A DNA stretch of 64,000 nucleotides from Pontiella desulfatans (GTDB lineage: Bacteria; Verrucomicrobiota; Kiritimatiellia; Kiritimatiellales; Pontiellaceae), in the NCBI RefSeq assembly GCF_900890425.1, contig NZ_CAAHFG010000003.1, positions 186,001 through 250,000 of the forward strand, written 5' to 3'. Positions 1-64,000 of this stretch are shown here, piece after piece. A program made the position numbers and the translations under genes. The notes beneath the pieces were generated by a model, which did no database searches, was not told the DNA's origin, and saw only the letters and a list, made by a program, of their open reading frames with translations. Positions within the stretch are counted from its first letter, which is position 1. The number at the start of each line of letters is the position of its first letter.

Positions 1-852
1 CAGGTGCTCTTTTTTTGACCGAAGGTATTTATCAAAAACTTCATTGAGATCGGCGGCTTCCTTTTGCGACAGGCGCTGGTGTTGGGCGCATTGCGACGAA
101 ACAAAGTTGAACAGCATCTTGTCGTTGCTCAGGTTGACGCCCGACCCGAAAGCGGATTGGTAGTCGGCATGCCATCCGGGAAACACAAGGCAGGTTTCCA
201 GCGGCACTGGATTCTTGGCCGTGAATTTCCTCAGCGAGGCTTTGTTGCTGTCGTTGATGAGTTGCAGTAACAGCTTCTGGATATGCTTCCCATTCCGTTT
301 GGCTTGGTTCAGTTCATTTGTTGATTTATACCCGTTCGGAAACAGAAGGTGCCCATCCTGGTATTTTATCGACACATCACCTTTAAGAGGCTTGGAGCGC
401 GCTTTCGTTTCAAACACCATCACCCCGACCTCGCCGATTAGGACATGGTCGATGTTGAATTTTGGTTTGTCATCGATGATGTCGTGGTAGACCGAGCAGC
501 CCCTAAGGCGGGTGCGTTCCAGCTCCTGGCCTACAAGGACTTCGCCCAGATAACCCAAACGTGTTGTTCGGATTTCCTCCAACAGCTTCCGTCCCTTGAA
601 CAGGAGCCAGCCCAGCCATACGGCCAGAACAACTGTATAGAGAATGAAGAGGCTGGTTATGGATTTCAGTAAAGGAATCAATCCAGTAGCAGCCAACAAG
701 GCGGCGGGTCCCGAAACAAGACCCATTGCGAACGAATCAACCTTCTCGTCCAGTTGCTCCCGTAGCGAAGCGCCCGGAGCATTCAACGGCGCCTTCAAAA
801 ACGGCGGTCGTCGGCCTTTTCGTTCCAACAGAAGTTTTCGTAGTAGATTCAT
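1..852 (-). CDS. NERD domain membrane protein (partial, C-terminus outside window)
   Basis: The minus-strand frame is open from an ATG at 852 to the window edge (284 codons, no stop), so the C-terminus is missing. Residues about 41-85 form one or two hydrophobic segments, so the protein is probably membrane-anchored. From about residue 97 it reads like a NERD (nuclease-related) domain: RLGYLGEVLVGQELE, then NIDHVLIG near 133-140 and VFETK near 146-150, which supply the acidic and Lys residues of a PD-(D/E)XK-like core. NERD proteins are presumed DNA-processing enzymes; the substrate here is unknown. The gene lies 31 bp downstream of another PD-(D/E)XK gene on the same strand, so the two may be co-transcribed. 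Confidence 0.8.
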   Translation of the reverse strand, partial: MNLLRKLLLERKGRRPPFLKAPLNAPGASLREQLDEKVDSFAMGLVSGPAALLAATGLIPLLKSITSLFILYTVVLAVWLGWLLFKGRKLLEEIRTTRLGYLGEVLVGQELERTRLRGCSVYHDIIDDKPKFNIDHVLIGEVGVMVFETKARSKPLKGDVSIKYQDGHLLFPNGYKSTNELNQAKRNGKHIQKLLLQLINDSNKASLRKFTAKNPVPLETCLVFPGWHADYQSAFGSGVNLSNDKMLFNFVSSQCAQHQRLSQKEAADLNEVFDKYLRSKKEHL

Positions 853-883
853 GCCGGTTTTGTCTCAGGTTGTTCGGACGTAT

Positions 884-2029
884 TCATCGTTTGGTATCCC
901 GCTCCAACTCTTCGGTAATAAGTTGCATCTGTTTTTTGAGTTCTTCTTTGGAGGGCAGGTATAGCTGATACTTGGAGGCGAAAATATTGGCATCTTTCGG
1001 CAGGGTCAGCTCGACCAACGCATCGTTCTTTCGGTGGCAAAGGACGATGCCAATGGTGGGTTGCTCGTCCTCGGTTTTCACATGGCGGTCGAAATGGTTG
1101 ACATACATTTGCATCTGGCCGAGATCCTTGTGGGTGAGTTTGTCCCGTTTGAGATCCAGCAGGACATAGCAGCGCAGCAGGCGGTTGTAGAAAACCAGGT
1201 CAACATAGAAATGGTCGTTGTCGAAGGTGAAGCGCTTCTGACGCGCCTCGAAGAGGAAGCCCTTGCCCAGCTCCAGAAGGAACTGCTCCAGCTTGTCGAT
1301 GATGGCTTCTTCCAACTCATCCTCGGAATAGGATGCCCGTTGCTCCAGTTCCAGGAATTCCAGCACCAGCGGATCCTTGATCAGGTCGGCGGCTTTTTCC
1401 AACACCAAGCCCTCCTTGGAAAGCGTGCGGATCTCCTCCTTATTGCGGCTTAGCGCCAACCGTTCAAAAAGGGAACTCCCGATCTGCCGCTCCAGTTCAC
1501 GCACGCTCCAGCCGTTGGCCGCCGCCTCGATCTCATAGAATCGGCGCTCCTCCGGACGCTCGATCGTCAGGAGGCTGACATAGTGCGACCAGCTCAGTTG
1601 AAACTGGTTGGCCAACAGCTCCAAGATTCCACCAGCAGATTCCGCAGACAGTGTCTGCCGAATATCTGATTTCCGAGACACCGCCTCGGAATTTGGCAAA
1701 AGAGAAATCCGAGACAGTGTCTCGGAAATTCGTTCGTCGGCGACAAACCCCTGATATACCGTGAAAAAACGGCGCATTAGCTCCAAGGAATCCACCGAAA
1801 AACCACGCCCCAAGCCAGTCGTTAGTTCCCTCGACAGCTTTTTCAGCACAGCCTCGCCATACTCCGCCCGATCCGCACCGTTCTGCTGATACTCCACAAT
1901 ATACCAGCCAAACAGCCAGTTGCGCACCACCAGCTCGATGTTGACCGAGCGAGCCGCGCGTTGCTGCATCGTCGTATGGGTTTCGCGGCACAGCGCAACC
2001 AATGAACTAAAATCAAAAACCTCATCCAT
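884..2029 (-). CDS. YhcG/DUF1016-family PD-(D/E)XK nuclease domain protein
   Basis: The 381-residue protein has the YhcG/DUF1016 layout: an N-terminal helical domain (residues about 1-170, with VRNWLFGWYIVEYQQNG) and a C-terminal PD-(D/E)XK nuclease-like domain (about 215-365). The C-terminal domain carries the strand FYVDLVFYNRLL followed by YVLLDLKRDKL, which holds the Asp and D-L-K active-site residues. Members occur in E. coli (YhcG) and beside restriction systems; the exact role is not established. The linker (about residues 97-135) is encoded by three short perfect or near-perfect palindromes, which is odd for coding DNA. The start at 2029 gives the usual family length but has only a weak ribosome site. 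A NERD gene follows 31 bp downstream. Confidence 0.85.
   Translation of the reverse strand: MDEVFDFSSLVALCRETHTTMQQRAARSVNIELVVRNWLFGWYIVEYQQNGADRAEYGEAVLKKLSRELTTGLGRGFSVDSLELMRRFFTVYQGFVADERISETLSRISLLPNSEAVSRKSDIRQTLSAESAGGILELLANQFQLSWSHYVSLLTIERPEERRFYEIEAAANGWSVRELERQIGSSLFERLALSRNKEEIRTLSKEGLVLEKAADLIKDPLVLEFLELEQRASYSEDELEEAIIDKLEQFLLELGKGFLFEARQKRFTFDNDHFYVDLVFYNRLLRCYVLLDLKRDKLTHKDLGQMQMYVNHFDRHVKTEDEQPTIGIVLCHRKNDALVELTLPKDANIFASKYQLYLPSKEELKKQMQLITEELERDTKR
1644..1725. repeat. Three clustered palindromes inside the YhcG-family gene
   Basis: Within the coding sequence, GCAGACA-G-TGTCTGC (1644-1658), TTCCGAG-N7-CTCGGAA (about 1671-1691) and CCGAGACA-G-TGTCTCGG (1709-1725) follow each other in about 80 bp. 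They share the core GAGACA/TGTCTC and encode the linker between the two protein domains. The reading frame is kept. Confidence 0.75.
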
Positions 2030-2108
2030 GGTTCATTCCCATCCTTCCGTATTCGTAATCGATGTGTCGTGTTTCCGATTCCTTGTGGTCAAGACCGATT
2101 CCCCGAAA

Positions 2109-2154
2109 CCGCCTAAAGGCGGGACAACGAATTTTTTAAAGGCAGGACCACGAA
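2109..2154. repeat. Two degenerate 23-nt tandem units after hemN
   Basis: Units 2109-2131 and 2132-2154 both end in TAAAGGC(G/A)GGAC(A/C)ACGAA. The first unit also contains the small hairpin CCGCC-TAAA-GGCGG. They lie between the hemN stop and the YhcG start and may form part of a 3' end signal, but there is no classic hairpin plus T-run. Confidence 0.5.
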
Positions 2155-2159
2155 CGTAT

Positions 2160-3515
2160 CTACACGGTCTGCGAATAGCGGCCTTTGCGTTGTTCGGCCT
2201 GGAGGTAGGCATCGAACCGCATGGCGACGATGCGGACGAAGAGGCGGCCGAGCGGGGTGACGTGCAGGCCGCCGGGTTCGCGCTTAACAAGGCCGTCGGC
2301 TTCGAGGTCGTCGAGCGAGGAAATCTCGGCCTTGAAGTGTTTGGCAAAGTCGATGCCTATTTCTTCGGAGAGCTGGGCATAGTCGATGTAGAGGTTGCAC
2401 ATGATGTGCATGATGGCGGTATGGCGGATCTTGTCCTCTTCGGTCATGGCATAGCCGCGCACGATCGGCAATTCGCCGGCATCGAGTGCGGCGTAGTAGG
2501 GCTCGATTTCCTTGTGGTTTTGGAAATAGCTTCCGTTGACGTGCGAAATCGACGACATGCCGAAGCCATGGATGTCGACGCCTTTATGGGTGCTGTAGCC
2601 TTGGAAGTTGCGTTGCAAGGTTCCGTTGGCCAGCGCCAGCGCCATGGCGTCGTCCGGTTTCGCAAAGTGGTCCATGCCAATGTAGACATAGCCGGCCCCG
2701 GTGAGTTTTTCGATGGTCAGCTGGAGCAGTTTCAGCTTCATCTCCGCATCGGGCAGGCGGTCTTCAAAGCTTTTCTGGAACGTCTTGATCCATGGGATGT
2801 GCGCATAGCTGTAGACCGCGAAGCGATCGGGCGAAAACGTTAGGGCTTCATCCAGCGTGCGGTTGAACGATTCCACGGTTTGGTTGGGAAGTCCATAGAT
2901 CAGGTCGAAGTTGATCGACTCCATCCCGCTCTCCCGCAGCCACTGGGTGCTCTCGCCGATCAGTTCCAGCGGCTGGATGCGGCCAATGGTTTGCTGCACT
3001 TCGGGGCAGGTGTCCTGCACGCCGAGCGAGGCCCGGTTGAAACCGGCGGCGCGCAGTGCCTCGATCTTTTCGAGCGTTAGCGAGCGGGGGTCGGTTTCGA
3101 CGCCGGCCTCGATGGTTTCGGCCATTGGGAAGCGATCCCGGATCAGTTGGCCGAGGCGTTCGAGTTCATTGGGTTGGAAAAAGGTGGGCGTTCCCCCGCC
3201 GAGTTGGATTTGCACCACCTTCGACCCTTCGGCCACGAAGGGCGTCCGCAAGGCCAGTTCAGCTTCCAGGTAGCCCAGGTATTCGGCGCTCCTGGCCAGG
3301 TTGCCGGTAACAATGTTGGTACAGCCGCAGTAGAGGCATTGCGAGGAGCAGAACGGGAGGTGGAAGTAGAGCGAGAGCGGTGCAAGCACACTTGCGCAAG
3401 TGTGCTTGGCGGAAAACCCCTCCGTGAAGTGGGTGGCCGGCGGGTACGAGGTGTAGCGCGGCCCCGGTTGGTTGTATTTCCGAAGCAGGTCTAGGTTGAT
3501 CGTGATTGGGTTCAT
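2160..3515 (-). CDS. hemN: Oxygen-independent coproporphyrinogen III oxidase (radical SAM)
   Basis: The protein catalyses oxygen-independent oxidative decarboxylation of coproporphyrinogen III to protoporphyrinogen IX, using S-adenosylmethionine and a 4Fe-4S cluster. The start at 3515 (MNPITINLDLLRKY) gives 451 residues, close to the usual 450-460. YNQPGPRYTSYPPA and the cluster motif CSSQCLYCGC near residues 55-65 are typical HemN signatures, followed by QLGGGTPT. Its ATG overlaps the hemE stop codon by 4 bp (ATGA, 3512-3515), so the two haem genes are translationally coupled. The longer in-frame reading to 3629 runs into hemE and is rejected. Use of HemN rather than an oxygen-dependent enzyme fits an anaerobic organism. 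Confidence 0.95.
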   Translation of the reverse strand: MNPITINLDLLRKYNQPGPRYTSYPPATHFTEGFSAKHTCASVLAPLSLYFHLPFCSSQCLYCGCTNIVTGNLARSAEYLGYLEAELALRTPFVAEGSKVVQIQLGGGTPTFFQPNELERLGQLIRDRFPMAETIEAGVETDPRSLTLEKIEALRAAGFNRASLGVQDTCPEVQQTIGRIQPLELIGESTQWLRESGMESINFDLIYGLPNQTVESFNRTLDEALTFSPDRFAVYSYAHIPWIKTFQKSFEDRLPDAEMKLKLLQLTIEKLTGAGYVYIGMDHFAKPDDAMALALANGTLQRNFQGYSTHKGVDIHGFGMSSISHVNGSYFQNHKEIEPYYAALDAGELPIVRGYAMTEEDKIRHTAIMHIMCNLYIDYAQLSEEIGIDFAKHFKAEISSLDDLEADGLVKREPGGLHVTPLGRLFVRIVAMRFDAYLQAEQRKGRYSQTV

Positions 3516-4555
3516 TCGAAATTCTGTACGGTTTGGGCAACGGCCAGGATGGCTGCGATGTCGGCATCCGGCGGGACGCCATGGCCGAGGTTGAAGATGA
3601 AGCCATTGCGTCGGCGCATTTCTTCGCAAATCCGGGCCGCTTCCGCCGCGGCCACTTCGGGCTTGGCGAGCAACAGTGCCGGATCCATGTTGCCCTGCAC
3701 GGCGACATCGGCGGGTATGGTTCGGGCGGTTTGGCGGAGGCCGATGCTCCAGTCGATGCCCAGCACGTTCGCGCCGGTCTGGACGGCCTTTTTCCAGTTG
3801 TGGTGCACATTGCGCGCGAAGACAATGGTGGGCACCTCTCCGCCGATGGCATCGATGATCTGCTGCATCCAGAGTCCCGAGATTTTCCAGAACAGGCCGG
3901 GGGCCAGGGTGCCGCCCTGGCTATCGAAAATCTGGATGACATCGGCCCCGGCTTCGATCTGCGCCTTGAGGTAGGTGATGGTGGCTTCGGTAATTTTTTC
4001 GAGCAGGGTATAGAATAGCCTGGGTTCGTTGTAGACCATGGCGCGCGCGCGAAGGTTTTCGCGCGAGCTGCCGCCCTCGACCATGAAGGAGGCGAGCGTC
4101 CAGGGGGAACCGGCGAAGCCGATGATGGCGCGCTCGTCGCCGAGTTCCTTGCGGGTGACGCGGATGGCCTCGGGCGTGTAGCCAATGTGGTCGAGCACAT
4201 TCGAGGGGTTGAGCCTGTCGATATCGGCCCGCGAGTTGAGCTGGAAGTCCATCTTGACGCCGCCCTGTTCGAGTAGCTCGTATTTCTGGCCCATGGCCTC
4301 CGCAATCACGAGGATGTCGGAAAAAATGACGGCGGCATCGTAGCCGAAGCGGCGGATGGGCTGGAGGGTGACCTCGGCGGCCAGGGCCGGATCCTGCACC
4401 AGCTCGGTGAATTTGCGTGTTTGCTTGAGCTCGCGGTATTCGGGCAGGCTGCGGCCGGCCTGGCGCATCATCCAAATGGGCGGGCGGTCGGTGGCTTCGC
4501 AACGGCAGGCGCGCAGGAAGCGTTCGCGGTGGGTCATGGGCGTTGAATCATTCAT
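3512..4555 (-). CDS. hemE: Uroporphyrinogen decarboxylase
   Basis: HemE removes four carboxyl groups from uroporphyrinogen III to give coproporphyrinogen III, the substrate of the HemN encoded just downstream. The start at 4555 (MNDSTPMTHRERFLRACR) gives 347 residues, the normal length. The N-terminal signature RPPIWMMRQAGRSLPEYR, with the Arg residues that bind substrate carboxylates, is present, as are FSDILVIAEAMG and GFAGSPWTLASFMVEGG in the expected order. A second possible start lies at 4537. The gene forms a two-gene operon with hemN through a 4-bp ATGA overlap. A terminator of a degraded upstream gene ends about 40 bp before the start, so the hemE promoter must lie in or across this short stretch. 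Confidence 0.95.
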   Translation of the reverse strand: MNDSTPMTHRERFLRACRCEATDRPPIWMMRQAGRSLPEYRELKQTRKFTELVQDPALAAEVTLQPIRRFGYDAAVIFSDILVIAEAMGQKYELLEQGGVKMDFQLNSRADIDRLNPSNVLDHIGYTPEAIRVTRKELGDERAIIGFAGSPWTLASFMVEGGSSRENLRARAMVYNEPRLFYTLLEKITEATITYLKAQIEAGADVIQIFDSQGGTLAPGLFWKISGLWMQQIIDAIGGEVPTIVFARNVHHNWKKAVQTGANVLGIDWSIGLRQTARTIPADVAVQGNMDPALLLAKPEVAAAEAARICEEMRRRNGFIFNLGHGVPPDADIAAILAVAQTVQNFE

Positions 4556-4595
4556 AGGCGGGGCTTTATGGCACGATTTCAGTACCGTTTGCCAC

Positions 4596-4630
4596 AAAAA
4601 AAACGAATGCCCTGGAAAACCGGGCATTCG
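4596..4630 (-). terminator. Rho-independent terminator, minus strand
   Basis: Stem CGAATGCCC (4604-4612) pairs with GGGCATTCG (4622-4630). On the minus strand it is followed by eight T (4603-4596). It sits directly after the RidA-like stub and upstream of hemE. Confidence 0.8.
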
Positions 4631-4671
4631 TCTGATGGGGAGGTTGATGAATCTAGCGGGGGAATAGCGGT

Positions 4672-4712
4672 GTCGAGTTCGATATCGAACAACAGGTCGG
4701 GGTGCCTCCCGC
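4672..4712 (-). pseudogene. C-terminal stub of a RidA-family gene
   Basis: Minus-strand translation gives RHPDLLFDIELD, which matches RHDLLFEIELD at the C-terminus of the Rid-family protein encoded at 13009-14175. Both are followed within about 70 bp by a strong terminator. A shift after ELD puts the expected stop (TAG) out of frame. Upstream, at about 4713, the sequence changes abruptly into a dispersed repeat, so the rest of the gene is gone. I read this as the remains of a paralogue cut off by the repeat. Confidence 0.6.
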
Positions 4713-5131
4713 AACCCTGGAAACGTAAATGAACCACAGATGAACCTAGCGCGGCATAGCCGCAACCCAATTGTTTAGAACCACTGATGAACACCGAAGA
4801 CACGGATTTTTTTACCACAGAGAACCTGGAGCAGCGGTGCCGCAACCAAATTATTTGAAGCTACAGATGAACACCGAAGACACGGATTATTTACCACAGA
4901 GATCTCAGAGACACAGAGCATCCTAATCCTCTGAGCCTCAGTGTCCTCTAGCGCAGCGGGTGGTGAAAACTTGTCAGGAAAATAAGAAATTGACGGATAG
5001 TAGTACAGAACCCCAAACAGAATATGCTTAACCGATATCCAACCCACAGGGAGGGTGGGATAAATTTCGTGTCTTCTTGAATATCAGCGTCCCTATGTGT
5101 TCATCCGTGGTTCCATTCCCGAGTTAAGGAC
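4713..5131. repeat. ~420 bp composite dispersed repeat, copy 1
   Basis: This stretch is the reverse complement of 33300-33727 with small differences. Both copies run from a TGGAAACGTAAATG end, through tandem blocks reading ACCACAGAG / GAACACCGAAGACACGG / GCGGCATAGCCGCAACC, to a CATCCGTGGTTCCATTCCCG end. No gene is seen in it; the short open frames it contains recur in the other copy and are repeat sequence. With its flanks it accounts for the gene-free 4556-5294 interval. Confidence 0.85.
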
Positions 5132-5207
5132 AACTGGTTTGACCAACAGTCTTAACCCCAGTCACGCATCTAGGCTCGGTTGCATCCAGAATGCGGTACG
5201 CAGACGA

Positions 5208-5236
5208 GAAAAACCCGCCGGATTGCACCGGCGGGT
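5208..5236 (-). terminator. Rho-independent terminator after the lipoprotein pair
   Basis: Stem ACCCGCCGG (5213-5221) pairs with CCGGCGGGT (5228-5236). On the minus strand a T-run follows at 5213-5208. It lies about 60 bp past the stop of the 121-residue lipoprotein gene. Confidence 0.75.
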
Positions 5237-5294
5237 AACTGCCTTTGTCCTATCTGCGGCACGAGGCCGGGAAGCGTCGGACGGTTTCGATCCG

Positions 5295-5660
5295 TTATTC
5301 AGCCGCAGCCGCCGGGACCGCGTTCAACGGTGCCAGGCTGCTTTCGATGGCCTCCACCTTGCTCTTGACATATTCACGGGGCGGAGGCCCATCGCCTGGG
5401 CCCTTTTCCTCCGCGAGCGTGGCCGGAGCCTGCGTTTCCCCGGCCGACTCGACCGGTGGGGCCACCGCCGCTTCAGACCGTGTTTCTGGGGCCACCGCCG
5501 CTACCTTCGTTGAAGTTGCCCCTTCGGGTTCTTCTTCTGCTGCAACGGGTTTTTCCGTGTTTTCGGTTGCCGTCTGGCAGCCGGCGGCCGCCAGCAGCAC
5601 CGTGCAGCACAGGAGGCCGGGAATCCATCGTCCAGTCCAGGGTCTTCGTTGTGTTGTCAT
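5295..5660 (-). CDS. Small Ala/Pro/Glu-rich lipoprotein, function unknown
   Basis: The protein has 121 residues. The N-terminus has a positively charged stretch (TTQRRPWTGR), a hydrophobic segment (IPGLLCCTVLL) and the lipobox AAAGC, so it should be lipidated at Cys28 and exported. The mature part is low-complexity, rich in Ala, Glu and Pro, with no recognisable domain; it is probably an extended, disordered tether. It lies 44 bp downstream of the LPP20-like lipoprotein gene and ahead of a terminator, so the two form a small operon. The start at 5660 has an AGGTGA ribosome site. Confidence 0.75.
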   Translation of the reverse strand: MTTQRRPWTGRWIPGLLCCTVLLAAAGCQTATENTEKPVAAEEEPEGATSTKVAAVAPETRSEAAVAPPVESAGETQAPATLAEEKGPGDGPPPREYVKSKVEAIESSLAPLNAVPAAAAE

Positions 5661-5704
5661 ATGATCACCTATGCCTCTTTGAATTGATGGTCTTCAGCCT
5701 TGTG

Positions 5705-6538
5705 TTATTCCTCGGGGTTGATCGGAATGTTCTGGATCGGTTTCAGGCTTTCTTCAAGCTTTTCAACCGGTTCCTTTTCCTCAGGCGGAAGCGGTTCCGG
5801 AGCCTCTACGGTAACCTGGGGAACAACCGGTTTCTTGCGCTCCGGCTTGTACTCCGATTTTATGGGTTGGTTGGAGATGAAGACGGAGAGTCCATCGACC
5901 ACATAGTGCTTGGACTTCGTTAGCACTCCGCCATCCAGCACCATCCAGACAAAGCATTCATCGCTCACCGGATCGAACCACAGGGCTCGCTGCCGGCTCC
6001 CCGCCAGGACAATATCCATAATGTCCCGATCCACCGCGAGCGAACTCCTGCGCGAGTTTTCGCTGCGGCCTTCGCCGGTTGCGAGGGCGTTGTCTTCGAG
6101 TTCGGAGCGCCCGACCGTCTGCAGCCGGGTTTCGAGCATGCTGGCCAGTTCAATTCGGCCCGAAAGCCGCGCTTCGTCCAGCTGTTCACGCACGCCGAGC
6201 CCTTTCGGGGAGGAGACCCCAACGGCTCCAACAACGCCGCCGATGGCCGGGTTGATGACCCAGTCGGGAATGAGGGCATTCTTGTCCTTCATGACCGGGT
6301 AGTTGATGGTCAGTGTGTCACCGGACTGCGATGACGTTGCGCCTTCCACCTTCACGGTCATTTCCGAGCGTCCGACGGGGCCGGCTTCTTCCGTTTGCGT
6401 TACTGCGCCTTCTTCAGCTGCGTCTTCCGGCGCAGGGGTGGTTTTGGCCGTTTGGCATCCGGATAGAAATACCATGGCCGTCGCAAGGGACAACGCGACG
6501 GTTGTGAACTTCATGTGAGTGAACTTGTCGTTACTCAT
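5705..6538 (-). CDS. LPP20-like lipoprotein
   Basis: The protein has 277 residues. The signal MKFTTVALSLATAMVFLSGC ends in a lipobox (LSGC), so it is predicted to be a lipoprotein. The stretch IPDWVINPAIGGVVGAVGVS, followed by REQLDEARLSGRIELASMLETRLQ, resembles the LPP20 fold: the P-x-W motif, a small domain, then a helix with Ala and Arg. The C-terminal 60 residues are Pro/Glu-rich. The start at 6538 is chosen because AAGGAG lies 8 bp upstream; an internal Met at 6514 would still give a complete signal peptide. LPP20-type proteins sit in the outer membrane with poorly known roles. It is the first gene of a two-gene lipoprotein operon. Confidence 0.7.
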   Translation of the reverse strand: MSNDKFTHMKFTTVALSLATAMVFLSGCQTAKTTPAPEDAAEEGAVTQTEEAGPVGRSEMTVKVEGATSSQSGDTLTINYPVMKDKNALIPDWVINPAIGGVVGAVGVSSPKGLGVREQLDEARLSGRIELASMLETRLQTVGRSELEDNALATGEGRSENSRRSSLAVDRDIMDIVLAGSRQRALWFDPVSDECFVWMVLDGGVLTKSKHYVVDGLSVFISNQPIKSEYKPERKKPVVPQVTVEAPEPLPPEEKEPVEKLEESLKPIQNIPINPEE

Positions 6539-6740
6539 GGTGAACTCCTTACTTCAACTCAGGCGGGAGTTCTCCGGGAAGCGTGGGCACGCGCCCATGG
6601 GGACTATGCCGGCTTAAACCGCCCTCCTGAATGAACAGAATTGTAAGGGGCGGGTGGCTTTGGCACAAGGATTAATATTTTTTTTGAAACCATAAATAGT
6701 TAGTCGGCCTTCTTTCCGGGGCGGATGGGCCCCTTGCGCC

Positions 6741-6768
6741 GCCCGGGCGCACGGCGTGCGCCCCTCCG
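6741..6768. repeat. REP-like palindrome, right half (copy near 60.2 kb)
   Basis: The 27 bases from 6741 are the same as 60180-60206 and contain the hairpin GGGCGCAC/GTGCGCCC. The left half here is degenerate. It lies just past the 3' end of the large beta-helix gene. Confidence 0.7.
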
Positions 6769-6794
6769 GCAAGGCCTCGTAATCGTTAAATGCC

Positions 6795-9700
6795 CTAATC
6801 GGTCCAAACGTTGATTTTGTAGAAGGCGGCGCCGTTGGTTTTCTCGACGGCGCAGGAGCTTCCGGGGTAGTTGACGACCGGGTCTATGGCTTGGAATTCA
6901 TTAGTCAGGCTGTCCGACCACAGAACCTGATAGGAGCGGTCGTTGACCGAATCCCAGTGCAGCACGATGGTGTTGCTGGTCATTTCCTGTTGGATGATGC
7001 GGAAGTAGGAGTCGGGGTCGAGCGGATCGGTTCCGGCAATGAATTCATCGCGGTTGTTGAAGATGTCGCTGTCGGAGTTTTCATCGGCCACGGCATTGGT
7101 GACGCCGCCGAAGTTTTCAAGCTCCCAGTCATCGTCCATTCCATCGGAATCATAATCCCCGCCGCTGATCCAGCTTTCATTGGCGCCCATGTCGACGGTT
7201 CCATTGAGGATCCGGGCCCAGCCGTTGAAGTCGCGGTCGGATTCGACATAGCTGTTGCTGCCCGCATTGATGCAGGGGGAAAGGATGCTGAGGTAGTAGC
7301 CGCTGCCGCGGATGAGGAAGTCCGGGGCATGGGCCACAAACAGCGGGGCATTGGTGATGTTGCCGTATGGCCCATGCGTTAGATCGGGGCTGCACGAGTT
7401 TTTAGCTGTGACATATTTTAGATCGATTCCGGCAGTCCAGGCAAAGTTGCTATAGATAATGGAGTTGTAGGCATAGCCGGAATAGCTCCCGCCGCCGGTG
7501 TCGGCGCCGTTTTCCACAAGGGTGCAGTTGCGGAGGGTGGTGTTGTATGTTCCGCCCCCATATTGGGTGGCGAAGTTAAAATGGAAGGTGCAGTTGTGAG
7601 CGGTTCCGTTAAATATCCCGCCGCCGGAGACCGAGGCTCGATTGGTGCTGATATCGCACCGGTCGGCCATGCAGCTGGCGAGTCCGCCGCCGGAGGGGGC
7701 GGCGTTGCTGGTGATGGTGGAAAAGAGGACCGTGCTGTCATAGGCCGCGCCGCCCTGGGTGGTGGCGGTGTTGTTGGAAAGGATGCATCCGTTCAGCGTG
7801 CCGCCGGAGAGCGCTCCGCCATAACCAGCCGTGTTGCCGCTGAGGGTTGAACCGGTCAGCATGCTTTGATACGCCGCACCGCCCTGGGAGGTTGCGGTGT
7901 TGTTGGCCAGCGTGCAGTTTTCGAGCGTCCCTTTGTAGGCTCCGCCGCCGTAATAGGCCGCACAGTTGGAGATGGTGGAGTAGGTGATGCGCGGCGCACC
8001 GTTTTGGCAATAAATCCCGCCGCCGATGTTGTCGCCCGATCCGCCGGTAGCCGTTGCTCCGTTTTGGATGGCGAGGTTTTCGAGCACGCAAGCGCTGTAG
8101 CCGAGCTGGAAGCAGCGGTTGCTGCCGCCGGCATCAATCACGGGGATCGGCAGAGTTCCGACGATCTCATCGTTGTCGCCCTTCAGATGAACGGCTTTGT
8201 TCACGACAATGGGTTCGGTGATATGGTAGGTGCCGGCATCGATCAGCACGCGGCCTCCGTGAATATTCTGGGCATCGACTCCGGCCTGAATGGTTTGCTT
8301 GGCGGTGGCCCAGCTGGTCCCGTCGTTGCTGTCGTTGCCGAAATGTTTCACATGGATATCCGAATCATCGTTACTGACCACTTGCACCGTTTGGGTGCGG
8401 GAGAGGCCCGACGGGTAGGTATCGTTAAAGGCGGTGAGCACCACGTCATAGTTGGCCGAATTTGGTCCGGACCATGAATGAGAGAGCACGCCGGTTGTGT
8501 TTGTGATGCGGGTGCCGTCGCCAAAATCGACGATGGTTTTGGAGACCTGTCCGTTGAACTGAGCCACATAGTTGCCTTCGATATAGATTGCGATCGGCGA
8601 TGGACCGTAAAACGCCATTTCGATGGGGCCGGAAAGGCTGGCGCCGATTTCATCGCAGCCCATGGCGGGCGGCGTATTCCACGTTTCCCCGTCGAGGTCG
8701 GTTCCGGTGGCATAGGCCGCATTACCCGCGCCGATGCAGGGTGAATTTACTGCAATGTGCGAGCCGGAAACCAGCAAAGGATTGTTGGTGATGGACCCAT
8801 CGGTGCCGTGCGGCGCGTCGGGCGAGCAGGTGTTGACGATATAGTTGAGGTTAATGTTTCCGTCGTTGATATCGTTGTTCCCGGTGGTGGCCGTATTGCC
8901 CCAGACGATGCAGTTTTTGGTCTGCCCGTATACCCCGCCCGCATCGCTGGCCGAGTTGCCGGTGACGGTGCAGTTGAAAAGTTTGGTGGAGTGGGTGCCG
9001 CCGCCGATGTCGTCGGCAATGTTGCCGCTGATGGCGCAGTTGTAAGCGAAGCCGGCATACATGCCGCCCCCGAGAGTAGCGCGGTTTCCGCTGATGACAC
9101 AACGGGTCGCGGTTCCGTTATGAATGGCGCCGCCAGAGCTTGCTGCTGAATTTTCGATGAAAGAACACCGATTGGCCACGCTATCGCGTATGCCGCCGCC
9201 TCCGTGTACGGCTGTATTTTCGATGAACAGACAATCGTTGGCCGTGCCTTCATTTATGCCGCCTCCGTAGCCGTTGGAATCGTTTCGGGTGAAGGTGCAG
9301 TTATTCGCGATGCCTTTGCTCATGCCGGCCCCATTGCCATAATTGGAACCAGTCGTGTAGATTCTGTTTTTGATGAAGGTGCAGTCGTCGGCCGTTCCGC
9401 CATACATGCCGCCGCCGCTGCCGCTGGCGGTGTTTGCAATGAACTCGCATCGGGTGGCGTGGCTTAAATAGAGTCCTGCACCCGTTGAGGCGGTGTTATT
9501 GGAAAAGACGCAGTCGATGGCCGTGCCGTAGCACATGCCGCCGGCTGTGCCCGCGTGATTGTCAGAAAGGATGCAGTTGGAAAGTATGGGGGAGCGGGTG
9601 TAGTCGCAAAAGACGGCGCCGCCGGTCCAGGTGAAATCGGCGTTGCGGATGGTTAAGCCGGTGATGATGCTGTGGTTGTCGCCGATCTCCATGGCGCGGG

Positions 9701-12700
9701 AGTGCTGGTAGTCGGGAAGGCTCCCCGCATCAATAATGGTGGTCGCGGCTCCGTTCTGGCTGAGTAGCTGAATGTCCTTGTCGATCTTGATGGTGGCGGC
9801 GAGCGTATAGGTTCCGTCGGCCAGCAGAACGCGTCCGCCCGGAAATTCCTGTTCGTCGATGGCGGCCTGGATGGTTTTCTTGGCCGTGCCCCATGAGTGT
9901 CCGTTGTTTTCATCGGAGCCGTTCGGCGAAACATAGATGGTGCTGAAATCCGCCGCGAACACGGTGATGGTTTTTGTGACGGAGTAGCCGGCAGGATGGT
10001 CGGCGTTGTAGGCCGTGATGACCATGTCGTAGGTTCCCGGAGCGTTCCAGGTATGCCAAATGGGGATGATGCCGGTTCGTATTGCGGTTTCTCCGTCGCC
10101 GAAATCGATGGTGTCGCCGGAGAGCGCGCCTTGTATATCCACCGTGAAGAAGGTCTTGAACCCCGCCGGCAGGTCGGAGGGGCCGTCGATGGTGATGGTC
10201 AGGTCGCCGATCGGCGCATCGGCCGGTTCGTCGCAGCCCATGGCGGGGATGCTGCGCCAGTGTTCGCCGTCGATATCCAGCGTATCGCGGGGAATGGTCC
10301 CCGAACCGGCGCAGGGCGAGGTCAATGCAATATGGGAGGCCGAAACGAGCTGCGGGTTGTTGGTGATGTTGCCGTTTGATCCGTGGGTCAGCTCGGCGGA
10401 ACAGGAGGTGTTGGCGGTGGTTGAAAACAGATCATTCGCCGACTCCAGCGCGGTGTTGTGCCAGATGATGCAATGGTCTGCCGTGCCGCCATACATGCCG
10501 CCACCCGAAGTGCCGGCCTGATTGGCGGTGATGGTGCAGTGCGTGGCTTTGGTACCATAGGTGCCGCCGCCGCCCTGATACGCTTTGTTTTGGTTGAACA
10601 CGCAATTATTCGCCGTTCCGTTATACATGCCGCCGCCGAGGGTGGTGGAAAGGTTCTGAATAAACTGGCAGTCATTGGCGATGGTATCTCGTGCGCCGCC
10701 GCCAATGGGACCTTCGTTTTCCTTAAAGATGCAGCGGTTGGCTATGCCGCCTTGCATCCCGCCCGCGCCATTATTAACCGTCGTGTTATCCAGAAACAGG
10801 CAGTCGTTGGCGCTGCCGCTTTGCATGCCCCCCGGGCCATTGGAGGCGGTGTTCTTGGAAAAGGTGCAGTTATTGGCCGTTCCGCGCCACATCACCCCGC
10901 CTCCGTATCCGCCGCTGTTGTTTTCGGTGATGATGCAGTTGGAGACGACCGGATTGATGCCGGAGCAATAGATGGCCCCGCCGCCCGACGTTCCATGAAC
11001 GGAATAACCGCCCGCTTTTTTAATGGTGAAACCTTCCACGAGGCAATTCCGATTATTCAGGTAGAGGCATTGATGTTGGGTGTCGCCTTGAATGGTGGTG
11101 AGGGTTGCGCCGTTGACGCTTTGGATGCGTATGTCTTTTTCCACGATGATTTCGGCCGTGACCGAATAGGTGCCGTTCGAGACGAGCACGAGCCCTCCCG
11201 CATAATCCTGCACATCGACACCGGCCTGGATGGTTTTCTTGGCGGTTGCCCAGCTTTCGCCGTCATTGCTGTCGTTGCCGTCCGCATCGGAAACATAGAT
11301 GGTGGTGGTCAGATCCCTGCGCACAAAAACCGTGTTGGTCGTGGAGATGCCGCCGGGGTAGGAATCGTTATAGCCGGTCAGAACGACATGATAGTTTCCG
11401 TAGGTCCAGGCATGCGAATGAGTGAGTGTGGTTGCATTGGTGACGGCGGCACTGCCGTCGCCGAAATCAAGCACGGTTCGGGTGACGGCCCCTTCAACAT
11501 AGGCCGTAAAGAAAATCGGCTGCCCTTCGGCAATTCTCTCCGGCAGATCGTTGCGGCAAATGATCGCGCCCTCTACAGCCCCGGGGATGATCTCGTCGCA
11601 ACCGATGGCTGGAGCCGCCAGCCACTCTTCACCGTCGATATCCGTTCCCACGGCGTAGGCGGCGTTGCCCGCACCGAGACAGGGCGAGGTGGCGGCAAGG
11701 TGTGAGATGGAAAGCAGCTGGGGATTGTTCGTGATGCTGCCGTTGGCGGTGTAGTCCGGCAGGCAGCAGGATTGGATTGTCGTGTTGTATGTCGTTGCGC
11801 TGTTGTCGGTGGCGGTGTTGTTCCAGAGGATGGAGTTGTAGGCCTGGCCATAGGCCATTCCACCGCCGACGCTGGCCGTGTTTTCGGTGATGGTGCAGTG
11901 GGTGGCGGTCGACAAGTAAAGCCCGCCGCCATAGCCGCCTGCACGGTTTCCACTAATTGCGCAGCCGATCGCCGTTGACGAACACAATCCGCCGCCGCTT
12001 CCGGCCGCAACGTTGCCCACAAACAGACAGTTGGTGGCCGTGCCATAATAAAGCCCGCCGCCCTCTCCGGAAGAGGTGTTGTTTTGGAAGGTGCAATCCG
12101 TGGCCGCAACCTGGTAGCCGCCCCCCCCCTGGTAGGCCTCGTTGTCTACAAAGGAGCAGCCGGTTGCAACCGTTTTATTGGCGCCGCCGCCATAGTAGGC
12201 GCCGGTGTTGTTTCGAAAAATGCAGTCCGAGGCGCGCCCGTTAACCATGCCGGTGCCGTCCGTGTCTTCAACGATGCAACTATACACTGCAGGCTGGGAG
12301 CCGCTGCATCGAATGCCCGCCGTTTTTGCGTTGCGGATCGTGAAGGCATGCAGCCGGGTGTCGGTATTGCCCAGATTGAAGCAGGTGTGCAGACCCTGCC
12401 CATCGAAAACCACATGTTCGGGTTCCGGTTGGAGAAAGCTGCGGATTTCCAGGTTGTTGGTGATCACGATGGAGGAGGCCAGCGAATAGGTTCCGGGCAT
12501 CACAAAGATGACATCCCCATCCTGGGCGTAGGGCAATACCTGTTGAAGCGTGTGGGCCGCCTCGTTCCAGCCGTTGGTATAGGGTGGGTTCTGGACTGGA
12601 CTATTCATGTTCACCCAGTAGGTTTCGCTAGCTTGAGTCGAGCAAACTGCACCCAATGCCAATGTAAAGAGACTTCGTTTAATGTTTTGAAACGTCATCA

Positions 12701-12701
12701 T
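6795..12701 (-). CDS. Giant secreted right-handed beta-helix / PKD repeat protein
   Basis: The protein has 1968 residues from the ATG at 12701, which follows an AGGAATT ribosome site; the longer frame to 12839 lacks one. A signal peptide (RSLFTLALGAVCSTQASE) is followed by four similar modules. Each begins with IYVS..G.D.NDG.SWATAKKTIQA (module starts near 11290, 9930 and 8350; the first is divergent). Each continues with many short repeats of the type C.F..N.A..GGGMY.GTA, which stack as a parallel beta-helix as in polymorphic outer-membrane and pectate-lyase folds. The first three modules end with a PKD-like domain (LDFGDGS ... HAWTYGNYHVVLTGYN). The C-terminus has a Ca-binding DSDGMDDDWELENFGG segment and a small beta domain common in PVC exported proteins. 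It is likely an adhesin or polysaccharide-binding surface protein; no catalytic residues were identified. Confidence 0.85.
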   Translation of the reverse strand: MMTFQNIKRSLFTLALGAVCSTQASETYWVNMNSPVQNPPYTNGWNEAAHTLQQVLPYAQDGDVIFVMPGTYSLASSIVITNNLEIRSFLQPEPEHVVFDGQGLHTCFNLGNTDTRLHAFTIRNAKTAGIRCSGSQPAVYSCIVEDTDGTGMVNGRASDCIFRNNTGAYYGGGANKTVATGCSFVDNEAYQGGGGYQVAATDCTFQNNTSSGEGGGLYYGTATNCLFVGNVAAGSGGGLCSSTAIGCAISGNRAGGYGGGLYLSTATHCTITENTASVGGGMAYGQAYNSILWNNTATDNSATTYNTTIQSCCLPDYTANGSITNNPQLLSISHLAATSPCLGAGNAAYAVGTDIDGEEWLAAPAIGCDEIIPGAVEGAIICRNDLPERIAEGQPIFFTAYVEGAVTRTVLDFGDGSAAVTNATTLTHSHAWTYGNYHVVLTGYNDSYPGGISTTNTVFVRRDLTTTIYVSDADGNDSNDGESWATAKKTIQAGVDVQDYAGGLVLVSNGTYSVTAEIIVEKDIRIQSVNGATLTTIQGDTQHQCLYLNNRNCLVEGFTIKKAGGYSVHGTSGGGAIYCSGINPVVSNCIITENNSGGYGGGVMWRGTANNCTFSKNTASNGPGGMQSGSANDCLFLDNTTVNNGAGGMQGGIANRCIFKENEGPIGGGARDTIANDCQFIQNLSTTLGGGMYNGTANNCVFNQNKAYQGGGGTYGTKATHCTITANQAGTSGGGMYGGTADHCIIWHNTALESANDLFSTTANTSCSAELTHGSNGNITNNPQLVSASHIALTSPCAGSGTIPRDTLDIDGEHWRSIPAMGCDEPADAPIGDLTITIDGPSDLPAGFKTFFTVDIQGALSGDTIDFGDGETAIRTGIIPIWHTWNAPGTYDMVITAYNADHPAGYSVTKTITVFAADFSTIYVSPNGSDENNGHSWGTAKKTIQAAIDEQEFPGGRVLLADGTYTLAATIKIDKDIQLLSQNGAATTIIDAGSLPDYQHSRAMEIGDNHSIITGLTIRNADFTWTGGAVFCDYTRSPILSNCILSDNHAGTAGGMCYGTAIDCVFSNNTASTGAGLYLSHATRCEFIANTASGSGGGMYGGTADDCTFIKNRIYTTGSNYGNGAGMSKGIANNCTFTRNDSNGYGGGINEGTANDCLFIENTAVHGGGGIRDSVANRCSFIENSAASSGGAIHNGTATRCVISGNRATLGGGMYAGFAYNCAISGNIADDIGGGTHSTKLFNCTVTGNSASDAGGVYGQTKNCIVWGNTATTGNNDINDGNINLNYIVNTCSPDAPHGTDGSITNNPLLVSGSHIAVNSPCIGAGNAAYATGTDLDGETWNTPPAMGCDEIGASLSGPIEMAFYGPSPIAIYIEGNYVAQFNGQVSKTIVDFGDGTRITNTTGVLSHSWSGPNSANYDVVLTAFNDTYPSGLSRTQTVQVVSNDDSDIHVKHFGNDSNDGTSWATAKQTIQAGVDAQNIHGGRVLIDAGTYHITEPIVVNKAVHLKGDNDEIVGTLPIPVIDAGGSNRCFQLGYSACVLENLAIQNGATATGGSGDNIGGGIYCQNGAPRITYSTISNCAAYYGGGAYKGTLENCTLANNTATSQGGAAYQSMLTGSTLSGNTAGYGGALSGGTLNGCILSNNTATTQGGAAYDSTVLFSTITSNAAPSGGGLASCMADRCDISTNRASVSGGGIFNGTAHNCTFHFNFATQYGGGTYNTTLRNCTLVENGADTGGGSYSGYAYNSIIYSNFAWTAGIDLKYVTAKNSCSPDLTHGPYGNITNAPLFVAHAPDFLIRGSGYYLSILSPCINAGSNSYVESDRDFNGWARILNGTVDMGANESWISGGDYDSDGMDDDWELENFGGVTNAVADENSDSDIFNNRDEFIAGTDPLDPDSYFRIIQQEMTSNTIVLHWDSVNDRSYQVLWSDSLTNEFQAIDPVVNYPGSSCAVEKTNGAAFYKINVWTD

Positions 12702-13008
12702 AATTCCTGTCCGGTTTAATCTCTTGGGTTTGATAGGCGAAATATTTAAAAGATTGTATATGAGTTTAGTGCCCGGAACCCAGTAAAATATGTACCAAGA
12801 TATACGCGTATATGCGCATCGGTAATTATGCATATGCATGCTTGTTTAGATGCCGGTGTCGAAAGTGGCCGCGATCTGGGAAGTCCGCGTCGCCAAGTTG
12901 GCACGCATGAACGGCGATCCGCGAACGCCCTGTTTTGGCGCTCGATCCGCTGAGCAAAAAAAAGCCCCGACAGTCGAACGGCTGTCGGGGCTTTAGGAGG
13001 AGATGGGA
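12702..13008. other. Intergenic region between beta-helix gene and Rid-family gene
   Basis: It holds the AT-rich leader and presumed promoter of the beta-helix gene (about 12720-12850, with an ATGCATATGCAT palindrome near 12828-12840) and the terminator of the Rid-family gene at its right end. No gene is supported here. Confidence 0.6.
12955..12994 (-). terminator. Rho-independent terminator of the Rid-family gene
   Basis: The perfect stem AAAGCCCCGACAG / CTGTCGGGGCTTT (12961-12994) is followed on the minus strand by nine T. It starts 14 bp past the stop codon at 13009. Confidence 0.9.
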
Positions 13009-14175
13009 TCAGTTGGCCTTGACGGCGTCGAGCTCGATCTCAAAGAGGAGGTCGTGCCGACAGACGTCGGCATGCGAAATCGCCACCGGAAGTTCGGGCA
13101 GGTTGTTCTTGGTGCAATATTCGGCGAGCAGGTGCGCTTCGTCGAAGTTTTTGAAGTAGGCGATGGCGCGGGAGGTGTCGCCCCAATCCATGCCGCGGGA
13201 TTTGAGGATTTCGTGAACGACTTCCATGGTCAGCCCGATCTGCTTTTCGCAGTCGTCGAGGTGGACGGTTTTTCCGCCGGGCTCGATGCTGGCGGTGCCG
13301 GAAATGGTTAAGAGCCGCGAGCCGGGTTGGTCAATTTCAACCGCACGTGCAAACGAGCTCTTGTAGTCCAGTGCGGGGCACTGCAAAGGGGAGGGGACGG
13401 CAAACACCTTCACGCCGTCGTGCTTGGGCTTAACGGCCCAAAGCGCGCAAACCATCTCTTCGCCAGCGGCGGAGCCTGCGCCGATGCCGGTGCTGGCCGG
13501 TACCATTTTCTCGAACGTGCCGCGTTCCTTGAAGAACTGGGTCCGGACGACATTGAATTCGTCGTACCACTCGAGCAGGTTGTTCAGGTAGATCCAGGTG
13601 CGGGCGATATCGGTGAAGACCATATCGGCCTGCTTGAGCAGGTTTTCCATTTTTTCGAAGACGGCCCGCGCCTGTTCTTCGCGGCCCAGGGTGAGGTCGT
13701 CGGCACGGATGTCGCCGAGCAGGCAATAGCGCGCGTCTTCGGTGTCGTACCAGTTGCCGACCTTGCGGTCGCCGTCCATGACGGGATGGAGATCGGTGCC
13801 GGAAAGGGCGATGAACTGGGTTCCGGTGATGGTCGAACCCGAGCAGGCATCGCCATGCAGAAGGGTGAGGGGCCAGTCGAGCTGCTTGATGGCGGAGACG
13901 GCCTGCGGATAGAACTGCCGCCCGCCAAACAGGTATTGGAACGCGATTTTTGCACCGCGTTCGGCCATCTCGGCCGAAACCCGGTCAAACACATCGTGCA
14001 TGTTTTCTTCGGTGGTGTTCGCCGTGGTGAAGTAGGCCTTTACGCCATCGTGGGGGAATTCCACGATCTGCATGGTGTCGGTCGGATTGATGATTGATTC
14101 TTCCATATTCAGTGTGTCTTTCATTTGCCCGGTCTTTTGGAAGGGCACTTTTGATGTTCTAGTAGCAGTTAACAT
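13009..14175 (-). CDS. Rid (YjgF/YER057c/UK114) family protein, chorismatase-like
   Basis: The protein has 388 residues from the ATG at 14175, which has GGAG 8 bp upstream. The C-terminal half (about 230-385) reads as a Rid domain: SRLLTISGTASIEPGGKTVHLDD, EKQIGLTMEVVHEILKSRGMDWGD, and the end HADVCRHDLLFEIELDAV. The N-terminal half (about 30-200) also resembles a degenerate Rid-like domain (GTQFIALSGTD, YCLLGDIRADD, KQADMVFTDIARTWIYLNN). SPLQCPALDYKSSFARAV is reminiscent of chorismatases (FkbO/Hyg5/XanB2), which have two Rid-like domains. It could therefore act on chorismate or an enamine-type substrate; this is inference. It is monocistronic with its own terminator. A degraded paralogue lies at 4672. 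Confidence 0.7.
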   Translation of the reverse strand: MLTATRTSKVPFQKTGQMKDTLNMEESIINPTDTMQIVEFPHDGVKAYFTTANTTEENMHDVFDRVSAEMAERGAKIAFQYLFGGRQFYPQAVSAIKQLDWPLTLLHGDACSGSTITGTQFIALSGTDLHPVMDGDRKVGNWYDTEDARYCLLGDIRADDLTLGREEQARAVFEKMENLLKQADMVFTDIARTWIYLNNLLEWYDEFNVVRTQFFKERGTFEKMVPASTGIGAGSAAGEEMVCALWAVKPKHDGVKVFAVPSPLQCPALDYKSSFARAVEIDQPGSRLLTISGTASIEPGGKTVHLDDCEKQIGLTMEVVHEILKSRGMDWGDTSRAIAYFKNFDEAHLLAEYCTKNNLPELPVAISHADVCRHDLLFEIELDAVKAN

Positions 14176-14354
14176 ACCAGACTCCTTTCGTTTTATGCCG
14201 CCTCCCGCAACGGACTTCAACCATGAGACGCTTCGCATATGTGCCGTTGGACAGAAAGAAAACCCAATGTCTGCATTTCCGGGCCGACCGTGTCAGAAGA
14301 GGAGGGGGCCATCCGTCCCCTATTATGGATCAGGTGGATTTGCTTAGGAGGAAG

Positions 14355-16076
14355 ATGAAGATTTTGATGGGTTTGGCTGTGGTTTTATTGGGCGGTGCGG
14401 CGATGGCTGCGGATGTGTTGGTTGAGGTGGAAACCTTTGCCGAAAAGGGGGGGTGGGTGGTGGATCAGCAGTTCACCCATACCATGGGCTCCCCCTATTT
14501 GCTGGCGCATGGCATGGGCAAACCGGTTGCCGATGCCCGGGGAAGAGCGACGTTCCCTGCTGCCGGAACCTACCGGGTCTGGGTGCGCACCCGGAACTGG
14601 GTGCCCGGCGATTGGCCGGCCCCGGGGCGCTTCAAGGTGAAGGTCGGCGACCGCCTGCTTCCCGCCGAATTCGGCACCCGCACGGGCTGGGGATGGCAGG
14701 ACGGCGGAACGGTCGAACTCCCCGGCGGGGACGTGGAGCTTCGTCTGGTGGATCTAACCGGCTTCGAGGGGCGCTGCGATGCCATCCTGTTTTCGACCGA
14801 TCTTGAAACGGCGCCTTCCGATACGCTGGAAAGACCCGGGCCGGAACCCGCCCCGGCCGGTAGGTTTGACGTGGTGGTGGTCGGCGGCGGCATTGCCGGT
14901 TGCGGCGCCGCCCTGGCCGCCGAGCGCCAAGGGCTCAAGGTGGCGCTGATCCACGACCGTCCCCGTTTGGGCGGGAATGCCAGCGACGAAGTGCGGGTGC
15001 ATACCCTCGGGATTCATGGGAAGGGCGAAGCGATTCTTTCCGGGATTGATTCCGAGCATTGGAAAAACGGGTCTGCCGAAGCCATTCAGGACACGGAAAA
15101 AAGGCACCGTACGCTCGATGCCAGCGACGTTAGGCAATTCCTCTGTTGGCGGGCCTACGGTGTGCAAATGAATGGGCACCGCATCAAAAGCGTCGATGCG
15201 CGGCATATTGAAAGCGGAGCGGCACTGCGGTTCGAAGCCCCCGTCTTCATCGATTGCACGGGCGACGGCTGGATTGGTTTCTGGGCCGGCGCCGATTTCC
15301 GCTACGGCCGGGAAAGCCGGAACGAATTTGACGAGGGCTGGGAGAAGCATGGCGACTTGTGGTCGCCCGAAACGCCCGACAACCGGGTGATGGGGGCCTC
15401 GGTGCTCTGGAATTCGCACCGGCTCGAAAAGCCGTCGTCGTTTCCCGAGGTGCCGTGGGCGATGGATGTGGCGAAGGACCATGCCGCCATCAACGGCGAA
15501 TGGCAGTGGGAGTTTTCGCATAACGACCTGCACCAGATCAACGATGCCGAGGAGATCCGCGACCACCTGTTCCGCGCCATCTACGGCTCGTTCAGCAACG
15601 CCAAGAAAAATCCCGAAAACGCCACCGTGGAACTCAAATGGGTGGCGCACATTGCCGGCAAGCGCGAATCGCGCCGCCTGGTGGGCGACTATGTCTACAC
15701 GATGAAGGATGTGACCGAAAAGCGGACGTTCCCCGATACGGTCGTTACGGAAAAGCGCGCCATCGACGTCCACTACCAGGAAAAGCTCAAGGGCAAGCCG
15801 GTGGATTTCCTCTCCGAGGCGCTCTTCCTGCGCAAAGGCGAATACCGTATTCCGTTCCGCTGCCTCTATTCCCGCAACATCGAAAACCTGATGATGGCCG
15901 GGCGCTGCTTCAGCTGTTCGCATGTCGGGCTGGGCGGCCCGCGCGTCATGAACACCACCGGGCAAATGGGCATTGCCACCGGCAACGCCGCCGCGCTCTG
16001 CATCGAGCACAACACCACCCCGCGCGGCGTCTACGAAAACCACCTCGCCGAGCTGCGGCGTCTCTGCGGATACTAG
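14355..16076 (+). CDS. Secreted FAD-dependent oxidoreductase
   Basis: The protein has 573 residues, with the start at 14355 behind TAGGAGG. A signal peptide (MKILMGLAVVLLGGAAMA) leads to a beta-rich domain (about 20-155) resembling carbohydrate-binding modules, with AAGTYRVWVRTRNW. The FAD-binding part starts near residue 173 with VVVVGGGIAGCGAALAAE (GxGxxG). It continues with PRLGGNASDEVRVHTLG, VFIDCTGDGWIGFWAG and NLMMAGRCFSCSHVGLGGPRVMNTTGQMG-like blocks typical of the FAD_oxidored (pfam12831) group. Such proteins are frequent in Planctomycetes, Lentisphaerae and Kiritimatiellota polysaccharide loci, with unknown substrates. It is the first gene of the plus-strand run leading to the sulfatases, and may oxidise a released sugar. 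Confidence 0.85.
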   Translation: MKILMGLAVVLLGGAAMAADVLVEVETFAEKGGWVVDQQFTHTMGSPYLLAHGMGKPVADARGRATFPAAGTYRVWVRTRNWVPGDWPAPGRFKVKVGDRLLPAEFGTRTGWGWQDGGTVELPGGDVELRLVDLTGFEGRCDAILFSTDLETAPSDTLERPGPEPAPAGRFDVVVVGGGIAGCGAALAAERQGLKVALIHDRPRLGGNASDEVRVHTLGIHGKGEAILSGIDSEHWKNGSAEAIQDTEKRHRTLDASDVRQFLCWRAYGVQMNGHRIKSVDARHIESGAALRFEAPVFIDCTGDGWIGFWAGADFRYGRESRNEFDEGWEKHGDLWSPETPDNRVMGASVLWNSHRLEKPSSFPEVPWAMDVAKDHAAINGEWQWEFSHNDLHQINDAEEIRDHLFRAIYGSFSNAKKNPENATVELKWVAHIAGKRESRRLVGDYVYTMKDVTEKRTFPDTVVTEKRAIDVHYQEKLKGKPVDFLSEALFLRKGEYRIPFRCLYSRNIENLMMAGRCFSCSHVGLGGPRVMNTTGQMGIATGNAAALCIEHNTTPRGVYENHLAELRRLCGY

Positions 16077-16205
16077 CCGGTGCTTCGACGGCCGGACCTT
16101 GGAAATTCCGTGCATCGGAAGTGTTGATCTATTCCTGTTGGATCAGCATTATCTCCGCAATATGGAGAAAGAACCTGCAACGGGCAACGAATGGGAGCGA
16201 GTGGG

Positions 16206-17933
16206 ATGACGGGATTGGACTGGGGAGTAATCGGAATCTATTTTGCCGCGCTGATTGGCGTGGTGTGGTGGTCTTCACGCAAGCAGGATACGTCGGCGGA
16301 CTATTTCCTGGCGGGGCGCAACATTGGCTGGTTTGCCATCGGCAGCTCGCTGTTCGCCTCGAACATCGGTTCGGAGCACATTGTCGGCCTCGCCGGTTCC
16401 GGCGCTTCGACCGGCATGGCGATGGCGCACTGGGAAATGCATGCGTGGGTCATGCTGCTGCTCGGTTGGGTCTTTGTTCCGTTCTACTACCGCGCCAACG
16501 TCTTCACGATGCCGGAGTTCCTTGAAAAGCGCTTCAATGCGAAGGTGCGTTGGATTCTCTCGGTCGTGTCGCTCGTTGCCTACGTGTTCACCAAGGTGTC
16601 CGTCACGGTCTATGCCGGGGCGCTGGTGTTCCAGACCCTGCTGCCCGAAATGCAGCTGACGCTCTTCGGCCAGGTGTGGGGCCCGTTCTGGATCGGTGCC
16701 TTCGCGACCGTGGTGCTGACCGGCATCTACACCATCTTCGGCGGCTTGCGCGCCGTGCTCTACACCGACACCGCCCAGGCCATCATCCTGCTGATCGGTT
16801 CCTTCTTCATCACCTTCTTCGGCCTCAAGGCCCTGGGCGGCTGGGGCGAGCTGCGCGCGGTTTGCGGCGAACGCGCCACCGAGCTCGCCTTGTGGCGCCC
16901 GATGGTCCAGGCCGGGTCGGAGCTGCCCTGGTGGAAAAACGGCGACTTCCCGTGGCTCGGCATCATGCTGGCATCGCCGATCATCGGCATCTGGTATTGG
17001 TGTACCGACCAATACATCGTCCAGCGCACGCTCGCCGCCAAGAACCTCACCATGGCGCGGCGCGGCGCCATCTGGGGCGCGTTCCTCAAGGTGTGGCCGG
17101 TCATGATTTTCCTCGTCCCCGGCATGATTGGCTGGGCGCTGCACCAGAAGGGCATCATCGCCATCCCCGCCAAGTTGGTGAACGGGGTGGAGGTGGCCCC
17201 GATCGACGGCGACCAGGTCTTTGCAACCATGGTGATGAACATGCTGCCGACCGGCCTGCGCGGCCTGGTGGTCGGCGGCCTGCTGGCGGCCCTGATGAGC
17301 TCGCTCTCCTCGCTGTTCAACTCCTGCGCCTCGCTCTTCACGGTCGACATCTATGAAAAGCTGCGGCCGAACCAGTCCGAAAAACACCTCGTGACGGTTG
17401 GCCGCTTCGCGACCTCGATCATCGTGCTGTTGGGCATGGCCTGGATTCCGGTCATGTACAAGGTGGCCGGCGGCGGGCTCTATCAATATTTGCAAAGCGT
17501 GCAGGGCTATCTCGCCCCGCCGATCACTGCCGTCTTCCTGCTCGGCCTCTTCTGGAAGCGCATCAACGCGCAGGGCGCCATGTGGGGCTTGCTGGTCGGC
17601 TTCCTGCTCGGCATGGCCAAGCTCACCATCCAGGCCAAGTTCGGAACGCTCGATCCAACCAAGGTGGCCGATCCCGCCTTCCTCGCCGCCATCGGCGACT
17701 TCAATTTCCTCTATGCCTCCGGTGTGCTGTTCCTCATCAGCATCGCGGTCGTGATCGGCGTCTCGTTCGCCCATCCCGCCCAGGACGAAGCATCCATTGC
17801 CGGGCTCACCTACGCCTCGCTCGACAAGAAGGAGGTCCGCGCCTCGGTCGAACGGTTCGATATCGTCCTGACGGCGGTTGCCGTTGTCCTGATCGTCGGC
17901 ATGTATCTCTACTTCAGCTTCTGGCTGAATTAG
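16206..17933 (+). CDS. Sodium:solute symporter (SSS/SGLT family)
   Basis: The protein has 575 residues and about 13-14 hydrophobic segments. The N-terminal block DYFLAGRNIGWFAIGSSLFASNIGSEHIVGLAGSGASTG is the SGLT-type core, with TM1 substrate and Na residues. LMSSLSSLFNSCASLFTVDIYEK near residue 370 is the conserved TM8 Na-site region. It should import a sugar or related solute with Na+. It lies 130 bp after the FAD oxidoreductase and upstream of two sulfatases and a beta-galactosidase, so a mono- or oligosaccharide released from a sulfated glycan is the likely cargo. The start at 16206 (MTGLDWGVIGIYF) is preferred over 16191 because it begins directly at TM1. Confidence 0.9.
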   Translation: MTGLDWGVIGIYFAALIGVVWWSSRKQDTSADYFLAGRNIGWFAIGSSLFASNIGSEHIVGLAGSGASTGMAMAHWEMHAWVMLLLGWVFVPFYYRANVFTMPEFLEKRFNAKVRWILSVVSLVAYVFTKVSVTVYAGALVFQTLLPEMQLTLFGQVWGPFWIGAFATVVLTGIYTIFGGLRAVLYTDTAQAIILLIGSFFITFFGLKALGGWGELRAVCGERATELALWRPMVQAGSELPWWKNGDFPWLGIMLASPIIGIWYWCTDQYIVQRTLAAKNLTMARRGAIWGAFLKVWPVMIFLVPGMIGWALHQKGIIAIPAKLVNGVEVAPIDGDQVFATMVMNMLPTGLRGLVVGGLLAALMSSLSSLFNSCASLFTVDIYEKLRPNQSEKHLVTVGRFATSIIVLLGMAWIPVMYKVAGGGLYQYLQSVQGYLAPPITAVFLLGLFWKRINAQGAMWGLLVGFLLGMAKLTIQAKFGTLDPTKVADPAFLAAIGDFNFLYASGVLFLISIAVVIGVSFAHPAQDEASIAGLTYASLDKKEVRASVERFDIVLTAVAVVLIVGMYLYFSFWLN

Positions 17934-18090
17934 GGGGCAGCATCGGGGAGTTTGTTTTTTTTGTCACCCCCCGCGCCGATCGGGCGTTTAGGGGGGTGGT
18001 ATGAATTCTAATGAAAAAATTGCTGATTTGTTTCGGTGGGGGGATTGTTCCGCCCGCCATCAATATTTTTCAGCGGAAGGGACTACCAAG

Positions 18091-19506
18091 ATGAAACGAA
18101 TGTTTTCCGTTTTTTTGCTGGCCGCGATAACCTGCGTGGGCCAACCCAACATCGTCTACTTCAATGCCGACGATCTCGGCGTGATGGATGTGGGGTTCAA
18201 CTCGGAGCGTTACCACACGCCCAACATTGACCGCCTCCGGGCGGAAGGCATGCTGTTCACCGAGGCCTATGCGCCGGCGGCCAACTGCGCCCCCAGCCGG
18301 GTCTGTGTGTTCAGCGGCCAGTATGGCCCGCGCCACGGCGTCTACACGGTGGGCAATTCCGACCGCGGCAGCGCAAAGCACCGCAAAATCGTTCCGGTGG
18401 AAAACCGCCTATTCCTTCCCCCGCATAACCTGGCCATCCCGCAGGCGCTGAAGGCGGCGGGCTATAGGTCGATCCATCTCGGGAAGTGGCATGTGAGCAA
18501 GGACCCCTTGGAGCAGGGGTTCGATGTGAACATTGGCGGGGGCAAGGAAGGCGGGCCATCGGGCGGCGGATATTTTTCGCCCTTCCAAAGCGGGCCGATG
18601 CAACCGTTCAGCGACCTCTACCCCAAGGGCACGCACCGGGTGGACATTTTCGCGGACCAGGCGATCCGGTTCATGCGCGAAAACAAGGAGGGCCCCTTCT
18701 TCCTGCACATGGCCTATTATTCCGTCCACTCGAAACTGGAGGCGGTGCCGGAGTTCATCGAAAAGTATCGGGGCAAGGAGGTGGATGCCGTCTATGCCTC
18801 GATGATCGAGAAGATGGATCAGGGCATCGGCCGAATCCTGGATGAGCTGGAGGCGCTGGGGCTGAAGGAAAACACGCTGGTGCTGTTCTGTTCCGATAAC
18901 GGCGGCATCTGCAAGACCTCCAGCCAGCAGCCCTTCCGCGCGGGCAAAGGGTCCTATTTCGAAGGCGGCACCCGCGAGCCGCTGGTGGTGCGCTGGCCGG
19001 GAAAGGTGAAGCCGAATTCGACCTGCCAGGTTCCCGTCATTGGAATTGATTTCTATCCCACCTTCCTCGACGCCGCCGGGCTGCCGGCGCCGGAGGGCAA
19101 GCAGCTCGACGGCGTGAGCCTTGTACCGCTCCTGACCGGCGCCGCTCCGATTCCGGAGCGCACCCTGTTTTGGCATTTCCCGGTCTACCTCCAGAAATAC
19201 AGCGGCGTTGACGATGAGTCGCACGATCCCCTGTTCCGCACGCGGCCGGGCTCCTCGCTTCGGCAGGGCAAATGGAAGCTGCATGAATATTTCGAGGACG
19301 GCCGCATTGAACTCTACGATCTTGAAGCCGATGTCGGGGAACGGAAAAATATCGCGGCGAGCCATCCGGAAAAGGTGGCGGAGCTGCACCGTTTGCTGAA
19401 GGAGTGGCGCAACGAAACGAACGCGCCGGAACCGACCGGCCCGAACCCGGGCTACGACGCGAAGGCCGAGGCCGCCGCGATCCAGAAGGAACGGAAGAAG
19501 GCATGA
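18091..19506 (+). CDS. Secreted arylsulfatase (S1 family), first of pair
   Basis: The protein has 471 residues. A signal peptide (MKRMFSVFLLAAITCVG) is followed by NIVYFNADDLG, with the metal-binding Asp pair at 27-28. The sulfatase signature CAPSR (Cys66, to be converted to formylglycine) follows, then GKWHVS, LVLFCSDNGG and a C-terminal region typical of type I sulfatases. It should hydrolyse a sulfate ester on a carbohydrate in the periplasm or outside. No formylglycine-generating enzyme or anSME is in this window, so maturation depends on one encoded elsewhere. The start at 18091 is chosen at the signal peptide; the frame is also open to an ATG at 18001. A second sulfatase follows 24 bp downstream. 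Confidence 0.92.
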   Translation: MKRMFSVFLLAAITCVGQPNIVYFNADDLGVMDVGFNSERYHTPNIDRLRAEGMLFTEAYAPAANCAPSRVCVFSGQYGPRHGVYTVGNSDRGSAKHRKIVPVENRLFLPPHNLAIPQALKAAGYRSIHLGKWHVSKDPLEQGFDVNIGGGKEGGPSGGGYFSPFQSGPMQPFSDLYPKGTHRVDIFADQAIRFMRENKEGPFFLHMAYYSVHSKLEAVPEFIEKYRGKEVDAVYASMIEKMDQGIGRILDELEALGLKENTLVLFCSDNGGICKTSSQQPFRAGKGSYFEGGTREPLVVRWPGKVKPNSTCQVPVIGIDFYPTFLDAAGLPAPEGKQLDGVSLVPLLTGAAPIPERTLFWHFPVYLQKYSGVDDESHDPLFRTRPGSSLRQGKWKLHEYFEDGRIELYDLEADVGERKNIAASHPEKVAELHRLLKEWRNETNAPEPTGPNPGYDAKAEAAAIQKERKKA

Positions 19507-19530
19507 TGAAAACAAGCAATAGGAGATGCC

Positions 19531-24088
<4,558 letters not shown>

Positions 24089-24119
24089 AGCATCATCGAT
24101 AACGCACGCGTTGTCATAC

Positions 24120-24217
24120 CAAATTAAACTTTTACCACAGAGGGCACTGAGGCACAGAGGAGCGGGATTGCTATGGTTCTCTGTGTCTCGGTGCCCTCTG
24201 TGGTGAGACCATTCAAA
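24120..24217. repeat. Palindromic repeat, family A, copy 1
   Basis: Inverted arms ACCACAGAGGGCACTGAGGC and their complement surround a short centre; the whole unit including the preceding AAATTAAACT recurs in the same orientation at 33138-33250. It lies between the GH2 stop and its terminator. The rest of the gene-free interval 24089-24502 holds that terminator and otherwise unremarkable AT-rich sequence. Confidence 0.85.
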
Positions 24218-24235
24218 CTAAGTTCCTATCAGTAG

Positions 24236-24265
24236 GGCCAGACCCACCCACGGGTCTGGCCTTTT
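24236..24265 (+). terminator. Rho-independent terminator of the sulfatase/GH2 run
   Basis: Stem GGCCAGACCC (24236-24245) / GGGTCTGGCC (24252-24261), followed by TTTTGCG. It lies about 150 bp past the GH2 stop, beyond the family A repeat. Confidence 0.85.
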
Positions 24266-24502
24266 GCGTCTCTTCCTGAAACGGAAATGAACCAACCGCA
24301 AATCAACGCCAATAGACGCGAATGGCCAATGATGACGGGCGCTTTGCTTGAGCGGTAGGATTTATTGGGAAAATTGTCCTAAAGGTCTTTGATTAATCCT
24401 ATGCGCTTATTTTAGCTGGATAGTTTTTGAAATAGGTTTCGTCGGGATGCTCTGTTCGTTTCAATGGTTTTGCATTGGGTATTCATTCGCAAACTCAAAG
24501 CA

Positions 24503-25024
24503 CTATAGGTGAATGCCGAAATGCAGACCTATCATGTGATGCGATTCCTCGCTGGTTTTTGAATAGCCGACGACCGGGCCGAGGTCATACTTCCCCACCT
24601 CGAATAGGTAGGCCGCTTCAAGATGCGTTGTATACTCGGTTTCCATACTGCCCTCATGTTCAGCCCACAGCACACCTGGAGCAACAGACAGCATCAGACC
24701 ACGCCAGGGATAAACCGCAATCGGCACCATGGCGGCATAGTGTTGTTCTTCGGCGGCGATATATTCTGCGCCCAGACCGATCGCCAATTTATTCCACACA
24801 CCCTCGCTTCCCAGCCGCTTCATCACATGGCCGTGAAATCCGGCAGCGTCTTCGCCTTCTTCCTTGAGGTGCACAAAGCCGACCGAAAGGCCAATTTCCA
24901 GCCCGCTTGTATCATGGCCGTGATCGTCATGGTCATGGACTTGCTGTGAAAAACAGGACGGACTCGCCCAAAACCCGCAAATTATTAAACAAACCGCGAC
25001 CGGAAAAACCTTTATCTTCAACAT
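24503..25024 (-). CDS. Outer-membrane beta-barrel-like protein with His-rich N-terminus
   Basis: The protein has 173 residues and a signal peptide (MLKIKVFPVAVCLIICGFWASPSCFS). The mature N-terminus is HDHDDHGHD, a likely metal-binding tail. The rest alternates hydrophobic and polar residues (LEIGLSVGFVHL, LAIGLGAEYI, LMLSVAPGVLWAEHEG, THLEAAYLFEVG, YDLGPVVGYSKT) and ends HFGIHL, as in small 8-stranded barrels. It could be a metal-responsive outer-membrane protein. The start at 25024 has GGGAG upstream. It is divergent from the metal efflux operon that begins at 25256 and shares the 231-bp intergenic region with it. Confidence 0.65.
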   Translation of the reverse strand: MLKIKVFPVAVCLIICGFWASPSCFSQQVHDHDDHGHDTSGLEIGLSVGFVHLKEEGEDAAGFHGHVMKRLGSEGVWNKLAIGLGAEYIAAEEQHYAAMVPIAVYPWRGLMLSVAPGVLWAEHEGSMETEYTTHLEAAYLFEVGKYDLGPVVGYSKTSEESHHMIGLHFGIHL

Positions 25025-25141
25025 CAGAACTCCCTTGATTATCTATTGCAAAACCTCAATGGCGGCGAACCATCCATGCTGGAGCACCGTTTGACAATTT
25101 ATTTTTCCGACTAATAGAAGCAGAATATCTGATTGAGGCGG

Positions 25142-25164
25142 GTCATTTAATATGAGGCAACTCG
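25142..25164. repeat. Solo terminal inverted repeat of the IS found at 61 kb
   Basis: This 23-bp stretch matches 22 of 23 bases of the right end of the IS (62415-62437). The neighbouring bases do not match the IS interior. It is a remnant of an insertion, or a short non-autonomous relative, inside the divergent promoter region of the metal cassette. Confidence 0.7.
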
Positions 25165-25255
25165 GCAACTCGCAACCACTCATTTTCGAAATAGAGAACT
25201 TGTCATATTGTTTTACTCATGAAATACTTCGACCCGATTTTTTTTTTGAACTGAG

Positions 25256-25705
25256 ATGACTATTCCGAGGCAAACTTCAAATAAAGCTCCGGCCACAATA
25301 TTAACACTGTGGTTATGTTTGATATTTGCAATTTCGGGCATGGCGGAGTTTTTGCCGCATGCGGGACATCACCATCATCACCACGATGACCACTTTGAAG
25401 GCATAGCCCTGGATCACAGTGATCACGAACACCACTCTGGCGAAGTACATGGCGCAGATGTCCCTCATCCTATAAAACCCTGCTGTTTGAGCGGGAATCA
25501 GTTTCCTCCGTCGTCAAAACCCGCTTCTTTTTGTTCTGTCCACAGCCCTAACAGCTCAAAAACCTTAGCCGCTTATGGTCTGGCAGCAAATTGCATCTCG
25601 GGGGTACCTCCTCCTAAACTTGATGTAATCTCAGCTTATGCAAATTCATGCCGCCTGCTGGGCACCTTAGTGCGTCCGGACAGGACAGTTGTGCTCCTGA
25701 TTTGA
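25256..25705 (+). CDS. Small exported His-rich protein
   Basis: The protein has 149 residues. A hydrophobic segment (ILTLWLCLIFAISGMAEF) is followed by a striking metal-binding run with six consecutive His and further HDDH, DHSDHEHH and HGADVPHP motifs, then PCCL and other Cys residues. No known enzyme domain is seen. It probably binds divalent metal in the periplasm, as a chaperone or sensor for the pump encoded downstream. The ribosome site is weak. The gene lies 91 bp before the next small lipoprotein gene and leads the TolC/adaptor/RND operon. Confidence 0.65.
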   Translation: MTIPRQTSNKAPATILTLWLCLIFAISGMAEFLPHAGHHHHHHDDHFEGIALDHSDHEHHSGEVHGADVPHPIKPCCLSGNQFPPSSKPASFCSVHSPNSSKTLAAYGLAANCISGVPPPKLDVISAYANSCRLLGTLVRPDRTVVLLI

Positions 25706-25796
25706 TACGGATCTGATATCGTATCTTTTCCTAGTGCCATGGAGTTTATAACCCCATTCGGCATATCTTAAAATTTCTACCACAGGAGCACTTCAT

Positions 25797-26228
25797 ATGT
25801 GTGGTAAGTACATCTCTTTAGTTTCATCTCTTATAATTTCACAGGTCATTTGTTCCTGTTCAACAAGCACAGCGATAAAACCAACAGTGGCAATCCAAAC
25901 AGAATCCAGTCGAACGGCAGGATTCTACAATGTTACGGCCAGCCGGGAGCCAGACGGCCTCCGTATCACCGGCAAACTTCATCGGAAATCTTTTCCAAAA
26001 AGTCAAAGTACTGGACACGTGGATGTTCACATTCTTGATGGCTCAGGAAAGACTCTGCAAATCGTCCACGTTAAACCTACCCCCGGGATGTTTTTCCGAC
26101 GCTCCGTCGTGAAACCCCGTTTTTCGGCGTTAGTGCCGGTTGAGCCGGGTAGCGAGTTGACCGTGGAAGTCAAACATCATGCTGCATCGATTTCCGTTCA
26201 TAAGCCGAATGGTTTTGATGCGACTTGA
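25797..26228 (+). CDS. Small putative lipoprotein of the metal efflux operon
   Basis: The protein has 143 residues, with AGGAG 8-9 bp before the start. The N-terminus MCGKYISLVSSLIISQVICSC has a lipobox-like ending (QVIC), although the -1 residue is Ile, so lipidation is uncertain. The rest is a beta-rich domain (GHVDVHILDGSGKTLQIVHVKPTPG ending with SELTVEVKHH) with no family I recognise. The position between a His-rich protein and the TolC-like gene suggests an accessory periplasmic subunit of the efflux system. Confidence 0.6.
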   Translation: MCGKYISLVSSLIISQVICSCSTSTAIKPTVAIQTESSRTAGFYNVTASREPDGLRITGKLHRKSFPKSQSTGHVDVHILDGSGKTLQIVHVKPTPGMFFRRSVVKPRFSALVPVEPGSELTVEVKHHAASISVHKPNGFDAT

Positions 26229-26310
26229 CGAAGTTACTTTCGCTATCGCCCTGTGGTTTGCAGACCATGTGGCATCTTCCATCACCATCTAACTATCCAA
26301 GGAGCCCTTT

Positions 26311-27684
26311 ATGGACCGGAGAGTTATTCTTTTAAGCTTAGTCATACCTTTATTCTTAGGGGGGTGCGTCAGTACGGAGCAGGTCAAAACGCCTCCGCCA
26401 CGCCCTCTCGCAGCAAAATACGAGTTTACAGAACAAGAGGCTGAAGAGCCGGGTGGTCAATCCAAACCTCTTGCCGACCCGACAGGTGTTTTAACGCTTC
26501 AGGAGTCGCTGGCTTCTGCCCTTCTGCATAATCCCGAGCTTCGTGCTTTCTCATACGATATTCGAGTGGCGGAAGCACAGGCATTGCAGGCTGGGTTGTG
26601 GTCTAATCCGGAAATCACGGTTCTTGTGGATGAGTACAACCGCGACGGGGCCGGGTTCGACTCTGCGGAGACGTCTATCCTGTTGAGCCAGCAGTTTGAG
26701 CTCGGTGGCCAGCGCCGCAAGCGATCCCGGGTGGCGGCTATACAGGGTGAAATCGCCGGATGGGACTATGAGCGAAAGCGGTTGGATGTCTTCACCGAAA
26801 CCACTCTGGCTTTTATTGATGTTTTGGCGGCCACACGCCGCCTGGAGATTGCAGAGACGCTGGTTGCGTTGGCGGTGAAGAGCAATGAAGCCGTTGTCGA
26901 ACGGGTAAATGTTGGAAAAGAAGTGCCGTTGCAGGCGACAAAAACCACAGCCGAAGTTGAATTTGCCCGCTTAAAAAAGATGGAAGCCGAGAGTGAGCTG
27001 GAGACCGCCCGAAAAGGACTGGCATCTAAGTGGGGAGCTGATACGGCCCGGTTTCAGAGTTTGTCCGGAAACCTTGATCGTGTGTTGAAATCCATTCCCG
27101 AGCGGGAGCAACTGGAACAACAGCTTGCAAGCAATCCCGAGCTCGAGCGATACAACGCTGAACTGCGCCTGAAAAACGCCTCTCTCTCTCTGGAAAATTC
27201 AAGAAAAGTTCCGGATATAGAGGCTGCTATTGGTGTGAAACGTTTCGAATCGGATGGGACGGACGCTCTCTCGTTTGGCATCGGGGTTCCGCTTCCTTTG
27301 TTTAACCGGAATCAGGGTAATATTGCAGCCAGTAATTATGAATTGGCCAAAGCGGAAGCCGGACAGATTTCCGCAAAAAACAAGCTGATTGTAGAACTTG
27401 ATCGGCAATACGGAGAACTCAGCCGGGCTCATCGGCGGGTGTTGATTCTTCGTTCCAAAATGATTCCCGCAATGGAAGAAGCTTATACCATGGCCCATGA
27501 AGGATACCAGGAAGGTAAATTTGATGTGCTGGACATGCTCGATGCGCAGCGAAGCCTGATGAAAAGCAAAGGCGATCTGATCGATGCGTTGGCAGATTAC
27601 CACACCTCTGTCGCAGCCATTCAGAGAATCATTGGCATCAACCTTGAAGATTTGACCGAAAAAGATTTGGAGAACGTAGAATGA
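26311..27684 (+). CDS. TolC-family outer-membrane factor (CusC/CzcC-like)
   Basis: The protein has 457 residues and a lipoprotein signal (VIPLFLGGC, Cys at about 19). Two OEP repeats are present: LTLQESLASALLHNPELRAF with long helices and NPEITVLVDEYNRDG, and later PDIEAAIGVKRFESDGTDALSFGIGVPLPLFNRNQG, the typical second-repeat signature. It should form the trimeric outer-membrane exit duct of a metal RND pump. The start at 26311 has AGGAG 7 bp upstream. Its stop overlaps the start of the adaptor gene by 4 bp (ATGA), showing translational coupling. Confidence 0.9.
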   Translation: MDRRVILLSLVIPLFLGGCVSTEQVKTPPPRPLAAKYEFTEQEAEEPGGQSKPLADPTGVLTLQESLASALLHNPELRAFSYDIRVAEAQALQAGLWSNPEITVLVDEYNRDGAGFDSAETSILLSQQFELGGQRRKRSRVAAIQGEIAGWDYERKRLDVFTETTLAFIDVLAATRRLEIAETLVALAVKSNEAVVERVNVGKEVPLQATKTTAEVEFARLKKMEAESELETARKGLASKWGADTARFQSLSGNLDRVLKSIPEREQLEQQLASNPELERYNAELRLKNASLSLENSRKVPDIEAAIGVKRFESDGTDALSFGIGVPLPLFNRNQGNIAASNYELAKAEAGQISAKNKLIVELDRQYGELSRAHRRVLILRSKMIPAMEEAYTMAHEGYQEGKFDVLDMLDAQRSLMKSKGDLIDALADYHTSVAAIQRIIGINLEDLTEKDLENVE

Positions 27685-28877
27685 AAACCGTAACGAACCA
27701 CAAGATAACTATCATGAGCATCGCCCTGTTATTTGCAGGGTTTTCAACCCTGGAGACACATGCCGCCGGAGAACATGCAGATAATGTCACGCATGATGAT
27801 CAAGTAAAACGGCTGGTCGTAACGCAGGAACAGGTAAAACAGCTGGGCATAAAAATCTCGAAGGCAAAGACCGGCAATGTACCGAACGAAATCCGGACGC
27901 CAGGAGAAATCCGAATGGATGAAAACTGGGTCGCCCATGTGGCCCCTCAAATCACCGGTGTGGCCAAACAGGTCAATGGGAAACCGGGTGAGTGGGTTGA
28001 AAAAGGCGCCGTTCTTGCCGTCATTAACAGCCGAGAGCTGGCCACTGCAAAATCAGAATACCTTGCAGCGGTTGAGGTGACCGCTTTGAGGGAGGAGAGC
28101 TTTAAGCGCGAAGAAAAACTGTTTAGCAAAAAAATCTCGGCGGAACATGCTTATCATGAAGCTGAACTGGCTTTAAGCGAGGCCCGCATCACCGAACGGA
28201 ACTGTCGTCAAAACCTGCTGTCTTTCGGTTTAACACAGGATGAGTTGAAAAAACTGGATCAGGAAACGGAGGAGGACTTTTCTTCATACCGGGTTGCTGC
28301 TCCGATTCAGGGCACTATCATTCAAAAAGACCTGATTCAGGGTGAGGTGATCCAGGAGGGTGAAAATCTGTTTGTTGTTGCCGACCTATCATCGGTATGG
28401 GTGGATCTGGCGATTGGGCAGAACGACATCCCGTTAATCAAAAAAGGCTATCCTGTTACGATTCAGTTGCCTGGAGCATTGGACGTATCCGCAGCGGTCG
28501 GCTTTATTTCTCCGGTGGTCGATCCGCAAACCCGAACAGCAGCAGTGAGACTTACGCTGGATAATGCGAACGGCCACCTGCGCCCCGGAACTTTTGTGGA
28601 GGCCATCATCCAGATTCCATCCGACCGGCAGGCTATTGTTGTGCCTAAAGATGCGGTGCAGCTGGTCTTCGACCATCCCACTGTTTTTGTGTGGAATAAC
28701 GGGTCTTTTGAGCAACGTGAAGTTTCAACCGGAATTTCCGATGGAAAAAATATCGAAATCCTCTACGGAGTTTCTGAAGAGGAGCTCGTCGCATCAGTAA
28801 ATGCATTCCATTTAAAGGCTGAGGTCATCAAGGCTGCCGCCGGTGATATTGTCAGCGGCCATGGACACGCCCACTAA
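27681..28877 (+). CDS. RND efflux periplasmic adaptor (CusB/CzcB-like)
   Basis: The protein has 398 residues and a signal peptide (IMSIALLFAGFSTLETHA). It has the membrane-fusion layout: an N-terminal DEN-WVAHVAPQITGVAKQVNGKPGEWVEKG lipoyl-like half, a helical hairpin (about 110-185), a second lipoyl half (YRVAAPIQGTIIQKDLIQGE), beta-barrel and membrane-proximal domains (SAAVGFISPVVDPQTRTAAVRL, PGTFVEAIIQIP). The protein ends in GHGHAH, a further His motif. It links the TolC-like duct to the inner-membrane pump. It overlaps the upstream gene by 4 bp and ends 17 bp before the pump gene. Confidence 0.92.
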   Translation: MKTVTNHKITIMSIALLFAGFSTLETHAAGEHADNVTHDDQVKRLVVTQEQVKQLGIKISKAKTGNVPNEIRTPGEIRMDENWVAHVAPQITGVAKQVNGKPGEWVEKGAVLAVINSRELATAKSEYLAAVEVTALREESFKREEKLFSKKISAEHAYHEAELALSEARITERNCRQNLLSFGLTQDELKKLDQETEEDFSSYRVAAPIQGTIIQKDLIQGEVIQEGENLFVVADLSSVWVDLAIGQNDIPLIKKGYPVTIQLPGALDVSAAVGFISPVVDPQTRTAAVRLTLDNANGHLRPGTFVEAIIQIPSDRQAIVVPKDAVQLVFDHPTVFVWNNGSFEQREVSTGISDGKNIEILYGVSEEELVASVNAFHLKAEVIKAAAGDIVSGHGHAH

Positions 28878-28894
28878 ACCCCGGAGCTCGATAC

Positions 28895-31800
28895 ATGATT
28901 GATAACATTATCCACATTGGACTCCGGCACAAACTGCTGGCGTTTATTATCGCAGTATCCGTCTGCGCCCTTGGAGTGTATTCGCTGTCGCGGCTCTCCA
29001 TTGACGCCTTTCCGGACATCAGTCCGAATCTGGTTCAGGTATTTGCTGAAGTCGATGGAATGGCTCCGGAAGAAGTGGAGCAATTGGTGACCCGGCCCAC
29101 GGAAACCGCCATGCGCAATATTCCCGGCGTACAGAAAATCCGATCGCTCTCCTCGTTGGGACTTTCCACGGTCAACATCTACTTTGAAGACGATGTAGAC
29201 ATCTTTCTCGCCCGCCAGCTTGTTTCGGAACGTCTCAAGTTGGCAGAGGAAGGAATTCCCAAAGGAATCGATATGCCACACGGGCTCGAAATGGGGCCGG
29301 TCGCCAGTGGCATGGGCAAAATTCTTGCCTACTACCTTCAGGCCGACGGCCACGACATTACCGAAGTGCGCACGCTTCATGAGTGGGTGGTCAAACGCGG
29401 GGTAGAAACGGTTCCCGGGGTGGCCAAGGTCGTCAGCCAGGGCGGCTTCATGCGCCAGTATGAGGTTGAACTCTCACCTGAAAAGCTCCTGTCCCACCGT
29501 CTAACAGCCAGCGAAGTCGGCGATGCCATTCGTCTGAACAATGCGAATTCCGGTGCGGGACTGATTACGAGTGGAAGCGAGGAATTAATTGTCCGCACAC
29601 TTGGGCGGGTGAGCACGGTGGATGAGATATCCAACACCGTCGTCAAAACGGTTGATGGCAAGCCGGTTCTGGTGAAGGATCTTGGCCGTGTGCAGCTGGG
29701 CGGCGCTTTCCGGCGCGGGGTGGCTGTGATGAATGGCCAGCAGGAAGTTGTTTTGGGCGGGATCTACAAGATCCACCGAGCCAATTCCTTTGAGGTGATC
29801 CAGGCCTTGCAGGAACGAATTGATGAGATTAACGAATCATTGCCTACAGGAATTCGGGTTGTTCCTTATTATGATCAGTCAGACCTGGTATCGAGCAGCA
29901 TAAAAACGGTTCGCAACGCCTTAATTCTTGGACTGGTACTGGTCTCTCTCATTGCATTCCTTTTCCTCGGGAATGTGCGTAATGCCTTAATCATGGTTTG
30001 TTCGTTGCCCTTTGCCCTTCTTTTCGGCATCACGCTCATGGAATGGAACGGTATCCCCGGCGATCTGATTTCTCTGGGGGGTATGGCTATCGCGCTCGGC
30101 ATGATTATCGATGCAACGATCATTATGGTCGAGAAGCTTCAGACGGCAGCCGGTAAACCCGCAACCCGGGAGGAGAGTGAAAATGCTATCCTCAAAGCGG
30201 CTCAGGAAGTGGGTCGCCCCATTGTGTTTGCCGTTGCGGTGATCTGCGTTGTATTCCTCCCGATCTTCACGCTGGGAGAAGTGGAAGGAAAAATGTTTCG
30301 TCCATTGGCCTTTGCCGTTGTGGCAACGATGATCGGCTCTCTTTTATACGCTCTGTTGGTTGCCCCCATCTTTTTCCGGATCATGCACCGCTTTGACCAT
30401 AAACGTTCCGGTCATGGGCCGGGACGTATGCTTGAGCCCTTGCTGGATCGATATGAGATCCTGATTCGGAAAACGCTCGGCCATCCGTATCGGCTGGTTA
30501 TCATCCTGATTGCTCTGCTGGGCAGTGGTGTTTTCGGGTTCATGCAGCTGGGAAGGGAATTTGTTCCTGTGCTTCAGGAAGGGACGATCAACTGCTACGC
30601 ATACATGAATCCGAATGTTTCGCTCGATGAGATTCAAAAGGTGTGTACACAGATATCGCGAACCGCAAAAGAAATACCGGAGATCGAGAACATTATCGCC
30701 GATATTGGCTATGGTGAAGTGGGGCCGCACATGCACCACACCAACTATGGCTGCATCACGATCACACTCAAGCCCCGCCGGTTTGGGCAGAAACAGCGCA
30801 GCCAACAGGAAGTGGTCGCGGCACTCGACGAAAAGCTGAACAACATTCTGGGCGTGACCGTTGGATTCTCTCAACCCATCGCCCACGAAGTGGACGGTTT
30901 AATATCCGGAGCGGGTGCTCAGGTGGTGATGAAAATATTCGGCGACGACATGGCAAAACTGGGCGCATTGGGTGCAAAAGTTGAACAGGTCGTTTCCGGA
31001 GTCGATGGAGTTGCGGATCTCCAGGTTGAACAAACCGATGGCCAAACACAGATGCAGTTGCAGTTAGACGCCATCAAGCTGGCCCGCTACGGATTGAACA
31101 AACATGAAGTTCAGTCCGTTGTCCACCAGGCTCTCACCGGCGAGATTGCCGGAGAAATTTTTGAGGGCGAGCGTTCGTCTCGCATCCTTGTCCGACTGGA
31201 CAAACGCTATCAGGAAAATCGGGACAAAATCGTCAACCTGCCGATCCTGACACCTGCTGGTTCATACGTGCCGCTCGGAAATCTTGCGAGCGTCAAAACC
31301 TTAACCGGCTTACGCCAGATCAGCCGCGAGAATACGCAGCGCTATATTTCAGTACAGTGCAACGTACGCGGACGTGATGTGGGGTCATTTGTGCAGGAAG
31401 CACAGCGCGCAGTGGATAATGCAGCCATTCTTCCATCTGGATACCGAATCGCATGGGGAGGACAGTTCGAGCTGCAGCAGGCCGCCAATCGGCGACTCGC
31501 CATTGTCGTTCCCATTACACTCGTGCTGGTCTTGTGCATGCTGTATGCCCTGTTCAATTCGATCCCCCTCGCGTTATTGATCATGCTTAACGTTCCGTTG
31601 GCCCTCGTCGGAGGCATACTTTCCCTGGCTGCATTCAGGGAAAATATCAGCATCCCGTCATCCATCGGTTTTATCGCCCTGTTCGGGATCGCCCTCACCG
31701 ATGGAGTGGTTCTTGTTTCGCGCATAGAAACCCTGAGAAAAGAGGGCGCAGAAATGCTGGATGCCATCATATCGGCCTGTCGGACCAAATTCAGGCCGGT

Positions 31801-32005
31801 GCTTATGACCACCGTGACCACAGCACTCGGCCTTTTGCCGTTGATCATCGCATCAGGCACGGGCTCGGAAGTTCAGCGCCCATTGGCCATTGTGGTGGTT
31901 TTCGGCCTCTTCACATCCACTATTGTCACCCTGTTTATCCTGCCTGCGGCCTATATCTGGATGGCGAAAAAAGGCATGACTTCTGTTAAACAAGACGCAA
32001 CCTAA
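28895..32005 (+). CDS. Heavy-metal efflux RND transporter (CzcA/CusA-like)
   Basis: The protein has 1036 residues, the family length, with TM1 at about 13-32 followed by LSIDAFPDISPNLVQV, the heavy-metal RND signature. The two repeats each have a large periplasmic loop and six transmembrane helices. The TM4 motif is ALGMIIDATIIMVEK rather than the DFG...DGA..VEN of Zn/Co/Cd pumps; it is nearer to the Cu/Ag-type AxG...DAAIVMxE. Metal specificity is therefore uncertain. It should export a metal ion from periplasm or cytoplasm with proton antiport, together with the adaptor and duct encoded upstream. The start has GGAG 9 bp upstream. Confidence 0.92.
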   Translation: MIDNIIHIGLRHKLLAFIIAVSVCALGVYSLSRLSIDAFPDISPNLVQVFAEVDGMAPEEVEQLVTRPTETAMRNIPGVQKIRSLSSLGLSTVNIYFEDDVDIFLARQLVSERLKLAEEGIPKGIDMPHGLEMGPVASGMGKILAYYLQADGHDITEVRTLHEWVVKRGVETVPGVAKVVSQGGFMRQYEVELSPEKLLSHRLTASEVGDAIRLNNANSGAGLITSGSEELIVRTLGRVSTVDEISNTVVKTVDGKPVLVKDLGRVQLGGAFRRGVAVMNGQQEVVLGGIYKIHRANSFEVIQALQERIDEINESLPTGIRVVPYYDQSDLVSSSIKTVRNALILGLVLVSLIAFLFLGNVRNALIMVCSLPFALLFGITLMEWNGIPGDLISLGGMAIALGMIIDATIIMVEKLQTAAGKPATREESENAILKAAQEVGRPIVFAVAVICVVFLPIFTLGEVEGKMFRPLAFAVVATMIGSLLYALLVAPIFFRIMHRFDHKRSGHGPGRMLEPLLDRYEILIRKTLGHPYRLVIILIALLGSGVFGFMQLGREFVPVLQEGTINCYAYMNPNVSLDEIQKVCTQISRTAKEIPEIENIIADIGYGEVGPHMHHTNYGCITITLKPRRFGQKQRSQQEVVAALDEKLNNILGVTVGFSQPIAHEVDGLISGAGAQVVMKIFGDDMAKLGALGAKVEQVVSGVDGVADLQVEQTDGQTQMQLQLDAIKLARYGLNKHEVQSVVHQALTGEIAGEIFEGERSSRILVRLDKRYQENRDKIVNLPILTPAGSYVPLGNLASVKTLTGLRQISRENTQRYISVQCNVRGRDVGSFVQEAQRAVDNAAILPSGYRIAWGGQFELQQAANRRLAIVVPITLVLVLCMLYALFNSIPLALLIMLNVPLALVGGILSLAAFRENISIPSSIGFIALFGIALTDGVVLVSRIETLRKEGAEMLDAIISACRTKFRPVLMTTVTTALGLLPLIIASGTGSEVQRPLAIVVVFGLFTSTIVTLFILPAAYIWMAKKGMTSVKQDAT

Positions 32006-32020
32006 ACCAAGGAGAAGAAC

Positions 32021-32638
32021 ATGAATAAACAAAAATATTACTTCGCGGCACTGGCCCTTATATCCAGCCTATTTATCGGATGTGCAGAACATGACGATGA
32101 CCATGGTCATGATCACCCGGACGGGCATGCGCATGCTGAAGACGCTGAGTCGCATGCTCACGACACGGATTGGCAACCTGAGTTTGCAGATTTTGACGAC
32201 GATCAAGGTCATGGCCATGACCACACCCCTCACGATGGCATCATCGTACCCTTCCGCACCGGACAATCACAGGCTGGTTTCCTCGAACTCAAGCTCCATG
32301 ACGACAAGGGCGACCTTGAACTCTGGCTTACCAAGGACAAAGCGGGGGCCACTCCCTTTGACCTACCTCTCGACTCTATGGTCGCGGTATTGTTTCCGCA
32401 GCTAGGCGGGAAAACCGTTGAGCTTCAGGTCCGCAACGACCAGCAGAATGAGGATGAAGACGGCAAGGGCAATATCCGCAACAAAAAGACAAACTACTTC
32501 ATATTCCCTGGCGACACCAAAGCCGATGCGTCATTTCTCGTCGGCAAGGATTTCGTGGCTGAAGTAGTTATCTCCTTTGCTTCGGAGGGCATTACTCATA
32601 CAACAGCCCCCTTCAAACTCAGTCCACATTCGCACTAA
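32021..32638 (+). CDS. His-rich lipoprotein of the metal efflux operon
   Basis: The protein has 205 residues with AAGGAG before the start. The signal MNKQKYYFAALALISSLFIGC ends in a good lipobox. Residues about 22-75 are dominated by His and Asp (EHDDDHGHDHPDGHAHAED, HGHDHTPHDG), an evident metal-binding domain. The remaining 130 residues are a beta-rich domain (GFLELKLHDDKGDLELWL, VELQVRNDQQNEDEDGKG) and the end is HSH. It lies 15 bp after the RND gene and closes the operon. It likely buffers or delivers metal at the membrane; this is inferred from composition. Confidence 0.75.
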   Translation: MNKQKYYFAALALISSLFIGCAEHDDDHGHDHPDGHAHAEDAESHAHDTDWQPEFADFDDDQGHGHDHTPHDGIIVPFRTGQSQAGFLELKLHDDKGDLELWLTKDKAGATPFDLPLDSMVAVLFPQLGGKTVELQVRNDQQNEDEDGKGNIRNKKTNYFIFPGDTKADASFLVGKDFVAEVVISFASEGITHTTAPFKLSPHSH

Positions 32639-32944
32639 CAGGTGAACAGTAGTTTATGAAATGTCCTGCTGGATGTAGAAATATATTGGCATCTAGAAAT
32701 CCTGAAAAAATGAATGAATTGAGGAAGGATAATTAGGACAAAATGAGGTTTCTTTTATGCCGTAGCCATGAATTATTTTGTCCTAATTATTTGTTAAACA
32801 AAATGCACGATAAGAGGTTGAGGATGTAAGGAACTAATTCGCACTAATCGTCACTAATTCATCCAGCTAAGTTCCAGATGCTCTTGATTCGTGTTCATTA
32901 GTGGTTCAAGAAGATGGAAATTCGGGGTTGTGGCAAGCAAAGGC
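32639..32944. other. Gene-free spacer between the metal operon and tRNA-Ser
   Basis: It contains the long inverted repeat listed separately and, near 32835-32915, short degenerate copies of the TTCATTAGTGG type repeats. No open frame with coding character was seen. Confidence 0.6.
32729..32790. repeat. Perfect 16-bp inverted repeat, 30-nt centre
   Basis: ATAATTAGGACAAAAT (32729-32744) pairs exactly with ATTTTGTCCTAATTAT (32775-32790). There is no T-run typical of a terminator. It sits 91 bp past the last metal gene and may be a small mobile palindrome or a 3' stabilising hairpin. Confidence 0.75.
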
Positions 32945-33032
32945 TGGCGGAGGAGGGGGGATTCGAACCCCCGAGACCTTTCGGCCCACACGATTTCGAA
33001 TCGCGCGCCTTCAACCACTCAGCCACCCCTCC
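32945..33032 (-). tRNA. tRNA-Ser (anticodon CGA)
   Basis: Read on the minus strand, the acceptor stem GGAGGGG (from 33032) pairs with CTCCTCC near the 3' end, followed by discriminator G and an encoded CCA (32947-32945). The anticodon stem CGCGA/TCGTG encloses the loop TTCGAAA, giving anticodon CGA (reads UCG). A long variable arm typical of tRNA-Ser precedes the T arm GGGGG-TTCGAAT-CCCCC. Its 3' end points toward the metal cassette. Confidence 0.95.
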
Positions 33033-33137
33033 GAAACGTAGGAAAATCTACGAAGAGCAAGAAGGTAGTAGCTTCATCCCCGTCGGGCAAGTCCTTTTGT
33101 TTTGAATGTTTAAGGCCGGATTGTCCCAAGGCCGGAT

Positions 33138-33250
33138 TGTCTCAAATTAAACTGATTCGTTTTTTACCACGGAGGGCACTGAGGCACAGAGGAGCGGGGT
33201 TGCCATGGTTCTCTGTGTCTCGGTGTCCTCTGTGGTGGGACCATTCAAGA
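33138..33250. repeat. Palindromic repeat, family A, copy 2
   Basis: Same orientation and about 90% match to 24120-24217, including the AAATTAAACT lead, both inverted arms and the trailing GACCATTCAA. Together the two copies bracket the metal cassette. Confidence 0.85.
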
Positions 33251-33299
33251 GCCTCGCCCTCCAAGGTGGGCAATCGCGTGAGTCAAACCTACGTTTTTT

Positions 33300-33727
33300 A
33301 TCCTTAACCCGGGAATGGAACCACGGATGAACACAGATGGACGCTGATATTCAAGAAGATACGAAATTTGTCCCACCCTCCCCGAGGGATAGATGTCGGT
33401 TAAGCATATCCTGTTTGGGCATCTGTGCTTATCCGTACTACTATCCGTCAATTTCTTATTTTCATGACAAGTTTTCACCACCCGCTGCGCTAGAGGACAC
33501 TGAGGCTCAGAGGATTAGGATGCTCTGTGTCTCTGAGTTCTCTGTGGTAAAAAAATCTGAGTCTTCGGTGTTAATCAGTGGTTCTAAACAATTTGGTTGC
33601 GGCTATGCCGCGCCAGGTTCTCTGTGGTAAAAAAATCCGTGTCTTCGGTGTTCATCAGTGGTTCTAAACAATTGGGTTGCGGCAATGCCGCGCTAGGTTC
33701 ATCTGTGGTTCATTTACGTTTCCAGGT
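33300..33727. repeat. ~420 bp composite dispersed repeat, copy 2 (inverted)
   Basis: This is the reverse complement of 4713-5131, ending at CATTTACGTTTCCAGG. It contains internally repeated blocks (TCTCTGTGGTAAAAAAAT, GTCTTCGGTGTTCATCAGTG, CAATTTGGTTGCGGC). With the family A copy and a 65-bp leader it fills the interval between tRNA-Ser and the giant TPR gene. Confidence 0.85.
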
Positions 33728-33892
33728 TTATGCATCCCCCCGCTGATGCGGAAACGCGAATGACCCTCGAAATGCGCCCGTCTTCGTTGTTTGAGGTTGC
33801 GCATCGTTGTTTTTGCATTAACTTCAACGGATGCCCATTCGCTGGAATACAACGGTACGGAGAAAAGGCCGAGCAATACCTCGGAATCGACC

Positions 33893-36800
33893 ATGGCTAA
33901 CATAGGATTGCCACGAAGAGGCACAAGAAGCACAAGGGCGCCGGTAGGGAAGGTCTTCGTGCTTCTTGTGCTTTTTTGTGGCCAATCCATGCCGATCCTG
34001 TCGCAACCGGAGGGGAAGGCGGCGGACTATTACCGGATACTGGAACGGAATCCACGACCGGGCTATCTCTTCGAACGCTTCCGCGATGCCTGGCTGGAGC
34101 AGCACGACCTGGCGGAGCTTGAGACGTTCCTGGCCGAGGAGGAGATGGATCTCCTGCTTGCGTTCCACTATGAGGCCGGCGGCGAACCCCAGCGCGCGGT
34201 CGAGGTCTACGGCCGCCTGCTCGAAGCCCGTCCCGACTGGCCGCAGGTGCTGTTCTACAGCGCATCCGCCCACGCGCGGCTCGGCCACTATCCGATCGCC
34301 GGGAAGCAGGTGGAAAAGCTGTTGGCGCAGGAGCCCGATGCCGAGCTGCGGCGCAAGGCGCTGGCATTGCTGGGGCGTTGCCAGGTGCGTGCGGGGCGGA
34401 CGGAAGAGGGCGTGCAAACCTGGGAGCGCATGCTCGCCGACGAAGGGTTGGATTCCGGCGTCGCCGACGATCTGCTCGACCTGCTGCTTGCCGAAGGGCT
34501 CCACGAAAAGGCGCTGGAGCTTTGCAACCGGATGCTGGCCGGAACCACCGATGCGTTTCGCGGTGTTGAGCTGCGTATGCGCAAGGCGATCATCCTCGTC
34601 CGGCTCGACCGGCGCGACGATGCGGTGGCCTGCCTGCGCGAAGCCTTCGGGAAGGCGGGGCAGGGCTCGTGGTTGCGGCGCGACCTGCTCGCGCGTATCG
34701 ATCGGCTCTATCGCGGCGCCGACAATCTGGACGGCCTGCGCATGTGCCTCGCCGAGATGCGGAAGGTGTGGCCCCGGTCGCAGCAGCTGCAACAGCGATA
34801 TGCCGAAACGCTGGCGGCGACCGGGAAGGATGCCGAGGCGCTCGAAACCGCGCGCGCGCTGGTGGCGGCGATGCCCGGCGAGCGCGAGGTGCGCGAATGG
34901 TATGCCGGGTTCCTGCTCAACCTCGGCGAGACGCAGGAGGCCATCCGCCTCATGGTGGAGTTCCTTGACCGCTTCCCGGACGACAACGACCTGCGCCTGC
35001 GCATGGCCGCGCTCGACGAAGCAAAACGCACGCACTGGATTTGGCAATACCTTGAACATTCGGCCGCCCGCGAATCGGACTATCTGCGGGCGGCGCGGGA
35101 ACTCAAGCGCTTCGGGTTGGATAACGAAGCCACCTCGGTCTACATGGAAATGCTGGCCCGTTGGCCGGAGTCGTTCGACGGCCGCGAGGCCGTTGCGCTG
35201 CACCTGGCGCGGCAGGGCGGCGTGCAGTTGAAGCTGGCCATGAAGCACTATGAGTGGCTCGCGGTTCGCTGCGACCTCGAGACGCTGGTCCGGCTTTCGA
35301 AGACCCTGCTGGCGGTGAACGATGCCCCCGCCGCCGCGCACCTGCTGGCCCTGCGCACGGACGATTTCGCGAACGAGTATCGTTTTGCGGCGGCGCGCTA
35401 CGAGGCGGCCTTCGCCGCTGGCGAGCTGGACCAGGCGCTGGAGCTTGGGTGGGTTCGCGTAGACCTGGCCCAGGCGCCGGCCGAACTCGAACGCTCGGTG
35501 GCGGAGCTGCTCTATCTGCTTAAGATGGAAAAGAAAACCAAGGCCTGGAGCGAGCGCCTGGAAAACGAGCAGGGGCGTGGCATCGGGCGCACATGGCTGC
35601 TCGCTTCGCTCTATCTCGACGCGGGCGAGCCCGGCCAGGCCGACGCGCTGCTCATCGGCAATCCGGCACTCAGGCCGTGCCGCCTGATGCTCGCCCGGCA
35701 TACGCGGAACCTGGAATTGCTGGAGCAGCTGTTGCTCGAACTGGTCGAGGACGATCCGGCGTCGAAGTCCAAGTGGCTGCGGGAGCTGGTGGACGTGCTC
35801 CACCGCGCCGGCAAGACCGGTGAGGCCCTGGAGTGGATTGCGGTATGGAAGGGGGTGTCGCCCAATTCAACGCGGCCCTACGAACTGGAGCGCGACGTGC
35901 TGCTGGAGGCCAACCGTCCCGATGAAGCGGTGGCCGCCCTGCGCCGCGCGGTGGCGCGCTTCGACGATTCGAAGGAGCTGAGGCGCGGGTTGGGTTTGCT
36001 CTATGAAAAGACCGGCCGCGCCCGGGAGGCGGAGCAACTCTACTGGCGGATGCTCAATGCCGAGGAAGAGCTGCGCGAACGGTTGTCGCTGCTCGCCGAC
36101 CTGATCCGCGTGGCGCAGGCGGGCGACCGCCTGGATCTGTTGGTCGAGGAGCTGGAGCGTCGTTCCGAAAAGTCGGGCGAGGCGTTGTTCCCCTTGCTGG
36201 GCTTGGTCGAGTGCCACCGGGCCGACCGCAATGTCGCCGCCCGTAGCGAGGCGCTGGAGCGCGTGCTCGAACTGCGCCCGAACGATCTCCGCGTCCTGCG
36301 CGAAAAGGCGCGGCTCGAGGAGGAGCTCGGCAACCATGCCGCCGCGCGCGACCTGATGCTGCGCATTGCCCAATCCGATGCCCCCGGCGACGCCTTGCGC
36401 AAGGTGGCGGAATATGAACTGCTGTTCGGCGATGAGCAGCAGGCGGCCCGGCTGCTGGACGATCCGCGGCTGGAGACGGCCGACGTGGTGGCGCTGGCGG
36501 AAACGCTCCTGGAAAAAGGCTGCCTTCCGCTGCTGACCGGTTTCCTGCGGGAGCAGGCCACGGCGGATGCGGATTTCGACCTCCTCTACCTGTATGCCCT
36601 CTCGCTGGAAGAGGGCGGCCAACCCGCCCGCGCGGTGGAAGCCTTTGGGCGGGTGCTGGCCTTGGCCGATGCCGATTCCGGCAACGAGTTGGAGCGGGTG
36701 CTCGATTCCATGCGGGCCGGCGACGCGGCCTATGCCTATCGCCAAAACGGCCGTTTGGGTCCTTCGGGGGGCTGGAAGCCGCGCGATGTTCCAACGGCAA

Positions 36801-39800
36801 AGCGCTATGCGCTGGCCCACCTCGGCCAGCTGCTTGCCGCATTGCCGCAGGGGCAGCGCAAGGCGCCTCCGGTTCCGTATGGACGGTTGTTGCTCATCGA
36901 CGCTCGCTGGCCCCTGTCGAGTCCGGAGTGGTGGAACGAGGCGCTTCGCCTTTATCCCGATTCGGACGAGCTGGCCCTGAAGCGCCTGTCCATCGCCCCG
37001 CAAACGCTGGAATCCGAGGCGGCGGTTCGCGCCGCGTTGGCGCACGTTCCGGAAGGGGAGCCGGGCGTGGCCTTGGATGTGCTGATGCGGTTCCTCGAAA
37101 AGTATCCGGCCCTGATCGACCAGTTGCCCGGGGTGGCCGGGCGGATGATGCAACGAACCGCCGACCTCGAAAAACTGGCGAAGGCGGTCGGGCGGCGCGC
37201 CATGCCCCGCGACCCGTTGCGGGAGGTTCCGCCCGGGCTGGCCGCGCTGGTGGCGCCGATCCTGGAAAAGGCCGAGGCGACCGAAGGCTTTCCCCCGGGG
37301 GCGCTGCATCAGCTGCGCATGCAGCAGGCGCTGCTGGACGGGGATTATGCCGCCGTGGCGGAGCTGCTCCGGCAACGGTTCGACCGCGAGGTGGATCCGA
37401 AGCCGGTACCGCCACGGACGACCGCAAGCACCCGCTTCCCTCCCGACGGGCTGTTCGATGCCGATGCGCTGATTCTGCAAGGGCTGGCCGGGGAGGTGTT
37501 CTTTCGCGACGGGCTGATGGAGGCGTTGCGCGGGCGGGACGATGCCCGCTTGTATTGCGCCTTGGCCCTCGCCCATTTGAATGCGCCCGAGGAAGAGGTT
37601 GCCGCGCGCATGGAGGCCATCGGGGCGCAGGCGGCGCCGACGGACGACGAGCGTTTTGCGCTCGTCTGTTGGCATGCGGAACGGAAGCCGGAGCAGGCGC
37701 TGCGGTTGATGCTGGAGCTGGCCGAAGCCGATGCCGCGTCCGGCCATCGCGCATGGGTCGAGGCGATGTTGTTGGCCTTGGCCGCGCCGATGGATCCGGT
37801 TCCCGAAAACCTGAAGCCGGAATTGTGCGGGCAGTTGGAGCGGATGAAACCGGCGACGCACCTGGGGCAGAAGGAGCGGTTTCAATTGCTGGCCTTGGCT
37901 GAACGGCTGGGACTGCCGGTCGAATCCTTCTTCCCTGCCCCGGGGGCGGCCGTGGCGGCCCGGCCCGCGCGCACGGTGCACCGGGTGCCCGATCCCTACC
38001 AGCAGGTCCGCGAGCTGATCCAGAAAAAGCAGACCGCCGCCGCGCTCGAGCTCGTGGCCGGCATGCTCCGGAAGGAGGCGCAGTCGCACCTCTTTTCGCC
38101 GCAGGCCGCCGCGCCATCCAGCCACCACCTGGTGAACAGCGTTCGCGAAATCCAGCGCAACAAGCTGGGGCCGGAGCTGCTGGGCGGGTTGGCGCCGAAG
38201 GATGACGCCCCGCATCCGCGGCGCGTCTTCGAGCATGCCTTCTCGTGCGAAATGCTGGGGGAGCGCGACCGTGCGCTGGCGAGCTACCAACGGTTGTATG
38301 CCCTGCGTCCCGAATGGCGCGGCGCCACCGTGCGCTATGTCCATTTGCTGGCCTTGGCCGATCCGGAGGCGGCCGCCAAGGTGGTCGCCGGGTTCTCGCC
38401 GCGGATGCTGGCGGCGTTGGTTGGCATGTTGCAAGCCACGCTGCAGGACCGGAGCGTAACCCACGAGCAGCGGCTGGCCTTGTGCGGGCTGGTGGCGAAG
38501 GGGTTGGTCGACACCCCGGCCCCGGCGCGGAACGAATTTTCCAATGCCTCCATGCAGCTGCAGCAGGCCGTGGCCGCGAACGATTGGCACGAGCACCGGC
38601 GCGGCTCGCTGCCCGGGCTTTTTTCCGTTCAGGAAAAGGGGGCCTTCGCCGAAGGCTGGCAACCTCCGGACGACTTTGCGCAAGATGCCGCGTTGGCCGC
38701 GATCCAGCAGCGGCGGCGCGAGCTCTATCTGGACATGTGCAAGACCATGGCGCGCATCGATGCGTTGAGGCTGGAGGGGTTCACGCAGCTGATGCGCTAC
38801 CTCGACCATGTGGGCCTGGCGCCCGATCCCGGCGAGCTCCTTCCGCTGGCCGAGCATATCCTGCGCGAGGGCAAGGGAACCGCCTGGAGCTATTCGCGCG
38901 GGTCCGGCCGCGGCCGCACGGTTTCGCCCATGACGTTCTATCTGCTGGAGCAGCGGCGGGCCGGCCGGCTGGACGCGGTGGAGGCGTTGCTCGGCGAGTT
39001 GGCGGAATCGAACATCTACCGCGATGCCCTGGCCGCCCTGCTGCGCATCCAGGCCATGGAGGACGGGCCGGACTATGCCGCGGCGGTGGGCGAAACGTTG
39101 GCCTCGCGGAATTGGGGCTACGGTTTCCATGAGGCGTTGCTGAAGCTGCACGATATGGACGGGCGCACGACCGATCTCGACGCCGTCTTCTGGGAGCGCG
39201 TGCGCGGCTGGAACGGCAACTATGGCGCGAGTGCCAGAAGCAGCGCCATTGCGGCGTGGATCGATGCGAAGCAGGAGGAGGCCGATCCGCAGGCGACGGT
39301 CGGTTTCGTGCAACGCCTGCTGGAGGTTTCGTTCTCGCAGTCCGAGCGGGAACTGTTGGGGTCGGTGGCCGAGGGGGGAATCGGGCGGCAGACCCATCCC
39401 TCGGCCTACGCGAAATACCAGCAGGTGGTTCAGGTGCTGAACCAGGTTGGGTATCGCCCGGATACGGTGCCGGGGCTGGTGGATCTGCTGGCCGGGTATG
39501 ACCATTCCATCCAGGAAGGGCGCGCGGCGGCCGACCTGTTCCGTAGCCATTCGTCGGAGGCGGTGCGCGATGCCTGGCTGGAGCAGTTCGGGCTGTTCGC
39601 CGATTGGGCGGACTATCCCTTCCGCACCCTGCCAAACGCGCGCCAACCGATGCTGGACCTGGTGCTGATCCGCCTGCGCGGGGCCGCAGGCACGGCCAGC
39701 CGCGAACGGTTGATGGCTCTCGAAACCCCCACCTTTGGCGAAGGGGTGCTGCGGGTGCTGCTGGATACGCGCAGTACTTCGGAGCGCCCCTCCAGGATGC

Positions 39801-42800
39801 TGGACTATCTCGAGGGGCAGGCGGAAACCATTGTGGCGGATCCGGCCCGGCACAACGACCTGTTCCGCTGGTTCGATGCGCTCGTGCGGGCCTCGCGCTC
39901 CTCGGTTGATCCGGCCGGCGGCGGGGACGTGCTTGCGCTCTACAACCGCTGGAAGGTGGAGCATGGCCTGCGGCGCTGCGAACGGTTGCTGGCCTTGGAT
40001 GCGGCGGATGCGCTGGCCAACTGGAACCATTGGAAGCAGGAGTGGGGCGAGGTGGTGAAGGCGCTCTCCGCCACCCATCCGGAGGAGCTGCTGGCGATGT
40101 CGGTGCACCTGGCGCACGTGCAACGGCTCGAAGCGCTGGCGGGGGGGCGCGCGATGGATGGTGCGCAGGTGTTGCGGAGCATGTTTGGCCAGGCGTCGTA
40201 TACGGAGGCGGAAGCCCGGTTGGCCGAGCGCATGGTCGATGCGTTGGCCGACGATCCGGCGCGCGCCTGGTTGCGGGAATACCGGCGCATGCTCAGCTAC
40301 CGCATGTTCGAGCGGGTGGAGCGGCGGTTGCGTGCGGAAGGCGCCGACCAGCGCACGGCCCGGTTCGGGGCGTGCTGCGAAATCCTGGCCGTGCTGCTCG
40401 ATGGCCACGGTACCGCGCTGGAGGGGGTGCAGAGCTGCGTGGCCCGCATCGACCGCAACGATTTCCCGAAGCTGGCGGCATGGCTGGCGGAGGCGCAACT
40501 GCCCGAGTCCGACATGAAGCGCCTGCTGGAAACCTACCTGGCCGGCCGGGAGGGCGATGCCGCATGGGTGAAGGCCTATCTTTCCGATGAATCCAAACCA
40601 CCCGGGGAGCGGTTGCAGGCCTATTCCTGGCTTGTTGGAACGGGCGCGGACAAGCTGGCGGTGCTGGATGAGCCGGAGCTGGTGCTGGGACTGCTCGAGC
40701 TGGGCGGCGATGGGCCAACCGACCCTATTCCGGGCAACGCCTACCTGACCCTAGTCCATCATGTGCGGGGCATGGAACCGGTGAAGGACCGCCTGGCCCT
40801 GGCGCAGCGGTTGTTCGTGTTGTGGAAGGGGGGAAAGGTCAACCTGTCGGGCGCCGATGCCAACAGCCTGCGCCTGCTGGCGGGATTGGCCGCCGAGGTG
40901 GGGCTCGTTGAAGAGGCGGTTGCATTCCTTTCAACGCCGGAGCTGGCGGAGAGCCCGCAGACCTATGCCGTGGCCCTGCGCCATGGGCTGGATGCCTTCG
41001 TGGCGGAACAGCTGCCGCGCAAGTTGCTCGGCCTGGAGAACGCCTATCGGGCCGCGGAAGTGTGGATCAACAAGGAGGCCGCCGGGCGGCGCGAAGCCAT
41101 CGCCGCGCAGGTTGCCGATCCGGAACTGCGTCTGCTGGTGGAGCTGTTCATCGCCGTGCTGCCGGTGAAGGCGGGCCAGAATAAATATCTGGTAGACCAT
41201 AAAACCCTCGTTCCGCTGCTCAAGCGCGCCGCCGAGGAATTAACAAAACCGGAACATGTTGAGTGGGTGGCCACCACCATGGAGCACAACCGGATCAAGC
41301 AAGGCCTGGAGCCCATCAACCGGCTCTATGCCGAAACAATGAGCGTGTCGACCGTTCTGCGCAAGAATGATCGCGCCATGAGCAATATCTACCTGCGCTA
41401 CCTCGGCGAGCTCGCCGCAGAAACCAACCTCGTCCGCCTAGGGGAACTTGCGGATCAATTGGTCGGGAATGTGGGCGCGGACGACGTTCGCCACGCCCAC
41501 CGCAAAAGCGTTTGCAACGCCCTTGTGAAATACACGGTTGAGTCGGGCGACCAAGCGTTGATGGAAACGGGCATGGCCATCGGCTTTGGGTTGTGGGCTC
41601 AGGAACGGGCGGCTGGCTGGGTCGGGGATCGGCAATCCTGCTATTGGTTCGTTGGGAAGGCGGCCTCCATGGGCATGAAGGATCCGGCGGCCGCATTGCT
41701 GGCGGTGCCGGAGTTGTTGGCCTGTCCGGAAACCTATGCCGTTGCCTTGCGGGCGGGGCTCGATGCCTTTGTGGCGGATCGGTTGCCAGACCATTTGTTG
41801 GCGCTGGAAAACAACTATGCGCCGCAGCGTGTTTGGATTCCGCAGGAGGCGGCGGAACGTCGCGAGGCCATTGCGCTGCCGGTGGACGATGCGGCGATGC
41901 GTTTGCTGGTGGAGTTGTTTGTTGCCATCCTACCCACCCGGACGGAGGGGGACCGCTTCCTGGTGGATGCCGAGACCCTTGAACCGTTGCTGGCGCGTGC
42001 GGCGTGCGAGTTGACCGATCCGGAGCAGATTCGCTGGGTGGTGAATACCTTCATCTACGGGGCCACAAAAGAGGCCGTGCCGGAGTTCGACCAATTCTTC
42101 ACCCGGAAAATGCCTGCCGACGTTGTTTTACACGTTTCCACCGGCCATTTGCTGGATGCCTATGGGCGCTATGTCGATGAGCTCGCCGCTTCCCGCGATT
42201 ATGCGCGGTTGAGTGAAATCGTGGATCGGCTCAACGGCGGAATCTCTGCAGCCGACCTGGAGAGTCCGGGGAGTCGCCGGTTTTGCGACCGGCTGGTTCG
42301 CTATGCCCTCTATTCCGGCAACGATTCGCTGGTGCCCAAAGGTATTGGACTCGGCATGCAGGTGGAGGGGCTGGCGAATCCTGATCAGGAACCGAAACGC
42401 GGCGATGTCTTGCGGAAGCACGGATGGGTTGAGTTCGATCCCTCGGTCTACGGACTGGACTTGGTGGATGATTCGGAACGCCTTGATGCATTCGATCGGT
42501 TCGATGTCGAAATCATGAAGACGATCCAGCACCGGTTCACCCTGCTCGGCCTGGATCCAGACAAAGCCCCGGATCGGAGCCGGGGGCAGCGGGCGATCTT
42601 GGCGGATTGGATCGAGCGCGCCGGGCGGACTGGTTTTGCCCCGCTTAGAAAAACCCTATACATGTTCCTCTGGAACTACGGGACAACCCAAGAGGAGCTT
42701 GCCGCACATTCCGCTTGGCTTGATGGGCAGGGCGGGGAATCGCTTATGCAGGATCAGGTCAAGGCCATTCTGGCCATGGTGCGGTTGCAAAAGGGCGGGG

Positions 42801-45382
42801 GGGAAGAGCAAGCCCTGCTGTCTGATGTGTCCCGCTATCTTGGCCGTCCGGATCTGGACGTAGCCGAAAAAGTTCGCGTTTGCGTGAAGATCACCAGCGA
42901 TCTCTCGTCGAAGCAGCGCAAGGCGTTGGTGCCGGTTGTGCTTGGCGCGTTGGCGGAGTCGGATGCGCTTGCCATGAGCCACGGGTATACCGTTTTGCCG
43001 TCTGCCCCGGTTCCGCCTGGCCTGGAGGACTACCCGCTCTACCAACGCATTGCCAACGGTCGGTTCAGAAGGCTGGCCCTGTTGGAAGACGAAGAAAAAC
43101 GAGACAAGGATACGCGGGAATCGGCCCTGCTTTTGCTGGAAACGCTGTTTGCTTTGGGGCGGACGGACGATGCCCTTGGCTTGATGAACGACGAAGGCTT
43201 TCAACTATACCTGGAGCCGAAGGCCTTCGCCTTGGCGCTCGAAAACGGGCAGGTGGAATGGTGCGAACAGCGGGTGGAGGAGTTGGTGCTTTCCTATGCG
43301 CCGCCCGGAGGCCACCGGGAACTTGTGCCCGACAGTCCGGCGGTGCAACGCTTGATCGATTCGGTGGACGATCCCGACATCCAACTGGCGGCACGCGTTC
43401 TTTTCTGGGAATTGGCGCGAAAGACCAGTAGCCGCGACAAAATGGTTTTCGACGGGGTTGATCCGGTCGGCCACGTTTTCTCGAACCCGCTTTGCGGCAT
43501 CCAGGTGCGCCGCCTCCTGGAGTCCCGCGGAATGGCCGATCCGACCGATCCCGACCCGTGCACCGCCGCGTGGATTGCATCGGTCAACCTGGATGAGCTG
43601 CCGCAGCTGGTGGAGAAGTTCACCCTCCTTGAACGGGAGGCGTTCGAACGTTTTGTCTATGGGTTGTTCGAGGGTGGCCAGATGGCGCGGGTTTGCGCGA
43701 TGTACGAAAGGCTGGCGGCGGAAACGTTTGATGTTCCCACGGCCGACTGGCTTGTCGATCTCCCCGTGACGCGCAACGGCACCTATTGCTACAGCATGTA
43801 CCGGGGACGCGCAATCAAGGCTCCCGCCCGGTTCAAGGATGTGGATGTTGAATCGTGGAAGGTGTTGCTGGAGGCCATGGATCGGATACACCGGAACAGC
43901 GAGTCCAGACGTTGGCTGTCCAACGATGTGGCCCGGGCGGCATTCTGCATTAGTGCCCTGCTTGAGGATCCGAAGTTTCTGGAAAGCTTAAAGATCAACC
44001 GCGTATCGCGCCCGGCCCTGCTGTTCCCCGCCTTCACGCTTTATTCGGGCGCGCATTGGGATTACGCCAACTATGCGAAAATGGAACGGGCGCTTTCGGG
44101 ATATGTTTCCGCGCTCCAGGCGGCCAAGGCGAGGGGCGGGACTAATGAACCGGGGCGGCAACCCTGGCCGGAAGTGGCGGCTGATGTTTTGAACTATTTT
44201 CCCTACAGCAAGAACAAGACCCATTGGTCGCGCTTCCTCGTGGAAACCTTTCCCGACCTGTTCCCCTCGCTCGTGCAGGGGGGGACTGCCGGGAAGAAGG
44301 TTTCCGACGGTGTGTTCCTGAAGGCGCTTCGGGAGGGGGAGCTGGAGTGGTGCAAGGAGTATGTGGAGGGGTTCGTTGTTTCTTTCTCCCCGTTAAGTGG
44401 GCGCCGGCCGGCTGTGGAGGAAAGCCCCGCCCTGCTGGAGCTGGCCGAGTCCGTTTCCGATCCCGCCCTGCGGCTTGCGGCCCGTCTGATGTTCTGGGAA
44501 ATGGCTCGTAGAAGCAGTAGCAAGGATCGATTGGATGTTGATATCGAGGCGCTTGGCGAAATGGAGTTTGCGGATCCGCTTTGCGCGGTGCAGGTGTACC
44601 ACGTGCTGGAGAACCGGGGCTTGGTTGGCGCCGCCGAGTTGGAGCGGTATGCCTGTGCATGGGTGGACGACACCGGACTCGATGCGGTGCTCGGGCGCAT
44701 TAAGGATTTATCCTCGCTGGAGTTCGTGGCGTTCGAGACCTACATCAATGCCCTGCTCGATAGCGGTCGCATCGGCGAGGTGTGCGCCATCTACGAAAAG
44801 CTATGCAAGCAAACCTACTGGGCAAACTTGGCGAACCGATTGGTTGAACTACCTTCCCTCCGCACCGAGGCGTTGCGTTTTCAGTTGTCCAAAGGACAGC
44901 CGGTGACCGCCCCGGGAAGGTTCAACCCGGTCGATATCGAACGGTGGTTCGAACTGCTCAAGTTAACCGATCGGTTGCACGCAACGAGCACTCCCGACAA
45001 ATGGGATTCCAATGTGGTCGGCGCGCCCTATCTCGTTGCGAGTATCCTTTCCGGGCGGCCTGGCGAATTCAGGAAATTCCACCGACGGGGAGTGGGGCGG
45101 GCAAGCACGACGTTTCCGGTGTTCACCCTGTTCGCGGGGCTTCAGGACGGCGATGCCGATCCGGAGAAGATGAAGGACGTGCTGGAACAATTCTGTGCGG
45201 CCCTCACCCGGTACAAGGCAAGCGGAGAGATCAACACGCTCAATCATATGAAATGGAGTTCGGTGACTAGCGCGGTGCTGGCAACCTATCCCTACAGCGA
45301 GGATAGGGAAAAATGGTTCGAGGTGCTGGCGGGGATTGTACCCGAACCGCTCGACCGGGAAGCGTTGCTTAAACCCCGCTGA
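33893..45382 (+). CDS. Giant exported TPR-repeat protein with duplicated C-terminal modules
   Basis: The predicted product has 3829 residues. The start is set at the ATG at 33893 because it begins a basic stretch (LPRRGTRSTR) followed by a hydrophobic core (VFVLLVLFCG), a plausible signal peptide; the frame is open to 33791. Residues about 50-1000 are a long series of TPR-like helical pairs (AVEVYGRLLEARPDWPQVLF, EAIRLMVEFLDRFPDD, AREAEQLYWRMLNAEEELR). The middle is helical without clear repeats. Near the C-terminus, two ~258-residue copies (about 2350-2607 and 2608-2865) and two ~365-residue copies (about 3104-3472 and 3473-3829) occur. No catalytic motif was recognised. It is likely a periplasmic or surface scaffold. 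It is flanked by repeats and convergent with the nif operon. Confidence 0.85.
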   Translation: MANIGLPRRGTRSTRAPVGKVFVLLVLFCGQSMPILSQPEGKAADYYRILERNPRPGYLFERFRDAWLEQHDLAELETFLAEEEMDLLLAFHYEAGGEPQRAVEVYGRLLEARPDWPQVLFYSASAHARLGHYPIAGKQVEKLLAQEPDAELRRKALALLGRCQVRAGRTEEGVQTWERMLADEGLDSGVADDLLDLLLAEGLHEKALELCNRMLAGTTDAFRGVELRMRKAIILVRLDRRDDAVACLREAFGKAGQGSWLRRDLLARIDRLYRGADNLDGLRMCLAEMRKVWPRSQQLQQRYAETLAATGKDAEALETARALVAAMPGEREVREWYAGFLLNLGETQEAIRLMVEFLDRFPDDNDLRLRMAALDEAKRTHWIWQYLEHSAARESDYLRAARELKRFGLDNEATSVYMEMLARWPESFDGREAVALHLARQGGVQLKLAMKHYEWLAVRCDLETLVRLSKTLLAVNDAPAAAHLLALRTDDFANEYRFAAARYEAAFAAGELDQALELGWVRVDLAQAPAELERSVAELLYLLKMEKKTKAWSERLENEQGRGIGRTWLLASLYLDAGEPGQADALLIGNPALRPCRLMLARHTRNLELLEQLLLELVEDDPASKSKWLRELVDVLHRAGKTGEALEWIAVWKGVSPNSTRPYELERDVLLEANRPDEAVAALRRAVARFDDSKELRRGLGLLYEKTGRAREAEQLYWRMLNAEEELRERLSLLADLIRVAQAGDRLDLLVEELERRSEKSGEALFPLLGLVECHRADRNVAARSEALERVLELRPNDLRVLREKARLEEELGNHAAARDLMLRIAQSDAPGDALRKVAEYELLFGDEQQAARLLDDPRLETADVVALAETLLEKGCLPLLTGFLREQATADADFDLLYLYALSLEEGGQPARAVEAFGRVLALADADSGNELERVLDSMRAGDAAYAYRQNGRLGPSGGWKPRDVPTAKRYALAHLGQLLAALPQGQRKAPPVPYGRLLLIDARWPLSSPEWWNEALRLYPDSDELALKRLSIAPQTLESEAAVRAALAHVPEGEPGVALDVLMRFLEKYPALIDQLPGVAGRMMQRTADLEKLAKAVGRRAMPRDPLREVPPGLAALVAPILEKAEATEGFPPGALHQLRMQQALLDGDYAAVAELLRQRFDREVDPKPVPPRTTASTRFPPDGLFDADALILQGLAGEVFFRDGLMEALRGRDDARLYCALALAHLNAPEEEVAARMEAIGAQAAPTDDERFALVCWHAERKPEQALRLMLELAEADAASGHRAWVEAMLLALAAPMDPVPENLKPELCGQLERMKPATHLGQKERFQLLALAERLGLPVESFFPAPGAAVAARPARTVHRVPDPYQQVRELIQKKQTAAALELVAGMLRKEAQSHLFSPQAAAPSSHHLVNSVREIQRNKLGPELLGGLAPKDDAPHPRRVFEHAFSCEMLGERDRALASYQRLYALRPEWRGATVRYVHLLALADPEAAAKVVAGFSPRMLAALVGMLQATLQDRSVTHEQRLALCGLVAKGLVDTPAPARNEFSNASMQLQQAVAANDWHEHRRGSLPGLFSVQEKGAFAEGWQPPDDFAQDAALAAIQQRRRELYLDMCKTMARIDALRLEGFTQLMRYLDHVGLAPDPGELLPLAEHILREGKGTAWSYSRGSGRGRTVSPMTFYLLEQRRAGRLDAVEALLGELAESNIYRDALAALLRIQAMEDGPDYAAAVGETLASRNWGYGFHEALLKLHDMDGRTTDLDAVFWERVRGWNGNYGASARSSAIAAWIDAKQEEADPQATVGFVQRLLEVSFSQSERELLGSVAEGGIGRQTHPSAYAKYQQVVQVLNQVGYRPDTVPGLVDLLAGYDHSIQEGRAAADLFRSHSSEAVRDAWLEQFGLFADWADYPFRTLPNARQPMLDLVLIRLRGAAGTASRERLMALETPTFGEGVLRVLLDTRSTSERPSRMLDYLEGQAETIVADPARHNDLFRWFDALVRASRSSVDPAGGGDVLALYNRWKVEHGLRRCERLLALDAADALANWNHWKQEWGEVVKALSATHPEELLAMSVHLAHVQRLEALAGGRAMDGAQVLRSMFGQASYTEAEARLAERMVDALADDPARAWLREYRRMLSYRMFERVERRLRAEGADQRTARFGACCEILAVLLDGHGTALEGVQSCVARIDRNDFPKLAAWLAEAQLPESDMKRLLETYLAGREGDAAWVKAYLSDESKPPGERLQAYSWLVGTGADKLAVLDEPELVLGLLELGGDGPTDPIPGNAYLTLVHHVRGMEPVKDRLALAQRLFVLWKGGKVNLSGADANSLRLLAGLAAEVGLVEEAVAFLSTPELAESPQTYAVALRHGLDAFVAEQLPRKLLGLENAYRAAEVWINKEAAGRREAIAAQVADPELRLLVELFIAVLPVKAGQNKYLVDHKTLVPLLKRAAEELTKPEHVEWVATTMEHNRIKQGLEPINRLYAETMSVSTVLRKNDRAMSNIYLRYLGELAAETNLVRLGELADQLVGNVGADDVRHAHRKSVCNALVKYTVESGDQALMETGMAIGFGLWAQERAAGWVGDRQSCYWFVGKAASMGMKDPAAALLAVPELLACPETYAVALRAGLDAFVADRLPDHLLALENNYAPQRVWIPQEAAERREAIALPVDDAAMRLLVELFVAILPTRTEGDRFLVDAETLEPLLARAACELTDPEQIRWVVNTFIYGATKEAVPEFDQFFTRKMPADVVLHVSTGHLLDAYGRYVDELAASRDYARLSEIVDRLNGGISAADLESPGSRRFCDRLVRYALYSGNDSLVPKGIGLGMQVEGLANPDQEPKRGDVLRKHGWVEFDPSVYGLDLVDDSERLDAFDRFDVEIMKTIQHRFTLLGLDPDKAPDRSRGQRAILADWIERAGRTGFAPLRKTLYMFLWNYGTTQEELAAHSAWLDGQGGESLMQDQVKAILAMVRLQKGGGEEQALLSDVSRYLGRPDLDVAEKVRVCVKITSDLSSKQRKALVPVVLGALAESDALAMSHGYTVLPSAPVPPGLEDYPLYQRIANGRFRRLALLEDEEKRDKDTRESALLLLETLFALGRTDDALGLMNDEGFQLYLEPKAFALALENGQVEWCEQRVEELVLSYAPPGGHRELVPDSPAVQRLIDSVDDPDIQLAARVLFWELARKTSSRDKMVFDGVDPVGHVFSNPLCGIQVRRLLESRGMADPTDPDPCTAAWIASVNLDELPQLVEKFTLLEREAFERFVYGLFEGGQMARVCAMYERLAAETFDVPTADWLVDLPVTRNGTYCYSMYRGRAIKAPARFKDVDVESWKVLLEAMDRIHRNSESRRWLSNDVARAAFCISALLEDPKFLESLKINRVSRPALLFPAFTLYSGAHWDYANYAKMERALSGYVSALQAAKARGGTNEPGRQPWPEVAADVLNYFPYSKNKTHWSRFLVETFPDLFPSLVQGGTAGKKVSDGVFLKALREGELEWCKEYVEGFVVSFSPLSGRRPAVEESPALLELAESVSDPALRLAARLMFWEMARRSSSKDRLDVDIEALGEMEFADPLCAVQVYHVLENRGLVGAAELERYACAWVDDTGLDAVLGRIKDLSSLEFVAFETYINALLDSGRIGEVCAIYEKLCKQTYWANLANRLVELPSLRTEALRFQLSKGQPVTAPGRFNPVDIERWFELLKLTDRLHATSTPDKWDSNVVGAPYLVASILSGRPGEFRKFHRRGVGRASTTFPVFTLFAGLQDGDADPEKMKDVLEQFCAALTRYKASGEINTLNHMKWSSVTSAVLATYPYSEDREKWFEVLAGIVPEPLDREALLKPR
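33905..33988. repeat. Palindromic repeat overlapping the giant gene's signal peptide
   Basis: The left arm 33905-33936 and right arm 33955-33988 are near-perfect reverse complements (core CACAAGAAGCACAAG / CTTCGTGCTTCTTGTGC). This is the same style of palindrome seen in intergenic gaps at 45818 and 55901. Here it lies inside the reading frame, encoding residues about 5-32. Confidence 0.8.
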
Positions 45383-45486
45383 TAATGAATCCAGGTTCCG
45401 CGCAAGAGGTCGTGTGCACGGCATCCGGGTTGCGAACGCCCGGGCTTTTCCAGAACGATCGGGCAACGCCCGCTAAACCACGGCGT

Positions 45487-45798
45487 TTAGAGGTTGGCGA
45501 ATTCGAGGTTCAGGGTTTCGTCGTCGTTTTGGGAGAGGGTGTATTTTCCGGTGGGCTCGAGGATGAAGCCCGACTTGTCGAACTCGAGGACCATGCTGGA
45601 TGCGACCGAATTTGCTTCTTCGGGGATGCATTCGGTGTTGGTGAACAGCTTGAGCACGGTGGGGTCGTTGGTGAACTGCAGCAGGAAGGCGGAGTGCTGC
45701 ACGAAGACGAGGTCGTCGTAGGCATAGGTGACTTCCAGACCGAGGTCGGCCAGCACGGCGGTGATTTTCCCGAGAGGTTTTTCAATTGATGCAGTCAT
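45487..45798 (-). CDS. Conserved-looking small protein downstream of nif genes
   Basis: The protein has 103 residues, an acidic alpha/beta protein (ITAVLADLGLEVTYAYDDLVFVQHSAFLLQFTND, SMVLEFDKSGFILEP) with no signal peptide and no family I recognise. It is the last gene of the minus-strand nif unit, separated from the HEPN-like gene by a palindromic repeat. Its strand, position and codon use suggest a cytoplasmic partner of nitrogenase or its regulation, but this is inference only. Confidence 0.65.
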   Translation of the reverse strand: MTASIEKPLGKITAVLADLGLEVTYAYDDLVFVQHSAFLLQFTNDPTVLKLFTNTECIPEEANSVASSMVLEFDKSGFILEPTGKYTLSQNDDETLNLEFANL

Positions 45799-45817
45799 TT
45801 CTTTTCCTACATTTTTT

Positions 45818-45888
45818 AACCACTAAGGCACTAAGGACTCGAAGTTTTCCTTCGTGCTCTTCTTTGTGTACTTCGTGCCTTTGTGGTT
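45818..45888. repeat. Palindromic repeat between the two small nif-linked genes
   Basis: Arms AACCACTAAGGCACTAAGG and the facing GTGCCTTTGTGGTT / CTTCGTGC segments form a long imperfect hairpin. It fills the 96-bp gap between the 103- and 133-residue genes. Confidence 0.7.
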
Positions 45889-45894
45889 GGCTTT

Positions 45895-46296
45895 TTAGGC
45901 GGCGATGAGGTTTTCGGCCCAGGCTTGGACGGCCTCGGCCGTGGCGATCATTTCGGGGATGGCTTCGGCGGGCGGCTCGGTGCGGTGGTAGCCGGCGAAG
46001 ACGGGGCAAATGTTTTGGTACGACTCGAACTTGCGCAGCTGGTCGGCGATGGATTCATCGATGCCCCCCACCTGGTTGGCGGCGTCGATGAGGTCGGTGA
46101 AGGTATGGTTGTCGGCCAGCTTGCCCTTGGCCATGAGTGCGCCCATGACGTGCTTTTCGATGGCGAGGCCGATAATGTTGTAGAGGATCTCGGCCGTAAA
46201 GATGGCCGGGCGCTTAACCCCGCCCCTCGCGGTCTTAAGATATTTATCGCCTTCGGTCATGAAGGCTTTGTAGTCAATTTCCAAATGTCCACTCAT
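45895..46296 (-). CDS. HEPN-like protein downstream of nifK
   Basis: The protein has 133 residues and is mostly helical. AEILYNIIGLAIEKHVMGALMAKGKLADNHTFTDLIDAAN resembles the first half of HEPN domains (an E-K-x-x-KAlL helix followed by a His-containing turn). The usual catalytic R-x4-6-H motif is not evident, so an RNase function is doubtful; a binding role is more likely. The start has AGGAG 8 bp upstream (CAGGAGAAAACT). It follows nifK on the same strand after a 316-bp gap rich in inverted repeats. I cannot name a function. Confidence 0.55.
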   Translation of the reverse strand: MSGHLEIDYKAFMTEGDKYLKTARGGVKRPAIFTAEILYNIIGLAIEKHVMGALMAKGKLADNHTFTDLIDAANQVGGIDESIADQLRKFESYQNICPVFAGYHRTEPPAEAIPEMIATAEAVQAWAENLIAA

Positions 46297-46612
46297 AGTT
46301 TTCTCCTGATTCTACAGATTTATTAACACCAAGATCGCTAAGTTCGCAAAGGGTGGGTAGTTGGTTGTTTATTTATATGCTTCGCGTTCTTTGCGTTCTT
46401 CTGTTCATTAATATTGCGGTGGGAATTTGAAAGATGGAACCGGGGCGCGGGGTGCAAACAGAGGAGGAGAGAGTTTTCTGTTATGAGGCAATGTCATAAC
46501 CCGCGCCCCGGTTCCAAAGCATTGTTTTGATTCCAAAACAAGTGATGAGTGACGATTGAGACGTGAACACCGTTTCGCATGTATCACGCCTCAATCATCA
46601 TGTTTCACTCCA
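46297..46612. other. Gap between nifK and the HEPN-like gene, with two palindromic elements
   Basis: No gene is seen. About 46325-46407 is an imperfect palindrome of the AACACCAAG...CTTCTGTT type that recurs at 55901-55970. 46436-46515 is a separate, perfect long-stem element listed on its own. About 46540-46600 has a weaker inverted repeat (ATGAGTGACGATTGAGACG / CGCCTCAATCATCATG). Confidence 0.7.
46436..46515 (-). ncRNA. Candidate structured RNA element: 16-bp stem enclosing two hairpins
   Basis: GGAACCGGGGCGCGGG (46436-46451) is the exact reverse complement of 46500-46515. The 48-nt interior can form TTATGA/TCATAA (81-86 with 94-99) and CAGA/TCTG (59-62 with 77-80), so the transcript can form a branched structure. 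On the nif mRNA strand the second loop reads CTCTCTCCTCC, complementary to the AGGAGA ribosome sites of the nif genes. No T-run follows, so it is not a simple terminator. It could also be only a mobile palindrome. Confidence 0.55.
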
Positions 46613-47995
46613 TTACATCACCAACTCAACCTTGGTTTCGTCGGCGGTGGCATCCATCTTGTCCATGATGGCCCCGAGCATTTTCTCGAGCAGGCGGATA
46701 CCTCCGGTATAGCCCACGGTCGGGAAGTAGCTGTGGCCGATGCGATCGATGATCGGGAAGCCGTAGCGAACGAACGGGATTCCCTCATCGCGGGCGATGT
46801 ATTTGCCATAGGTGTTGCCCATGAGCAGGTCGACCGGCTCGTTCTTGATCCACTGATGCAGCTGGAAGATGTCGGCCTGCGCCCCGTTCATCACGTTCAC
46901 GTTCGGGGCCTTCTCGGCGCAAAGTTCCTTGATCTTTTCGGTGAACTTTTTGCCGGGCGTTCCGGATACGATGTGCGTGGGAACCATGTCGAGGTCGAGC
47001 AGGAACTCGGTGAGCGGGATGAGCTGGTCGGGGTCGCCGAAGAGCGCAACCTTCTTGCCGTAGAGATACTGCGACATGTCGGAAACCACGTCCACCAGGC
47101 GGCCGCGTTCGGCCACGAAGGAGGCTGGCACCGGAACCTTGGCCGCATTGCTGAGCGCTTCAACGAAGCGGTCGGTGGCGGAGAGGCCAACTGGAATGTC
47201 GAGCACTTCGAACGGCACCTTGAACTTGCTGTCGAGCAGCTTGGCGGCGTCGGTCGAAGCCCAGGCGCCGAGCGCCAGCGTCTTGATGCTGTCGCCGGAG
47301 GAGGCGATGTCTTCCACGGTTGCACCGCCGGCCGGATACATTTCGAACTTGCCGGTCTGCGGCGAGTCGACCACGTCGGAGGTGTCGGGATACATCACGA
47401 TCTGGGCGGCCATCTCGGCGGCGATGCGCTTGATTTCGCGCATGTCGGAGGGTTCAACCCAGCCGGGCAGGATGTTGACCTGGTCCTTGGCGACGCCGGT
47501 GTGCTTGGCCAGCCCTTTCACGATGCCGGTGCACATGTTGGCGAAACCGGTGACGTGCGAGCCGACATAGGAGGGCGTGTTGCAGAAGATCACGTTCTTG
47601 CCTTCGGGCACCTTGCCATCGGTCGTGGCCTTGTCGACGATCTGGTTGAGGTCGTCGCCGATCGTTTCCGAGAGGCAGGTGGAGTGGATCGCGATGATAT
47701 CGGGATCGTAGATGGTGAACATGTTGGTGATGGCCTGCATCAGGTTGGCCTGTCCGCCGAACACCGAGGAACCTTCCGTGAAGGAGCTGGTTCCGGCCAT
47801 GACCGGATCCTTGTAGTGGCGGGTCAGCACGCTGCGGTGGTAGGAGCAGCAGCCCTGCGAACCGTGCGAGTGCGGCAGGCAGCCGTGGACGCCCAGCGCC
47901 GCATACATGGCACCAACGGGCTGGCACGTTTTTGCCGGGTTAATGGTTAACGCCTTGCGTTCCGTAATTTCTTTGGGTGTGTGTCTTAGTAACAT
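46613..47995 (-). CDS. nifK: Nitrogenase MoFe protein beta subunit
   Basis: The protein has 460 residues. NifK pairs with NifD in the alpha2beta2 MoFe protein and supplies half of the P-cluster ligands. The N-terminal block PAKTCQPVGAMYAALGVHGCLPHSHGSQGCCSYHR contains the P-cluster Cys residues, and HSTCLSETIGDDL contains the third. SSFTEGSSVFGGQANL is also typical. The length is short compared with the ~520 of proteobacterial NifK, as in anaerobes with the nifHI1I2DK arrangement. The start has AGGAG 9 bp upstream. It lies 113 bp after nifD, across a palindromic repeat. Confidence 0.97.
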   Translation of the reverse strand: MLLRHTPKEITERKALTINPAKTCQPVGAMYAALGVHGCLPHSHGSQGCCSYHRSVLTRHYKDPVMAGTSSFTEGSSVFGGQANLMQAITNMFTIYDPDIIAIHSTCLSETIGDDLNQIVDKATTDGKVPEGKNVIFCNTPSYVGSHVTGFANMCTGIVKGLAKHTGVAKDQVNILPGWVEPSDMREIKRIAAEMAAQIVMYPDTSDVVDSPQTGKFEMYPAGGATVEDIASSGDSIKTLALGAWASTDAAKLLDSKFKVPFEVLDIPVGLSATDRFVEALSNAAKVPVPASFVAERGRLVDVVSDMSQYLYGKKVALFGDPDQLIPLTEFLLDLDMVPTHIVSGTPGKKFTEKIKELCAEKAPNVNVMNGAQADIFQLHQWIKNEPVDLLMGNTYGKYIARDEGIPFVRYGFPIIDRIGHSYFPTVGYTGGIRLLEKMLGAIMDKMDATADETKVELVM

Positions 47996-48007
47996 TGTTT
48001 TTCTCCT

Positions 48008-48105
48008 GGATGATTGGACGATAGGATTTCTGGATTATTGGAATCGGGCCCTGGGGATGCGTTTCAGACTTTCATCCAATAATCCATCCATCCAGAAATC
48101 CATTC
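48008..48105. repeat. Palindromic repeat in the nifD-nifK gap
   Basis: GGATTTCTGGATTATTGGA (48024-48042) faces TCCAATAATCCA (48074-48085) and TCCAGAAATCC (48091-48101), forming a strong nested hairpin in the transcript between nifD and nifK. Confidence 0.8.
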
Positions 48106-48108
48106 CTT

Positions 48109-49749
48109 TTAGGCTACATATTCCGCGCAGATGCAGGGATCCGTTGCTGACGTGGCGAGCCACGGGGCTTTCAGCTTCTTCCAGATGGTCGTGCTCAGCA
48201 TGGTTTCGATATCCGTGTAGAAGTTGACGGCTCCTTCGAAGCCGGCGTACGGGCCGCCGTAGTCGTAGGAGTGCAGCTGCTTCAGCGGAATCCCCGATTT
48301 CTGGACGACATATTTTTCCTTGATGCCGGCGCAGAAGATGTCGGGTTTGTAGAACTCGATCAGCTTTTCGGTCTCCCAGTGGGTGATGTCGTCGACGATC
48401 AGGGAGTTGTCCGACATGTCGGATTTCATACCCTTGTAGTCGCTGACTTCCAGCCCTTTTTCCTGGAGGGTTTCGAGCTTGATCTCGGAGGCCCGCGGAT
48501 TGAAGCGCTCTGGATCGGCCTCGATCTTGAGTTCCTCGATGTTGCGGCTGTCGGCATCGACCTTGATGGTCGGCAGCACCTTGCGGCCTTCGTAGTCGTC
48601 GCGATGTCCGAACTCGTATCCGGCGGAAACGGTTTCCATGCCCAGCTCCTTGAAGAGCTCCTGGTAGTGGTGGGCGCGGGAGCCGCCGACGAACAGCATG
48701 GCCATCTTGCCTTCGGTGCGCTTGCGGGCTTCCGCGGCGCGGGCTTCAACCTTCGGCAGCTCTTCGGCAATCACTTCCTCGATCTTGGCCTGGAGGGCTT
48801 CGTCCTCGAAATATTCGCCGATCTTGCGCAGGGCCTTCGCGGTGGAGTCGCCTCCGATGAAGTTGACCTTCATCCACGGAATGCCGAACTTGGTTTCCAT
48901 CATTTCGGCCATGTAGTTGATCGAACGATGGCACATCACCAGGTTGAGGTCGGCCGTGTGCGATTTCTCGAACGCGCCCATGGTGGAGTTGCCTGAGAAG
49001 GTGCAGATCACATCGATGCCGCACGCCTTGAAGATGCGGTCGATCTCGAAGCCGTCGCCACCAATGTTATACTCACCGAGCAGGTTGATGTTGAACTTGC
49101 CTTCCGGTTTGGTGTCGTCGTTGCCGACCACGTGGCGGAAGAGCTGGTTGTTGGCAATGTGGTGGCCTGCGGACTGGGACACGCCCTTGTAGCCCTCGCA
49201 GCTGAAGCCGAACACGTTGCAGTCGCCAAGCTTTTCCTTCATCTCGCGGGAGACGGCGTGCACATCGTCGCCAATCAGGCCGACCGGGCAGGTGGAGAAC
49301 ACGCCGATCGCCTTGGGCTTGAAGATGTCGTAGGCTTCCTGGATCGCCTGCTTCAGCTTCTTTTCGCCCCCGAAGACGATGTTTTCATCCTGCATGTCGG
49401 TGGAGAAGCAGTAGTTGATGAAGTTTTCGCCGTCGGGACCCTCCGGGCCGGGATCGGTCTGGTTGCGGCGCGTCAGCCAGGCATAGAAGCTACAGCCGAT
49501 CGGGCCGTGCACCAGGTTGATGATGTCGCGCGTCGGGCCGAGTACCACCCCTTTGCAGCCGGCATAGGTGCAGCCGCGCTGGGTGATGATGCCCGGGATG
49601 GTGCGGACGTTGGACTGGACTTCCTGGTCCAGCTTGGTGTCGTTGATCACCATCGATTTCGCGCGCTTGCGCGCAATCTTCGGTGGGTACTTGGCAAGGA
49701 TTTCGTCCTTCAGGGTAGAAGGATCCGGCAGTTTCATTTCTTCGCTCAT
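48109..49749 (-). CDS. nifD: Nitrogenase MoFe protein alpha subunit
   Basis: The protein has 546 residues and binds FeMo-co. The P-cluster Cys residues lie in QRGCTYAGCKGVVLGP (Cys60), HGPIGCSFYAW (Cys86) and FSTCPVGLIGDD. The cofactor ligands are Cys in LVMCHRSINYMAEMME and His in LHSYDYGGPYAGFEG. The length, with the insertion around 370-430 relative to Azotobacter, fits the anaerobe type found in clostridia and methanogens, consistent with the adjacent nifI genes. The start at 49749 overlaps the nifI2 stop by 4 bp. VnfD/AnfD are excluded in practice by the absence of a delta-subunit (anfG/vnfG) gene. Confidence 0.97.
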   Translation of the reverse strand: MSEEMKLPDPSTLKDEILAKYPPKIARKRAKSMVINDTKLDQEVQSNVRTIPGIITQRGCTYAGCKGVVLGPTRDIINLVHGPIGCSFYAWLTRRNQTDPGPEGPDGENFINYCFSTDMQDENIVFGGEKKLKQAIQEAYDIFKPKAIGVFSTCPVGLIGDDVHAVSREMKEKLGDCNVFGFSCEGYKGVSQSAGHHIANNQLFRHVVGNDDTKPEGKFNINLLGEYNIGGDGFEIDRIFKACGIDVICTFSGNSTMGAFEKSHTADLNLVMCHRSINYMAEMMETKFGIPWMKVNFIGGDSTAKALRKIGEYFEDEALQAKIEEVIAEELPKVEARAAEARKRTEGKMAMLFVGGSRAHHYQELFKELGMETVSAGYEFGHRDDYEGRKVLPTIKVDADSRNIEELKIEADPERFNPRASEIKLETLQEKGLEVSDYKGMKSDMSDNSLIVDDITHWETEKLIEFYKPDIFCAGIKEKYVVQKSGIPLKQLHSYDYGGPYAGFEGAVNFYTDIETMLSTTIWKKLKAPWLATSATDPCICAEYVA

Positions 49750-50156
49750 GCTAAACCTCCTGAGGAGTCGAGTACGTCGCCGCCACAGGGGCCTTCGACG
49801 GTTTCTCCGGTTCTAACGCGGGTTGCTTCCAGAATCGGCAGGACAAAGATCTTTCCATCGCCCGAGCTGCCGGTCTGGTTGGTTTCAATGATGGTGTTCA
49901 CGGTTTTTTCCACCCAGTCGTCGGACACCACCACGGTGATCAAACGCTTGGGGACGAGGCGGGGGCCTTCGCCGAGCTGGGCGATGGCCTCCTCGGCACC
50001 ATCTTCGGCGCCGTGCAGGATGCGGAAATCGACCAATCCCTTGCCGCGGCCCTGGACACGCCCGGTTGCGGTGAAGGAGCTGATGCCCGCATCGTTCAAC
50101 GCACGCTTGGTGTCGTTGATCTTGTTCATTCGAATGACTGCCATTACTTCTTTCAT
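49746..50156 (-). CDS. nifI2: PII-family nitrogenase regulator NifI2
   Basis: The protein has 136 residues of GlnB-like fold. MKEVMAVIRMNKINDTKRALNDAG starts the first PII repeat, GRVQGRGKGL lies in the T-loop, and SSGDGKIFVLPILEATRVRTGE is the C-terminal PII signature. The T-loop is of the NifI type and lacks the uridylylation Tyr context of GlnB. NifI1 and NifI2 together bind the MoFe protein and switch off nitrogenase when ammonium is present, sensing 2-oxoglutarate and ATP/ADP. It overlaps nifD by 4 bp and follows nifI1 after 11 bp. Confidence 0.93.
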   Translation of the reverse strand: MKEVMAVIRMNKINDTKRALNDAGISSFTATGRVQGRGKGLVDFRILHGAEDGAEEAIAQLGEGPRLVPKRLITVVVSDDWVEKTVNTIIETNQTGSSGDGKIFVLPILEATRVRTGETVEGPCGGDVLDSSGGLA

Positions 50157-50167
50157 GGGAGGTCTCC

Positions 50168-50500
50168 TTAGTCTTCCTTGACGCCGGAGCTGATGGTGTA
50201 GATTTCATCCACGGGGGAGATGAAGATCTTGCCATCGCCAAAGTTGCCGGTTTCGCTGGTCTTGGCTGCGGCGAGTACCGTCTTCACGACGAATTCCTTG
50301 TCGGCTACCGGAACAACGGTCATCAGCATTTCCTTGGGCAGCTCGTCGTAGGTCACTTCGCCGACCTTCAGGCCGCGTTGCTTGCCGCGTCCGAAGACGG
50401 GCACCTTGGTGACGGCGGGATAGCCGGCTTCGAGCAGGCATTTCATGACGGCGTCGGCCTTTTCCGGGCGGACGATGGAGCGTACGAGTAGTTTGGACAT
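50168..50500 (-). CDS. nifI1: PII-family nitrogenase regulator NifI1
   Basis: The protein has 110 residues and is PII-like. MSKLLVRSIVRPEKADAVMKCLLEAGYPAVTKVPVFGRGKQRGL covers the first repeat and T-loop start. GNFGDGKIFISPVDEIYTISSG is the C-terminal signature with the nucleotide-binding residues. It acts with NifI2 in post-translational control of nitrogenase. The start has AGGAG upstream (CCAGGAGAAAATA). It lies 109 bp after nifH, across a palindromic repeat, which may lower its expression relative to nifH. Confidence 0.94.
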   Translation of the reverse strand: MSKLLVRSIVRPEKADAVMKCLLEAGYPAVTKVPVFGRGKQRGLKVGEVTYDELPKEMLMTVVPVADKEFVVKTVLAAAKTSETGNFGDGKIFISPVDEIYTISSGVKED

Positions 50501-50526
50501 TATTTTCTCCTGGTAGTTTTTCTTTA

Positions 50527-50593
50527 GTCAGAGGTCTAATGGTCGAAGGTCTGAAGGTCTCGGACTTTCGACCTTTGACCTTGAGACTTTCGA
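50527..50593. repeat. Palindromic repeat in the nifH-nifI1 gap
   Basis: Alternating GGTCGAAGGTCTGAAGGTCT and the facing GACTTTCGACCTTTGACC / GAGACTTTCGACC make a long hairpin in the transcript just after nifH. Such a hairpin can act as an attenuator or 3' stabiliser. Confidence 0.7.
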
Positions 50594-50609
50594 CCGGAGG
50601 CTTTGCCGC

Positions 50610-51563
<954 letters not shown>

Positions 51564-51616
51564 GGGGTTAGAAAAGTTTGCGGAAGGGCGGTGGATGGTT
51601 GGGAGGGCTGCGGCAT

Positions 51617-51638
51617 AACCGGAAAAAAATTTCCGGTT
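51617..51638. promoter_or_regulatory. Dyad AACCGGAAA-N4-TTTCCGGTT
   Basis: A perfect 9-bp inverted repeat with a 4-bp centre. Its core GGAAA-N4-TTTCC recurs at 51733-51746, 112 bp away, suggesting a pair of sites for the same DNA-binding protein. Confidence 0.5.
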
Positions 51639-51731
51639 GCATTAAGCCATGGAGGCGGTGCTTCGCCAACCGTGCCCCAATCAATGGGTTGTGTGGATTT
51701 CCGACATTTTTTTCCAAGCCCTAAACGCCGG

Positions 51732-51747
51732 TGGAAACATATTTCCA
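51732..51747. promoter_or_regulatory. Dyad TGGAAA-N4-TTTCCA
   Basis: Perfect 6-bp inverted repeat sharing the GGAAA-N4-TTTCC core with 51617-51638. It could serve either nifH or the symporter gene at 52059. Confidence 0.45.
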
Positions 51748-52058
51748 GAATCGCCGAGCTTCCGGCTTCGATGGCAAAACCAGCAACCCAGTCGCCGCAA
51801 TGGGGTGCGGCGCATGTTCAAAAAGAGCATCCGCTGACCGATTTATCCATCTGTTTGCCCCTTTTTCCCATGGTTCTTTCTCGCAGGGCATCTATTATGG
51901 GATAGTTCGTTCATAGTTAATCGACAGAGGATGCAGTCTCTGCTGGCATTGTTTAGTTGGATATCTATACTCGAACAGTTGGCAAGGTAGTGGGAACCGG
52001 CTCCCGGTGGGTTGGTGCCAATGAAAGTTGTGTTGAGGAAACTCCAAGGAGGTAAGAG

Positions 52059-53876
52059 ATGGGAATTATTGATATCATTGTATTCTTCGCGTTTATCGCG
52101 GCAGTACTTTTTGTGGGGCTGTATAAGTCCAAGGGCGAGGAAACGCACGGAGAACAAGGTGCGGAAGACTACTTTTTGGCCGGCCGTGGGCTGACGTGGT
52201 GGTTGATCGGTATTTCCTTGATCGCCGCGAATATTTCCGCCGAGCAGTTTGTCGGCATGTCCGGCCAGGGCGCGGGGCTGCAAGGCCTTTCCGTTTCGAG
52301 CTGGGAATGGATCGCCGCAATCACCTTGGTGGTCGTCGCCTTTGTGTTGCTGCCCTACTTCTTGCGTACCGGTATCACGACGATTCCGGAATTCCTCGAA
52401 GTCCGTTATAACCACTGGGCGCGACTGGTCATGACCTTGTCGATGACGCTCATCTTGATCTTCGTGAGCTTGATCGGCGTGATTTACGCGGGTGCCATCG
52501 CGATGACGAAGCTGTTTTCCGAGTTCGGAACGGACATCCCCTTGCCGGTGGCCTGCTGGATTCTTGGTGGCATGGCCGCAGGATACGTTGCGGTGGGTGG
52601 ACTTAAGGCCTGTGCCTGGGCCGACTTGCTGCAGGGAACCGCCCTGATCGTCGGCGGCGGCCTGATCACCTATTTCGCATTCCAGAAGCTGGGCATCACG
52701 AATGTCTCTGAATTGGTCGACGCCTCCGGCGCGGCGGCATCGGTCGATGCGGGCGCGGGTGCCATGGAAAAGTTCGGCACCTTGAATGAAACCGCCCTGC
52801 ACATGGACACCCCGGCGATGCCGTGGCCTGTTCTCATTATAGGTATCTGGATCCCGAACTTCTACTACTGGGGCCTCAACCAATACATCACGCAGCGCAT
52901 TCTCGGCTCCGCGTCGCTCGCGGAAGGCCAGAAAGGCCTCGTGTTCGCGGGCTTCCTGAAGCTGCTCATCCCGTTCGTTATCGTCATTCCGGGTATCATC
53001 GCGTTCAACCTATACTCCAATGAGATGGCCGAGGGCGCGAACATTGACGCAGGCGGAAACGTCTTCGCTATGTACGAGGAGGCCCAAGCGAACCCGGACA
53101 ACACCTTTGTCTTCGACCTCGACGTTAAATACGCGGTGGCCAATCCGGAGAAAGCCGCGGAGATCACCGCGTTCAACGAATCCGTCGTCGAGCGTCTTGG
53201 CGCGGCCGGTGTGACGAAGAAGGCGATCAACGCCTACAAATACGACGATGCGATGGGGCTGTTGATTTCCAAGCTCATTCCTAGAAACAAAGGATTGCTT
53301 GGTTTTGTCTTCGCGGCGCTCATTGGCGCGATTGTTTCTTCGCTCGCTGCGATTTTGAACGCGGCTTCGACGTTGTTTACCATGGACGTCTACCAACGCT
53401 ATATCCGGCCTGAAGCGAAGCAGTTCGAATTCGTCACCTTTGGGCGTGTCTGCATCGGTGTATTCGTGGTGATTGGCTGTGTTCTGGCGCCGATGCTGGT
53501 TAATTTCCAGAGTATCTTCGATTACATCCAGTCGATTCAGGGCTACGTTTCCACCGGTATTCTCGCGGTGTTCATCTATGGTCTGCTCAACCGCACAGGC
53601 GGCAAATGGGCGGGCGTTATCGGCATCGTGGCCAACGCCGGCATCTACCACTACATGCTCAAGAAGCACTCGGACATGCACTTCCTCCACAGTATGTCGG
53701 TCTGTCTGGGCGTGGTTCTGGCACTCCTCGTTGTTTACGGGTTAATCTTCAAGAACAAAGAGAAAGTCGTATTCGCATCCAATACCACCATGGATCTCAC
53801 GCCCTCCAAAGGCGCGATGTATGCGGGGATTGTCGTGTGCGTAATGACCGTCGCGCTCTACGTCATCTTCTGGTAG
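52059..53876 (+). CDS. Sodium:solute symporter (SSS/SGLT family)
   Basis: The protein has 605 residues and about 14-15 transmembrane segments. DYFLAGRGLTWWLIGISLIAANISAEQFVGMSGQG is the SGLT-type TM1 region, close to sodium/sugar symporters of the vSGLT group. FAALIGAIVSSLAAILNAASTLFTMDVY is the Na-site helix. A loop of about 80 residues (340-415) separates the middle helices. It should import a sugar or a related solute with Na+. The start has AGGAGG 6 bp upstream. It is monocistronic, with a terminator 21 bp after the stop, and divergent from nifH. It is clearly different from the symporter at 16206, so another substrate is likely. Confidence 0.92.
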   Translation: MGIIDIIVFFAFIAAVLFVGLYKSKGEETHGEQGAEDYFLAGRGLTWWLIGISLIAANISAEQFVGMSGQGAGLQGLSVSSWEWIAAITLVVVAFVLLPYFLRTGITTIPEFLEVRYNHWARLVMTLSMTLILIFVSLIGVIYAGAIAMTKLFSEFGTDIPLPVACWILGGMAAGYVAVGGLKACAWADLLQGTALIVGGGLITYFAFQKLGITNVSELVDASGAAASVDAGAGAMEKFGTLNETALHMDTPAMPWPVLIIGIWIPNFYYWGLNQYITQRILGSASLAEGQKGLVFAGFLKLLIPFVIVIPGIIAFNLYSNEMAEGANIDAGGNVFAMYEEAQANPDNTFVFDLDVKYAVANPEKAAEITAFNESVVERLGAAGVTKKAINAYKYDDAMGLLISKLIPRNKGLLGFVFAALIGAIVSSLAAILNAASTLFTMDVYQRYIRPEAKQFEFVTFGRVCIGVFVVIGCVLAPMLVNFQSIFDYIQSIQGYVSTGILAVFIYGLLNRTGGKWAGVIGIVANAGIYHYMLKKHSDMHFLHSMSVCLGVVLALLVVYGLIFKNKEKVVFASNTTMDLTPSKGAMYAGIVVCVMTVALYVIFW

Positions 53877-53897
53877 CCGCTGTTTCAGCGGAAACGC

Positions 53898-53928
53898 AAA
53901 AAGGCGCTCCTCGCGGGGCGCCTTTTTT
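53898..53928 (+). terminator. Rho-independent terminator of the symporter gene
   Basis: Stem AAAAAGGCGC (53898-53907) / GCGCCTTTTTT (53918-53928). It can also act in the opposite direction because both ends carry A/T runs. Confidence 0.9.
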
Positions 53929-53984
53929 CGCGGCATGGATATCCGATCCGGGATTGGGGGTGGCTGACGGCAGTGTTTTGACTT

Positions 53985-54012
53985 GAAAATACGGAATAGA
54001 TTCCGTATTTTC
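53985..54012. promoter_or_regulatory. Perfect 12-bp palindrome directly before the DUF4143 ATPase start
   Basis: GAAAATACGGAA (53985-53996) and TTCCGTATTTTC (54001-54012) are exact reverse complements with a 4-bp centre, and the ATG follows one base later. It could be an operator for autoregulation or an mRNA hairpin hiding the start codon. No Shine-Dalgarno sequence is visible there. Confidence 0.6.
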
Positions 54013-54013
54013 C

Positions 54014-55183
54014 ATGCAAATGATCGTTAGAGATGCAGTTAAGGTTCTGGAAAAGCGGTTTAGCCAAGTGCCGGTCGTGGCCTTGATCGGTTCGCGTCAG
54101 GTTGGCAAAACTACGCTGGCCCATGCCTTGGCGATCGACAAACCAACGCATTATCTGGATTTGGAACGCCCATCCGATATTGCCAAGCTTGCGGATCCGG
54201 AACTTTATTTGAGCAGGCATTCCGGCCAACTGGTCATTTTGGATGAAATTCAACGTATTCCCGGTTTGTTCCCCGTTTTGAGGAGTTTGGTTGATGAACG
54301 ACGCAGGGCCGGTGAGCGGAGTGCCCAGTTCTTGATCCTGGGTTCGGCCTCGCCGGAGTTGCTGCAGCAAAGTTCGGAAACGCTCGCTGGAAGGGTCAGC
54401 TTCATTGAACTGAATCCTTTAAGCCTGCGGGAGGTGTCGCAGGAAGCGGGCGGCCTGGAACGGCATTGGTTCCGGGGAGGGTATCCGGATGGTTTTCTTA
54501 GTTCCGACGACGCAACCGCAGTGCAGTGGTGCGAGGATTTCATTGCGAGTTATGTTGAGCGCTATCTTCCGCAAATGGGGGTCATGGCAACACCGGTTCA
54601 GCTACGGCGGTTTTGCTCCATGTTGGCGCATCAGCAGGGTGCAACGCTGAATTTGAGCAGGCTCGGGAATTCGCTTGCGATCGATGGGAAAACGGTTCGC
54701 CACTACATTGATTTGCTTCAGGGATTATTCATCCTGCGCAGTCTGCCTGCTTGGAGTCGAAATGCCGGGAAGCGCCTAGTTAAGGCTCCGAAGGTCTATT
54801 TGCGTGATACGGGCGTTCTCCATACCCTGGCGGGACTTCACTCGCTTGAGCATGTGCTGGGGCATCCTCTTTGTGGACATTCCTGGGAGGGGTACTGCAT
54901 TGAGCAAATACTTGACCGTCTACCACCGGGCTATTCGGCAAGTCACTATCGAACACACGCTGGCGCTGAAATTGATCTGGTTCTTGAGGCTCCATCCGGT
55001 GAGGTGCTGGCTGTTGAGATCAAGCGGACGCTCACACCCAAACTGATGCCGGCATTTCGTGAGAGTATGAAAACCATAGGTGCTTCAAAAGGATTCTATA
55101 CGATGCCGCATGGCGATCGGTTTCCCCTGTCGGAGCAGGTGGATGCAATCAGCCTGGAGGATTTTCTGGAGCTCGACTTCTAG
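54014..55183 (+). CDS. ATP-binding protein with AAA and DUF4143 domains
   Basis: The protein has 389 residues. Walker A is GSRQVGKTT (26-34), Walker B is LVILDEIQ (73-80), and FLILGSASPELLQ is the sensor region. The C-terminal half (about 190-330) is DUF4143, ending in a PD-(D/E)XK-like stretch: AGAEIDLVLEAPSGEVLAVEIKRT. These orphan ATPases are widespread in anaerobes and archaea, and their role is unknown; links to toxin-antitoxin or DNA-related functions have been suggested. The gene stands alone between a terminator and a convergent ThuA gene. It starts one base after a perfect palindrome. The first two Met codons (54014 and 54020) are both possible starts. Confidence 0.88.
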   Translation: MQMIVRDAVKVLEKRFSQVPVVALIGSRQVGKTTLAHALAIDKPTHYLDLERPSDIAKLADPELYLSRHSGQLVILDEIQRIPGLFPVLRSLVDERRRAGERSAQFLILGSASPELLQQSSETLAGRVSFIELNPLSLREVSQEAGGLERHWFRGGYPDGFLSSDDATAVQWCEDFIASYVERYLPQMGVMATPVQLRRFCSMLAHQQGATLNLSRLGNSLAIDGKTVRHYIDLLQGLFILRSLPAWSRNAGKRLVKAPKVYLRDTGVLHTLAGLHSLEHVLGHPLCGHSWEGYCIEQILDRLPPGYSASHYRTHAGAEIDLVLEAPSGEVLAVEIKRTLTPKLMPAFRESMKTIGASKGFYTMPHGDRFPLSEQVDAISLEDFLELDF

Positions 55184-55205
55184 TGTTGGCTGTTTAGGGT
55201 AATTA

Positions 55206-55865
55206 TTATGCGTTGGCCGCCCAGAGCAGGCCGCGGCGCACCATCTCGCGGGCGGTTGTTCCGGATTCAAGATTGGCCGGAACGTGGCCGAGGGCGTTGT
55301 AGTAGACGCGCCCTTCGCCCCAGTGCTTCGTCCAGGCCACCGGCATCTCGAAAGCACCGTTGGGGACATGCGGGCCGTCGGCGGTCGGGAAGCGGGTGGT
55401 GGCCAGCACCTCGATGGCGGGATCGACGTGCATGTAGTATTGCTCGGTCGTGACCGTGAAATCCTCCAGCCCTTCCGTCAACGGACTCGAGCTGTTCTTG
55501 ATGTTTACGCGGTATTCGTTTCCGGCATCGCCGGGGTGCGCCACGAACTGGCCGCCCACCATGAACTGCCAGGTGGTGTTTTCGCGGAAGGAGTCGCCCA
55601 TGCCGCCGTGGCAGCCCGCCAGGCCGGTGCCGGCCATCACCGCCTGCGAAACGTTTTCAATATAGGCGTCTTCGGTCTTGTCCATCGTGATGCACGGGAC
55701 GATCAAGTCGAGCTGTTTTAAATTGTCGGTGTCGGCAAAGACGGTGTAGTCGTTCGTCACTTCCACGTCGAAATTTTCGGCCAGCAGCATTTCCTCGAAC
55801 AGCTTCGCCATCTGTTCCGGCACATGGCCCTCCCATCCGCCCCATACAATCAACACCTTTTTCAT
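55206..55865 (-). CDS. ThuA domain protein
   Basis: The protein has 219 residues, a complete ThuA-like fold (class I glutamine-amidotransferase-like): KKVLIVWGGWEGHVPEQMAKLFEEML at the N-terminus, GLAGCHGGMGDSF at the position of the nucleophile elbow, VGGQFVAHPG, and EQYYMHVDP with GRVYYNALGHVP at the end. ThuA proteins are linked to trehalose and other disaccharide or keto-sugar metabolism, and are very common beside Gfo/Idh/MocA genes in PVC bacteria. There is no signal peptide, so it is cytoplasmic. It lies 110 bp downstream of such a gene, with a palindromic repeat between them. Confidence 0.88.
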   Translation of the reverse strand: MKKVLIVWGGWEGHVPEQMAKLFEEMLLAENFDVEVTNDYTVFADTDNLKQLDLIVPCITMDKTEDAYIENVSQAVMAGTGLAGCHGGMGDSFRENTTWQFMVGGQFVAHPGDAGNEYRVNIKNSSSPLTEGLEDFTVTTEQYYMHVDPAIEVLATTRFPTADGPHVPNGAFEMPVAWTKHWGEGRVYYNALGHVPANLESGTTAREMVRRGLLWAANA

Positions 55866-55900
55866 AACTCACTCCTCCGTCGTGCCATTCAGCACCGTTT

Positions 55901-55970
55901 AAACACCAAGAGCGCAAAGTTCGCGAAGTCCAGTCATTCCAGATCTTCGCGGCCTTTGCGTTCTTCTGTT
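55901..55970. repeat. Palindromic repeat between the ThuA and Gfo/Idh/MocA genes
   Basis: Arms AACACCAAGAGCGCAAAG and CTTTGCGTTCTTCTGTT enclose inner arms TTCGCGAAG / CTTCGCGG. The same family occurs in the nifK downstream gap at about 46325-46407. Confidence 0.8.
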
Positions 55971-55975
55971 GAAAA

Positions 55976-57079
55976 TCATTCATCCAGTTTGCCGGCGGGC
56001 AGATCGAGCGGCAAGGGCGCGGGTTGTTCGCAGGTGCTTGCAATGTCGATGTGTTGGCCGGTTTCGGACGATTCGTCGAAGGCCAGCATCACGTCGAGGA
56101 TGTGGTAGGCCATCTCGCCGGAGCAGCGGTTGGGGCGGCCGGACTGGATGGCGTAGGCCATGTCGGCGGCGCCGATGCTGCGCATGTTGTCGGTGTAGCC
56201 GTGGGAGAGGGGCACCGTTTCCCAATCGTCCATGCCCGCGCGGAAAACCGACACCTCGCCATCGAAGCAATTCGGGTCGGGTATGCGCAGGCTGCCGGAC
56301 GTGCCGTGGAGTTCGATCGGGTGGTTGCCGTGTTTCCAGACATCGAAGCTCATCACCAGTGTAATGATCGCCCCGTTCCGGAATTCGAGCGTACCCGCGG
56401 CATGCGTGTTGACCTCGACCGGCAGCACCTGCCCGCTGGCCTCTTCGCTGGTGGCCAGTCGCTCGTTGGCCTTGCGCCCGGCAATCGCGGCCACGCGCTT
56501 GACGGGGCCCAGCAGGTTGACGAGCGCGGTGAGATAGTACGGCCCCATGTCGAGCATCGGACCGCCGCCGCGCAGGTAGTAGAAGCCGGGGTTCGGGTGC
56601 CAGCTTTCGTGGCCGGGGCAGCACATGAACGCGGTGCCGGCAACGGGCTTGCCGATCCATCCGTCATCGACCAGCTTGCGGCAGGTCTGCAGGCCGCCGC
56701 CGAGGAAGGTGTCCGGTGCGCAGCCGGTCAGCAGACCCTTTTCCTGGGCGAGTGCCAAAACCTTCTGCCCATCCTCGCGGGTGATGGCGAAGGGCTTTTC
56801 GCAATGCACATGCTTGCCGGCATGGAGCGCCTGCAGATTGACCTCGGCGTGCGCCTGCGGGGTCGTGAGGTTGATGACGATGCCGATCTCCGGATCGGCC
56901 AGCAGCTCCTGCACGGAGACGGCCTTGACTCCATTCTCCTCCGCCTTGTCCTCGGCCTTTTGCCCGATGAGGTCGGCGCACGAAACGATTTCGAGAAGCT
57001 CGAGTTTTTTCGCCGCAGCGAAATAGGCCGGGCTAATGTTGCCGCATCCGATGATGCCGGCCTTTACTGTTTCTGCCAT
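55976..57079 (-). CDS. Gfo/Idh/MocA family oxidoreductase
   Basis: The protein has 367 residues. Rossmann start KAGIIGCGNISPAYFAAAK (GxGxxx), then IVINLTTPQAHAEVNLQALHAGKHVHCEKPFAI, which holds the conserved EKP motif, and a C-terminal dimerisation/catalytic sheet with GGGPMLDMGPYYLTALVNLLG. It should oxidise or reduce a sugar or cyclitol with NAD(P). The start at 57079 is chosen because GGAGG lies 8 bp upstream; the ATG at 57094 overlaps that site. It is followed by the ThuA gene and is divergent from the HzsA-like cytochrome gene, a combination that suggests a shared sugar-oxidation pathway. Confidence 0.92.
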   Translation of the reverse strand: MAETVKAGIIGCGNISPAYFAAAKKLELLEIVSCADLIGQKAEDKAEENGVKAVSVQELLADPEIGIVINLTTPQAHAEVNLQALHAGKHVHCEKPFAITREDGQKVLALAQEKGLLTGCAPDTFLGGGLQTCRKLVDDGWIGKPVAGTAFMCCPGHESWHPNPGFYYLRGGGPMLDMGPYYLTALVNLLGPVKRVAAIAGRKANERLATSEEASGQVLPVEVNTHAAGTLEFRNGAIITLVMSFDVWKHGNHPIELHGTSGSLRIPDPNCFDGEVSVFRAGMDDWETVPLSHGYTDNMRSIGAADMAYAIQSGRPNRCSGEMAYHILDVMLAFDESSETGQHIDIASTCEQPAPLPLDLPAGKLDE

Positions 57080-57195
57080 AATGTAGTCCTCCATGTACGG
57101 ATCGTGGGCTAATATGCTCGGGATTGCGCCGGATGTAAATTTTGAAGCATGTCCGTTTTCCCGGTGCGGGTACGTTGCATCCCAAAGGATTTACG

Positions 57196-60081
57196 ATGAA
57201 AAGATGGATGATGGTTTGTGGTGCGGCCTGGGCGGTTTCGATGGTTTGCGCCGATGGCCTCGATCGCGAATGGGCGGAGGCGATGCTGCGTGTGCGCGCG
57301 GAATTCCGCGAGAACGGCGCTGCTAAATTCGAGGCCAAGGCAAAGCGGCATGTTGAGCCATCGCTGACCGGCCGCGTATTCGGCCAAATGCTGGACGAAT
57401 ACCCATACCGCACCGACTGGTTCCTGCAGGACAACCTCAACGACCTGGAGGCGTGGCTTGGCCAGACGGACGATGCCGTCATCGAGAAGGCGCTGCTCAA
57501 AGGGTTCCGCCCATTCGGCGACCGGTTCAAGGGCCTGGGAAAACCGGCGGGCGGCACGGACGATCCCGCTTGGTTGGCGCTCTATGCCCAGGCCGCCGCG
57601 ATGCGCCGGACACAACGGCTTGCAACGCTTAAAACCGACTATCCGCAAATCGTGTTCACCAAAAACCACACCATCATGCCTTCGTTTTTCGCCTACACCG
57701 AAGGGCAGTCGGACGCGCAGGCCGAGCGCCACTTCACGCCGGGAACGTCGCTCTGCCTGATGGAATGGGAGGGCGACTTTGCCAAGGTGACGGAGCTGGT
57801 CGACGATCCCCTCGGCCGCATCCGCGATCCCGAGGTTTCGTTCGATGGAAGCAAGATTCTTTTCGCCTGGAAAAAGTCGGATCGGCTGGACGACTACCAT
57901 CTCTACGAGCTTGATGCGAAGACGGGGGCCATCCGCCAGCTCACCTTCGGCCTGGGTGTGGCCGACTTCGAGCCGTGCTACCTGCCCAACGGCGAACTTG
58001 TTTTTTCCTCGTCGCGCTGCGTGCAGACCATCGATTGCTGGCTGACCGAAACGAGCAACCTCTACACCTGCGGCCCCAACGGCGAACATCTGCGCCGGCT
58101 CGGGTTCGACCAGGTGCATACCGTCAAGCCCGCGCTGCTGCCCGACGGGCGCGTTATATACACGCGCTGGGACTACAACGACCGCGGCCAAATCTATCCG
58201 CAAGGCCTGTTCCAGATGAATCCCGACGGCACCGCCCAGACCGAGTTCTATGGCAACAATTCCTACTTCCCGACAACCATCGCCCATGCGCGCGGCATTC
58301 CCGGTTCGCCGCTGGTGGTGGCCGTTGCCATGGGCCACCACACCTGGCAGGCCGGCAAGCTGATGCTGCTCGATGTCTCCAAGGGGCGGCAGGAAAACGC
58401 CGGCGTTCAATTGGTTGCGCCGGTGCGCGAAACCGAGGCGGTGCGGCAAGACCGGTATGGACAGCAGGGCGACCTGTTCCAATATCCCTATCCCCTCAAC
58501 GAACGCGAAGTGCTCGTGGCCTATTCCCCGCTGGGCGGTCGTCCCGGCCGCTTTTCGATCTACCATATGGACATCGACGGCCACCGCGAGCTGCTCGTTT
58601 CCGATCCGTCGATCTCCTGCCAGCACCCCGCGCCGCTGGCGCCGCGCGAACGTCCGGCCGCCCGGCCCAGCCTGGTCGACTACACCCAGGATTCCGGCGA
58701 ATACTATGTGCAGGATGTCTACTATGGCCCCGGCCTCGAAGGCGTGGAACGCGGAGCGGTCAAGAAACTGCGCGTGGTGGAAATCGAGTTCCGCGCGGCG
58801 GGCGTGGGCTGCAACTATAGCCAGGGCCCGGCGGGGGGCGCGCGCGCCAGCACGCCGGTTTCCATTGCCAATGGAACGTGGGACGTGAAGCGGGTGCTGG
58901 GCGATGCCACGGTCCATCCGGACGGCTCGGCCTATTTCAAGGTGCCCGCGCGCAAACCGGTCTATTTCCAGTGCCTCGACGAAAACAACCGCGCCGTGCA
59001 AACCATGCGCAGCTGGAGCACGCTACAGCCCGGCGAAACCTTTTCCTGCATCGGGTGCCATGAGGACAAGAACGCGGCGCCGTTGCAGCGGCCCACCAGC
59101 ATGGCGCTCAAGGCCGGCGCGCAACCGCTCGCCCCGTTCCACGGCGAAACGCGCGGTTTCAGTTTCCTCAAGGAGGTGCAGCCCATCCTCGATGTCAAGT
59201 GCGTGGCCTGCCACCAGAAGAAAGGCAAGCTGGATCTCTCCGGCACGCCGGTGCCGGATCCCGAGGCCAAGCGCAACTGGACGCGCTCCTACCTCAACCT
59301 GACCCAGGCGAAGCCGGGCCGGGCCGACGCGGCCTACCGCGGCGCCGATGCCGAAGGGCTCTGCGTCTGGGTTTCCTCGCAGTCGGTGCCGGACATGATT
59401 TCCCCTCGTTCCGTGGGCTCGGTGGCCAGCCCGCTCATCGACCGGTTGCTCAAGGGGCACGGCAAACTCGACCGGGAAGAGCTGGATAAGATCATCGCCT
59501 GGATCGACCTCGGCGTCCCGTTCGGCGGCGACTATTACGAAGCCGGTGCCTGGTCGGATGCCGAGAAGGCCTTCTATGATCGCTTCCAGGCCAAGCGCGA
59601 ACGCTTCGCCGCACTCGACGACCTCAATGTGCAGCGATTGCTCGCCGGCGACTTTTCAGCACCGACCGGCGAAAACCGCTACCGCAACCTGGCGCCCGAA
59701 GCCAAGACCTCCGCCAACGACGAGAAGAGCGCCGAACTCTGGCTCAAGTTGGAGTGGGAGGAAGACGTCTATGCCGACCGGATCAATATTTCCATCCCCG
59801 CCGATCTCGGGAAGGAGCACGACAGCCGAAGGAAGTCCGGCACCGTCGAGCTTTCCAACGGAAAGAAAATTACGTTCAAACTCGATAAGACCGCCGACAT
59901 GCAGGTGGTCCGGCTCCCGGCCAAGCACTGGCCACCGCAGCCGATCCGCTGGATCAAATTCACCAACCCGGTCCCGCACGAAAACAAATGGTGCGGCTTC
60001 GCCGAGGTCGAGGTGATGGGCCGCACGGCCAATCCCTCATACGAAAACACACCGCTTGCGGCCAGGGCGACCGCGCAGTAG
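57196..60081 (+). CDS. HzsA-like exported beta-propeller protein with two CxxCH haem motifs
   Basis: The protein has 961 residues with a signal peptide (MKRWMMVCGAAWAVSMVCA). Residues about 130-560 look like a PD40/TolB-type propeller (DPEVSFDGSKILFAWKKSD, DFEPCYLPNGELVFSSSR, VKPALLPDGRVIYTRWDY). The next part resembles the middle domain of hydrazine synthase alpha, with CIGCH (618-622) and CVACH (669-673) for covalent haem c. The last 110 residues resemble a discoidin-type binding domain. Homologues in planctomycetes and relatives are not hydrazine synthases; the true reaction is unknown, but a periplasmic redox role on a carbohydrate is likely. It is divergent from Gfo/Idh/MocA and ThuA genes. 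Confidence 0.8.
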   Translation: MKRWMMVCGAAWAVSMVCADGLDREWAEAMLRVRAEFRENGAAKFEAKAKRHVEPSLTGRVFGQMLDEYPYRTDWFLQDNLNDLEAWLGQTDDAVIEKALLKGFRPFGDRFKGLGKPAGGTDDPAWLALYAQAAAMRRTQRLATLKTDYPQIVFTKNHTIMPSFFAYTEGQSDAQAERHFTPGTSLCLMEWEGDFAKVTELVDDPLGRIRDPEVSFDGSKILFAWKKSDRLDDYHLYELDAKTGAIRQLTFGLGVADFEPCYLPNGELVFSSSRCVQTIDCWLTETSNLYTCGPNGEHLRRLGFDQVHTVKPALLPDGRVIYTRWDYNDRGQIYPQGLFQMNPDGTAQTEFYGNNSYFPTTIAHARGIPGSPLVVAVAMGHHTWQAGKLMLLDVSKGRQENAGVQLVAPVRETEAVRQDRYGQQGDLFQYPYPLNEREVLVAYSPLGGRPGRFSIYHMDIDGHRELLVSDPSISCQHPAPLAPRERPAARPSLVDYTQDSGEYYVQDVYYGPGLEGVERGAVKKLRVVEIEFRAAGVGCNYSQGPAGGARASTPVSIANGTWDVKRVLGDATVHPDGSAYFKVPARKPVYFQCLDENNRAVQTMRSWSTLQPGETFSCIGCHEDKNAAPLQRPTSMALKAGAQPLAPFHGETRGFSFLKEVQPILDVKCVACHQKKGKLDLSGTPVPDPEAKRNWTRSYLNLTQAKPGRADAAYRGADAEGLCVWVSSQSVPDMISPRSVGSVASPLIDRLLKGHGKLDREELDKIIAWIDLGVPFGGDYYEAGAWSDAEKAFYDRFQAKRERFAALDDLNVQRLLAGDFSAPTGENRYRNLAPEAKTSANDEKSAELWLKLEWEEDVYADRINISIPADLGKEHDSRRKSGTVELSNGKKITFKLDKTADMQVVRLPAKHWPPQPIRWIKFTNPVPHENKWCGFAEVEVMGRTANPSYENTPLAARATAQ

Positions 60082-60436
60082 GGATTTGGATACAGGTGCG
60101 TCCACGATCCATGTGCGGAGCGAGGTTCCATCCGAGCCACCCGCCGCAACGTTCTTTCGTGGAGGGGCGGACGCTGTCCGCCCGGGCGCACGGCGTGCGC
60201 CCCTCCACCCGCCGCTTCGCGCTGCGCATCCTGCCGCCCGGCTTCATTGGAGGCGAGGTTCCATCCGAGCCGCGCGTCCAACGAAAGCGCATCCGAGTGC
60301 ATTTGCGTCTTTAAGCGCGGCGATTCCTAGGTATGCTTTCTTCATGGATGCCTCTATTCTAACAAGGGAATCCGACAGAGGCTCAATCCACTTCAGCCAT
60401 ACAAGGGCTGGGATAGAAAATATAGGGCAATAGATT
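60082..60436. other. Gap after the HzsA-like gene with repeats
   Basis: Contains a REP-like element (60161-60206) and a direct repeat GAGGTTCCATCCGAGCC at about 60122 and 60251. The rest (60310-60436) is AT-richer leader sequence of the GIY-YIG gene. No other gene is supported. Confidence 0.65.
60161..60206. repeat. REP-like element: outer stem with two inner hairpins
   Basis: GGAGGGGC/GCCCCTCC closes the element. Inside, GGGCGGAC-GCT-GTCCGCCC and GGGCGCAC/GTGCGCCC can form. Its right part recurs at 6741-6767. Confidence 0.8.
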
Positions 60437-60811
60437 ATGCCAAGAGTCGGTCGTTATTTAATTTACGGTTTGCTTGATCCCAGAGACAATTCATTACGGT
60501 ACATCGGGAAGACCCACAAACGGAGAGAGTGGAGGTTGGCAGAGCATATCGAACATGCAGAAGAGAACGACCAAAGACCCGTTTATAAATGGATCAGGGA
60601 ATTATTAGAACAAAACCTCAAGCCCATTGTTTTTGTTTGGAAGCGAATCCCTGCAGATCACAATTGGAGACAAGCAGAAAAAGATGCCATTTCATTTTGG
60701 TCTGAATCTGAAACAATTGAATTTCCATATATTCATTCACCACAAACCCCCAAAAGTGAAACGGTAATTATCAATCGAGTAAAATTAGAAAATGCAACTG
60801 AAGGCGGATAA
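60437..60811 (+). CDS. GIY-YIG nuclease-domain protein
   Basis: The protein has 124 residues. YLIYGLLDPRDNSLRYIGKTHKR has the GIY...YIG core with the spacing of the family, followed by Arg and His (REWRLAEHI) and a Trp/Lys-rich helix. The catalytic Glu is likely in the later QAEKDAI segment. Stand-alone small members are often tied to mobile DNA. Base composition is clearly lower in GC than the neighbours, and it lies about 235 bp from an intact IS, so it was probably acquired by transfer. The ribosome site is weak. Confidence 0.75.
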   Translation: MPRVGRYLIYGLLDPRDNSLRYIGKTHKRREWRLAEHIEHAEENDQRPVYKWIRELLEQNLKPIVFVWKRIPADHNWRQAEKDAISFWSESETIEFPYIHSPQTPKSETVIINRVKLENATEGG

Positions 60812-60902
60812 CTAAAATTTCCCAAACAATAGAGGAAGAGATAAGAAGGGTCAGGCCGCCTAATTCGTTATCTTGAATTTCCCCGTCGGGAATGGCTTTT
60901 AC

Positions 60903-60952
60903 GGGAGCGGGGACATTCCTGTCCCCGACGGGGGCAAGAAAGCCCCCGCTCC
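60903..60952. repeat. REP-like element beside the IS
   Basis: Outer stem GGAGCGGGG (60904-60912) / CCCCGCTCC (60944-60952), with competing inner hairpins GGGGACA/TGTCCCC and GGGGGC/GCCCCC. Same architecture as 60161-60206 with different sequence. Confidence 0.75.
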
Positions 60953-61046
60953 GTTGGAGCCAGCCATCGATCCTGTCCATTCGGTTGTCGTGTCAAAAAG
61001 AGTCTAGCCGAAGCGTTTGGGGCAGGCGGGGCGCCTGCGGAACGGC

Positions 61047-62437
61047 CGCGTTGCCTCAAAAATAAATGACACCGTAGAGGTGCGGATGAGGAGTCGTTTG
61101 ACTGCATTAATGGGTACCCTCTAATTCGGGGGTTGTCAAGGTGGGGAGGCAGTCGGGGAACCCGGGTTCCCCGACTGCGGCGGACTCGCCGGTTTTCTTC
61201 ATTTTTTCGATCTTGCGACGTCGGCGCTGGATGCGATTGCCCAGCTCGAAAGGGTCGAGCGTTTCGTATTCGCGTTGCAGAGCAGCCTCCTGTTGTTCGC
61301 CAAGGATGCCGCTGACCTTCAGGCGGTCAAAGGGCGTGGCGGGGGCATCGTATTTCTTTTTGTACCGGCTTTTGACGCGAACCTTGCTTTTTAGCTTGAA
61401 CGAGGGTTTGAAGAAGTTGTTGAGCCGTTCCCAGTCGCGGTAGAGTGCGTTGAGCTCTCTGATCATGGCCGGGTTGTCGAGCCGGTCGTAGCCGAGCAAC
61501 TCGCGCACGTGCGTCCAGTTCTTTTGTTCGACATGGGCGTTGTCGTTCTTGTGGTACGGTCTGCTGCGTGTAAAACAGACGGGCTGTTTGCGTTGCAGGA
61601 AGTAGCGCGTGAGATGGTGGTTGAGGAACTCGCTGCCGTTGTCGCAGTCGAAGCCCAGGATGGCGAAGGGCAGCTTGTTTTCCACGTCGTGGGTTTGGTG
61701 CATCACGCCTTCAGCGCCTTTGTTCCAGACCGCGCGGGTTACCGTCCAGGTGCTTATGATGTCCGTATAGGTGATCGACCAGATGAAGTCCCCGCTCATC
61801 GATCCGCCACAGTGGGCTACTGTGTCGGCTTCGAGATAGCCGGGCCGGTCGATGTCCTCGGTGGAGGTGCGGATTGGGATCTGATTCTTGAGCAGCGAGC
61901 CGGGCTTGGTACCGGTATTGCGCCTTCGCTGGTACTGCGCTTTGAAGGGTTTGAGCACCCGGTCGATGCTTGCCGGGCTGATTCTCAGTAGCTTTTCACG
62001 GCATTCGGTCGATAGCGGTTCGTAATGTTTTTCATAGTGCTTCAGCCAATGTGGCATAGCAGGCTTGAGGCGCTTCCCGCACAGTTGTCCAGAACGAAGC
62101 CACAGAGTTTTGAGGGTCTTGCGCAATTCAGCAGAGTCGTACTCGCCTTTGCGGCCGCGTTTGCCCCTGGAGGGCGTAAACGAGTCGTTGAGCAGCTTGG
62201 TGGCATGCTTGCGATCATAGCCGCATACCGCGCATACTTCATCGAGCAACCGGGTCTTGTAGGCCTTTTCCGCGCGCCTATAGCGGCGTTTTTGTACCGC
62301 GATGTATTCCATTCTGGTTTCGCAACTCATCTCTTTCATCCTCCCTGTATACAGGGTGTGATTTTTTGTGAGTCAACGAATCCTTTCCGCCCGCATCCTA
62401 TCGGATGCTTCGGTGTCATTTAATTTGAGGCAACTCG
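61047..62437. mobile_element. Intact insertion sequence, 1391 bp, with 5-bp target duplication
   Basis: The ends are inverted repeats, 5' CG(C/A)GTTGCCTCAAA followed by TAAATGACACCG on both sides. The 5-bp sequence ACGGC flanks both ends (61042-61046 and 62438-62442), as expected for a target-site duplication. One transposase gene lies inside. The insertion is about 100 bp upstream of hflK. Confidence 0.9.
61107..62330 (-). CDS. IS transposase with rve-type DDE integrase core
   Basis: The protein has 407 residues from the ATG at 62330, which has GGAGG 9 bp upstream; the ATG at 62339 directly abuts that site. An N-terminal helix-turn-helix region (KAYKTRLLDEVCAVCGYDRKHATKLLND) precedes an rve-type core. 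The DDE residues are likely Asp in GYLEADTVAHCGG, Asp in LGFDCDNGSEFLNH and Glu in NAHVEQKNWTHVRELLGY. The C-terminus is basic. It moves the element by cutting and joining its ends. It resembles IS481/ISNCY-type integrases; the exact family is not certain. Confidence 0.9.
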   Translation of the reverse strand: MSCETRMEYIAVQKRRYRRAEKAYKTRLLDEVCAVCGYDRKHATKLLNDSFTPSRGKRGRKGEYDSAELRKTLKTLWLRSGQLCGKRLKPAMPHWLKHYEKHYEPLSTECREKLLRISPASIDRVLKPFKAQYQRRRNTGTKPGSLLKNQIPIRTSTEDIDRPGYLEADTVAHCGGSMSGDFIWSITYTDIISTWTVTRAVWNKGAEGVMHQTHDVENKLPFAILGFDCDNGSEFLNHHLTRYFLQRKQPVCFTRSRPYHKNDNAHVEQKNWTHVRELLGYDRLDNPAMIRELNALYRDWERLNNFFKPSFKLKSKVRVKSRYKKKYDAPATPFDRLKVSGILGEQQEAALQREYETLDPFELGNRIQRRRRKIEKMKKTGESAAVGEPGFPDCLPTLTTPELEGTH

Positions 62438-62539
62438 ACGGCTATGCATGTTATGGGGCCGGCCCTTGCTTCTGCGCGCGAGATAGGGCACATTTGCACC
62501 CATAACGTATTAACGTGTTAGGAACGGAGGAACCAAACG

Positions 62540-63520
62540 ATGCCCACCAACTTCCAAGGAGTCGAATTTCCCAAGCCGCCGAATCTGGCGATTACACCGC
62601 GGATGATTGCCTTTGCCGCTGTTGGGGTGCTTGCGGTCGGCACCGTGATAACCAGCATCTATACGGTTCCGGCGGAGTCGATCGCCGTGGTGCTGCGGTT
62701 CGGGGAGGCCGTGGCGGAGGTGGAATCCGGGTTGCGCTTCAAGCTGCCCTTCGGAATCGACCGCATTCAGAAAGTGCCGGTGAAGCGGCAACTGAAGCAG
62801 GAGTTCGGGTTCAGTACGCCGGGGGCGACCAACCCGGCACAAACCTCCCGCGAATCCATCCGGGAAACCGCCATGGTTACGGGCGATCTCAACGCGGCTC
62901 TGGTTGAATGGATTATTCAGTACCGCATCGTGAAACCGACCGAATATCTTTTCAATGTTCGCGACCCGGCGGAAACGCTGCGCAATGTTTCGGAGTCGGT
63001 CATGCGCGAGGTCGTCGGCGACCGCACGGTCGATGAAGTCATCACCATCGGGCGCCAGGAGATCGAGGCGGAGGCGCTGGTGAAAATGCAGGAAGTGGTG
63101 AACCGGTATGCCATGGGCCTGATGATCGACCAAGTGCAGCTGAAAAATGTCAACCCGCCGCGTGCCGTGCAATCCTCGTTTGATGAGGTGAACAAAGCGC
63201 AGCAGGAGCGGGAAAAGCTGATCAACATGGCGAACGGCGAATACAACAAAGCCGTTCCCCGGGCGCGGGGCAAGGCCAACCGTCTGGTTTTGGAGGCGGA
63301 AGGCTACAAAACCAAGCGGATCAACGAGGCCCAGGGGGATACGGACCGGTTTAATGCGCTACTGGCGGAATACATCAAGGCGCCGGAAATTACCCGCCGC
63401 CGGCTTTATCTGGAATCCATGGCCGAGGTGCTTCCGCAGCTGGAGTCCAAAATCATTATTGATGAAAGCGCAAAAGGAATTTTGCCGCTGCTGCAGCTCG
63501 ACTCGGGAAAGGGGCAATAA
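62540..63520 (+). CDS. hflK: FtsH protease modulator HflK
   Basis: The protein has 326 residues with one N-terminal membrane anchor (about 20-42) and an SPFH/band-7 domain in the periplasm: TVPAESIAVVLRFGEAVAEVESGLRFKLPFGIDRI, then VEWIIQYRIVKPTEYLFNVRDPAETLRNVSESVMREVVGDRTVDEV. A long helical coil follows (NKAQQEREKLINMANGEYNKAVPRARGKANR). HflK forms a large cage with HflC around FtsH and modulates membrane-protein turnover. The start has GGAGG 9-10 bp upstream. It is followed immediately by hflC. The IS insertion lies upstream and may have changed its promoter. Confidence 0.93.
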   Translation: MPTNFQGVEFPKPPNLAITPRMIAFAAVGVLAVGTVITSIYTVPAESIAVVLRFGEAVAEVESGLRFKLPFGIDRIQKVPVKRQLKQEFGFSTPGATNPAQTSRESIRETAMVTGDLNAALVEWIIQYRIVKPTEYLFNVRDPAETLRNVSESVMREVVGDRTVDEVITIGRQEIEAEALVKMQEVVNRYAMGLMIDQVQLKNVNPPRAVQSSFDEVNKAQQEREKLINMANGEYNKAVPRARGKANRLVLEAEGYKTKRINEAQGDTDRFNALLAEYIKAPEITRRRLYLESMAEVLPQLESKIIIDESAKGILPLLQLDSGKGQ

Positions 63521-64000
63521 ATGAAAGCGCTAAATAAAGTAACGAGTGTTGGCGTGGCGGTCGTCATTTTGGGCGGAGTTGTTCTGCTGGCAAAAAGCCT
63601 CTATGTTTTGGACATGACCGAACAGGTCATTATCACCGCCTTTGGGAAACCGGTCGGCGATCCGGTCGTCGAGGCGGGGCTGCATCTGCGGACGCCGTTC
63701 ATCCAGAAAGCGAACCGGATCGAAAAACGGATTCTCGCCTGGGATGGCCAACCCAATGACATGCCGACGAAGGACAAGCTCTATATCACGGTCGATACCT
63801 TCGGGCGCTGGCGGATCAAGGATCCGCTGCAGTATTTCCTGCGCCTGCGCGATGAGCGCAGTGCCCAGTCGCGCCTCGACGACATCCTTGGCAGCGAAAC
63901 GCGCAATGCCGTGGCCAAGCATGAGCTGATCGAGATTGTGCGCACGACGCAGAATCGTCAGCCGATGGTCGACGATACCTTGGCCGAAGGGGTGCAGGCG
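63521..64000 (+). CDS. hflC: FtsH protease modulator HflC (partial, runs off window)
   Basis: 160 codons are visible, starting directly after the hflK stop (ATAAATG; the ATG at 63521 follows the stop at once). The N-terminal anchor VGVAVVILGGVVLLAKSLYVLD is followed by the band-7 domain TEQVIITAFGKPVGDPVVEAGLHLRTPFIQKANRIEKRILAWDGQPNDMPTKDKLYITVDTFGRWRI-type sequence, typical of HflC. It partners with HflK. The C-terminal half is outside the window. Confidence 0.93.
   Translation, partial: MKALNKVTSVGVAVVILGGVVLLAKSLYVLDMTEQVIITAFGKPVGDPVVEAGLHLRTPFIQKANRIEKRILAWDGQPNDMPTKDKLYITVDTFGRWRIKDPLQYFLRLRDERSAQSRLDDILGSETRNAVAKHELIEIVRTTQNRQPMVDDTLAEGVQA

Follow-up and report, generated by a model that had tools for sequence, protein, structure and literature searches.

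A dispersed palindromic repeat probably provides the signal peptide of a large TPR-repeat protein in Pontiella desulfatans and appears in place of signal peptides at other genes of the genus

A dispersed palindromic repeat has probably landed at the 5' end of a gene for a large TPR-repeat protein in Pontiella desulfatans, where it would have displaced the ancestral signal peptide and would now encode the export signal. The window in which it lies is the whole stretch of DNA analyzed here (64,000 nt, GC 58%), to which positions refer unless another locus is named, and the host genome comprises 8.66 Mb in six contigs. Signal peptides are required for export and are nearly free in sequence, and to our knowledge the origin of new signal peptides has rarely been seen. 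In this study, empty sites in relatives were used to catch a repeat taking the place of signal peptides several times within one genus, a case in which the contribution of a dispersed repeat to a defined protein function can be tested by comparison. The features discussed are listed in Table 1.

Table 1. Features of the window and of two orthologous loci carrying an in-frame palindrome
Feature	Position	Strand	Basis
Large TPR-repeat protein gene, exported by prediction, 3,829 codons + stop	33893..45382	+	ORF list, Pfam TPR matches, coding score, homologues
Proposed ATG start with codons 1-5 (MANIG), not part of the repeat core	33893..33907	+	sequence; start inferred
Left arm, basic n-region LPRRGTRSTR	33908..33939	+	family alignment, CM match 90.5 bits, translation
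Variable loop, encodes PVGK	33940..33952	+	unconserved part of family alignment
Right arm, hydrophobic h-region VFVLLVLFCG	33953..33984	+	family alignment; hydrophobicity
Putative c-region QSMPILS	33983..34003	+	(-3,-1) rule by eye; PEGK motif follows closely on homologues' signal peptides
Alternative in-frame ATG just 3' of the palindrome, gives MPILSQPEGK... without signal peptide	33989..33991	+	sequence
Superfamily palindrome	24132..24206	.	CM R1 43.4 bits
Superfamily palindrome	33164..33238	.	CM R1 37.2 bits
Intergenic superfamily palindrome, named in the initial annotation	45817..45889	.	CM R1 31.4 bits
Intergenic superfamily palindrome, named in the initial annotation	55900..55972	.	CM R1 28.2 bits
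Orthologous B12-binding/radical-SAM proteins with in-frame palindrome	L139:1734-3458, L173:693-2993	-, +	

The 77-nt palindrome (33908-33984) corresponds to codons 6-31 of the ORF. The initial annotation had placed an inverted repeat at 33905-33936 and 33955-33988, a little outside the core defined by the family, and had read the two arms as the basic LPRRGTRSTR and the hydrophobic VFVLLVLFCG. The repeat is real and our translations agree: arms 33901-33933 and 33959-33991 are 79% complementary, the inner arms 33910-33933 and 33959-33982 are 88% complementary, and the predicted RNA fold of -57.8 kcal/mol compares with -31.6 +/- 3.4 for 200 shuffles (z = -7.8). The arm sequence has no second occurrence within the window except its own mirror image. 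Four weaker relatives of at least 28 bits were found in the window with the covariance model described below; the palindromes near 45818 and 55901, whose likeness had been pointed out before, are distant members of one superfamily with it (31.4 and 28.2 bits, compared with 90.5 for the repeat itself). Upstream of the TPR gene, at 33580-33700, two nearly identical stretches lie side by side (ggttctaaacaatt(t/g)ggttgcggc(t/a)atgccgcgc...).

A blastn search of the 109-nt region against its own genome returned 58 rows at E<=10, many of them the two strands of one place, with a best non-self E of 3.5e-18. Thirteen copies were aligned; their arms are conserved (consensus TNGCCACGAAGAGGCACAAGAAGCACAAAGAC ... 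GGTCTTCGTGCTTCTTGTGCCTCTTTGTGGCCA) and the loop is not. The covariance model R1 built from these 13 copies gave 95 own-genome matches at E<=1; as a palindrome usually scores on both strands, these correspond to about 55 places. The own-genome copies are mostly non-coding, and many are situated in the 5' untranslated regions of genes having their own downstream start. The family is present in 24 of the 28 genomes of the genus (covariance model, E<=0.01), and under stricter filters (E<=1e-5) 34 of the 116 genomes of the class contain a match. Against Rfam the palindrome produced no match above gathering score, only sub-threshold microRNA-hairpin matches of at most 28 bits, and a search of plasmid DNA gave no match. 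The palindrome appears to have moved as one unit, and copy number together with the existence of empty sites is the basis for calling it putatively mobile; target-site duplications were not established at its copies. REP and REPIN elements are mobilised by RAYT (Y1_Tnp) transposases (PMC2817692, PMC3116915). The Pontiella repeat resembles them in being short, palindromic, high-copy and mostly non-coding, but unlike RAYT-associated REPs it was found at none of the 19 Y1_Tnp loci of its own genome (R1, E<=1, about 1.5 kb on each side), and mobilisation by RAYT was rejected. One Y1_Tnp gene is flanked by an inverted repeat of a different kind, rich in GC (GGAGCGGGGACATTCCTGTCCCCG...; L049:1075-1168 and 1803-1890), which occurs also at window positions 60904-60952 and is a candidate REP of that transposase.

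The N-terminus of the window protein reads MANIG-LPRRGTRSTR-APVGK-VFVLLVLFCG-QSMPILS-QPEGKAADYY. Signal peptides were called by charge, hydrophobicity and the (-3,-1) rule; here an n-region charge of +5 is followed by a hydrophobic core with a Kyte-Doolittle 9-residue mean of 3.57, compared with 2.1-3.3 in the signal peptides of homologues. Candidate cleavage sites, fitted by eye, follow S37 (-3 I; mature QPEGKAADYY...) or S32 (-3 G). Tat export was rejected, as RR is followed by GT and no Tat motif is present, and a lipoprotein reading was rejected, as VLFC is no lipobox; the predicted pathway is ordinary Sec. The coding score is +0.56 bits per codon after 33995 and negative upstream of the palindrome.

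Six homologues lack the palindrome, five in congeners (L022, L023, L024, L025 and L039) and one own paralogue (L040). Their signal peptides are ordinary and unrelated to it (MRWLWRIWVVAALLVPCVYA, MKRLGMGVLFVALSLFA, MGWLYRISFAGLLLGTSVAA, MKFRSVLCLCALVFTAFDGWS and MDLGRKLLLIGLVAGCAATVFA; own paralogue MKVLRVLLMVSLLPFFVFGA) and, with cleavage points set by eye, end shortly before the conserved (Q)PEGKxADYYRIL..PRPGYLFERF. The tblastn matches to the window protein begin at residues 15-28, around the start of the h-region, and protein homology resumes just past the palindrome. The palindrome occupies the place of the signal peptide of these homologues, the closest of which are only about 50% identical, in a comparison that covered one genome per species. 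A scan of genome contigs with the large window protein gave no confirmed relative. The comparison with repeat-free homologues, which the initial annotation had set as a check, finds unrelated ordinary signal peptides at this point; the opposite outcome, the same N-terminal protein encoded by non-palindromic DNA, was not seen, the homologous N-termini being different in sequence.

In the mechanism that we favour, the dispersed 77-nt repeat would have inserted at the 5' end of a gene for an exported TPR protein, displacing the ancestral signal peptide. Translation would start at ATG 33893 and run through the palindrome, the purine-biased left arm giving the basic n-region LPRRGTRSTR (up to K20) and the pyrimidine-biased right arm the hydrophobic h-region VFVLLVLFCG; QSMPILS would serve as the c-region for signal peptidase I, and the protein would still leave by Sec. 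In either orientation, one A-rich, T-poor arm would tend to give Lys/Arg first and Leu/Phe/Val/Cys second. Since this arm bias works both ways round, in-frame copies at the starts of exported-protein genes could be tolerated and kept. We infer the start codon, translation, cleavage and export of the window gene from its sequence. Evidence against an export signal at this place is that ATG 33893 has a weak Shine-Dalgarno sequence (GGA, about 8-10 nt upstream) and a hairpin of -58 kcal/mol close behind it, which should hinder initiation.

The start might instead be ATG 33989, in frame and directly 3' of the palindrome, which would then be 5' untranslated, as many family copies are ahead of downstream starts; the signal peptide would have been destroyed and the protein would be cytoplasmic or the gene poorly expressed. 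We regard this as unlikely, as each of the six homologues carries a signal peptide here, no Shine-Dalgarno-like sequence is visible upstream of ATG 33989 and the stem lies directly before it, and at three other genes treated below (BatD, the G016 orthologue of L118, and HupE) synteny places the start no later than the palindrome, with poor alternatives downstream. Considerably less probable still is a start upstream, at TTG 33791 or 33797 (weak signal-like MRLRIVVFALTSTDA), with the palindrome as a tolerated linker in the mature N-terminus: the frame has no stop codon from 33764 onwards and a brief run of hydrophobic residues comes after TTG 33791, but the coding score of 33791-33892, at -0.10 per codon, falls short of the +0.56 of the gene, the TTG start has no visible Shine-Dalgarno sequence, and the homologues have no spacer between signal peptide and mature protein. 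Basic-then-hydrophobic coding does produce a purine-then-pyrimidine bias favouring partial self-complementarity, but that an ordinary signal-peptide sequence became palindromic by chance or convergence is refuted by the genome-wide family: the same 77-nt sequence recurs at about 55 mostly non-coding places, the homologues' signal peptides are not palindromic, and the fold has a z-score of -7.8.

The idea of a mobile palindrome turned into an export signal gains support from these palindrome-free homologues and from recurrence at other exported-protein genes. A search for repeats at codons 1-40 revealed copies at several such genes, three of which have empty sites in relatives. The first is BatD (L141/L252; own genome, C4:251374), for which 15 orthologues at 56-76% identity were found in 15 other genomes. 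The 5' ends of 13 of these were readable (L254 and L259 were left out), and all 13 lack the palindrome, carry signal peptides of the type MKRLFLILALVTGTASA/STNFYA, and start near the end of the upstream gene, '..TGGTA(A/G)', in synteny. The own BatD reads MKQRKRRIDCHKRTQRPQSLYMLLFGVFCALSWPTKAGA/ETNS, with the palindrome as h-region and with the start position and the TKAGA/ETNSYAQ junction kept. The second is a protein secreted by prediction and without a Pfam family (L118; own genome, C1:410724), with an orthologue 83% identical in G016. Both have the ATG at the edge of the palindrome (MATKR...LCAS[C/Y]AFLWL...), 11-12 nt past the upstream stop codon and behind CAGGAAT and CAGGGAAT, respectively. 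The palindrome is absent from the orthologues of G001 and G008 (75-76% identity), and both tblastn matches begin at residue 27, the first residue past it; at this site G001 has the same upstream gene end followed by ATGAAAAAATTAAATGTA..., reading MKKLNVHLLTFCVVATTSCFA/RDYQ. The third is a HupE/UreJ-like protein of G016 (L180/L312), which reads MATKRHGKHKDKKAVGIRVFCDFLWLCLILLSSVVEA/HEMN from an ATG overlapping the upstream stop, and which in G001 reads GTG-KRIWLFLVFMLTGFQGLEA/HEMN at the same site, without palindrome. The signal peptides of the HupE/UreJ orthologues of G024 and G027 (5' ends L313 and L314) contain YAFLCSLWL and CAFFCFAWF, which are possibly decayed palindromes. About six further genes probably have a palindrome-derived signal peptide, namely two tandem sulfatases (L140) and a TPR protein (L135) of the own genome, an Fe-S membrane protein (L200), a Mala_s_1-like protein (L175) and LolA (L199). 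The sulfatase search gave many paralogues and no clean empty site.

The pair formed by L118 and its G016 orthologue allows the palindrome to be compared as coding sequence. Its 26 codons show neither indel nor frameshift, and the changes number 3 at the first, 6 at the second and 11 at the third codon position; the third-position excess (11/20) is modest (binomial p = 0.038), and more than half of the changed codons are non-synonymous. The n-region net charge, counted from the sequences, is +6 in both, while stem stability drops from -37.1 to -28.9 kcal/mol. For this one pair, the pattern leans towards protein-level constraint over maintenance of the stem.

Why the repeat should read as a signal peptide was considered from its composition. 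The left arms contain 44% A and 7% T, and the palindrome fits as a signal peptide because an A-rich, T-poor arm encodes Lys/Arg and its reverse complement Leu/Phe/Val/Cys, a mechanism that we infer from composition. For 52 own-genome copies, translated in three frames in each orientation, 26% of the frames were signal-peptide-like by thresholds that we set ourselves (no stop codon, a hydrophobic mean over 9 residues of 1.8 or more, and a preceding charge of at least +2). The corresponding value was 1.2% for random segments, 1.2% for palindromes with random genomic arms and 14% for palindromes with shuffled own arms, so the effect is mostly composition plus palindromy and the rest the actual sequence. 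In a tight set of 18 copies, 83% of the oriented copies have at least one such frame. Base composition alone may therefore predict which repeat families can yield signal peptides. It is conceivable, although we put it forward only tentatively, that the family is a portable, orientation-independent signal-peptide cassette that recurrently makes or replaces export signals in this lineage and may convert cytoplasmic proteins to exported ones; such a cassette would work either way round, often in more than one frame, because its arms are reverse complements with a purine/pyrimidine asymmetry.

Repeats of comparable behaviour have been described in other bacteria and in archaea. According to the passages of PMC2229807 and PMC2996958 that cite Ogata et al. 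2000, protein-coding palindromes in Rickettsia (the Rickettsia palindromic elements, RPEs), Wolbachia and Methanocaldococcus occur both between genes and in frame within genes; PMC2996958 itself describes PARCELs. The Pontiella palindrome, from another phylum than Rickettsia, is likened to RPEs by behaviour and not by sequence: it too is dispersed, with non-coding copies and in-frame copies inside genes. As described in those passages, the Rickettsia elements are in-frame insertions in existing, often conserved proteins, whereas the Pontiella repeat supplies the start and the n- and/or h-region of signal peptides. Empty sites in orthologues, the RPE-like criterion, are seen at BatD, L118 and HupE, and at the window gene only via homologues of about 50% identity or less. 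In Yersinia, the Yersinia palindromic sequence (RU-2) and ERIC (RU-1) are MITEs, and a frame-shift reading of RU-1 gives predicted membrane segments (PMC2759123; PMC2229807, the latter a review of in-frame MITE fusions). RU-2 forms part of one predicted signal peptide, that of YPO1552 (Delihas 2007, PMC2759123), a single case, predicted and partial; the small protein concerned was put forward by the author as a new gene fusion. In contrast, several independent Pontiella genes have syntenic empty sites, one site is common to two species, and the division into n-arm and h-arm works in both orientations. Since the Rickettsia and Yersinia precedents exist, the reuse of a palindrome seen here is a recurrent variant and its kind is not new; in the open-licence literature we found no description of a palindromic repeat that recurrently replaces signal peptides. 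The claim of a new route to protein secretion was therefore too strong: the predicted pathway is ordinary Sec, and what is new is the origin of the signal peptide, for which Yersinia offers a precedent (PMC2759123).

The repeat is not confined to signal peptides. A copy supplies the N-terminus of a probably cytoplasmic UPF0102 protein (L192), another is N-terminal in the inner-membrane protein LspA (L196), and several are found inside cytoplasmic proteins. N-terminal-coding copies belong to 10 exported and 2 other proteins, against 6 and 20 for 5'-untranslated copies (Fisher p = 0.0007), a descriptive figure only, the classes being hand-assigned and partly dependent on the signal-peptide reading. 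In the own genome and in relatives alike, most of the further copies with an ATG-like edge are not continued by a coding frame, and an ATG edge alone is therefore no evidence of coding. Many ORFs formally starting inside a palindrome (such as L120, L124 +, L150, L164 and L185) were rejected as spurious 5' extensions, since a good start lies downstream, and were not counted. Gene callers should be aware that a palindrome at a gene start, although labelled 'intergenic', may be coding. In PCMT-type genes of two genomes (L197 and L144), a palindrome lies just upstream of, or encodes, the N-terminus, in both at the same place before a conserved KEES motif. Insertion-tolerant places include signal peptides and linkers, and an insert in a signal peptide can in addition assume its function. 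The own genome and G016 both have a B12-binding/radical-SAM protein with a superfamily palindrome in frame in the same interdomain linker, and further in-frame palindromes occur in an HsdS-like ORF of the own genome (L148:3001-3077) and a radical-SAM-like ORF of a congener (L204:3001-3077), both named by eye. The ORF at L173 also matches Y1_Tnp at residues 564-639.
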